Source: Clostridia bacterium | GTDB lineage: Bacteria; Bacillota; Clostridia; Oscillospirales; CAG-272 | Assembly (NCBI GenBank): GCA_017441005.1 | Contig: JAFSAM010000054.1 | Location: forward strand, 1 to 35,463 | Reading direction: 5' to 3' | Length of the DNA: 35,463 bases | Part shown: positions 1-35,463 of the stretch, piece by piece | How the letters are laid out: every line of letters begins with the position of its first letter | How positions within the stretch are numbered: position 1 is the stretch's first letter | The notes under the pieces: generated by a model | The model's database searches: none | Seen by the model: the letters and a program-made list of their open reading frames with translations, nothing else | What the model was told of the DNA's origin: nothing | Program-made: the position numbers and the translations under genes

Positions 1-3
1 AAT

Positions 4-144
4 TCGATATGAGATAAATCCCTCGTTTGCGGAGCAAACATATCGAGCCGTAGGCATATCGAGTTGCGCTAGCAACATATCGAAAATCCCGTTAGGGATT
101 TATCTCGATGCGTGATTTGTCCGTTAAGGACATCACGCATATTC
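4..144. repeat. Tandem hairpin array 1 (variable stems, constant ATATCGA linker)
   Basis: Five small hairpins follow each other without any coding sequence. Stems are GTTTGC/GCAAAC (25-39), GCC/GGC (47-55), GTTGC/GCAAC (63-76), AAATCCC/GGGATTT (84-101) and ATGCGTGAT/ATCACGCAT (about 108-140, with an inner GTCC/GGAC). Loops are 3-5 bases. The linkers are the same each time, ATATCGA at 40-46, 56-62 and 77-83, then ATCTCGA at 102-108. Outer arms GATAAATCCC and GGGATTTATC can also pair around the set. The array lies just past the stop of the minus-strand gene that ends at 162 and is cut by the window edge. Stem sequence changes but complementarity is kept, so the shape and the linker are conserved rather than the stem. 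Function unknown. Confidence 0.75.
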
Positions 145-161
145 GTGTGCATTTTTTAATT

Positions 162-1673
162 TTATTCAACAACGTTGTAGACTGAATATTCAAAGATCGA
201 CCAGTAACCGTATCCTAAGCTTACGTAAGAAATAGACTGCTTGAAGGGGACGTTGTCGCCGAGCTCAGGGGTAGATGCCGCTGAGTCACATACACGGAAC
301 TCAAAGTTGCCGTAAGGGTCGTCGGGATTCAGACACTCGGTAAATACAACATAGTGTGTTGTGTTTCGTGCGGCATTTCTCATGCCGACTACGATACCCT
401 CGGGATGTACATCCAAAAGCTCTTTAATGTGTCTGAGGTTGTTTCCGTAATATTCTTGAGTCGTGATTGCTTTTCCGTCAAGGTTAAAACGAGGATTGAT
501 CATATAGTGGTTGACCAATATCGGACTGTTTGGAACTCTGACGTTATTTATGTTTATTCCGTAAGATCCGGAATTTGCGAGAGCAACGGTAAATGGGTCT
601 GCTTCAAGGTTGTTGGATTCGTTTGTTCTGAGATCATAGCCCATCGTGAGTCTGGCCCCCAGATTGTGAAGGATCATAGATTCCGAGCAAAGCTTGCATC
701 CTACGTCCATCCAGTCATCGGCGGTCCTGTAGCCGTTTACAAAGAATGGCTTTCTGACTCCCGCGTACGTTGTGAAGGCAACGCCCGCAAGAGAATCTGC
801 ATCCCATCCGCCGGTGGAGGTGTTGTGTTGGCTGTACCAGGTGTAGGCGGGGAGGTCTGTAACCTTGACTACTATTGAATCGGTATAATCACCGCAGGTT
901 ACGGTAATTGTAGATGTTCCCTCCGAAATGCCTGTAACTATACCTTGCTTGTTTACCTCGGCAACCTCGGGATCGCTTGATTCCCAAACAAGATTACCGA
1001 TAAGATGCTCGGGGGTGATCTTTGCATAGATGTCATGGGTGTAACCCATTCTTACATTTACGTATCCACCGAGAATGTCGAGTGACTCGTTCGAGACCTT
1101 GACAAACTGCCATTGCTGTGACAGGGAATCATTTTTAAGAGCGAGTCCTGCAAGGGGAAATCCAAATTCTCCGGGGGCGTGCGAAATGTCGAGTGCAAGG
1201 TTGTTGTCTGTCATACGCGCCGGTTTTACAGTGTAGTATCCCGTCGAGACTTCGTTTTCGATAACAGGGACTACAGTAAATTTTGATCTGCTTGAAAGAT
1301 TGAATCTTTTGCTGATAAATTCACTCTCCATAATGTCGGTGCAGTAGGACAGTGAAAAAGCTCCGTTTTCGCTTTGGGGATAAAGGATATATGTACCGTC
1401 ATCCTGTCTTTGAACAAGAAAATCCTGTCCGTTTTGACCTGATCTCGGAGCAAGATATGCCTTACCCTCAGTGTCATAAATATAGTCGAATACATCAAGG
1501 TACTGACCTGTTTGGCGGTTGACGATATTGTATACGCCGTCGGTGAGGTCATCAGGGTCAGTTGCGGACGTGAAAAGCCGAACCTCTGCCGAGGCTGAAA
1601 TGACAGATAAAGCAGATATAATAATTGCGATCAAAGCAACCAAAAATGTCTTTTTATATGCTGTGCGTAATAT
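162..1673 (-). CDS. Secreted protein: ricin-like, BIG2 and C39-like peptidase domains
   Basis: About 503 residues. An N-terminal signal peptide (YKKTFLVALIAIIISALS, then ASAEV) predicts export. Next comes a region resembling a ricin-type beta-trefoil (DGVYNIVNRQTGQYLDV, then repeated QQW-like motifs), a bacterial Ig-like BIG2 domain (WESSDPEVAEVNKQGIVTG), and a C-terminal part resembling peptidase C39-like folds: GCKLCSESMILHNLG matches the Cys motif and THYVVFTE a His motif. Substrate unknown. The start is odd: a near-perfect Shine-Dalgarno, AGAGGTGATC, is followed after three bases by the in-frame codons ATA TTA, with no ATG, GTG or TTG at the proper distance. A TTG at 1718 lies upstream of the predicted transcription start and a GTG at 1682 lies inside the Shine-Dalgarno. 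I placed the start at the ATA (1673). The gene is monocistronic with its own consensus promoter. Confidence 0.75.
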   Translation of the reverse strand: MLRTAYKKTFLVALIAIIISALSVISASAEVRLFTSATDPDDLTDGVYNIVNRQTGQYLDVFDYIYDTEGKAYLAPRSGQNGQDFLVQRQDDGTYILYPQSENGAFSLSYCTDIMESEFISKRFNLSSRSKFTVVPVIENEVSTGYYTVKPARMTDNNLALDISHAPGEFGFPLAGLALKNDSLSQQWQFVKVSNESLDILGGYVNVRMGYTHDIYAKITPEHLIGNLVWESSDPEVAEVNKQGIVTGISEGTSTITVTCGDYTDSIVVKVTDLPAYTWYSQHNTSTGGWDADSLAGVAFTTYAGVRKPFFVNGYRTADDWMDVGCKLCSESMILHNLGARLTMGYDLRTNESNNLEADPFTVALANSGSYGININNVRVPNSPILVNHYMINPRFNLDGKAITTQEYYGNNLRHIKELLDVHPEGIVVGMRNAARNTTHYVVFTECLNPDDPYGNFEFRVCDSAASTPELGDNVPFKQSISYVSLGYGYWSIFEYSVYNVVE

Positions 1674-1720
1674 GTAGATCACCTCTTGTTTGGGTTTTGC
1701 CGATAAGCATCGACTCAATT

Positions 1721-1749
1721 ATTATACCACATTTCCATCAAACTGTCAA
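1721..1749 (-). promoter_or_regulatory. Sigma-A promoter of the secreted peptidase-like gene
   Basis: On the minus strand TTGACA (1749-1744) and TATAAT (1726-1721) are separated by 17 bases, with TGG just before the -10. Both boxes match consensus fully. Predicted transcription start is near 1714, which excludes the TTG at 1718 as the translation start. Confidence 0.85.
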
Positions 1750-2036
1750 TAAAAGCGTGTTAATTTTGTGCAACAGTAACAAAACGTGCGCTGACAAAAA
1801 CAACGAACGGACAAGATATAATGCGAAAAAAAGCATAATCGGTTTTTTAGTTTATGCAAGAGCAACAAAAAATGAACAAATTTTGATGTATATAAATATA
1901 TATGTAAAGAAAATATAAAAAGAGAGAACGGGGAAGAAAAGGGAAAACTATGCAAAAAATACCGAAACTGTATGCGAATAAACAATAGCTTATAACGTCA
2001 ATACTTTTCTTGCAAAGAAAAAAGCGAGGAATAGTA
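1750..2036. other. AT-rich intergenic region upstream of sigG
   Basis: No gene is supported here. A 12-codon reading frame, MQKIPKLYANKQ (1950-1988, +), has only a weak GGGA element before it and may be chance. A loose match to a forespore-type promoter (GAATA, 18 bases, CAATACT, about 1974-2003) sits directly before sigG. It would fit the known forespore control of sigG but is too weak to assert. Confidence 0.3.
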
Positions 2037-2831
2037 ATGTATTACAGTAAGGTAGAAATAGCGGGAGTAAATACATCGAAATTAAAGAATCTGACAACGG
2101 AAGAAAAACAGCAGCTTCTTGAACGGGCATCAAAGGGGGATAAGGCGGCGAGACAAGAGCTGATAGACGGAAATCTCAGGCTTGTTTTAAGCATAGTACA
2201 AAGATTTTCAAACAGGAATGAAAATGCCGACGATCTGTTTCAGGTGGGGTGTATAGGGCTTATCAAGGCGATCGACAATTTTAATATAGAGCTTGACGTG
2301 CAGTTTTCGACTTATGCGGTTCCGATGATAATCGGAGAAGTAAAGCGATATTTAAGGGACAACAACAGTATCAGGGTAAGCAGATCTGTCAAGGATCTTG
2401 CGTACAAGGCATTGCAGGCAAAGGAGGAGCTTTCAAAAAAACTGTCGAGAGAGCCTTCTGTCGAGGAGATAACAGCTAAGCTAAACGAAAGCGGCGAGGA
2501 GCATAGCAAGGAAGAGGTATTATATGCAATGGAGGCGATCATGGAGCCCATGTCTTTATATGAGCCTGTTTACAATGACGGTTCGTCGGGAGATGCACTT
2601 TTTGTTGTCGATCAGCTGAAGGACGAAAAAAACACCGACGAAAGCTGGCTTGAGGATATAGCAATAAAAGAGGCGATGAAGCGCCTTGGAGAGCGAGAAA
2701 GATCGATCATTAACAAGAGGTTTTTCAACGGAAAGACTCAAATGGAGATTGCAGAAGAAATAGGCATTTCTCAGGCGCAGGTGTCCCGTCTTGAAAAGGG
2801 AGCACTTGCAAAAATAAGAAAATTTTTATAA
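2037..2831 (+). CDS. sigG: RNA polymerase sporulation sigma factor SigG
   Basis: 264 residues of the sigma-70 sporulation group. The N-terminus MYYSKVEIAGVNTSKL closely resembles the SigG start in Bacillus and Clostridium (KVEICGVDTSKL), which separates it from SigF. Region 2 lies at about 35-110 (DLFQVGCIGLIKAIDNF; STYAVPMIIGEVKRYLRD), region 3 at about 120-190, and region 4 with its helix-turn-helix at about 212-262 (KTQMEIAEEIGISQAQVSR). SigG directs late forespore transcription after engulfment (family knowledge). The ATG at 2037 has GAGGA six bases before it; a TTG at 2010 is in frame but has no ribosome site. Neither the spoIIGA-sigE pair nor any other sporulation gene flanks it, which differs from the Bacillus arrangement. 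Confidence 0.92.
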   Translation: MYYSKVEIAGVNTSKLKNLTTEEKQQLLERASKGDKAARQELIDGNLRLVLSIVQRFSNRNENADDLFQVGCIGLIKAIDNFNIELDVQFSTYAVPMIIGEVKRYLRDNNSIRVSRSVKDLAYKALQAKEELSKKLSREPSVEEITAKLNESGEEHSKEEVLYAMEAIMEPMSLYEPVYNDGSSGDALFVVDQLKDEKNTDESWLEDIAIKEAMKRLGERERSIINKRFFNGKTQMEIAEEIGISQAQVSRLEKGALAKIRKFL

Positions 2832-2861
2832 AAAACCTCCTGACTATACAATATGCAAAAA

Positions 2862-2905
2862 AACATCCCCTTGTCACAATGAAATGTGGCTAAGGGGACG
2901 TTTTG
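2862..2905 (+). terminator. Terminator after sigG, possibly bidirectional
   Basis: The arms TCCCCTT and AAGGGGA, extended inward by GTCACA/TGTGGC, form a long hairpin followed by TTTTGTTT. It lies between sigG and the convergent aminotransferase gene, and the A-run on the left side would also let it work for the minus strand. Confidence 0.8.
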
Positions 2906-2939
2906 TTTGAGGGAAAAAAGCAATTTTATAAAACCATAA

Positions 2940-4259
2940 TCAGTCAATAAGTCTTGCGAAGCCTGTCTGGCAAACGGGACCGCCGATCGCCTCGATGACG
3001 GCTTCTTTTCCGCCCTTCTTTACAATGGCAGCCATCTCTGCAAATACCTTGTCGAGAGCTTCTCTGTGGATTTTGAGTACTTCCTCGTTGTGTGCAAGGG
3101 TGGGATACATACCGGTGTTTGCCATAAAGCCCTGCTTAAGCATAAGAACAGTGAAGAGGGTCTTCATCTCGAGTCCGTTTTCCTTGAAGCCGAAGTGTGC
3201 AAGGCAGGGGAATCCGGGAGTGGTAATTTCGACACCGTGTCTCGCTGCTGCATCTGCCCAGTCCTTCTTTACGGTATTACCTATGTTAGCTACATATTCC
3301 CAAACTTTAGTTTTTTCCATTTTTTCGATGGTGGCAAGTGCGGCTGTAGGACCGACACCCTCTGTCCAGTAGGTACTGCTTATAAAGGAGGTGTGTGCAC
3401 CGTCCATAGCTTCTTTTGTACCGATCACAGCGGCGATGGGATGGCCGTTACCCATTGCTTTAGCAAAGAGGGCCATGTCGGGGTTAACACCGAACTGAAG
3501 GTGGCTTCCGCCAAAGTTCAGTCTCCAGCCGATCGTGATTTCGTCGAATATAAGAAGACCGCCTACTCTGTGAACCTCGTCTCTGATGTACTCGAGCCAG
3601 CCTTCGGGAGGCATATTGTTACGGCAGGGCTCCATAATAACGCAAGCAAGTCTGTCACCGTATTCTGCAATGATCTTATCAAAAGCTTCTTTGTCACCGT
3701 AATTGAAGGTGAGAGAGGTGCCCTTGAGTCCGCGGGGAACGCCTGCAGGCTGAAGACCGGGGAGGTGTACGCCGTCGAGACCCTTGGAGTCTCCGAGGTT
3801 AGCCGCAAGATACCAGTCAGACCAGCCGTGATAGCCGCAGATCGCAACTACGTCTCTGCCGGTCGTTGCACGTGCTATACGAACTGCGATCGCCGCAATC
3901 TCGCCGCCCGTTCTTGCAAAGCGCACGTTTTCTGCCCAGGGGTGGATCTCACAGAGCTTGTCGGCAAGATAAACCTCTTCGGGGGGATTGAGCGAGGACA
4001 TACAGCCGTTTGTGATACGGTCGATGACCGCCTTGTTTATATCGGGATCGGAGTAGCCGAGCAGGCAAGCGCCGATGCCGTTTGTAGTCATATCGTAATA
4101 GTGATTGCCGTCAAGATCCCATACCTCGCAGCCGACCGCTTTTGCGGCATAGTTTGGCCACTGATTGGGCGCAAACATTTCGGGACGCTTGCTGAGAAGC
4201 TGAGTACCTGCGGGAATACGCTGTTTTGCGTGTTTGTAAAGATTTTCAGAAATAGACAT
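2940..4259 (-). CDS. Class III PLP aminotransferase (GSA aminomutase-like)
   Basis: 439 residues of the class III aminotransferase family, similar in layout to glutamate-1-semialdehyde aminomutase. Visible features are the PLP lysine in FAKAMGNG (about K267), the PLP-binding Asp in LIFDEITIGWR (about D239), and a substrate-side region CGYHGWSDWY. No other haem synthesis gene is nearby, so a role in tetrapyrrole synthesis is unlikely; an amino-sugar or other amino-acid substrate is possible. The start at 4259 has AAGGAG eight bases before it; a longer frame to 4337 has no ribosome site and crosses the promoter. The MFS gene lies upstream on the same strand, 133 bp away, but this gene has its own promoter with an operator-like dyad. 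The pair may form one uptake-and-conversion pathway (inference). Confidence 0.85.
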   Translation of the reverse strand: MSISENLYKHAKQRIPAGTQLLSKRPEMFAPNQWPNYAAKAVGCEVWDLDGNHYYDMTTNGIGACLLGYSDPDINKAVIDRITNGCMSSLNPPEEVYLADKLCEIHPWAENVRFARTGGEIAAIAVRIARATTGRDVVAICGYHGWSDWYLAANLGDSKGLDGVHLPGLQPAGVPRGLKGTSLTFNYGDKEAFDKIIAEYGDRLACVIMEPCRNNMPPEGWLEYIRDEVHRVGGLLIFDEITIGWRLNFGGSHLQFGVNPDMALFAKAMGNGHPIAAVIGTKEAMDGAHTSFISSTYWTEGVGPTAALATIEKMEKTKVWEYVANIGNTVKKDWADAAARHGVEITTPGFPCLAHFGFKENGLEMKTLFTVLMLKQGFMANTGMYPTLAHNEEVLKIHREALDKVFAEMAAIVKKGGKEAVIEAIGGPVCQTGFARLID

Positions 4260-4280
4260 AAACAAATCTCCTTGTATGTA

Positions 4281-4337
4281 TTGACGTTTTAGAATTACCG
4301 TCAAATATAATTTATCATATTGCCGAAAAATATTCAA
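4281..4337 (-). promoter_or_regulatory. Promoter with operator-like dyad for the aminotransferase
   Basis: Minus strand TTGAAT (4337-4332), 17 bases, TAAATT (4314-4309), with TGA before the -10. The dyad TTGACG-N12-CGTCAA (4281-4304) covers the predicted transcription start near 4302, a placement typical of a repressor site. No regulator gene is adjacent. Confidence 0.6.
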
Positions 4338-4392
4338 TGACTAAAAAGGACAATAATGCAGCTTGTTTGTCCGAAATACAAGATAATAATTA

Positions 4393-5634
4393 TTACTTTG
4401 TGCTTGAATCGGCGCGGGTTTTCATATTTTTATAGTATACGGGAATTGAAATGAGCGGGAAGAGAAGAGCAACAAGCATACCGATCTTCATAGCTATGCT
4501 GTCGGGTGTTTGCCCAATATTTGTTGCATACTGTATTACAGAGGAGTTGGTCGAAAAGAAATCTGTAACGATACCTACAAGCTGAGGACCGACCGATGCA
4601 CCGAGGTCACCGCCTGCCGCCATCATTGCGAATATAAATACACCGCCTTTGGGATATCGGTCAGATGCTACGATCAGAGTTCCCGGCCAAAGCATCGACG
4701 TTGTAAGTCCGGCAAGAGAACAGGCGATAAGCCCGAGAACAGGGATGGGGGAGAGGGCGGCGACAGCATAACATACCGCTGTGCCGACAGCACACATAAA
4801 CAATACTTTTTCAATGTTTTTGCCGATTTTTGAGTAGAGGGTACGACCGAAGCCGAGCATAGCCGCAAAAAGCGCAACGCCGAATATATCTCCCCAGAGC
4901 TTTGGTATGGAAAGCGCATTTTCAAGATAGCTCGATGCCCATTGCTCCATGATGCATTCCGATGCACCTCCGAGAAAAATGGCAGTTATACACAGCCAGA
5001 CACCTTTGTTTTTTAAAAGATGCAGTGCGCCCGATGCTTTTTTCGGAGTATCGATTTTCGGTATGTCAGAAACAGAGAAAAATATAAAGCAAAGAAGGGG
5101 AACGATTGAAAGAATGAGTGAAAGAAATTGCCAGTTTTCAGAACCGAATGTGAAGAGGAATAGGGTGCAAATTACGGCTATACCGACAACGCCCCAGGCA
5201 AAAACGGAATGCAGCTTGCTCATTTCTCTGTCGGGATCGTCGGCAGGCAGTGCCGCTATTATAGGACTTAAAAGAACCTCACCAAGCCCGCTTGATGCCG
5301 AAAAGATCACAGTGCCGATACAAAGTCCCCAAAATATGTTATTAGGAAGAATAAGTGGTGTCAGACCGTATATCGCAAAGCCGAGAATGGATATTATAGG
5401 CATAAGCTTTACCGTAAGGGATATATTGAATTTGTGTGAAAAAAATGAGAATATCAGGTCTATAGAGAGCTGTGTAATAAAATTAATAAGAACGAGCGCA
5501 CCAAGAAGCGAGTAGCTTATATGATACGTATCGTGAAATGTCAGAAAGAGTATGGGAGAAAGGGTGGAAACAATTGCCATAGTAATGTTGCCCATATAGC
5601 AGGCGGGTTTGAGAAGTTTTGTGCCGTTTTTCAA
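4393..5634 (-). CDS. MFS transporter
   Basis: 413 residues with about twelve hydrophobic segments and a more polar middle stretch (SDIPKIDTPKKASGALHLL) that would be the loop between the two halves of a major facilitator. The early segment SYSLLGALVLINFITQLSIDL and the loop after it fit the MFS pattern. Substrate cannot be read from sequence; a sugar or small organic compound is likely. Start is TTG at 5634 with AAGGAG nine bases upstream and no in-frame ATG nearby. It has its own promoter (5677-5705) and lies upstream of the aminotransferase on the same strand, so partial read-through is possible. Confidence 0.85.
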   Translation of the reverse strand: MKNGTKLLKPACYMGNITMAIVSTLSPILFLTFHDTYHISYSLLGALVLINFITQLSIDLIFSFFSHKFNISLTVKLMPIISILGFAIYGLTPLILPNNIFWGLCIGTVIFSASSGLGEVLLSPIIAALPADDPDREMSKLHSVFAWGVVGIAVICTLFLFTFGSENWQFLSLILSIVPLLCFIFFSVSDIPKIDTPKKASGALHLLKNKGVWLCITAIFLGGASECIMEQWASSYLENALSIPKLWGDIFGVALFAAMLGFGRTLYSKIGKNIEKVLFMCAVGTAVCYAVAALSPIPVLGLIACSLAGLTTSMLWPGTLIVASDRYPKGGVFIFAMMAAGGDLGASVGPQLVGIVTDFFSTNSSVIQYATNIGQTPDSIAMKIGMLVALLFPLISIPVYYKNMKTRADSSTK

Positions 5635-5676
5635 AATGTGATGCTCCTTTGGTGAAAAAGTAAATAACCGAAAGCA

Positions 5677-5705
5677 ATTGTATCATATAAGAAACATTAA
5701 TTCAA
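5677..5705 (-). promoter_or_regulatory. Promoter of the MFS gene
   Basis: Minus strand TTGAAT (5705-5700), 17 bases, TACAAT (5682-5677) with TGA extended -10. It lies just downstream of the terminator of the candidate small RNA, so the MFS gene is an independent unit with a leader of only about 36 bases. Confidence 0.75.
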
Positions 5706-5714
5706 GATGATAGA

Positions 5715-5826
5715 GAAAAAATAAAGATCGCGGTGTGAAAGGAATAGCACCGCGATCTTTATTTTTTAGAAAGGAGTAAAATTATGAAGAAAGAAAATTT
5801 CAAAACGTAATTTTTGAAGTAACAAC
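5715..5826 (-). ncRNA. Candidate small RNA with anti-Shine-Dalgarno linker
   Basis: A consensus promoter (5833-5861) and a 20-bp intrinsic terminator (5716-5767), both on the minus strand, define a transcript of about 112 nt without an open frame. Its 5' part can form the hairpin TTCAAAA/TTTTGAA (5799-5818). The stretch between the two hairpins is pyrimidine-rich and holds TTTACTCCTTTCT, the complement of a strong Shine-Dalgarno. Hairpin, single-stranded CU-rich linker and terminator is the layout of known trans-acting small RNAs of Firmicutes. It ends just before the promoter of the MFS gene, whose own Shine-Dalgarno AAAGGAG could pair with the linker. Transcription and targets are inferred. 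Confidence 0.6.
5716..5767 (-). terminator. 20-bp terminator of the candidate small RNA
   Basis: Perfect 20-bp inverted repeat (5716-5735 with 5748-5767) with a 12-base loop. It has a GC-rich core (ATCGCGGTG/CACCGCGAT) and A/T ends, so it can terminate in both directions. No protein gene ends here on either strand. Confidence 0.85.
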
Positions 5827-5832
5827 ATATAC

Positions 5833-5861
5833 AGTATATCACATAGCGCTGTTAATGTCAA
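5833..5861 (-). promoter_or_regulatory. Strong promoter of the candidate small RNA
   Basis: Minus strand TTGACA (5861-5856), 17 bases, TATACT (5838-5833), with TGA extended -10. Transcription would start near 5826 and run to the terminator at 5767-5716. Confidence 0.8.
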
Positions 5862-5946
5862 TACAAAATAACAAAAACATATACAAAATAAATAAAGTTC
5901 TATTATGTGAATAAAAAATATTAGTAAACTTTGTACAAAATGCGAA

Positions 5947-5975
5947 TTGCAAATGTGTTGCGAATATGATATCAT
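5947..5975 (+). promoter_or_regulatory. Promoter of the candidate 400-nt RNA
   Basis: TTGCAA (5947-5952), 17 bases, TATCAT (5970-5975), preceded by TGA. Predicted start is about 5982. It faces away from the small-RNA promoter at 5833-5861. Confidence 0.6.
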
Positions 5976-5981
5976 ATAAGC

Positions 5982-6388
5982 GAAGAAAGGGTGAGTCCAA
6001 TGTACAAATAAACAAGAACCGAAGCTTTTTGAAGGCGAGAGGCTAAGGGGATAAAAAAAGAAAGCCGTTTATATAGAAAGTGAAGGTAAGAGGTTTTCAA
6101 ATAACGTTTAGTCAAAAGAAATCGAAAACAAAGAGCATGTGAGTTTTTGTAAGAAACCCAAAGTGTTACAACCGAAAGACCAACCGAAATTATATGTAAG
6201 TTAATTCGCTTAGAAGAAAAGAAGATATGAAGATAAGAGTAGATGATATATTCGGGGGAGAAGAGAAGTAGGTTGTAAGTAAAAGAATCTGAGAAAGAGA
6301 GGTTAAATTGATGTTAGATATCAAGAGTGAACAGAAATGACCCTTGACTGCGAATGAGGATTAGTAAGCAGTCAAGGGTCGTTTTATT
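5982..6388 (+). ncRNA. Candidate 400-nt non-coding RNA of unknown class
   Basis: A promoter at 5947-5975 and a perfect 13-bp terminator at 6339-6390 bracket a purine-rich stretch with no reading frame longer than about 14 codons. The only ATG frames with any open length are MYK, MKIRVDDIFGGEEK and MLDIKSEQK. Long-range pairing TTACAACC (about 6168-6175) with GGTTGTAA (about 6271-6278) and short local pairings such as GGCT/AGCC are possible. I see no tmRNA, RNase P, SRP or 6S signature. Position directly before a tRNA gene recalls large RNAs such as GOLLD and ROOL, but I see no sequence match. A decayed gene with surviving promoter and terminator is the main alternative. Confidence 0.4.
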
Positions 6389-6390
6389 TT
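6339..6390 (+). terminator. Terminator of the candidate 400-nt RNA
   Basis: Perfect 13-bp stem GACCCTTGACTGC/GCAGTCAAGGGTC with a 16-base loop, followed by GTTTTATTTT. No protein gene lies upstream for 700 bp on this strand. Confidence 0.88.
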
Positions 6391-6427
6391 GATCCTTCCG
6401 ATTTTGCGGTCAAATTTGAAAATAGTA

Positions 6428-6456
6428 TTGACAAAATAATATATTTTTGATAATAT
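6428..6456 (+). promoter_or_regulatory. Promoter of tRNA-Pro
   Basis: TTGACA (6428-6433), 17 bases, TAATAT (6451-6456) with TGA extended -10. The predicted start near 6463 lies about 23 bases before the mature tRNA. Confidence 0.85.
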
Positions 6457-6485
6457 AAATTGGTATGAAAAAGATATTATAATAT

Positions 6486-6562
6486 CGGGGTGTGGCACAG
6501 TTTGGTAGTGCGCATGGTTCGGGTCCATGAGGCCGCTGGTTCGAATCCAGTCACTCCGACCA
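6486..6562 (+). tRNA. tRNA-Pro (anticodon CGG)
   Basis: Full cloverleaf of 77 nt with encoded CCA. Acceptor CGGGGTG/CACTCCG (one G-T pair), D-stem GCAC/GTGC, anticodon stem CATGG/CCATG with loop TTCGGGT giving CGG, T-stem and loop GCTGG-TTCGAAT-CCAGT, discriminator A then CCA. It is a single gene with its own promoter and terminator. Its 3' 29 bases recur 250 bp downstream. Confidence 0.97.
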
Positions 6563-6600
6563 AATCAAAAGGACAGACGAAGGTCTGTCCTTTTGATTTG
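6563..6600 (+). terminator. Terminator directly after tRNA-Pro
   Basis: AAATCAAAAGGACAGAC pairs with GTCTGTCCTTTTGATTT around the loop GAAG. It starts at the last base of the tRNA, and the right arm supplies the T-rich tail. Confidence 0.85.
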
Positions 6601-6610
6601 CTTGAACGAA
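6591..6610 (+). repeat. 20-bp direct repeat, left copy
   Basis: TTTTGATTTGCTTGAACGAA is repeated exactly at 8149-8168, 1558 bp away. Both copies are followed by AAACGAACAA after a few bases (6615 and 8187). The pair brackets the tRNA 3' copy, hairpin array 2, the orphan hairpins and the small lipoprotein gene. The left copy overlaps the right arm of the tRNA terminator. Confidence 0.8.
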
Positions 6611-6783
6611 TGAAAAACGAACAAGCGACCTCTACAGGACCCGAACACGGGTCCATGAGAAAACGAGAGAAAAAAGGCTCCGGGGGAGCGTTTTTTCCGA
6701 AGTTTTTCCCCGCAAAGCAAGGAGCATCGAAAGCGAGGCTTACCCTACGCTGACGATGCGACTATGCGACCGGGGCGAGCAAG
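6611..6783. other. Spacer between tRNA-Pro and its 3' duplicate
   Basis: No gene is supported. It contains GGACCCG-AACA-CGGGTCC (6637-6654), whose right half plus CATGAG repeats 12 bases of the tRNA-Pro anticodon arm. It also contains a compact terminator, GCTCC-GGG-GGAGC then G and six T (6671-6696). The rest is moderately GC-rich. The stretch looks like what is left between two attachment-type repeats after loss of cargo. Confidence 0.5.
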
Positions 6784-6812
6784 CGCTGGTTCGAATCCAG
6801 TCACTCCGACCA
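6784..6812 (+). repeat. 29-bp copy of the tRNA-Pro 3' end (att-like)
   Basis: Identical to 6534-6562: T-arm, 3' acceptor strand, discriminator and CCA. The offset is exactly 250 bp. A 3' tRNA duplication is the usual scar of integration by a tyrosine recombinase at a tRNA gene (established for genomic islands). No integrase lies in between, so the element is gone, or the copy arose another way. Confidence 0.85.
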
Positions 6813-6813
6813 G

Positions 6814-6850
6814 AAAAAGACTCTGATTGTGATACAATCAGAGTCTTTTT
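6814..6850 (+). terminator. Terminator after the tRNA 3' copy
   Basis: Perfect 15-bp stem AAAAAGACTCTGATT/AATCAGAGTCTTTTT with a 7-base loop. It stands to the tRNA 3' copy as 6563-6600 stands to the intact tRNA, so this may be the original terminator of tRNA-Pro, displaced by an insertion. Confidence 0.85.
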
Positions 6851-6854
6851 CAAC

Positions 6855-7020
6855 TAAATCCACCCTTGCGGGTGGGTGAAATCGTCTTCGACGATGAAAT
6901 CCAACTTCATTGGATGAAATCCGCCTCGACGGCGGATGGGTGGATTTAATTTCATCTGAGGCAAAGCCGAAGATTTCATCAGCTTTGGCTGATTTCATCC
7001 TTGCGTCAGCAAGGATTTCA
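6855..7020. repeat. Tandem hairpin array 2 (ATC...GAT stems, GAA/TTC linkers)
   Basis: Seven hairpins stand in a row: CCACCC/GGGTGG (6860-6875), ATCGTC/GACGAT (6881-6895), ATCCAA/TTGGAT (6899-6915), ATCCGCC/GGCGGAT (6919-6937), ATCTGAGGC/GCCGAAGAT with tandem GA mismatches (about 6954-6974), ATCAGC/GCTGAT and ATCCTTGC/GCAAGGAT (up to 7016). Nearly all stems are closed by ATC and GAT. Linkers read GAA in the left half and TTC in the right half, so the two halves point in opposite directions. Outer arms TAAATCCACCC (6855-6865) and GGGTGGATTTA (6938-6948) pair around the left half. Same architecture as array 1 but other sequences. No gene overlaps. Confidence 0.8.
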
Positions 7021-7092
7021 TTTTATGTAAGAGTTCGAATTCATACGCTAAAACGTCAAAAATATCTTTTTCGTAGCCCATAGACATAAAAG

Positions 7093-7287
7093 TCAACATT
7101 CGTTGATACAAAGAAAAGTCCTTATTTCAAGGGCTTTTCTTTGTATTTATACAGAATTTCGTATTAATACTTCTAAATGCCCTATACAAAAAATGAAACC
7201 CTATTGCAAAGGGTTTCGTTTTTTTGGATAAAGTCTTGCACCGGTGCAAGACTAAACAAGTCATTCTCCAATCAAGAGAATGACTTG
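7093..7287. repeat. Cluster of orphan terminator-like hairpins
   Basis: Five perfect or near-perfect hairpins follow one another: TCAAC/GTTGA (7093-7106), ATACAAAGAAAAGTCC/GGGCTTTTCTTTGTAT (7106-7146), TGAAACCCT/AGGGTTTCG followed by T7 (7191-7225), the 22-bp palindrome centred on CACCGGTG (7232-7253), and CAAGTCATTCTC/GAGAATGACTTG (7257-7287). None is related to another in sequence. The last can serve the lipoprotein gene that ends at 7316 on the minus strand; no gene explains the others. Confidence 0.75.
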
Positions 7288-7315
7288 CAGTTTCGGTGTT
7301 TTTTTATAATTATGT

Positions 7316-7768
7316 CTAATCGTTCACTTCAACCCATTCGCCACTTACATCGCAACCCACTATGGCTCTTTGCGATTTGCCCCACATTGAACATTTGGAA
7401 TTAGTGCACACAAAACCTGCATTCATTTTTGAACATTCACCTACTCTGTTGCCACTTGTCTCACCGTTTTGAGTTTTACCGCAAGTTTCGCACTTCCACT
7501 TATACTTAAATTCTCCAGTTTTTGAGTCAAACCAAGTAACCACGGCGCCTTGTTCGGCATAAACAAAATATGTTTTCACATATTCTGTATGCGTCTGTTG
7601 TTGATCAGATTTATTAGTTGTGTCGCTCGATTCTTTATCATCAACCTCTGTTATTTGAGATGAAGATGTATTAGGTGAAGCATCATCTTTTTTAACATCA
7701 TTATTTCCACAAGCAGACAATGACAAAACAAAAGTTACCAATAGAATAGAAATTAACAGTTTTTTCAT
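7316..7768 (-). CDS. Small lipoprotein with a C-terminal four-cysteine motif
   Basis: 150 residues. A lipoprotein signal (MKKLLISILLVTFVLSLSAC) puts it on the outer face of the membrane. A Ser/Thr/Asp/Gln-rich linker follows (about 25-65), then a compact domain with CETC and CTNSKC pairs plus further cysteines, which suggests a metal-binding ribbon. I do not recognise the family. The start at 7768 has GGAGG seven bases upstream; the longer frame to 7882 runs back into the upstream small frame without a ribosome site. The stop TAG of that small frame overlaps the GGAGG, so translation may be coupled. It sits inside the region bracketed by the 20-bp repeats and is more AT-rich than its neighbours, so it is probably acquired. 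Confidence 0.75.
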   Translation of the reverse strand: MKKLLISILLVTFVLSLSACGNNDVKKDDASPNTSSSQITEVDDKESSDTTNKSDQQQTHTEYVKTYFVYAEQGAVVTWFDSKTGEFKYKWKCETCGKTQNGETSGNRVGECSKMNAGFVCTNSKCSMWGKSQRAIVGCDVSGEWVEVND

Positions 7769-7779
7769 TTCATTTCCTC

Positions 7780-7962
7780 CTAAAAATAAAAAAGTGCGCC
7801 AACCGAAGTCAACGCACCGAAAAACGCAACTCCGATTGTCGCCAAACAAATTACAAGTAGTGAGGATTTCTCCAATACACAATAGCTTGTTGGAATTTGC
7901 GTTTTTACCAAATTCATAAAACTATTGTGTTCATAAAAAGGGTATAATACCCCCTGTGGAAT
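7780..7962 (-). CDS. Possible small membrane protein before the lipoprotein
   Basis: About 60 residues, ending in a hydrophobic segment (SSLLVICLATIGVAFFGALT then SVGALFYF). A strong Shine-Dalgarno, TAGGAGGAC, lies just after the promoter at 8007-8035. The only in-frame codon at a sensible distance is ATT at 7962; a TTG at 7983 precedes the Shine-Dalgarno and an ATG at 7914 (MNLVKTQIP) is 60 bases away. Its stop overlaps the ribosome site of the lipoprotein gene. It may be a real leader or membrane peptide with an ATT start, or the remains of a gene. Confidence 0.35.
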   Translation of the reverse strand: MPQGVLYPFYEHNSFMNLVKTQIPTSYCVLEKSSLLVICLATIGVAFFGALTSVGALFYF

Positions 7963-8006
7963 AAAAAAAGTCCTCCTACCCAATATGTAATTTGTTTGGC
8001 ATACTT

Positions 8007-8035
8007 ATTATATCACTTTTTTAGAAGAAAAGCAA
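8007..8035 (-). promoter_or_regulatory. Promoter of the small lipoprotein unit
   Basis: Minus strand TTGCTT (8035-8030), 17 bases, TATAAT (8012-8007), with TGA extended -10. Predicted start about 8000. Confidence 0.65.
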
Positions 8036-8148
8036 TACATTTTGAATATTTTGCCCCCCATCGGCAAATTTTCTAAAATTTGAAACCCGCAGAATACCCG
8101 AACAAGAAATTTCCCCCTTTTTTTAGTGTAAAGTCTTTCTTGTATCAA

Positions 8149-8168
8149 TTTTGATTTGCTTGAACGAA
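8149..8168 (+). repeat. 20-bp direct repeat, right copy
   Basis: Exact copy of 6591-6610. It lies 57 bp before the MATE promoter and marks the right side of the accessory stretch. Apart from it, 8036-8224 shows nothing beyond AT-rich sequence. Confidence 0.8.
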
Positions 8169-8224
8169 GGCGAATAAGCTTGCCGCAAACGAACAACTTC
8201 ACTATTGCATTTTCGCAAAACGGA

Positions 8225-8253
8225 TTGACTTATATATATTAGTGTGCTATCAT
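8225..8253 (+). promoter_or_regulatory. Promoter of the MATE exporter gene
   Basis: TTGACT (8225-8230), 17 bases, TATCAT (8248-8253), with TGC before the -10. The GTG at 8242, which would start a longer reading frame, lies within the promoter, so translation must begin later. Confidence 0.75.
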
Positions 8254-8334
8254 AATACGGATTTCGCATTGCTTTTTGCAGAAAACAAAAGAAATACAAA
8301 AGCAATTGTTTTTTTAGGAGAAAATAGCAAAAAA

Positions 8335-9717
8335 ATGAAAACCAAAGCAGAAGTAATGTATTCCACGATGAATCCGTGGAGACTGTTTTTTGTGGTTGCT
8401 TTACCCGGTATGATCAGCATGTTTACTATGTCGATATACAGCATAGTAGAGGGAGCATTTATCGGTCAGGTGTTGGGCGAGGGAGCATTTGCCGCAGTCA
8501 ATATCGCCTTTCCGCTTGTAATGATCAACTTTTCGTTGGCTGACCTGATCGGTGTCGGTGCATCGGCACCGATATCCATTGCCCTCGGCAAGGGTGATCA
8601 CAAAACGGCAAACAATATTTTTTCTTGTTCTGTCGTTATGATATTCATATCGTCAATAATTATGGGAAGCATAATGTTCTTTGCTGCCGAGCCTCTGGCA
8701 AGGCTGATGGGAGCAAACGACGTCTTGCTCGAAACGTCGGTCAAGTATCTGCGCACCTACGCCTTGACAAGTCCGCTAACCACCATATTTTTCGCGATGG
8801 ACAATTATCTTAGGATCAGCGGATACATAAAGACGAGTATGTTTATCAACATCAGCCTGAACGCTATGACCATAGGACTATTGACGGTCTTTCTGCTTGT
8901 TGTTGAGATGGACGTTGTGGGTTCGGCTCTTGCGACGAGCATTTCGATGTGCATCTGCTCTGTGATAGCAATGATACCGTTTATAAGGAGAAAGGCGCTT
9001 TTGCAGTTTGTAAAGCCGAAGTTCAACAAGGCTATGTTCAAGGAGATAGCCGCCTGCGGCTCACCTGTTTTTTTGAGCAACATAGCAGGGCGACTGACAT
9101 CGATACTGCTCAACATTTCGCTAATGACATTAGGCGTTGCTGCCCTCGGGGAGGGCGGAGGCACAACTGCGGTTGCCGCCTACGCTGTATTGATGTATTC
9201 AAGCGATATCGGACAGCCGCTTGTTTACGGAATCAGCGACTCTATGTCGCCTGCGATCGGTTACAACTACGGGGCAGAGCAGTATGACCGCGTAAAAAGA
9301 ATCGCAAAGTGTGTTTTTGTAGGCTCGTGTACGGTGAGCGTTATTACGACGGCAATCATGTTCTTTTTCGCCCATCCCGTCGTATCAATCTTTGCGAATG
9401 CCGAAGATGTGCGTCTTGTTGAATTATCTACCCATGCGATCAGAATATTTTGTCTGGCATATATTTTCCGCTGGATATCCATTGCTTCGCAAAGCTTTCT
9501 CAGTGCGATCGAAAAGCCGTTTATGGCAACCGTCCTTGCCGTAGCGACGGTGCTTGTGTTCCCGGTCATTATTCTCGGTGCGTTCTGGAATATGGGACTT
9601 GACGGAATATGGCTCAATATGCTCGGCACGTCGGTCCTTTCGGGTATCCTTTCTGTATGGCTGCTTATGCGGATCGGTCGGGAGATCAAAAGAAAAGAAA
9701 AACAAAAACAAAACTGA
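8335..9717 (+). CDS. MATE family multidrug/cation exporter
   Basis: 460 residues with about twelve membrane segments in two related halves. The N-terminal stretch LPGMISMFTMSIYSIVEGAF then IGQVLGEGAFAAVNIAFP is the hallmark of the MATE exporter family, and a second IGYNYGAEQYDRVKR-type motif begins the second half. MATE proteins export cationic drugs or metabolites by Na+ or H+ antiport (family knowledge); the substrate here is unknown. The ATG at 8335 is chosen because the promoter -10 excludes the GTG at 8242; AGGAG lies 14 bases upstream, rather far, and the next ATG at 8356 has no better site. Monocistronic, ended by 9711-9740. Confidence 0.92.
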   Translation: MKTKAEVMYSTMNPWRLFFVVALPGMISMFTMSIYSIVEGAFIGQVLGEGAFAAVNIAFPLVMINFSLADLIGVGASAPISIALGKGDHKTANNIFSCSVVMIFISSIIMGSIMFFAAEPLARLMGANDVLLETSVKYLRTYALTSPLTTIFFAMDNYLRISGYIKTSMFINISLNAMTIGLLTVFLLVVEMDVVGSALATSISMCICSVIAMIPFIRRKALLQFVKPKFNKAMFKEIAACGSPVFLSNIAGRLTSILLNISLMTLGVAALGEGGGTTAVAAYAVLMYSSDIGQPLVYGISDSMSPAIGYNYGAEQYDRVKRIAKCVFVGSCTVSVITTAIMFFFAHPVVSIFANAEDVRLVELSTHAIRIFCLAYIFRWISIASQSFLSAIEKPFMATVLAVATVLVFPVIILGAFWNMGLDGIWLNMLGTSVLSGILSVWLLMRIGREIKRKEKQKQN

Positions 9718-9740
9718 CAGACGGTGATCTGTCAGTTTTT
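9711..9740 (+). terminator. Terminator of the MATE gene, shared with the convergent gene
   Basis: AAACTGACAGA/TCTGTCAGTTT with a 6-base loop and T tail. It overlaps the MATE stop codon, and its A-rich left side allows use by the aldehyde dehydrogenase gene ending at 9749 on the minus strand. Confidence 0.88.
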
Positions 9741-9748
9741 ATATTGTC

Positions 9749-11131
9749 TTATTTCAGGAAAAAGTGCAAAAGCTTTTCATAGAACTTGCTTTTATAGGGC
9801 TGATAGCGCATCGGAAGGTCGATCCATGTTTTTTTATCCACGATCGATTTGATGTGCGAAAAAGTATCGAAGCCGGTCTTGCCGTGGTATGAGCCCATAC
9901 CGCTTTCGCCGACACCGCCGAAGCCCATTTCGCTTGTGGCAAGGTGGATGATGACGTCATTGATGCACCCGCCTCCGTAGGACAGCTCGGTCGTGACTCG
10001 CTTTATATGTGCTTTATCGCTTGTAAAAAGATAGAGTGCAAGCGGCTTGTCCCTGGTCTTTAGTTCATCGACGACTTTATCAAAATCATTGAATGTGATG
10101 ATAGGCATGATCGGACCGAAGATCTCTTCTCCCATTACGGCATCTCCGTACGTAACACCGTCCATTACCGTCGGTTCGATTTGGCAGGTGTCGGCATTGG
10201 TCTTTCCGCCGTATATGACCTTCTTTTCATCGATCAGTGATGTGAGTCTTGCGAAATGCTTTTCGTTGATTATCTTGCCGTAATCTTTGTTTGAAAGCGG
10301 GTTTTCACCATACTGCTTTTTGATTTCCTCAATTACGGCTTCTATAAATCCATCCTTTACCGATTCCTCGCAGAGTATATAGTCGGGAGCGACACAGGTC
10401 TGTCCGCAGTTCAGGTATTTGCCGAAGACAATACGCTTTGCGGCAAGCTTGATATTTGCGCTTGAATCTACGATGCAGGGGCTTTTTCCGCCGAGCTCAA
10501 GTACGACGGGGGTCAAATGCTCTGCGGTATGGCGGAGCACCTCCTTGCCGACAGCCTGACTTCCCGTAAAGAAAACAAAATCAAACTTTTGATCGAGAAG
10601 GGCAGCGTTTTCGGCTCTGCCTCCCGTAACGACGGCGACGTATTCGGGAGAGAAGCACTCGGTAATGATTTTTTCGACCACCTTGCTTGTGGCGGGAGAG
10701 TATGCACTTGGTTTAACGATTGCCGTGTTACCTGCGGCGATCGCTGTCGCGAGGGGATCGAGTGTCAAAAGGCAGGGGTAGTTCCAAGGGCTCATAATAA
10801 GCGTATTACCGTATGGAACGGGCTGCTTATAGCTGATTGACCGAAACTGTGCAAGGGGCGTTTTTACCTTTTTTCTCCTTGCATATTTTTTCGTATGCTT
10901 GATCATGTGGCTGATCTCGGTCAAAACAAGACCGCTTTCGCACATAAAGCTCTCATATCGGCTTTTTCCGAGGTCGGCCTGCAAGGCATCGTTGATCTCG
11001 TCTGTATGATCCTTTACCGAATTATAAAGTTTTTTGAGCTGTTCTTTACGAAATTTTACGGGGATGGTCGCACCGCTTCTGTAGTATTGACGCTGTTTCT
11101 CGAGCAGATGCTGTATTTCCTGATTTGTCAT
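9749..11131 (-). CDS. Aldehyde dehydrogenase, class 3 type
   Basis: 460 residues, the length of short class 3 (ALDH3/YwdH-like) enzymes. It contains SPWNYP (N117), the general base in VVLELGGKSPCIVD (E212), the catalytic cysteine in NCGQTCVAPD (C246) and EEIFGPIMPI. These enzymes oxidise medium and long-chain or aromatic aldehydes to acids with NAD(P)+ (family knowledge). The C-terminus MRYQPYKSKFYEKLLHFFLK is basic and hydrophobic, as in membrane-associated fatty aldehyde dehydrogenases. Start ATG has GGAGG five bases before it. It is the last gene of the degV - acyltransferase - aldehyde dehydrogenase unit, 46 bp after the acyltransferase, which supports a fatty-acyl role. Confidence 0.93.
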   Translation of the reverse strand: MTNQEIQHLLEKQRQYYRSGATIPVKFRKEQLKKLYNSVKDHTDEINDALQADLGKSRYESFMCESGLVLTEISHMIKHTKKYARRKKVKTPLAQFRSISYKQPVPYGNTLIMSPWNYPCLLTLDPLATAIAAGNTAIVKPSAYSPATSKVVEKIITECFSPEYVAVVTGGRAENAALLDQKFDFVFFTGSQAVGKEVLRHTAEHLTPVVLELGGKSPCIVDSSANIKLAAKRIVFGKYLNCGQTCVAPDYILCEESVKDGFIEAVIEEIKKQYGENPLSNKDYGKIINEKHFARLTSLIDEKKVIYGGKTNADTCQIEPTVMDGVTYGDAVMGEEIFGPIMPIITFNDFDKVVDELKTRDKPLALYLFTSDKAHIKRVTTELSYGGGCINDVIIHLATSEMGFGGVGESGMGSYHGKTGFDTFSHIKSIVDKKTWIDLPMRYQPYKSKFYEKLLHFFLK

Positions 11132-11177
11132 AGCTTCCTCCGTTATGCTGTGTCACAAGATTAGTCGGTGGCTTTGA

Positions 11178-12470
11178 TCACGCTTTGGTCAGAGTCTCTG
11201 TTTTTCTCTTTCTGACCCTTTTCATTTTGTAAAGCTCCTCGGTTGCGAGGCGCGCCTTAGATACGGAAATATTATTTTTGGGTAAACAGAAATATGAAAA
11301 CTCGTTGTCTCCGATTCCGATCACGTCGCCTATTTCGTACCAATGATAGTCGGAATATAAGGTGTGCGAGAATACAGCCGATTGCTTGTAATCAAGCTTT
11401 CCGTCAGCACCCGTCAGATGAAATCCGTTTTGATCGTGGGTCAGATGCCCTGAGCCTATATTGCATACGCCGTCAAGGTTGACCTGGACCATGATGTCCA
11501 CATCTTCATCAAGAAGATATGTACCGTCGATAAGCTCCTGCCTGACACATTCTCTTTGCCAGGTATACCAGTCCGGGATGTGCGGGAATTCGGTATCACC
11601 CTCGGTAGCCGCAAGCTGACCGTATTCGTCCATCCCCCACTTTTTTTCGCAAGCATGACAGGTGAGGTGTATTCCTTTGCCTTCCATTTGGTTTTCGGTG
11701 CCGCAGTGTGGGCATTTATAAAGGATCCTATGCAGCCCGTCGGCACGGAAGGGAACATCGACGGATATTTTGTTGTCTCTTTGCCATGCAAAGTTATCGA
11801 AGGAAAAGGCGTCGTTTATAAGTTCATCGAGTTCTTCAACGGACTTTTCTTTGATTTCGTCGGGGGTGGCAATACACTTGACGTGGGCGCTTACCTTGAC
11901 ATCGCGAATCTGAAGCATATTATAAAGAGGGTCGCGGTGAAAAGCGCCTTGTGTGATGACAGTTACGACGGGAACGCCTAAGCGCTTCATCAAAAAGCCG
12001 AGTCCGCTTGGAAGCGTTGTCGCACGTCCGTCAAACGAATAACCTGCCTCGGGATACATAAGCACGCTCGTCTTATTTTCCTTTAGCATATATTTGATAT
12101 CGCTGAGGAGCGATATATCGGAAACGTACTTATGTGTCGGGGTACATCCGAGCCAACGCATAAGCTTTCCGAGAAAGCCCGACATTGCGTCTACCGACGT
12201 AACTATCCCCATTCTTTTGGGGTAAAAAATTCCGAACGCAAGCTTCATATCGGTAAAGCTCGAGTGATTCATCAGGATCAGACATGGTTGTTTACCGACA
12301 AGATCCATACGTTCTGTGGTATAAGAAAATTTAGTCTTTTTCAGTGTCGGAGCAGAAACGATGCGAACGACGGCCGAAAGAAATCGACTGGGCTTCATAG
12401 GTTTCTTATGCTTTAGGCGAGGTAACTTCAAAACCTCGTCATAAGACATTTCGCGCACTTTAATTTTCAT
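11178..12470 (-). CDS. Lysophospholipid acyltransferase-like protein with zinc ribbon
   Basis: 430 residues. An N-terminal PlsC-type acyltransferase domain (about 45-240) has the catalytic HX4D motif in NHSSFTD and a glycine-rich substrate motif in MYPEAGYSFDG. After it comes a four-cysteine ribbon, YKCPHCGTEN then CHACEKKWG (about 257-285), and a C-terminal domain of about 140 residues that I cannot place. The ribbon makes it longer than standard 1-acylglycerol-3-phosphate acyltransferases (about 200-250 residues), such as the second copy at 24427. AGGA lies six bases before the ATG. It follows degV by 14 bp, so the two are co-transcribed. Confidence 0.85.
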   Translation of the reverse strand: MKIKVREMSYDEVLKLPRLKHKKPMKPSRFLSAVVRIVSAPTLKKTKFSYTTERMDLVGKQPCLILMNHSSFTDMKLAFGIFYPKRMGIVTSVDAMSGFLGKLMRWLGCTPTHKYVSDISLLSDIKYMLKENKTSVLMYPEAGYSFDGRATTLPSGLGFLMKRLGVPVVTVITQGAFHRDPLYNMLQIRDVKVSAHVKCIATPDEIKEKSVEELDELINDAFSFDNFAWQRDNKISVDVPFRADGLHRILYKCPHCGTENQMEGKGIHLTCHACEKKWGMDEYGQLAATEGDTEFPHIPDWYTWQRECVRQELIDGTYLLDEDVDIMVQVNLDGVCNIGSGHLTHDQNGFHLTGADGKLDYKQSAVFSHTLYSDYHWYEIGDVIGIGDNEFSYFCLPKNNISVSKARLATEELYKMKRVRKRKTETLTKA

Positions 12471-12484
12471 AAGTAATCCTGTTC

Positions 12485-13321
12485 TTATGCTTTTTCAAAT
12501 CCTACCAGTACACCGCCTTTTTCGGCATAAAAGCTGCATAAGCCTTTCAAATTATGTATTTCAATTATTGCATTTTTGAATTTTTCGAGAATCAAAGCCT
12601 TCAGCTCGTGTGCCGCCGATTCGTTTTGGCAGTGACCGATGCTGACCTTGCCTTTTCGGAATCCCTCGGCTTCAAGCTCTTTAACCAACGTTTCGAGCGA
12701 TTTACGTTCACCGCGGCATTTGTGCATAGGTTCAAGCGTTCCCTTGTCACTTGCCTTTCCGACAATGCATATACCCGCAATACCTACGATTTTTGCTGCG
12801 ATGGGAGAAACTCTGCCGTTGTTTGCAAAGGTTTTGAGCGATTTAAGCATAAAGATCAGACCGGTCTTTTTCATATATGAATTTACACAGTCGACTATCT
12901 CGTCGAATGACATTCCCGATCCGACACATTCCTCAATTTTTTCGACTACCAGAGTAACCTCTGGACCTGCGGAAAGGGTGTCGAACACGTGAACGCGCTT
13001 ACCCTCGTTTTCGGATTCATACGTTTGTTTTGCACTACAGGCAGAATTGTAGCTTCCCGAGAGTCCGCTTGTGATGGTTACGCAGAACACCTCGTCGGCA
13101 TTTCCGAATGCATCAAGCCATTCTGTGGGATTGGGACATGAGGATTTTGATTTTCCTTTATATTTATACAGATAATCCGCCATGGCGCTTACGTCAAGCG
13201 CTTCGGTGTCGATAAATTCCTTTTCCGAGGTGATGACCTTCATAGGCGCCGTGGCAAAATCAACGCTTTTCAGTGCGAAAAGATCACACGATGAGTCTGA
13301 AACGATCTTTATGTTTCTCAT
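12485..13321 (-). CDS. DegV family fatty acid-binding protein
   Basis: 278 residues of the DegV fold. IVSDSSCDL at the N-terminus, TITSGLSGSYNSA (the segment binding the fatty acid carboxylate in this family) and DTLSAGPEV are conserved, followed by the second domain with GRVSPIAAKIVG. DegV/FakB proteins hold a fatty acid for phosphorylation by FakA (family knowledge); no fakA lies in the window. First gene of the operon that continues with the acyltransferase and aldehyde dehydrogenase. Start has GGAGG six bases upstream; the leader from the promoter at 13612-13640 is about 280 nt. Confidence 0.92.
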   Translation of the reverse strand: MRNIKIVSDSSCDLFALKSVDFATAPMKVITSEKEFIDTEALDVSAMADYLYKYKGKSKSSCPNPTEWLDAFGNADEVFCVTITSGLSGSYNSACSAKQTYESENEGKRVHVFDTLSAGPEVTLVVEKIEECVGSGMSFDEIVDCVNSYMKKTGLIFMLKSLKTFANNGRVSPIAAKIVGIAGICIVGKASDKGTLEPMHKCRGERKSLETLVKELEAEGFRKGKVSIGHCQNESAAHELKALILEKFKNAIIEIHNLKGLCSFYAEKGGVLVGFEKA

Positions 13322-13584
13322 TTTATTCCTCCGATGGTATAGTAAAAGTATTCAAGCTCTTTTCTTGTCATCGTTTTTGGTATAGTGAGGGGGGCATTGA
13401 TCGATTCTTTTACTGTAGAAGTATTTTACCTCAAAACACATCTGAAAACAAGTGAGTCTTTTAATTAGTTGCATTTTTTTCGCATTTAACAGCAATATGC
13501 AGGTGGATTGACGTTTATGCGCAATGTTTGGCGTATTTTATGCCGTTTTTGCAATCGTAGAGTATCGTTTTTTGTTCGGATGCT
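13322..13584 (-). other. Long leader of the degV operon
   Basis: About 280 nt separate the predicted transcription start and the degV start codon. The stretch is T-rich on the plus strand, without a clear reading frame and without a hairpin followed by a T-run. I see no known riboswitch pattern. Confidence 0.35.
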
Positions 13585-13640
13585 TGTTGATACGTCAACA
13601 ACTTTTGGAGTAGTATACCACAGAAATGTTGTATTGTCAA
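13585..13640 (-). promoter_or_regulatory. Promoter of the degV operon with palindrome at +1
   Basis: Minus strand TTGACA (13640-13635), 17 bases, TATACT (13617-13612), with TGG extended -10. Right after the predicted start lies a palindrome with 7-bp arms, TTGTTGA-TACG-TCAACAA (13585-13602), in the place expected for a repressor site. Confidence 0.75.
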
Positions 13641-13753
13641 CTTTTTTGTGTCAGCGTTTTGTTTGAGTTTTGTAAACTTTTTGTGATGCAAAGAAAATCA
13701 ACGAGAAAATATATGTGATTATTTGAAAAAATATCATAAAAAGCTTAATTACA

Positions 13754-13782
13754 TTGATTTTTTTGTGTCTTTGTGCTACAAT
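13754..13782 (+). promoter_or_regulatory. Promoter of the DUF1295 gene
   Basis: TTGATT (13754-13759), 17 bases, TACAAT (13777-13782), with TGC extended -10. Divergent from the degV promoter about 115 bp away. Confidence 0.7.
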
Positions 13783-13832
13783 ACAGAAGATGTGTGCATT
13801 TATGCAATCAGTATTGAAAGGAAGAAAAAATT

Positions 13833-14633
13833 ATGGTTTTCAGTTTGGAGCTTTTGTGGCTGTTTGTTGCGGCAATGGTCATAAGTGCGATAGGTTTTAA
13901 AAAATACGTATGGTTTATATCCCTCGGTTACGGCTTTTCGATTGCGGGAGAGGGAATGCTTATGACTATACTTTTCGGCAAGACATTGACACCGGGAGCA
14001 GTTATATGCTGTATTCTCTTTGTAGTATACGGACTTCGACTCGGTGGATATCTTGCGATACGTGAGTTCGGCAACAGCTCGTACAAAAAACACATGAAAA
14101 CAGAGATAAAGAGCGGTGATACCATTCCGTTTGGCGTAAAGGTCGCGATTTGGGTCACCTGTGCATTGCTTTACGTAACGCAAGTCTCGGGCGTTTTTTA
14201 CCGTATGTATAACCTCTGTGCCGATAATGCTTTCGTATTTGTCGGGGCAGGAATTATGGCACTTGGTTTAGGCATCGAGACACTTGCGGATATTCAGAAA
14301 AACAATGCGAAAAAGAAAAATCCCGGACGGTTTGTCGACACGGGGCTTTACAGACTTGTACGCTGTCCTAACTATCTTGGTGAAATGATATTCTGGACGG
14401 GCGCTCTTGTTGCCGGAATCGGTGCTGTTTCGGGATGGCAGTGGGTGATAGTAGCTATCGGCTACGTCGGTATAATATTCGTTATGTTCAGCGGTGCGCG
14501 CAGGCTTGAAATACGCCAGAACAAGAATTACGGAAACGATCCCGAATATCAAAAATATGTAAAGACCGTGCCGATCATGGTGCCGTTTATACCGCTTTAC
14601 AGTGTAGAAAAATATAAGTGGTTGATCGCTTGA
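13833..14633 (+). CDS. DUF1295 membrane protein (steroid reductase/ICMT-like)
   Basis: 266 residues with about six or seven membrane segments. The C-terminal signature DTGLYRLVRCPNYLGEM, then a conserved Arg/Glu region (GARRLEIRQ) and DPEYQKY, is that of the 3-oxo-5-alpha-steroid 4-dehydrogenase/isoprenylcysteine methyltransferase superfamily, where it binds NADPH or S-adenosylmethionine. Bacterial DUF1295 members have no firmly assigned substrate. Start ATG follows AAGGAAG. It is followed after 32 bp by the DUF4275 gene, likely in one transcript. Confidence 0.85.
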   Translation: MVFSLELLWLFVAAMVISAIGFKKYVWFISLGYGFSIAGEGMLMTILFGKTLTPGAVICCILFVVYGLRLGGYLAIREFGNSSYKKHMKTEIKSGDTIPFGVKVAIWVTCALLYVTQVSGVFYRMYNLCADNAFVFVGAGIMALGLGIETLADIQKNNAKKKNPGRFVDTGLYRLVRCPNYLGEMIFWTGALVAGIGAVSGWQWVIVAIGYVGIIFVMFSGARRLEIRQNKNYGNDPEYQKYVKTVPIMVPFIPLYSVEKYKWLIA

Positions 14634-14665
14634 TAAACTGATATTAAAGGTATTAAAGGTATTAT

Positions 14666-15046
14666 ATGAAATTTTCTATGACAAAACAAAAGTTTATAAA
14701 CCAATGGTTGAGACATTTTGCCAATGGTGTATCAAAAATACAGATAGAAAGCTATGTAAAGGATCAATATATTTGGCACGTATTTTCTTACGGTTTGATT
14801 TCGGACGAAAAACTGCTTATAGGTGATGATGCGCGAAATGCTTTTGATCAAGCGGACAAAAGTGCGTGCATTTGCTGTGATATGTTTGGAAACAGCGGTG
14901 TCAGGGAAGGGCTTTCGGGATGTGACTCCTCAAAAATGATCGAAGAGCACTTTACCGAATTGTATGTGGTGGCAAAAGATTATTCGTGGACCTATATTAA
15001 GACTCACGAGAATGGTTCGTGCGGACCTTATTTTTATCGAAAATAA
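14666..15046 (+). CDS. DUF4275 family protein
   Basis: 126 residues, cytoplasmic, no signal or membrane segment. YIWHVFSYG near the middle and the C-terminal WTYIKTHENGSCGPYF match the pattern I associate with DUF4275 proteins of Firmicutes. Function unknown. The start lies after a small repeat, AAAGGTATT twice, the second supplying a weak AAAGG ribosome site. Neighbours are the DUF1295 gene (32 bp before) and a flavoprotein (37 bp after). Confidence 0.75.
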   Translation: MKFSMTKQKFINQWLRHFANGVSKIQIESYVKDQYIWHVFSYGLISDEKLLIGDDARNAFDQADKSACICCDMFGNSGVREGLSGCDSSKMIEEHFTELYVVAKDYSWTYIKTHENGSCGPYFYRK

Positions 15047-15083
15047 CGTTTACAAGAAAACTGCAGAAAAATAAGAGGACAAT

Positions 15084-16289
15084 ATGCATATTGAAGAAAA
15101 ACTTACTACGGAGATAACGGACAGCTGTGACGTATTGGTATGCGGCGGCGGTTTTGGCGGTATTTCTGCCGCATTGGCGGCGGCAAGATTGGGTAAAAGG
15201 GTCATTTTGCTTGAGAAACAGTATATCCTGGGCGGACTCGGCACGGCCGGACTTATAACCATATACCTTCCTCTGTGTGACGGCTACGGTAAGCAGGTGT
15301 CATACGGCATTGCAGAGGAGCTGTTCAGACTGTCGATATCGTTAGGGTGCGAGGATAAATATCCGTCGAACTGGCTTGATACGGATGATAAAGAGCATCG
15401 AACAGAGAAGGATGCACGTTTTGAGGTGCAGTACAATCCTTCGATATTCGCAATACTGGCAGAGCAGCTGCTTGTTCAAAACGGAGTAGAAATACTGTAC
15501 GGTGCTTATGCCGTCGGCGTATCGAAAAATGGAGACAGGATAGATTCCGTCATTATTGAAAGCAAGTCGGGAAGACAGGCGATAGAGGTCAATACCGTTG
15601 TTGATGCAACGGGAGACTGCGATATAGCATATTTTGCGGGAGTGCCCACAAAGAATTTTGAGCAGGGAAACGTTCTTGCGGCTTGGTATTATTCATTGGG
15701 AGACGGAGGCTATAAGCTTAATACGATCGGCTTTGCTGACATTCCGGAGGAGCAAAAGAAAAACGGAAAGTCGGTCAAATTGCTTATTCAAAAGCGTTTC
15801 GGCGGCATTGACGTAAAAGAGGTGTCGGAAATGACACGCTATTCTCACGCATCGACATTGAACAGCATAATCAAGAAGAGGGAGGATGATCCCACACTTA
15901 TTCCCACCTCGATCGCGACGATCCCTCAGATACGTATGAGCAGGCGCATTGTCGGTGAATACACAATGAACGATACCGAGGAGCATAAATTTTTTGAAGA
16001 CTCGATCGGTATGATATCAAACTGGAGAAAAAGAGGTCCCGTTTACGAGGTGCCCTTTTCGACCCTATATTCAAGAGATGTGAAGAATCTGATCACTGCG
16101 GGAAGATGTACATCTGTGACCGACAGTATGTGGGATATAATGCGTGTGATTCCTTGCTGTGCGGTAACGGGTCAAGCGGCGGGAACTGCGGCTGCGATCA
16201 CCGACGATTTCACCAAGACCGATATATCAAAGCTGCAAAGAATTCTTGAAGAAAACGGCGTTATTTTACACGAAAGCGACCTTGAGTGA
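15084..16289 (+). CDS. FAD-dependent oxidoreductase
   Basis: 401 residues. The N-terminal dinucleotide-binding motif VLVCGGGFGGISAALAAARLG and ILLEKQYILGGLGTAGLI place it in the FAD-dependent oxidoreductase family of the FAD_oxidored type (PF12831). VVDATGDCDIAYFAGVP and the C-terminal GRCTSVTDSMWDIMRVIP with TGQAAGTAAAI are typical of the second FAD-contacting region. Substrate unknown. AGAGGA lies four bases before the ATG. Last gene of the possible three-gene unit; a hairpin terminator follows at 16311. Confidence 0.88.
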   Translation: MHIEEKLTTEITDSCDVLVCGGGFGGISAALAAARLGKRVILLEKQYILGGLGTAGLITIYLPLCDGYGKQVSYGIAEELFRLSISLGCEDKYPSNWLDTDDKEHRTEKDARFEVQYNPSIFAILAEQLLVQNGVEILYGAYAVGVSKNGDRIDSVIIESKSGRQAIEVNTVVDATGDCDIAYFAGVPTKNFEQGNVLAAWYYSLGDGGYKLNTIGFADIPEEQKKNGKSVKLLIQKRFGGIDVKEVSEMTRYSHASTLNSIIKKREDDPTLIPTSIATIPQIRMSRRIVGEYTMNDTEEHKFFEDSIGMISNWRKRGPVYEVPFSTLYSRDVKNLITAGRCTSVTDSMWDIMRVIPCCAVTGQAAGTAAAITDDFTKTDISKLQRILEENGVILHESDLE

Positions 16290-16310
16290 TGCTTTATAAA
16301 TAATAGCAAA

Positions 16311-16348
16311 AGATCCCCTCGGACCGAAACCGAGGGGATCTTATTTAT
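16311..16348. terminator. Bidirectional terminator
   Basis: Perfect 12-bp stem AGATCCCCTCGG/CCGAGGGGATCT with a 7-base loop. It lies between two converging genes, the flavoprotein (+) and the cysteine-rich peptide (-), with TTATTTAT on the plus side and TTTGCTATTA on the minus side. Confidence 0.88.
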
Positions 16349-16361
16349 ACCGTAAAAGCGA

Positions 16362-16481
16362 TCAGTTGCCGCATCCGCAACCACAACCGCCTCCGCAGTT
16401 GCAGAGGAAGAAGAGCACGAGGCAGATAGCGATGATAACCCAGATGTTTTCACAGTCAAAAAGGTTACACAAGCAGTTCAT
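16362..16481 (-). CDS. 39-residue cysteine-rich membrane peptide
   Basis: A short frame with an excellent ribosome site (AAAGGAGGT, five to six bases before ATG). The peptide begins MNCLCNLFDCENI, continues with a hydrophobic segment WVIIAICLVLFFL (about 14-26) and ends CNCGGGCGCGCGN. It has nine cysteines in 39 residues. Single-span peptides with Cys/Gly-rich tails occur in spore formers, some tied to the spore coat (recalled pattern, not searched). The upstream sequence matches the SigK promoter pattern AC-N16-CATANNNTA (16529-16555). A shared terminator follows. Function unknown; a spore-surface or redox/metal-binding role is plausible. Confidence 0.85.
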   Translation of the reverse strand: MNCLCNLFDCENIWVIIAICLVLFFLCNCGGGCGCGCGN

Positions 16482-16528
16482 AGTAGACCTCCTTTCGGGG
16501 AAAAGCTGATTGTTCTTTACCCTGATAT

Positions 16529-16555
16529 TATTCTATGTCGGAGGTTAAAAAGTGT
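16529..16555 (-). promoter_or_regulatory. Candidate SigK-type promoter of the cysteine-rich peptide
   Basis: Minus strand AC (16555-16554), 16 bases, CATAGAATA (16537-16529), which fits the published mother-cell SigK pattern AC-N16/17-CATANNNTA. CATAGAAT is also seven of eight to the SigE -10. No sigma-A -35 stands at the right distance. The pattern is short, so chance is possible. Confidence 0.4.
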
Positions 16556-16665
16556 TTGGGGCGGGAGGTGACAGGACCGTCGGTTTTTTTGCGTTTTGGT
16601 CGCGCATACAAAAAAACCGGTAAAAAGAGTAAGTTGATTTTTAATTTTTTTGTTAAAAAAAATAC

Positions 16666-17241
16666 TTACCTGACGAAGATGCCCACAAAGAGATAAATGC
16701 ACATCATAAGCAGGGTGAAGTTGTAGTTTGATTCAAAAAAGATCCAGACGGCAAAGCTCCAAAGCAGAACGAGACAAAAGAATGATACCGTCTTCATAAC
16801 TCTTTCGGCAGTGTCAGGGGAGGTCGTTAATTCAAGTGTTTTTTCTAAAATTTGACCGCCGTCAAGACTGCGGATGGGCAGTATGTTCAGAAGTATCAAG
16901 ATCATGTTGCTGATTTTAAAAAAATTTAGTGTATCAGTGGATTCGAATCGACTGCAGATCATTATTACACAAATGTTTGCCAGAATTCCTGCAATACTTA
17001 TTGCGATATCGGCTTTATAAGAGGAGACGCATGGGGCGGTTTTGATATCAAGACCTATGGGGAGGATCTTGATCCGAGCGATTTTCTGCCCACAGATGAG
17101 CATAACGATAATATGCCCGATTTCGTGAAGAAGTGCGGCAAGAAGCGGGAGGAAGGCGATCGGAGAAGCCCCACCCGCAACAAGAACGCAAAAAAAGATG
17201 ACAGTCGACAGCCCAATTTCAAGCTTCAGTCCCTTAGCCAT
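16666..17241 (-). CDS. M50 site-2 protease, SpoIVFB-like
   Basis: 191 residues, about five or six membrane segments. HEIGH (39-43) is the zinc-binding HExxH of site-2 proteases, and NILPIRSLDGGQ (about D127) is the second metal-site motif of the M50 family. In Bacillus, SpoIVFB cleaves pro-SigK in the outer forespore membrane (family knowledge). This protein lacks the C-terminal CBS domain of SpoIVFB (about 288 residues), so substrate recognition must differ. A sporulation role is supported by sigG and by candidate SigE and SigK promoters nearby, but a general site-2 protease is possible. Its ATG overlaps the end of a 21-codon frame by 8 bases, suggesting coupled translation. Confidence 0.85.
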   Translation of the reverse strand: MAKGLKLEIGLSTVIFFCVLVAGGASPIAFLPLLAALLHEIGHIIVMLICGQKIARIKILPIGLDIKTAPCVSSYKADIAISIAGILANICVIMICSRFESTDTLNFFKISNMILILLNILPIRSLDGGQILEKTLELTTSPDTAERVMKTVSFFCLVLLWSFAVWIFFESNYNFTLLMMCIYLFVGIFVR

Positions 17242-17299
17242 ATTTGACCACCGTCATAAGTACTATTACAGCAATAAGAAAAAAGATGATGTTTTTCAT
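17234..17299 (-). CDS. 21-residue hydrophobic peptide overlapping the M50 gene
   Basis: MKNIIFFLIAVIVLMTVVKYG is a single membrane span. Its stop TAA overlaps the start ATG of the protease (ATGGCTAA), a common sign of translational coupling. The ribosome site is weak (GCGG), so it may be only a spacer frame. In Bacillus the SpoIVFB gene follows spoIVFA, whose membrane protein regulates it; a short membrane partner here would be a parallel (inference). Confidence 0.4.
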   Translation of the reverse strand: MKNIIFFLIAVIVLMTVVKYG

Positions 17300-17352
17300 T
17301 AAAATACCGCTTTTTCTGATTATTATACAAAAGAATATGCGAAATATTTTTC

Positions 17353-17381
17353 GGGTATGAATAGAATCCTGTATAATATTT
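17353..17381 (-). promoter_or_regulatory. Candidate SigE-type promoter of the M50 protease unit
   Basis: Minus strand AAATATT (17381-17375), 15 bases, CATACCC (17359-17353), a partial match to the SigE pattern ATATT...CATACA. No good sigma-A promoter was seen for this gene. The rest of 17242-17509 is AT-rich without further features. Confidence 0.3.
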
Positions 17382-17509
17382 TGATTGATTTTAATAGGCA
17401 CGGTCAAGGTTGCTTTGCAGGTATGATCAATATTTATAGAAAAAAACAAAAAAGGGGCACTATAGGATTATTAAATTAAAAATAATCGGTATTATTGATA
17501 GGATTTGTG

Positions 17510-17538
17510 TTGACAAATTGGATATTTTGACATATAAT
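17510..17538 (+). promoter_or_regulatory. Consensus promoter of the aspartate kinase gene
   Basis: TTGACA (17510-17515), 17 bases, TATAAT (17533-17538), both perfect. The leader is only about 35 bases, leaving no room for a lysine riboswitch. Confidence 0.88.
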
Positions 17539-17579
17539 GTAATGTATTCAGCATAATCAGTATAAAAGGAGAGATTGTT

Positions 17580-18908
17580 TTGAACAGAGATCATATAAAG
17601 ACGGTGAAGTTTGGCGGCAGCTCGCTCAGTGACGCAAATCAGTTTAAAAAAGTAGCCGACATAATCCTCTCGGATAAGAACAGAAGATACGTAGTTCCGT
17701 CTGCACCCGGCAAAAGATATAAGGATGACGTAAAGGTGACCGATATGCTCTACAAGTGCAATGCGCTTGCAGAGAGAGGTGAATCGATCGACGTTTATTT
17801 TGACGGTATCAAGAAGAGATACAACGAGATCATAAACGGACTCGGACTCAAGGATTTTTCTCTTGAGGAGGATTTCGAGACCGTAAAAAACAATATAAAG
17901 AATAAATCCGGAAGTGACTATGCCGCAAGCCGCGGCGAGTATCTGAACGGCAAGATTCTTGCCGCATACCTCGGTTTTGAATTTATTGATGCTGCGGATG
18001 TTATCTTCTTTAAGGAAGACGGCAGATTTGATGAGGACAAGACCAATGCGGTATTGAAGGGCTTGCTCAAGACTCATGAAAAGGCTGTAATCCCCGGATT
18101 CTACGGTTCAAAGCCCGACGGAAGCATCAAGACGTTTTCAAGAGGCGGTTCCGATATTACGGGTTCTATCGTAGCAAGAGCTTGCGATGCGGATATATAC
18201 GAAAACTGGACGGACGTTTCGGGCTTCCTTATGGCAGACCCGAGAATAATCGATAATCCCAAGCCTATTGAGGTAATAACCTACAGAGAGCTCAGAGAGC
18301 TTTCTTATATGGGTGCCACCGTTCTTCACGAGGACGCGATCTTCCCCGTAAGAACTGTCGGTATTCCCGTACAGATCAAGAATACGAACGATCCCGAAGC
18401 CCCCGGTACTTTGATCGTTCCAAAGACCGATATGGTCGATACGGAAAGAGTGATCACCGGTATTGCGGGTAAGAAAAACTTCTCCGTAATCACACTTGAG
18501 CAGGATATGATGAATTCTGCTGTCGGCTTCGGAAGAAGAGTTCTTGAGGTATTCGAGAGACACGGAATGGTATTTGAGCACCTTCCTTCGGGTATTGATA
18601 CTATGAGCGTCGTTCTCAGCACAAGTCAGCTTGAGGGACACAGAGATGAGCTTATCAACGAGCTTTGCAGAGAGGTAGAGCCTGACTGCATTTACATTGA
18701 GGATAACCTCGCTCTGCTTGCTGTAGTAGGCAGAGGTATGGTTGGTGAAAGAGGCACCGCGGCGAGAGTGTTCGGTGCAATCGCAAAGGTAGGCATCAAC
18801 CTCAGAATGATCGACCAGGGCTCGAGCGAATTGAATATCATCGTAGGTATCAACGAAAATGAACTTGAGGTTGCAATGAAGGCGATCTACGAGGAATTCG
18901 TTAAATAA
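17580..18908 (+). CDS. Aspartate kinase
   Basis: 442 residues. VKFGGSSLSDANQFKK is the amino-acid kinase N-terminal motif; FSRGGSDITGSIVARA binds substrate and nucleotide; WTDVSGFLMADPRI is characteristic of aspartokinases. Two ACT domains follow at about 295-365 and 370-440 (LAVVGRGMVGERGTAARVF), which carry allosteric control by lysine or threonine in this family. It phosphorylates aspartate, the first step to lysine, threonine, methionine and diaminopimelate. TTG start with AAGGAGA seven bases before it. Monocistronic, with strong promoter and terminator. The codon choice (AGA, CTT, GAG) suggests good expression. Confidence 0.95.
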   Translation: MNRDHIKTVKFGGSSLSDANQFKKVADIILSDKNRRYVVPSAPGKRYKDDVKVTDMLYKCNALAERGESIDVYFDGIKKRYNEIINGLGLKDFSLEEDFETVKNNIKNKSGSDYAASRGEYLNGKILAAYLGFEFIDAADVIFFKEDGRFDEDKTNAVLKGLLKTHEKAVIPGFYGSKPDGSIKTFSRGGSDITGSIVARACDADIYENWTDVSGFLMADPRIIDNPKPIEVITYRELRELSYMGATVLHEDAIFPVRTVGIPVQIKNTNDPEAPGTLIVPKTDMVDTERVITGIAGKKNFSVITLEQDMMNSAVGFGRRVLEVFERHGMVFEHLPSGIDTMSVVLSTSQLEGHRDELINELCREVEPDCIYIEDNLALLAVVGRGMVGERGTAARVFGAIAKVGINLRMIDQGSSELNIIVGINENELEVAMKAIYEEFVK

Positions 18909-18920
18909 TGAAAAAAATGT

Positions 18921-18960
18921 CGGCATACAGGCAATCTAAGCTTGTATGCCGATTTTTTGT
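18921..18960 (+). terminator. Terminator of the aspartate kinase gene
   Basis: CGGCATACA/TGTATGCCG with a 13-base loop, followed by ATTTTTTGTTTATTTT. Confidence 0.88.
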
Positions 18961-19054
18961 TTATTTTCGTAAATATATGAAAAATTTATCTCAAGAAATG
19001 CTAAAAATGACAAGAAATCTATAATATTTTGTTCACATTTTTTGTACAAAGGAC

Positions 19055-19083
19055 TTTACAAACATATAAATGAGGTGTATAAT
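19055..19083 (+). promoter_or_regulatory. Promoter of the sugar dehydratase gene
   Basis: TTTACA (19055-19060), 17 bases, TATAAT (19078-19083). Predicted start about 19090, with a leader of under 30 bases. Confidence 0.75.
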
Positions 19084-19117
19084 TAAATGAGTATAAAAAT
19101 AGAGAGAGGTGTTTATT

Positions 19118-21004
19118 TTGTCCATGAGATTAAATCCGTGGAAACCCTATCTGCTTAGAATTTTTGATATGGTTCTTGCCATTTTATCAATATTTATCGC
19201 AATGATCACTATGGGATGGATGTTTGGCGACACCACAAGCTGGACTATTTCTCTTATCGGAATGGCTATTCAGGCGATCGTATACATAGTTATGCTTTAC
19301 GCATTGAATATTTACAAGATAATATGGTATTATTCGTCGTTGCAGGAAATGCTGAAGTTGATAGTTGCGGTGTTGTTCTCGCAGATGGTGTCTTTTGTGA
19401 TCCATTTGTCATGCAGCATCGGTATGATCAAGGGAAGCTGGAAATTTTCCGATGAATTTTTGAAGGTGCACCTGTTGGCGGGAGCATTTATGGTAGTTTT
19501 TGTGATCATTTTCCGCTCTGTCATATATACGATCGAACGTAGAGAGGCTTCCGGAACAGTCAAAAGCGATACTGAAGAAGAGATCAATACTATGGTCATA
19601 GGTGCAGGCGAGGCGTGTAATTATTTTGTACGCGAAATGCAGCTGAAGCACAGCGACGAATATGATATTAAATGTATTATAGACGACAACCCGACCAAGC
19701 ACAAAATGCTTTTTGAGGGCGTCCCGATCGTCGGAAACAGGTATTCAATAGAAGAAAACGTAAAGAAATACAACATAAAAAAGATCATATTTGCAATTCC
19801 GTCCTGTCCTATGGCAGACAGAAAAGAGATCTTTGAGATCTGCACAAAGACGGGTTGCGTGGTAAAAACAATGCCGTCTATATACCAGATGGTTGAGAAT
19901 ACGGACAAGGTCGAATACGTAAAGCAGATTCGCGACGTCGGTATCGAAGACCTGCTCGGAAGAGATCCGATCAGAATCGACCTTGATTGCGTAATGAATT
20001 ACGTGAGCGGCAAGGTAGTAATGGTGACAGGCGGCGGTGGCTCTATAGGAAGCGAGCTTTGCCGACAGATCGCCGCATATAATCCCAAAAAGCTTATTAT
20101 ATTCGATATATACGAAAACAACGCTTATGATATCCAGCTCGAGCTCAAGAAAAAGTATCCTATGCTTGATCTTGTTACTTTGATCGGCTCTGTGAGAGAC
20201 AATCAGCGTCTCGATATGGTCTTTGAAAAATACAGACCCGAGGTCGTATATCATGCGGCGGCTCATAAGCACGTTCCTCTTATGGAGGACAGCCCGAACG
20301 AGGCGATCAAGAATAACGTATTCGGTACTTTGAATACCGTTCAGATGGCTGATAAGTTTAGGGTAAAGCGTTTTGTTCTCATTTCCACCGACAAGGCAGT
20401 AAATCCCACCAACATTATGGGTGCGAGCAAGAGAATATGCGAAATGATCGTTCAGGCATTTAACCGTGTATCTGAAACAGAGTTTGTAGCGGTCAGATTC
20501 GGTAACGTTTTGGGCAGTAACGGCTCGGTCGTACCTTTGTTTAAGACACAGATCCAGGCGGGCGGTCCGGTTACGGTAACCCACCCCGATATAATCAGAT
20601 ATTTTATGACGATTCCCGAGGCGGTTTCTTTGGTGCTTCAGGCGGGTGCCGATGCAAAGGGCGGAGAGATATTCGTTCTTGATATGGGCAAGCCCGTAAA
20701 GATCCTTGACCTTGCGGAAAATTTGATTAGGCTTTCGGGATTTGAGCCTTATAAAGAGATAGACATACAGTTCACCGGTCTCCGCCCCGGAGAGAAGCTT
20801 TACGAAGAATTGCTTATGAGCGAGGAGGGCCTTAAGGCTACCGCGAATAAGCTCATTCACATAGGAAAGCCCTTGGAGTTTGATGAGGAGCATTTCTATT
20901 GGGTATTGCACAAGATGAAGCACAGTATGTGTGACGACTCTGTTGATATGCGTTCTCTTGTGAAAGAGATAGTACCAACGTACATAATAACTCCCAATCA
21001 GTAA
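19118..21004 (+). CDS. Membrane-bound UDP-sugar 4,6-dehydratase (CapD/PglF/FlaA1-like)
   Basis: About 628 residues. Four membrane segments (about 10-140), a Rossmann-like CoA-binding domain (about 155-270) and an extended SDR domain (about 290-600) with VTGGGGSIGSEL, catalytic-region ISTDKAVNPTNIMGASKR and VRFGNVLGSNGSVVPLF. In this group the usual YxxxK is replaced by MxxxK, as seen here. Members dehydrate UDP-GlcNAc for capsule, glycan or bacillosamine-type sugars. No glycosyltransferase gene follows, so it stands outside a capsule cluster. The TTG at 19118 fits the ribosome site AGAGAGGT (seven bases); the ATG at 19124 is the alternative. Confidence 0.92.
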   Translation: MSMRLNPWKPYLLRIFDMVLAILSIFIAMITMGWMFGDTTSWTISLIGMAIQAIVYIVMLYALNIYKIIWYYSSLQEMLKLIVAVLFSQMVSFVIHLSCSIGMIKGSWKFSDEFLKVHLLAGAFMVVFVIIFRSVIYTIERREASGTVKSDTEEEINTMVIGAGEACNYFVREMQLKHSDEYDIKCIIDDNPTKHKMLFEGVPIVGNRYSIEENVKKYNIKKIIFAIPSCPMADRKEIFEICTKTGCVVKTMPSIYQMVENTDKVEYVKQIRDVGIEDLLGRDPIRIDLDCVMNYVSGKVVMVTGGGGSIGSELCRQIAAYNPKKLIIFDIYENNAYDIQLELKKKYPMLDLVTLIGSVRDNQRLDMVFEKYRPEVVYHAAAHKHVPLMEDSPNEAIKNNVFGTLNTVQMADKFRVKRFVLISTDKAVNPTNIMGASKRICEMIVQAFNRVSETEFVAVRFGNVLGSNGSVVPLFKTQIQAGGPVTVTHPDIIRYFMTIPEAVSLVLQAGADAKGGEIFVLDMGKPVKILDLAENLIRLSGFEPYKEIDIQFTGLRPGEKLYEELLMSEEGLKATANKLIHIGKPLEFDEEHFYWVLHKMKHSMCDDSVDMRSLVKEIVPTYIITPNQ

Positions 21005-21014
21005 TATGAGCAAG

Positions 21015-21052
21015 AAAGCAGATGTTTTTGAAGCGTCTGCTTTTTGTTTTTA
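21015..21052 (+). terminator. Terminator of the sugar dehydratase gene
   Basis: AAAGCAGA/TCTGCTTT with a 13-base loop followed by TTGTTTTT. Confidence 0.8.
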
Positions 21053-21134
21053 AGTATAAAACGCTGCTTGGAACAGTAGGGTGAAATAAGAGAATATTAT
21101 AAGCTGTTTCGGTATTCTTTTTGTTGCCCATTTA

Positions 21135-21163
21135 TTGACTTTTAGCCTTAAATGTTGTACAAT
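21135..21163 (+). promoter_or_regulatory. Promoter of the purD - ispH operon
   Basis: TTGACT (21135-21140), 17 bases, TACAAT (21158-21163). No purine riboswitch or other leader structure fits in the short leader of about 35 bases. Confidence 0.7.
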
Positions 21164-21204
21164 AGATTTGATTGTAATAATTATAACACCATCGGAGGAA
21201 CGGT

Positions 21205-22470
21205 ATGAAAATTCTTGTAGTAGGCGGCGGCGGAAGAGAGCACGCCATAGTAAAAAAATTGCATGAGAGTAAGTATGCTCCCGAGCTTTATTGTGCTCCG
21301 GGAAACGGCGGAATAGCGGAAATTGCTACTTGCTTGCCGGTTAAGGCGACCGATGTTGCAGGTATTGTAAATATTGCTGTAGAGAAGAAAATTGATCTTG
21401 TGTTTGTCGCTCCGGATGACCCGCTTATGCTGGGAACTGTCGACGCTTTGGAGGAGAAGGGAATAAGAGCCTTCGGACCTCGTCAGTGTGCTGCCATTAT
21501 TGAGGGAAGCAAGGTGTTTTCCAAGGAATTGATGAAAAAATACGGTATTCCCACTGCAGGATACGAGGTGTTTGACAGTGCAGAAAAGGCACTTGAATAT
21601 ATCAAGGCACAGAACGAATATCCGGCTGTTATCAAGGCTGACGGTCTTGCTCTCGGCAAGGGTGTTATTATCGCCAAGGATTATACCGAGGCTGAAGATG
21701 CCGTAAAGACTATAATGTGCGACAAGGTTTTCGGAGAATCGGGAAGCCGTGTTGTTATTGAAGAATTTTTGACAGGACCCGAGGTTTCTGTTTTGGCATT
21801 TACAGACGGAAAAACGATCGTTCCCATGGTTTCCGCTCAGGACCACAAGCGTGCGCTTGACAACGATATGGGTCTTAATACCGGCGGTATGGGCGCATTT
21901 TCACCCAGCCGTAATTATACTCCCGACATTGCAAATGAGTGCTATAATACCATATTCAAGCCCACGATGGACGCTATGAATAAAGAGGGCAGAACCTTTA
22001 AGGGTGTTATTTACTTCGGATTGATGCTTACACCCAAGGGCCCCCGTGTGATCGAATATAATGCCCGCTTCGGCGATCCCGAGACTCAGGCAGTTCTTCC
22101 CAGACTGAAGACTGATTTTGTTGATATTATCAATGCGGTTATCGACGAAAAGCTTGATGAGATCGAGATCGAATGGAAAGAAGATGCGGCCGTTTGTATC
22201 GTGCTTGCATCGGGCGGCTATCCTTCGAAATACGAATCCGGCAAGCTGATCGAGGGTCTTGACAGCGAGGTCTTTAAGTCTGACGACCTGTTTGTTTATC
22301 ACGCGGGTACAAAGGCTGCGGACGGCAAGATATATACCGCAGGCGGAAGAGTGCTCGGCGTTACCGCTACGGGCAAGACGCTTGACGATGCCATTGCAAA
22401 GTCGTATTCGGCATTGAAGAATATTTCTTTTGAAAAAATGCACTACAGAAACGATATCGGCAGAAAATGA
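21205..22470 (+). CDS. purD: Phosphoribosylamine--glycine ligase
   Basis: 421 residues, the usual PurD length. VVGGGGREHAIVKKL at the N-terminus, the ATP-grasp region with IKADGLALGKGVIIA (about 145-160), NTGGMGAFSP and EYNARFGDPETQ are conserved. It joins glycine to phosphoribosylamine, the second step of purine synthesis. No other pur gene is adjacent, so purD is separated from the rest of the pathway. CGGAGGA lies five bases before the ATG. Its last codons overlap the next gene by four bases (ATGA). Confidence 0.97.
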   Translation: MKILVVGGGGREHAIVKKLHESKYAPELYCAPGNGGIAEIATCLPVKATDVAGIVNIAVEKKIDLVFVAPDDPLMLGTVDALEEKGIRAFGPRQCAAIIEGSKVFSKELMKKYGIPTAGYEVFDSAEKALEYIKAQNEYPAVIKADGLALGKGVIIAKDYTEAEDAVKTIMCDKVFGESGSRVVIEEFLTGPEVSVLAFTDGKTIVPMVSAQDHKRALDNDMGLNTGGMGAFSPSRNYTPDIANECYNTIFKPTMDAMNKEGRTFKGVIYFGLMLTPKGPRVIEYNARFGDPETQAVLPRLKTDFVDIINAVIDEKLDEIEIEWKEDAAVCIVLASGGYPSKYESGKLIEGLDSEVFKSDDLFVYHAGTKAADGKIYTAGGRVLGVTATGKTLDDAIAKSYSALKNISFEKMHYRNDIGRK

Positions 22471-23711
22471 GTTCCGATAGAAAGAGAGTATGTGTAGTAG
22501 GTGGCGGTCCTGCGGGGATGATGTGTGCCGGCAGAGCGGCAAGCCTTGGCTGTGACGTTACCCTTTATGAAAAAATGAATGCTGTCGGAAGAAAGCTTGC
22601 GATCACCGGAAAAGGCAGATGCAACGTTACGAACGCTTGCGACAGAAATACTTTTATAGAAAATGTTCCTACCAATCCCAGATTTCTGTACGGAGCATAT
22701 TCCGCTTTTTCTTCTGATGACACGATGAGCTTTTTTGAAGAATTGGGTGTGCCTTTGAAGGTCGAACGCGGAAACAGGGTATTTCCGATGTCGGACAGAT
22801 CTTATGACATTGTCGATGCAATGAGGGATTATTGCAAGAATAACGGTGTCAAAATCGTGTACGAAAAGGTTGAGGAAGTGCTTTGTGAAGACGGCAGAGC
22901 GATTGGTGTAAGGGTCCACGGAAGAAAAGTGGGATACGACTGTGTCGCAGTATGCACTGGCGGTGTTTCATATCCGAAGACAGGTTCTGACGGTGACGGA
23001 TTTAGGTTTGCGGAATCGCTCGGAATAAATACGGTTCCGAGAAAGCCGTCGCTTGTTCCGATCGAGGTAAAAGAAAAATGGGTAAGGGCTTTGATGGGAC
23101 TGTCGCTCAAAAACGTTACTCTTACCGTTTTCGATAAGAAAAAGCAGAAGGAAATATACAGCGATTTCGGTGAGATGCTGTTTACCCATTTCGGGGTATC
23201 GGGACCGATGGTGCTCAGCGCGTCGTGCCACATGAAGCCGATGGAGGATGACAGATATCTACTTCGCGTTGACTTAAAGCCTGCTCTCGACGAAAAAACT
23301 TTGGACACAAGACTTTTGTCCGATTTCGAGAAAAACAAGAACAGGGATTTTGCAAATTCGCTTTCGGCACTTTTGCCTCAGAAGCTTATCCCGATCTTTA
23401 TTGATCTGACAGGGGTTGCTTCGGACAAAAAGGTTAATTGCATAACAAAGACTGAAAGACGAAAGATACTTGATACGCTGAAATGTCTGGAATTTACGGC
23501 AAAAGGCTTTCGACCTATAGATGAGGCTATAATAACCTCGGGAGGCATTGACGTAAAAGAAATTGAACCGGGAAGCATGAGGTCAAAGAAAATTGACGGT
23601 CTGTATTTTGCGGGCGAGGTTTTGGACTGTGATGCATATACAGGCGGTTTTAATCTTCAGATAGCTTTTTCCACGGGATATCTCGCGGGAACGGATATTG
23701 CATATAATTAA
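22467..23711 (+). CDS. HI0933 family NAD(P)/FAD-dependent oxidoreductase (BaiN-like)
   Basis: 414 residues. VCVVGGGPAGMMCAGRAA binds FAD; AITGKGRCNVTNA and the C-terminal CDAYTGGFNLQIAFSTGYLA are hallmarks of the HI0933 family, which also includes BaiN and aminoacetone oxidase-like annotations. Natural substrate of most members is unknown. Starts within the last codons of purD (ATGA overlap), so translation is coupled, and cmk follows 26 bp later. Finding this flavoprotein before cmk-plsC-ispH is a familiar clostridial arrangement (recalled). Confidence 0.93.
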   Translation: MSSDRKRVCVVGGGPAGMMCAGRAASLGCDVTLYEKMNAVGRKLAITGKGRCNVTNACDRNTFIENVPTNPRFLYGAYSAFSSDDTMSFFEELGVPLKVERGNRVFPMSDRSYDIVDAMRDYCKNNGVKIVYEKVEEVLCEDGRAIGVRVHGRKVGYDCVAVCTGGVSYPKTGSDGDGFRFAESLGINTVPRKPSLVPIEVKEKWVRALMGLSLKNVTLTVFDKKKQKEIYSDFGEMLFTHFGVSGPMVLSASCHMKPMEDDRYLLRVDLKPALDEKTLDTRLLSDFEKNKNRDFANSLSALLPQKLIPIFIDLTGVASDKKVNCITKTERRKILDTLKCLEFTAKGFRPIDEAIITSGGIDVKEIEPGSMRSKKIDGLYFAGEVLDCDAYTGGFNLQIAFSTGYLAGTDIAYN

Positions 23712-23737
23712 AATATGGGGAGAATAAAATATAACAA

Positions 23738-24403
23738 ATGTATAAAATAGCATTAGACGGACCTTCGGGCTCAGGTAAGAGCGTAATGGCGAAGGCTGTA
23801 GCAAAAAAATTAAATATATTGTACGTAGATACGGGGGCTCTTTATAGGGCGATCGGACTTTTTATGTACAGAAACGGTGTGGACGTTGCCGACAAGGCGG
23901 CAGTTGTTGCAAACCTAAAAAATGTTGATGTAAAGCTGTCGCAGTCAGAAGAGGGGCAGGTCGTATATCTGAACGGTGAAAACGTTAACAGGGATATAAG
24001 ACTTCCCGAAATATCTATGTATGCATCGGGGGTATCCTCGATCCCCGAGGTCAGAGCATTTTTACTCGAGCTTCAGAGAGATGCGGCAAAGACAAACAAC
24101 GTAATTATGGACGGCAGAGATATCGGTACGGTCATTTTTCCCGATGCCGAGGTCAAGATATTCCTTTTTGCGCGTGACGAGGTCAGGGCGAAGAGACGTT
24201 ATCTTGAATTAAAAGAGAAGGGAATCGATACCACCCTTGAAGAGGTGCTTAATGATATGCAGCGCCGAGATGAGAACGACAGAACGAGAGCGATTGCTCC
24301 CGCTGTTCCTGCCGAGGATGCAGTGATGCTTGACAGCTCGGAGCTTAATATCGATCAGACTATTGATGCCATAATCAATATAATTGAGAAAAGGATAAAA
24401 TAG
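23738..24403 (+). CDS. cmk: Cytidylate kinase
   Basis: 221 residues. The P-loop is in ALDGPSGSGKSVMAKAVAKK (7-20), followed by YVDTGALYRAIGLF, MDGRDIGTVIFPDA and RRDENDRTRAIAPA, the signature of CMP/dCMP kinases. It converts CMP and dCMP to the diphosphates. The nearest strong ribosome element, GGGGAG, is 14 bases before the ATG, rather far, though no better start exists. Third gene of the operon, 23 bp before plsC. Confidence 0.96.
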   Translation: MYKIALDGPSGSGKSVMAKAVAKKLNILYVDTGALYRAIGLFMYRNGVDVADKAAVVANLKNVDVKLSQSEEGQVVYLNGENVNRDIRLPEISMYASGVSSIPEVRAFLLELQRDAAKTNNVIMDGRDIGTVIFPDAEVKIFLFARDEVRAKRRYLELKEKGIDTTLEEVLNDMQRRDENDRTRAIAPAVPAEDAVMLDSSELNIDQTIDAIINIIEKRIK

Positions 24404-24426
24404 TATTTTGTTTTGGAGATAATAAA

Positions 24427-25020
24427 ATGAAATTATATGCATTCTTGAGAAAGATCCTGAGATGGTTATTCATAGGTATGTTCAGGATCGAGGTTAAAGG
24501 AATGGAAAATATCCCCAAGGAAGGCGCTTTGATCGTGTGTCCGAACCATATATCAAATTGGGATCCCATACTTTTGGGGGCGGTTATGGACAGACAGGTC
24601 AGATTTATGGCGAAATCTTCTTTGTTTAAGATACCGTTGCTCAGTTCGTTGATAAAGGCGTTGGGGGCTTTCCCGGTAAAAAGGGGAGCTGCTGACATAG
24701 CGGCGATGAAGACTGCGATCGGTCATCTGAAAAACGGCGATGCTGTCGGTGTTTTCCCGCAGGGAACACGGTGTTTTGGTAAGGATCCCAAGGATACCGA
24801 GGTAAAAAACGGAGTCGGAATGATTGCATGCAGATCAAAAGCGGATGTGTTGCCGGTAGCTATAAAAACAAAGAAATACAAGATGCTCATATTCCGCAAG
24901 GTTTATATAACTATAGGTGAGGTCATTCCGTTTGAAGACCTCGGATTTGAAAACGGAAATCAGGAGGAATACAGCAAGGCTTCTGAATACGCTTTCGGAA
25001 AGGTGCTTGAATTGCTGTAA
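24427..25020 (+). CDS. plsC: 1-acyl-sn-glycerol-3-phosphate acyltransferase
   Basis: 197 residues, the standard length of short PlsC enzymes. The catalytic HX4D motif is in CPNHISNWDP, and the phosphate-contacting motif in GVFPQGTR; the N-terminus LRKILRWLFIGMF is membrane-associated. It makes phosphatidic acid from lysophosphatidic acid. GGAG lies about seven bases before the ATG. It is a second, shorter acyltransferase besides the one at 11178, and is the likely housekeeping enzyme because of its place between cmk and ispH. Confidence 0.93.
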   Translation: MKLYAFLRKILRWLFIGMFRIEVKGMENIPKEGALIVCPNHISNWDPILLGAVMDRQVRFMAKSSLFKIPLLSSLIKALGAFPVKRGAADIAAMKTAIGHLKNGDAVGVFPQGTRCFGKDPKDTEVKNGVGMIACRSKADVLPVAIKTKKYKMLIFRKVYITIGEVIPFEDLGFENGNQEEYSKASEYAFGKVLELL

Positions 25021-25038
25021 GGCGATCGCGGTGACCGA

Positions 25039-27105
25039 ATGGAAATTGAAATAGCGAAAAATGCAGGCTTTTGCTTTGGTGTTGACAGAGCTGTAAGCAC
25101 AGTATACGGATTGATCGGAAAAGAATCTGCAGGTCAAATATATACCTTGGGGCATTTGATACACAATCCCACCATATCCGGCGATCTTGAAGCCCAAGGG
25201 GTAGGCGTGATTTCCGAAGAGGAACTCGAAAAGGTTTTTTCTTCCTGTGACGGAGACCGTCCCTGTACCGTAGTGGTAAGGGCTCACGGCGTAACATCCG
25301 GGCTGTATGCAAGATTGGAAAAATATGCAGAGAAAAATGAGTTTTTCAATGTGATTGACTGTACCTGTCCTTACGTCAAGAAGATACATAAGATAGTGAC
25401 GGACAATGCCGATAAGGAATCACAGCTTTTCGTATTTGGCGATCCGAATCACCCCGAGGTTAAAGGCATAGTCAGCTTTGCCGAGGGCGACGTTGAGGTG
25501 TTTTCGAGTGCCGATGCACTTGAGGAAAGACTGAAAATTCATAAAAGTGCACAAAAAAAGTCGGTAATGGTGTCCCAGACAACACAAAAACTGACAGAAT
25601 GGAAAAAATCTCAAAAAATTCTCGAAAAAGTATATACAAATTCATATATTTTTGATACAATATGTAGTGTTACCGAAAATCGGCAGAAGGAGACGGAAAA
25701 ACTGGCTCAGAAAGTTGATTTTATGGTTATCATAGGGGGCAGAAACAGCTCCAACACCAACAAGCTTTACGAGACAGCAAAAAGGCATCAACCGAACACC
25801 GTCTTGGTTGAGAATGCTTCAGAGCTTCCCAATAGGCTTGATGGAAAAATAAAAAAAGTTGGTATATCTGCCGGTGCATCGACGCCGGGCAGTATCATAC
25901 AGGAGGTAAAAAACAAAATGAGCGAAATCACACAGAACATCGAAAAGGACTTGACTCAGGAGTCTTTTGAAATCAACGATGAAAACAGCTTTGCTGCAAT
26001 GCTTGAGGAATCTTTCAAAACTTTAAATACAGGTGAGATAGTTAAGGGAATCGTACTTGCTGTTAACTCTAACGAAGTACAGGTAGACCTTGGCGCTAAG
26101 GTAACCGGCATTGTACCTTACAGTGAAGTTTCCGAGAATCCCGCTGCTAAGCTCGAGGACGAGTTTAAGGTAGGCGACGAGATCGAAGTAATGGTAACCA
26201 GAGTTAGTGATATAGACGGTGTTGCATCCCTTTCCAAGAAGAGAGTTGATGCTATTACCAACTGGAAGAACGTTGTTGAAGCGTTCAACGAGGGCAAGGT
26301 TCTCGAGGGTAAGGTAACTGACGTTATCAGAGGCGGCGTACTTGTACTCGCTTTGGGTCAGAAGCTTTTCGTTCCCGCGTCCCACACAGGTCTTGCAAAG
26401 GATGCAGATCTTTCTGTTCTCAGAGGTACCGAGCACAAGGTTAAGATCATCGACATCAATGAGCAGAGAAAGAGAGCTGTTGCTTCTATCCGCGTAGTTG
26501 CAAGAGAAGAAAAGAAGGCTGCAGAGGAAGCATTCTGGGCAAGCATCGAAAAGGATAAGAAATACGAGGGCGTTGTTAAGTCTATTACAAACTACGGCGT
26601 ATTCGTAGACCTCGGCGGTGTTGATGGCATGATCCACAGCACAGAGCTTGCTTGGACACACTTCAAGCATCCTTCCGAAATCGTATCCATCGGAGAAACA
26701 CTTAACGTATACGTAAAGGATTTCGATGCTGAAGCAAAGAGAATCTCTCTCGGCTACAAGACAGAGGAAAACAACCCTTGGAATGCATTTGTTGAGAAGT
26801 ATGCAGTAGGCGACGTTGCTACCGTTAAGGTAGTAAACATGATGCCCTTCGGTGCATTTGCAGAAGTTCTCCCCGGTGTTGACGGTCTTATCCATATTTC
26901 CCAGATCGCTGACAAGAAGATCAACAAGCCCGCTGATGTTCTTTCCATCGGTCAGGAGGTTGACGCAAAGATCACAGACATCGATATGGAAAATCATAAG
27001 ATCAGCCTTTCTGTAAGAGCGCTTATCGAAGAGGCTAAGGCGGCTGAAGAGGCTATGCCCGAGGATTACATACCCGACGAGCAGAAGACAGAGGACGCTG
27101 AATAA
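25039..27105 (+). CDS. ispH: IspH - ribosomal protein S1 fusion
   Basis: 688 residues. Residues 1-290 are 4-hydroxy-3-methylbut-2-enyl diphosphate reductase, with the three iron-sulfur cysteines C12 (AGFCFGVDRA), C110 (DCTCPYV) and C209 (TICSVTENRQ), the last step of the MEP isoprenoid pathway. Residues about 330-680 hold four S1 RNA-binding domains (for example YEGVVKSITNYGVFVDLGG and ATVKVVNMMPFGAFAEVLPG). This fusion is known from Clostridia. A Shine-Dalgarno and ATG within the junction (25901-25920) could give a separate S1 product of 395 residues. The S1 half uses codons typical of highly expressed genes, more so than the IspH half. The start has only a weak GGTGA element. Confidence 0.96.
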   Translation: MEIEIAKNAGFCFGVDRAVSTVYGLIGKESAGQIYTLGHLIHNPTISGDLEAQGVGVISEEELEKVFSSCDGDRPCTVVVRAHGVTSGLYARLEKYAEKNEFFNVIDCTCPYVKKIHKIVTDNADKESQLFVFGDPNHPEVKGIVSFAEGDVEVFSSADALEERLKIHKSAQKKSVMVSQTTQKLTEWKKSQKILEKVYTNSYIFDTICSVTENRQKETEKLAQKVDFMVIIGGRNSSNTNKLYETAKRHQPNTVLVENASELPNRLDGKIKKVGISAGASTPGSIIQEVKNKMSEITQNIEKDLTQESFEINDENSFAAMLEESFKTLNTGEIVKGIVLAVNSNEVQVDLGAKVTGIVPYSEVSENPAAKLEDEFKVGDEIEVMVTRVSDIDGVASLSKKRVDAITNWKNVVEAFNEGKVLEGKVTDVIRGGVLVLALGQKLFVPASHTGLAKDADLSVLRGTEHKVKIIDINEQRKRAVASIRVVAREEKKAAEEAFWASIEKDKKYEGVVKSITNYGVFVDLGGVDGMIHSTELAWTHFKHPSEIVSIGETLNVYVKDFDAEAKRISLGYKTEENNPWNAFVEKYAVGDVATVKVVNMMPFGAFAEVLPGVDGLIHISQIADKKINKPADVLSIGQEVDAKITDIDMENHKISLSVRALIEEAKAAEEAMPEDYIPDEQKTEDAE
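25901..25920 (+). promoter_or_regulatory. Possible internal ribosome site at the IspH/S1 junction
   Basis: AGGAGG (25901-25906) stands 11 bases before an in-frame ATG (25918) that opens MSEITQNIEKDL, exactly where IspH homology ends and the S1 linker begins. The same bases encode the conserved IspH tail QEV, so coincidence is possible. Confidence 0.4.
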
Positions 27106-27150
27106 TTTTGTATATAGATGCCCCAATACGGGGAATTTAATATAAAACCA

Positions 27151-27200
27151 AGGCGCAATAGCCGTTCTTGAACAGGAGCGGTTATTGCGCTTGTTTTCTA
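27151..27200 (+). terminator. Terminator of the purD - ispH operon
   Basis: 14-bp stem (27151-27164 with 27179-27192, two G-T pairs) around GCGCAATAGCCG, followed by GTTTTCTAT. A smaller CCCC-AATAC-GGGG hairpin precedes it at about 27121-27133. Confidence 0.8.
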
Positions 27201-27289
27201 TATAAAAAAGGTGATTTAAAGCGTGTTTACTCCATAAAAAGTTTTTGAACGATTATTCAAGTATTATTAAAGAAAAATGGTAAAAACTA

Positions 27290-27318
27290 TTGACGGAAGG
27301 GGGCATAAAGTATATAAT
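27290..27318 (+). promoter_or_regulatory. Promoter of the potABCD operon
   Basis: TTGACG (27290-27295), 17 bases, TATAAT (27313-27318). Predicted start about 27325, which leaves a leader near 370 nt. Confidence 0.8.
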
Positions 27319-27324
27319 ATATTA

Positions 27325-27693
27325 TTGTACACGAATTATAAAATAAATAGACGATTTTTGCATCTGTGCCAACATTTTTGTCAAAAGCAAAGGTTTGACA
27401 AAATCTATCATCACCTTTGACCAACAGGGGCTGTACGTGTGATTAATGCCGAGGGAGAGGGCAGGATGTACATATCAGGGCAGTTCTTAACAGGAGCCGT
27501 TTCCGACTTTAAAAATCGGATTGAGAAACCGAATGCTGCAGTTATGTTTAAGCCGTTTTGATTTAACGCAAGATTGGCGTATATATAGCTGTAACAAACT
27601 CTTTGCGGGGGCATCGGTTAGCCCGATATGGGGTTCGCGCAGAGCTTAGACAGAAGCTGTACGCGGTCTTTACCGCAAAGGGGGATGCAAAAA
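27325..27693 (+). promoter_or_regulatory. Structured potA leader, candidate riboregulator
   Basis: No reading frame is supported. Visible pairings: TTTTGTCAAA/TTTGACAAAA (27376-27385, 27394-27403), whose loop CAAAGG (27388-27393) is complementary to CCTTTG (27414-27419), an H-type pseudoknot; TGTAC/GTACA (27432-27436, 27468-27472) enclosing TGCC/GGCA; TCCGA/TCGGA (27502-27520); ATCGG/CCGAT (27613-27627); AGCTT/AAGCT (27643-27658). Next to the Shine-Dalgarno AAAGGGGG (27677-27684) two helices exclude each other: the local GCGGT/ACCGC (27663-27667, 27672-27676) and the long-range CTTTGCGG/CCGCAAAG (27601-27608, 27673-27680), which covers the first half of the Shine-Dalgarno. That is the layout of a translational switch. 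It matches no riboswitch consensus I can recall. Confidence 0.6.
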
Positions 27694-28815
27694 ATGAGCA
27701 ATAATAATATCATTGAATTGAAGAACATCACCGTGGAGTTTGATGGCGAAAAGGTGCTTGACGATCTTAACTTGTCTATAAAGGACAAGGAGTTTGTTAC
27801 GCTTTTGGGGCAGTCGGGGTGCGGAAAAACTACCACCCTCAGAATAATTGCCGGCTTTATCCAACCGCAGACGGGCGATGTTTTTTTTGACGGAAAATCG
27901 GAGCTTGGTATACCGCCTCATAAGAGACCGGTCAATACCGTTTTCCAGAGATATGCTTTGTTTCCGAATTATAATGTTTACGATAACATTGCGTTCGGTC
28001 TTCGCGTAAGTAAGGTGCCGAAGAAGGAGATCGATGAACGTGTAAAGGCAATGCTGAAGCTTGTCAACCTTGAGGGCTTTGAGAAGAGAAGCATAACCAA
28101 GCTTTCGGGCGGTCAGCAGCAGAGAGTTGCGATCGCGAGAGCGGTAATCAATCAGCCCAAGGTGCTTTTGCTTGACGAGCCGTTGGCGGCGCTCGACCTT
28201 AAGCTGCGTAAGGATATGCAGAACGAGCTTAAAAACATTCAGAAAAAGCTGGGTATCACTTTTATATACGTAACTCACGATCAGGAGGAGGCACTGTCTC
28301 TTTCCGATACCGTTGTCGTTATGCATGAGGGTAAGATCCAGCAGATAGGTACGCCTATCGATATATATAACGAGCCGGAGAACGCTTTTGTAGCCGACTT
28401 CATCGGTGAATCAAACATCATTGACGGCATTATGAAGGCAGACTATAAGGTGGCATTGGTCGGAAAGACGTTTGACTGCCTTGACAAGGGCTTTGAGCAC
28501 AACGAACCGGTTGACGTTGTTATCCGTCCCGAGGACGTTGATATCGTTCCCGTGGAAAAGGGAATGCTTGTAGGTGAAGTGACCTCTGTTCTTTTCAGAG
28601 GAGTTCACTATGAGATAATCATAGACGTTGAGGGCTTCAAATGGATGATACAGACCACCGATGAAAGCAAGGTGGGCGACAAAGTTGGTCTTTATATCGA
28701 GCCCGATGCGATCCACGTAATGAAGAAATCAAAGTATTCGGGTAAATACGGCGACTACAGCTCATACAGTGACGAGATGGACAGAATGAGCGACGTAAAT
28801 GAGGTAGAAGAATGA
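27694..28815 (+). CDS. potA: Spermidine/putrescine ABC transporter ATP-binding protein
   Basis: 373 residues. Walker [11 protein letters not shown]-loop region [19 protein letters not shown], signature [14 protein letters not shown], Walker [13 protein letters not shown] and H-loop VTHDQEEA form a complete ABC ATPase, with a C-terminal TOBE domain (about 270-350) as in PotA and other CUT1-type importers. It energises the PotB/PotC channel. The ATG at 27694 follows AAAGGGGG; an in-frame ATG at 27685 touches that element and a start at 27628 lies within leader structure. The last codons overlap potB by four bases. Confidence 0.95.
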
Positions 28816-29636
28816 AGAAACGCAGATACGGAGTATTGGCGTTGAATTCTCCCTATGTATTGTGGTCGGCAATATTTATAATAGTGCCTCTGTTCATAGT
28901 GGGTTATTATTCTTTTGTAGACGCCAACGGAAACTTTTCTGTCGATAATTTTATAGAGATCTTTAAGCGAAAAGATTATTTGAATCCAATGCTGCGAGCA
29001 TTGTGGTATTCTGTAGTGGCGACAGTGATCGCACTTTTGATCAGCTATCCTTTTGCATATTTTTTGAGCAAACAGTGCGGTATGTCGCAGAGAATACAAA
29101 TGGCTCTTATAATGGTCCCGATGCTTACAAACCTTGTAATCAGGACATATTCGTGGGCGAATATACTTGAATACAACGGACTTATCAACAAATTTCTGGG
29201 ATTGTTTGGCATTGAACCCCTTACTATGATGGGCACGTCGGGGGCTGTAATATTCGGTATGGTTTATAACTATCTGCCGTATATGATCTTGCCTATTTAT
29301 ACGGTAATGAGCAAAATAGACCCCTCGTTGCTTGAAGCTGCAGAGGATCTTGGCTGCAATGGCTGGAATAAGCTGAGAAGGGTGATCATACCGCTCAGTT
29401 TGCCGGGGGTAATTTCAGGCATAACTATGGTATTTGTTCCCAGCATCAGCACGTTCTATATCAGCCAAAAGCTGTCGGACGAAAAGCTGATCGGTGACGT
29501 AATATACAATGAAATGCAGGAATATCATAATTTCAATATGGGCGCATCCTTGTCCTTTGTTTTGATGGTGTTTATTTTTGCGAGTATGCTGATAATGAAC
29601 AAGCTCTCGGATGAAGACGGAGGTGTTGTTCTGTGA
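28812..29636 (+). CDS. potB: Spermidine/putrescine ABC transporter permease PotB
   Basis: 274 residues with six membrane segments. The EAA loop that contacts the ATPase is [20 protein letters not shown] (about 175-195) followed by LSLPGVISG. The N-terminus [20 protein letters not shown] matches PotB and PotH permeases. Starts by an ATGA overlap with potA and ends by a GTGA overlap with potC, so the four proteins are made from one message with coupled translation. Confidence 0.94.
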
Positions 29637-30445
29637 AGACCTTCGGTAGAATTTTCAACGGGTGTGTATATCTCCTGTTATATGCTCCTTTGATCATAAT
29701 GGTGGTATTCAGCTTTAACAGTGCAAAGAGCACAAACGTTTTTGCGGGCTTCTCTTTAAAATGGTATAAGGAGTTTTTCAATGATCCCTATATAATGGAG
29801 GCATTGGGAAACACTCTTGTTCTTGCATTTTTGTCGGCGATTATTGCGACAGTTCTCGGAACGATCGCGGCTGTGGGAATGTACAAACTCAGAAACCGCT
29901 ATTTGTACGGAACTATGAATATGGTTACCAATATTCCTATGATGAATCCCGATATCATCACGGGTGTTGCTTTCATGCTTTTGTTTATGTTCGTCGGCAG
30001 AGAGATTCTCGGGTTAAATGAGGTTGTTGGATTTGTTCCCGTTCTCATTGCGCACGTAACGTTTAACTTACCTTACGTTATTTTAAACGTATTGCCGAAG
30101 CTCAGACAGACAGACGAGCATTTGTATGAGGCGGCATTGGATCTTGGCTGTACACCGATTAAAGCGTTTTTTAAGGTGATGCTTCCCGCAATAATGCCCG
30201 GTATCGTGTCGGGAGCGATGATGGCATTTACCTTGTCTATTGATGATTTTGTTATTTCATATTTTACGGCAGGTACCGAATACAATACGTTGCCGATCTT
30301 GCTTTACAATCAGACCAAGCACGCGATGAAGCCTGATATGTATGCATTGGCATCGATTTTGTTTATTAGTATATTGGTGTTGCTTGTTTTGATAAACGTA
30401 TTCCAGGAAATTTCCGACAGAAAGACGAAAGGAGTCAGAAAATGA
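29633..30445 (+). CDS. potC: Spermidine/putrescine ABC transporter permease PotC
   Basis: 270 residues with six membrane segments; EAA loop in YEAALDLGCTPIKAFFKVML followed by PAIMPG. The N-terminal YLLLYAPLIIMVVFSFNSAK is typical of PotC/PotI. Begins with GTG in a four-base overlap with the potB stop and ends in an ATGA overlap with potD. Confidence 0.94.
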   Translation: MKTFGRIFNGCVYLLLYAPLIIMVVFSFNSAKSTNVFAGFSLKWYKEFFNDPYIMEALGNTLVLAFLSAIIATVLGTIAAVGMYKLRNRYLYGTMNMVTNIPMMNPDIITGVAFMLLFMFVGREILGLNEVVGFVPVLIAHVTFNLPYVILNVLPKLRQTDEHLYEAALDLGCTPIKAFFKVMLPAIMPGIVSGAMMAFTLSIDDFVISYFTAGTEYNTLPILLYNQTKHAMKPDMYALASILFISILVLLVLINVFQEISDRKTKGVRK

Positions 30446-31548
30446 AAAAGATTATAGCAGTTTTGCTTGTATTGATAATGGCTGTTTCTTGTGTAGCTAT
30501 GACGTCTTGCGGTGAGGTAAACGATACCGTAGAGGTAGAAGGCACTTACACAAGAGACTATGAAGGAACAACACTAAAGGTATATAACTGGGGCGAATAT
30601 ATCTCCGACGGCGGTGAGGGCTCGCTTCACGTAAACAAGGCTTTTGAAAAGCTTACCGGAATAAAAGTAGTATACAGCACCTTTGACAGTAACGAGGTTA
30701 TGTACGGTAAGATCAAGCAGGGGGCTGAAGCGTTCGATATAATTATCCCCTCGGATTATATGATTGAGAGATTGATCAACGAAGACCGTTTGCAGAAGAT
30801 CGACGTGTCAAAGCTCAGCAATTATAAGTATATTGACGAGCAGTATAAGAATCTTTATTTTGATGAAAACAATGAATACTCCGTTCCTTACAACGTAGGA
30901 ATGGTTGGTCTTATATACAATGAGACAATGGTCAAAGAAGCACCTACAAGCTGGAGTGTAATGTGGGATGAGCAGTATAAGGATCAGATCTTGACTTTTG
31001 ACAACCCGAGAGATGCTTTTGCTATATGCCAGTTCTTGCTCGGTATTGACTTGAATACCACAGATACGGCAGAGTGGGACAGAGTTGCCGAGAAGTTCAA
31101 GGAACAGAAGAAGATCCTCCAGGCAAGAGTAATGGATATGGTCTTCAACAAGATGGAGGGCGGCAACGCAGCTATCGCGCCTTACTATGCTGGCGACTAT
31201 CTCACGATGGCAGAAAACAATCCCGATCTTAAGTTTGTATATCCCGAAGAGGGAACAAATATATTTGTTGACTCCATTTGCATTCCCAAGAACGCAAATA
31301 ACTATGAGGCGGCAATGCTGTATATCAACTTCCTGCTTGAGCCCGAGGTTGCTTTGGCGAATGCAGAGTATATCAGATATGCTTCTCCCAATACCGGCGT
31401 ATTGAATCACGAGGATTATTCTTTGAAGGACAATGAGATCCTTTATCCTTCGGAAGATAAAATGCCGAAAACACAGTATTTCCACGACCTCGATCCTGTT
31501 GTAAGAGAGTATTATCAGGATTTGTGGAAGAAGATAGTAAATGAATAA
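30442..31548 (+). CDS. potD: Spermidine/putrescine-binding lipoprotein PotD
   Basis: 368 residues. Lipoprotein signal with lipobox MTSC (C23), then a type II periplasmic-type binding fold: LKVYNWGEYISDG near the N-terminus, FDIIIPSDYMIERLI, YSVPYNVGMVGLIYNE and the C-terminal LLEPEVALANAEYIRYASPN are the PotD/PotF pattern. Anchored outside the membrane, it delivers polyamine to PotBC. Acidic and aromatic positions that bind the amines in PotD (for example W of YNWGEY and the aspartates of PSDYMI) are present. Followed directly by a strong terminator. Confidence 0.95.
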   Translation: MKKIIAVLLVLIMAVSCVAMTSCGEVNDTVEVEGTYTRDYEGTTLKVYNWGEYISDGGEGSLHVNKAFEKLTGIKVVYSTFDSNEVMYGKIKQGAEAFDIIIPSDYMIERLINEDRLQKIDVSKLSNYKYIDEQYKNLYFDENNEYSVPYNVGMVGLIYNETMVKEAPTSWSVMWDEQYKDQILTFDNPRDAFAICQFLLGIDLNTTDTAEWDRVAEKFKEQKKILQARVMDMVFNKMEGGNAAIAPYYAGDYLTMAENNPDLKFVYPEEGTNIFVDSICIPKNANNYEAAMLYINFLLEPEVALANAEYIRYASPNTGVLNHEDYSLKDNEILYPSEDKMPKTQYFHDLDPVVREYYQDLWKKIVNE

Positions 31549-31555
31549 TAAAACA

Positions 31556-31588
31556 AAAAAGCCTCGGCACGCTGCCGAGGCTTTTTGT
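31556..31588. terminator. Terminator after potD (bidirectional)
   Basis: AAAAAGCCTCGGCA-CGC-TGCCGAGGCTTTTT, a perfect 14-bp stem with a 3-base loop. It serves potABCD and, on the other strand, the esterase gene ending at 31636. Confidence 0.95.
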
Positions 31589-31635
31589 GTATTTCGCTGA
31601 ATAATGCAGTACTTATGTAATCCATTTTTCGAGGA

Positions 31636-32388
31636 TCAAAGATGCTCAATTTCCGTTTTGATGTCGGAATCTGCCGTGTGCCTATCGGAGAATATTTTTG
31701 TTTTGTCCTCGAGCTTGATAAATTCATTGTAATAGCGCACTCCGAATTCACGCTGGGATTTAGCATTGAAATGCATAAAATCGGGATTTGACGTAAGCCC
31801 TACGGCGGAAACAAAGCCGGTAAGGGGAGTGTTATCGGCATAGTGCTTTAACTGCTCGTTTATATACTTGTAGTTTTTAAATATGTCGGATTTGGGGCAA
31901 AATTCAAGATAGTCACCGAGACCGCCTACAAGGAACGGAACGTCATTAAGGTTAAGCTTTTTTCTGTATGCGCCGAGTATTTTTTCAAGCTTTTGCTCAT
32001 ATAATGGATACTTGTCGGGATGACAGTCAGATTCGCCCTGATGCCAAAGAACTCCGGCAATGGTCGACGTTCTCGATGCAAGCTCAGCCATATGCAGAGC
32101 ATTGTCGAAGACGACTCCGCCCTCGACCCATTGATCGAGATTGGTGCCGCCGATTGCACAGGGAATAATACCGACTTCAACGTTTCTTTCTTTTGAATAG
32201 AGATCAGCAAAGCTTTCTATAAAGCAGATACCTGCAGAAACGGCATCGGGACATACAGGAACGTACATATTGCGCCAACGTCCGTTTCTGTAAACAAACA
32301 GCTTGTCGTTGTTTATGGGTTCGACCTCCGAGGGAATACCTCTCCCGCTTGCGTTTGATTGACCGATGAGTAAAAATGAATGCCTCAT
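31636..32388 (-). CDS. SASA-domain carbohydrate esterase
   Basis: 250 residues. GQSNASGRG near the N-terminus carries the nucleophile (S11), and WHQGESD and PDFMHFNAKSQ (Asp/His) complete the sialate O-acetylesterase/CE6-type SGNH motifs. These enzymes remove acetyl groups from sialic acids or xylan-type sugars. No signal peptide is seen, so it acts in the cytoplasm on imported oligosaccharides, or another substrate. AAGGAAGG lies seven bases before the ATG. Single gene with its own promoter. Confidence 0.88.
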   Translation of the reverse strand: MRHSFLLIGQSNASGRGIPSEVEPINNDKLFVYRNGRWRNMYVPVCPDAVSAGICFIESFADLYSKERNVEVGIIPCAIGGTNLDQWVEGGVVFDNALHMAELASRTSTIAGVLWHQGESDCHPDKYPLYEQKLEKILGAYRKKLNLNDVPFLVGGLGDYLEFCPKSDIFKNYKYINEQLKHYADNTPLTGFVSAVGLTSNPDFMHFNAKSQREFGVRYYNEFIKLEDKTKIFSDRHTADSDIKTEIEHL

Positions 32389-32417
32389 ATAAAAACCTTC
32401 CTTGATGTGTTGAATTC

Positions 32418-32446
32418 ATTATATCAAAGATTAGTGTTAAATTCAA
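32418..32446 (-). promoter_or_regulatory. Promoter of the SASA esterase gene
   Basis: Minus strand TTGAAT (32446-32441), 17 bases, TATAAT (32423-32418), with TGA extended -10. Confidence 0.8.
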
Positions 32447-32481
32447 GGATAATTATAATAAAAAACACAAAATATGTTATG

Positions 32482-32510
32482 TTGACAAGGTTTATACGGT
32501 GTGTTATAAT
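32482..32510 (+). promoter_or_regulatory. Promoter of the ycaO gene
   Basis: TTGACA (32482-32487), 17 bases, TATAAT (32505-32510), with TGT extended -10. Full consensus, divergent from the esterase promoter 36 bp away. Confidence 0.88.
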
Positions 32511-32542
32511 TATAAAGATAATATGGTGGGAGTATAACTGTT

Positions 32543-34354
32543 ATGAAATACATAGACGAAAAATTTAAGGACAACAGTCCCGAGCGTACAGTCGAGGAGA
32601 TAGCAACAAGACTGAAAGGCATCGGCATTGAACTGATCGAAGAGTGGAACGATTCGGGCGTTGAAAACTGTCATAGTCTGCGTGTAAGCACGGGAAATTA
32701 CGGTCCCGGAACAAACGGCAAGGGGGTTACACGCGCATTTGCAAGAGCGAGTGGCTACGGCGAGTTTATCGAAAGATTGCAGAGCGGACTGTTTTTCTAT
32801 AAATATCAGTCGTTTGAGTGCGATCCCGAGGTCAATCTGCAGACTTATGCTCCCGATGGCAGGTATTTTACTGTTGAAGAGCTTGAAAAAAATGCCGAGT
32901 GGTTTGATTATTTGACAAAAGAATACGGCATAACACGCAAGTCTCTGGCAGAGCAGTGCAAGATGTATGCCCATACCGATGACGGAAATGTTCTTTGTAT
33001 TCCTTTTTACAGTGTTTTTGAAGATAAGTATGTCTATATGCCCGCCGGTTTTATTGAGGCAATGTATTCGGCAAATGGATGCTGTGTCGGAAATACCCGC
33101 GAGGAGGCATTGGTGCACGCTTTGGCAGAAATAATGGAAAGAAAAGCAAGCATTGATGCAATAGCAAACGGCAAGTCATTTCCCGAAATTCCCGATGACG
33201 TACTTTCAAAATTCCCGGTCGTAAGCAACATTTTGAGACAGATCCGTGAGAGCGATGATTTTCACGTAAGCATATTCGACTGCTCGATCGGAAACGGTTT
33301 TCCCGTTGTAAGCACAAGGATAATCGACAAAAAGAATCATAAATATGCTGTAAACTATGCCGCCGACCCCGTTTTGGAAATAGCCGTACAGCGAAGCTTG
33401 ACAGAGATTTTCCAGGGCAGACAGCTCAAAGATTTTGGCAAGAACCGAACAAGCGAGATCCTCGTAAGTGCCGACGAAAAGCGCAAGGCGACAAATGTGA
33501 TCAATCAGCTTGAAAATGGCAGCGGAAGCTTTACGGTAGATTATTTTGCAAACGAGCTTACTTGCGACAGAGAGGCTACAAGCTTTGAGGACAACAGCGG
33601 ACTTACCAATAAACAGCTTTTGGAAAAGATGTATGAGCTGTACCGCCGGCTTGGAAAGCCTTTGTATATAAGAAACTGCGCATTTTTGGGATTCCCTTGT
33701 TACAAAGTAATAGTTCCCGGTTTTTCCGAATCAAGAGGAATGAGGCTGACCGAGAGTATACAGGAATATGCTTTGGGCGATACGGTAAGCAAGATATTGC
33801 GCGATCCCGAGTCAGTAAGCGATGATGATCTGAACATCATGTTTATGTTTGAAGGACTGATTAGCGATATATTTAGCAGAAGAAATAATTTTGCTTTTCT
33901 TGCGGGACTTCCGCTTGACAGTAAAAAGTCGTTTTTCCTTTGGACCGTTACCAGGGCGTATTGCGCTTACCGAACAAAATCGGCGGACCGACTTAAAATG
34001 TGTTTGAAGACTTTAAGGGATTATGAATCTTTTGCAGAAGAAGACAGACAGTATTTTTCGTGTGTCGACAGATATTTTGGTATGAGACACAAAGGTGTCG
34101 ACAAAGAAAAAATATATTGTATACTCAAAAAGTTTTATCACGAAAAATACGTTGATAAATTAAAAGTATTATTGGAAAACGGCAAAACTCCGTTTGATGA
34201 GTATATTTTGAAATGCGACGGAAGAAACTGCAGTGGTTGCCGATATAAAGAATTCTGCGGATATGAAACCGCAAGAAAGGTAATAAGGGCGGCGGGAAAG
34301 GTTTATTCCGAATTCAAGGACGGTCAAAGCAAAGATAATTTTATAATTCCGTAA
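32543..34354 (+). CDS. ycaO: Stand-alone YcaO-domain protein, E. coli YcaO-like
   Basis: 603 residues. The three ATP/Mg-binding motifs of YcaO enzymes are present: NGKGVTRAFARASGYGEFIE (58-77), EALVHALAEIMERKASID (188-205) and VQRSLTEIFQGRQ (282-294). YcaO enzymes use ATP to activate peptide amide bonds (cyclodehydration, thioamidation). Length and the order NGKG...GEFIER...GNTREEA...TELLQGR-like resemble E. coli YcaO, which has been linked to RimO-dependent modification of ribosomal protein S12. The last 50 residues hold C-x4-C-x2-C-x5-C (558-572) near the C-terminus, a possible metal or iron-sulfur site. No precursor peptide, dehydrogenase or TfuA gene is adjacent. Start ATG with GGGAG ten bases before. 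Confidence 0.9.
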   Translation: MKYIDEKFKDNSPERTVEEIATRLKGIGIELIEEWNDSGVENCHSLRVSTGNYGPGTNGKGVTRAFARASGYGEFIERLQSGLFFYKYQSFECDPEVNLQTYAPDGRYFTVEELEKNAEWFDYLTKEYGITRKSLAEQCKMYAHTDDGNVLCIPFYSVFEDKYVYMPAGFIEAMYSANGCCVGNTREEALVHALAEIMERKASIDAIANGKSFPEIPDDVLSKFPVVSNILRQIRESDDFHVSIFDCSIGNGFPVVSTRIIDKKNHKYAVNYAADPVLEIAVQRSLTEIFQGRQLKDFGKNRTSEILVSADEKRKATNVINQLENGSGSFTVDYFANELTCDREATSFEDNSGLTNKQLLEKMYELYRRLGKPLYIRNCAFLGFPCYKVIVPGFSESRGMRLTESIQEYALGDTVSKILRDPESVSDDDLNIMFMFEGLISDIFSRRNNFAFLAGLPLDSKKSFFLWTVTRAYCAYRTKSADRLKMCLKTLRDYESFAEEDRQYFSCVDRYFGMRHKGVDKEKIYCILKKFYHEKYVDKLKVLLENGKTPFDEYILKCDGRNCSGCRYKEFCGYETARKVIRAAGKVYSEFKDGQSKDNFIIP

Positions 34355-34390
34355 AAAAATCGGTGTGGTATTCACACCGATTTTTTGTAT
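34354..34390. terminator. Bidirectional terminator between ycaO and the lipoprotein gene
   Basis: Perfect 14-bp stem AAAAAATCGGTGTG/CACACCGATTTTTT with a 5-base loop, starting at the ycaO stop. Confidence 0.92.
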
Positions 34391-34415
34391 ACTTGAAATG
34401 TAACCAAACAAAGTG

Positions 34416-35441
34416 TTACTTACAGTGTTTTAGAAGCTCATCGATTTCCGGCACCCAGCCTTCATCTTCTGAACCGTAGTATTGAACTTCAGTATCTCTT
34501 TGTATTAAAAGATATCTTTTATATTCTTCACTTTGAAATAGAGTTTCAAAAAATGAATCCGGGTAAACAGATAAGTCAATTCTATTTAAAATATACTCGT
34601 AGGAGGGGTCATAATAAGAAATATATTTTAATGCAGCATAAATTGAAACGGTTTCATTATTGCAATAAAAAAGCATCAGTCTGGCCGGTATTGCTTCTGC
34701 GGTAGTGTTTTCGTCACATAAGTTTTTGGGTATTTCAACAAAAACATACCACGAGTTATGTTTTTGTTCTTTGTTTATTGGTTCTGCTTGTGTTTTTTTC
34801 ACGTTGTAATAAAAATGAAGCTTGTTATAATTATCATCTTTACATACAAACTTGATATCACCAACTGTGTAATTATTGTAGTCGTGACAATAATCAATTA
34901 CTAAATAATTATTTTCAAAAAAAGTCTCATCAAATTTTTTAATAACATCATTTAAAGATACAGGAAAAGCATTGGTTGTTGCATACATATCAGTATTTTT
35001 TCCCCAGTTGAAGTTATCTAATTGTTCTTTGTTTTTAATAAGTTTGGAAGTACTCCCCATAGATTCGGTTTTTAGTACAGCAGAATAAATTTTAAACGTA
35101 CCGGATATTTCTTCGGAGTTTTTAAATCCAAGTGTATAATTGTACGATGGTGCAGTAGTTTCAGGAATAGTAGTTTCTTCAACAGGAGTTGTTTCCGTAA
35201 CTTCCGGAGTTTTAGTGGTGGGTGGCTCCTGCAACACTGTAGTTTCAGGTGTGCTTGTAGTCTCCGGTGATACAGTAGTTTGTTCGGGAGTTGTAGTATC
35301 ATACGCTGTTTCCGGTATGGTGACAGTAGTATCAATGGGAGAAAGGGCGGAGGTTTCTCCGCCGCCAGTCTCCGAATTACCGCAGGATATTAGTGTTACG
35401 CAGCATAACAGTAGGGTAAAAAAGAATATTTTTATTTTCAT
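34416..35441 (-). CDS. Thr/Pro-rich surface lipoprotein of unknown function
   Basis: 341 residues. Lipoprotein signal with LISC lipobox (C20), then a low-complexity linker of about 75 residues rich in Thr, Pro, Glu and Val (repeats like TTVSPET, PETTVLQ, EETTIPETT), as found where domains are held off the cell surface and often glycosylated. The rest (about 105-341) is a folded domain I do not recognise, with several cysteines (for example DYCHDY, KFVCKD, LCDEN, LFYCNN). AAGGAG lies seven bases before the ATG. The promoter lies beyond the window end. Confidence 0.85.
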   Translation of the reverse strand: MKIKIFFFTLLLCCVTLISCGNSETGGGETSALSPIDTTVTIPETAYDTTTPEQTTVSPETTSTPETTVLQEPPTTKTPEVTETTPVEETTIPETTAPSYNYTLGFKNSEEISGTFKIYSAVLKTESMGSTSKLIKNKEQLDNFNWGKNTDMYATTNAFPVSLNDVIKKFDETFFENNYLVIDYCHDYNNYTVGDIKFVCKDDNYNKLHFYYNVKKTQAEPINKEQKHNSWYVFVEIPKNLCDENTTAEAIPARLMLFYCNNETVSIYAALKYISYYDPSYEYILNRIDLSVYPDSFFETLFQSEEYKRYLLIQRDTEVQYYGSEDEGWVPEIDELLKHCK

Positions 35442-35463
35442 TGTTTTTCTCCTTGTGGTAAAA

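Follow-up and report, generated by a model that had tools for sequence, protein, structure and literature searches.

The stretch of DNA analysed here (the window, 35,463 nt from a Clostridia bacterium; GTDB Oscillospirales, CAG-272) carries a potABCD operon with a long predicted leader RNA in front of potA, which raises the question of how synthesis of the importer is controlled and whether the leader might be a riboswitch that answers to a polyamine. The four genes of the operon were assigned as follows.

27694..28815, + strand: potA; NF043075, 557.8 bits, above its cut-off of 550; start codon at 27694
28812..29636, + strand: potB-like permease gene; PF00528, top NCBIfam model PotB, under its cut-off
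29633..30445, + strand: potC-like permease gene; PF00528, top NCBIfam models spermidine/putrescine permeases, under their cut-offs
30442..31548, + strand: potD-like gene for a substrate-binding protein; top match 4gl0 (Lmo0810 protein), next 4eqb, 8y5h and 1pot

By these matches, potABCD (27694-31548) is a polyamine-type ABC importer. Three of the structures resembling the window's PotD (4eqb, 8y5h and 1pot) are solved spermidine/putrescine-binding proteins, and for PotB, PotC and PotD the spermidine/putrescine models scored highest; as all three proteins fell below the NCBIfam equivalog cut-offs, the transported amine is uncertain. No match to AdoMet decarboxylase was found in the window's genome (94.35% complete), and speE and nspC gave nothing over their cut-offs there, with matches only far below them, so that the organism probably takes its spermidine from import and depends on it. 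The potA frame is open upstream as far as an ATG at 27628 (27628-27693), with a further in-frame ATG at 27685; the start was taken as 27694 because the equivalent upstream ATG in a homologue (L011) meets a stop. The gene preceding the leader encodes a fused LytB (IspH) and S1 repeat protein (25039-27105), and a YcaO-domain protein (PF02624) is encoded at 32543-34354, about 1 kb downstream of potD.

Two features define the region in front of potA.

27290..27318, + strand: predicted sigma-70-type promoter, TTGACG-17-TATAAT, 11/12 consensus
27325..27693, + strand: structured leader RNA, running from the predicted start of transcription up to the last base ahead of the potA start codon; conserved among homologous leaders of potA

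The promoter sets the predicted transcript start near 27325, in agreement with the original prediction, and hence gives a leader of about 369 nt; promoter-like sites numbered five in this region against 1.8 expected. The only terminator-like site between 27080 and 27760 was at 27151-27192, behind the preceding gene, and none was present in the leader, so that any control would be translational. When 27325-27720 was folded, the energy was -112.7 kcal/mol compared to a mean of -97.2 for shuffled sequences (z -2.32), and 3 of 100 shuffles were as good. The earlier description, a structure at the ribosome-binding site in front of a polyamine-type importer, holds, with PotA over its cut-off and PotD matched by structures. 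It had also assigned the leader to no known class, and the scans it called for bear this out. With Rfam 15 at the gathering score, the whole window gave no match in the leader, only a tRNA and a Gut-1 RNA elsewhere; a scan of 27000-28000 at E values up to 10 gave nothing credible in the leader, nor did scans at E up to 10 of two divergent homologues (L120 and L054), and at the gathering score there was no leader match in 18 loci, made up of 17 homologues (including L120) and an unrelated viral match, L218. The tRNA lies at 6486-6559 and the Gut-1 RNA (RF01706, 72.9 bits) at 6851-6925.

The fold predicted for the leader consists of the following elements, in window coordinates.

27355..27364, + strand: P1 5′ strand TTTTTGCATC, complementary to 27684-27693; pairing probability in the window 0.92
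27376..27403, + strand: PX hairpin, stem 27376-27385/27394-27403 (10 bp), loop with GCAAAG at 27387-27392; the stem covaries
27409..27412, + strand: PY 5′ strand CATC, weak in the window
27465..27468, + strand: PY 3′ strand GATG, weak in the window
27471..27476, + strand: P2 5′ strand CATATC, partner 27625-27630
27527..27536, + strand: 5′ strand of the crossing helix P3, AACCGAATGC, partner 27611-27619, A27533 bulged
27539..27547, + strand: P4 5′ strand, partner 27583-27591
27583..27591, + strand: P4 3′ strand, partner 27539-27547; paired and varying in alignments A4 and A5 (below)
27601..27608, + strand: P5 5′ strand CTTTGCGG, partner 27673-27680; invariant in A5
27611..27619, + strand: P3 3′ strand GCATCGGTT, starting, in both A4 and A5, 2 nt past the 5′ strand of P5
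27625..27630, + strand: P2 3′ strand GATATG, partner 27471-27476
27635..27666, + strand: P6 hairpin, 27635-27639/27662-27666 and 27643-27646/27655-27658
27663..27676, + strand: alternative hairpin GCGGT (27663-27667)/ACCGC (27672-27676), exclusive with P5 and P6
27673..27680, + strand: P5 3′ strand CCGCAAAG, partner 27601-27608; invariant in A5
27677..27684, + strand: Shine-Dalgarno sequence AAAGGGGG, between P5 and P1, overlapping both where P5 ends and P1 begins
27684..27693, + strand: P1 3′ strand GATGCAAAAA, ending at the AUG

P1 encloses all the other helices and ends at the AUG, and the predicted helix order, in which the nested P2 and P3 cross P5, is that of an H-type pseudoknot. The linker before P5 is A-rich with invariant bases. 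Long-range P1, P2, the crossing P3, P4 and PY were all absent from the original prediction.

How widely the leader occurs was determined by three kinds of search. At the DNA level the leader was matched in 15 of 97 relatives, compared to potD, which was present in 70 of 95 genomes; since so many relatives have potD and lack the leader, it looks like an optional layer of control. Two covariance models were then used, R1, covering the 3′ part of the leader and built from 11 leaders, and a broader one, R2, built from 28. R1 matched 58 of 395 genomes of the family, with one copy per genome, and 21 of 394 of the order; R2 matched 9 of 391 genomes of the class, and among 299 genomes of the phylum its sole match was the window's own genome. 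Behind the motif, potA was found in 71 of 72 R1 loci (L024-L095), a check that covered the family matches other than three of the 58 (G033, G044 and G053), the exception being L083, in which just 167 nt of DNA follow the motif; the same was true of all five class matches (L096-L100). When R2 was run on 295 genomes of the order it returned 29 rows, of which the best 19 lay before potA and the weakest ten, at E values of 6.4e-4 and above, did not. One model match (L084, 562-612) was judged to be due to chance. The third search used a sequence pattern, P5 plus GATGCA, that is blind to gene context; it found at least 117 stretches in named genomes, where by our own estimate about one chance match would be expected in the collection. 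Downstream of the pattern (tblastn, next 1.3 kb) potA was present in 115 of the 117 matches listed, and in 113 of those 115 the aligned piece of potA begins within 60 nt. Of the two others listed, L207 is on a contig that ends 9 nt past the motif, and L159 (Paenibacillus), with no potA and no P1 strand found, is probably a chance match. A viral match (L218) was dropped, since neither a potA gene within 1.3 kb nor a P1 strand could be found. The locus sets of the pattern and of the models overlap, so the counts are not additive. A promoter-like pair was located ahead of the P1 strand in 95 of 107 pattern-found homologues, compared to 7.4% in shuffled sequence, with a median distance of 16 nt from the end of the pair to GCATCT.

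By their titles, the pattern matches listed include Caproiciproducens (Acutalibacteraceae), Gemmiger formicilis (Oscillospiraceae in NCBI), Anaeromassilibacillus, Clostridium minihomine and records called Lachnospiraceae, and many come from gut or rumen assemblies. Inspection by eye revealed a distinct subtype (L119, L123, L150, L157 and L214) that has in common CATAAAAGCGG and a stretch GGTTAT..GAATAAC..GACACGCA within the same P1/P5 frame; L119 and L123 are from records titled Lachnospiraceae. A Gemmiger-like subtype (L130, L181, L202, L205 and L211), likewise recognised by eye, carries TGACACATTGGCGTTG between P1 and P3, and close variants of this stretch were seen in L115, L149, L200 and L212. 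Leaders ranged from 152 to 197 nt in the short type (alignment A4) and from 268 to 421 nt in A5, and the minimal form is about 155-160 nt, as in L120 and L129 (Caproiciproducens) and L179 (Clostridium minihomine). Eleven regions upstream of potA, taken from genomes outside the set of matches, were also read (300 nt each), and none had the leader; a twelfth region (L230) gave no potA match, and at least three of the genomes behind the 11 may fall outside the model searches.

Conservation of the helices was assessed in two alignments. A5 contained 41 of the 53 available family leaders, aligned by sequence with MAFFT, the 12 left out being near duplicates by eye (L025, L046, L047 and L080) or carriers of long inserts (L088-L095); A4 contained 21 of 49 short leaders, from which Gemmiger-type, Lachnospiraceae-type and several single leaders that did not look alignable were omitted. 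Over 59 pairs, 88.8% of the cells in A5 were paired, against 82.6% (sd 0.4) in shuffled alignments and 41.2-49.0% in versions in which the structure was slid along the alignment, a comparison that favours the real version, because each structure was derived from the top row of its alignment. Changes on both sides of a pair were found at 25 pairs, in 177 cells, compared to 65.6 (sd 7.3) after shuffling, a value reached in 0 of 500 shuffles; since the rows are related, such counts are not probabilities, and the slid controls retain that relatedness. In A4, 10 of the 15 pairs of P2 and P3 had changed on both sides, with 42 cells against 15.5 (sd 3.2) in shuffles and 0 of 500 reaching this number.

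Taken singly, the helices behaved differently. Both-side changes were seen in 7 of 9 pairs of P3 in A5 and 4 of 7 in A4, in 5 of the 7 pairs counted for P4 (68.3% of cells paired in A5, 92.1% in A4) and in all nine pairs of PX in the main run (72.9% of cells paired, A5). For P2, 89.4% of the cells were paired in A5 and 3 of 6 pairs had changed on both sides; its columns are partly gapped, so that 27 and 36 of the 41 rows were set aside at two of the six pairs. When leaders were tested with their own and with swapped partners, the mean P2 helix was 7.2 bp compared to 5.6 (6 against 5.2 for the window), and the family mean for PY was 7.2 against 5.5 bp, the window itself showing the reverse (4 against 4.9). 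The corresponding test for P3, done on best local complements, found the window's own strand to be no better than others, 78% of swaps being as good; this test is noisy because many leaders have similar P3 strands, and the column counts were relied on instead. P6 was paired in 98.5% and 99.4% of cells in A5, with one-sided variation only. P5 (CTTTGCGG/CCGCAAAG) was invariant in 41 of 41 leaders of A5, which bears out the 8-bp helix predicted near the start codon, and a compensatory form with three compensatory changes, CTTTGTCA/TGACAAAG, occurs in two leaders of one genus (L064 and L099). In A4, P5 is fixed by the pattern selection; counts for P5 or for the GATGCA of P1 in pattern-selected loci are uninformative, as the pattern fixes both. 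P1 was paired in 97.8% of cells in A5, 8 of its 10 pairs never vary and no clear compensatory change was seen. GCATCT was present upstream in 107 of the 114 loci with room for it, against 7.9% of shuffles, and three of the seven loci lacking it (L102, L172 and L196) have GCATTT, which would still pair through G-U. A possible compensatory change of P1 in L233 was not counted, the strand lying, by eye, upstream of the promoter-like site of that locus. P1 and P5 hardly vary, so that the case for them is made more by conservation and complementarity than by covariation. The alignments of homologous potA leaders thus show the leader to be conserved, with covariation in the predicted helices P2, P3, P4 and PX and, within the family, in PY.

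The original prediction had placed an H-type pseudoknot elsewhere, between the loop of the 10-bp hairpin and a site downstream. The hairpin, our PX, is supported by the covariation of its stem, but the pseudoknot was given up: CAAAGG (27388-27393) and CCTTTG (27414-27419) are present in the window, yet among the 41 aligned leaders the window alone can form the whole pairing, and a search made without any alignment turned up a perfect complement in just one of 39, so that neither test showed conservation. The GCAAAG in the same loop was kept in 39 of 41 family leaders, compared to 2.4% of shuffles, and we infer that it may be a second possible partner for the CTTTGC of P5. This pairing has complementarity without covariation and a probability of 0.00 in the nested fold, and only 1 of 21 short-type leaders has GCAAAG before P5.

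In the nested fold of the window, P1, P4, P5 and P6 had probabilities of 0.91-1.00, with P5 at 1.00, and each base of the Shine-Dalgarno sequence was unpaired with a probability of 0.16 or less. P2, P3 and PY had a probability of 0.00; a nested fold can contain P5 or P2/P3, not both. With P2 and P3 forced, the nested optimum was -107.1 compared to -112.7 kcal/mol, P5 was lost and GCGGT/ACCGC formed, which indicates that P5 and GCGGT/ACCGC are in real competition in the window. This hairpin had been predicted as the exclusive alternative to the helix covering the Shine-Dalgarno sequence. It is indeed kept in the window's family, where 99.0% of the cells are paired, nearly without variation, but it did not rise above shuffles (56 of 500 were as good) and no such pairing was seen in any of the 21 short-type leaders of A4. 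The probabilities of 0.00 for P2 and P3 against 1.00 for P5 might also mean that P2/P3 and P5 are alternatives rather than parts of one pseudoknot formed simultaneously. In both alignments P5 (5′ strand) and P3 (3′ strand) are 2 nt apart, a spacing that would suit coaxial stacking within a single pseudoknot.

We therefore distinguish the RNA from the switch proposed for it. Judged by comparison of its homologues, the leader forms a new class of conserved RNA, our confidence being strong as to its conservation and moderate as to its mechanism. Two marks of a riboswitch were found, a 5′ leader structure backed by covariation and a steady link to one gene, potA. In the mechanism that we propose, P2/P3, P5 and P1 would form simultaneously as a pseudoknot, ribosomes would be blocked at the Shine-Dalgarno sequence between P5 and P1, and a small molecule would stabilise this blocking state. 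From the nature of the operon, the ligand would be a polyamine such as spermidine or putrescine, and its binding would turn the importer off, repression of an importer by its own substrate being the simplest logic. In the ligand-free state, CCGCAAAG would be freed, in the window's family, through the GCGGT/ACCGC hairpin or through pairing of CTTTGC with the GCAAAG of the PX loop. On this model, we consider it fairly probable that the pseudoknot hides the potA ribosome-binding site and that polyamine binding shuts off synthesis of the importer.

The leader could instead be a riboswitch whose ligand is not a polyamine; candidates would be Mg2+, a guanidino compound, or a signal of nitrogen or translation linked to the need for polyamines. 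A polyamine is indicated by gene association only, with PotD below its equivalog cut-off, and as the leader is attached to one gene there is no second gene to narrow the ligand; against this, an importer operon that is regulated alone most simply answers to what it imports, and no other class of gene was attached in the strong matches examined, so that we regard a different ligand as unlikely. Structure close to the start codon would equally suit control by a protein that binds the leader and closes or exposes the ribosome-binding site, with no small molecule bound directly; such a protein might be a regulator that responds to polyamines, or PotA itself. Ribosomal protein leaders are protein-controlled leaders of this kind, structured near the start codon. 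The size of the potA leader, its crossing helices and the invariant bases of the A-rich linker before P5 are more like an aptamer, and protein control seems to us rather improbable. It is very unlikely that the structure does not switch at all and serves mRNA stability or a constitutively low rate of translation: its nested ground state does hide the Shine-Dalgarno sequence and the alternative pairings are not universal, but the many specific bases and crossing helices that are conserved exceed the needs of a simple occluding hairpin, and related potA genes manage without any leader. Attenuation by an upstream reading frame is hardly credible, for although the window has a 31-residue frame that begins with an ATG at 27466, preceded by GGCAGG, in a leader of the same genus (L004) only the first nine residues are common before the frame diverges, while base pairing is kept, and the leader has no terminator-like site.

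The polyamine-responsive off switch proposed here can be set beside known systems. SAM-II and preQ1-II are translational riboswitches in which an H-type pseudoknot has its second stem at the Shine-Dalgarno sequence. The leader would work like them in outline, but it is much larger, is enclosed by the long-range P1 and has no Rfam match to either. The potC motif is a candidate element ahead of a gene whose annotation places it in a polyamine importer. The leader likewise precedes an importer gene, but the model for that motif (RF01751), which is listed as marine only in PMC2864571, had no match in the leader or in the 18 loci. The potE motif (WRC-18-1) is described, in PMC8632094, as lying before a putrescine transporter gene in Veillonella and environmental sequences only, with weak covariation support, about 200 nt from the gene and with no obvious expression platform; by that description it is distinct from the leader, which has strong covariation, ends at the start codon and precedes potA of an ABC importer in clostridial-titled records, not potE in Veillonella. 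The spermidine riboswitch is a variant of the SAM-I aptamer that, according to PMC10853860, acts on biosynthesis genes by transcription termination, no definitive spermidine class having been shown before it. It and the leader are both bacterial cis elements at polyamine genes, and off logic is expected here too. The leader, however, stands before importer genes and lacks a terminator-like site; the SAM families of Rfam gave no match at E up to 10 in the window's leader, L120 or L054, and none at the gathering score in the 18 loci (17 homologues and the viral L218). The leader RNA was not described in the literature searched, which was made up mostly of papers open without subscription and included passages of PMC10043782, PMC7266159, PMC8632094, PMC11109978, PMC2864571, PMC6429828 and PMC11477304.

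Polyamine riboswitches have long been sought. We see about an even chance that this leader represents the first class of polyamine-sensing riboswitch with a scaffold of its own, distinct from SAM-I, a large pseudoknotted translational off switch that would control polyamine import across Clostridia, here in a genome that seems to have no genes for making spermidine. If so, RNA would have a second route to read polyamines, through an architecture unlike SAM-I and in several clostridial families, and the leader would offer a handle on polyamine uptake by gut bacteria.
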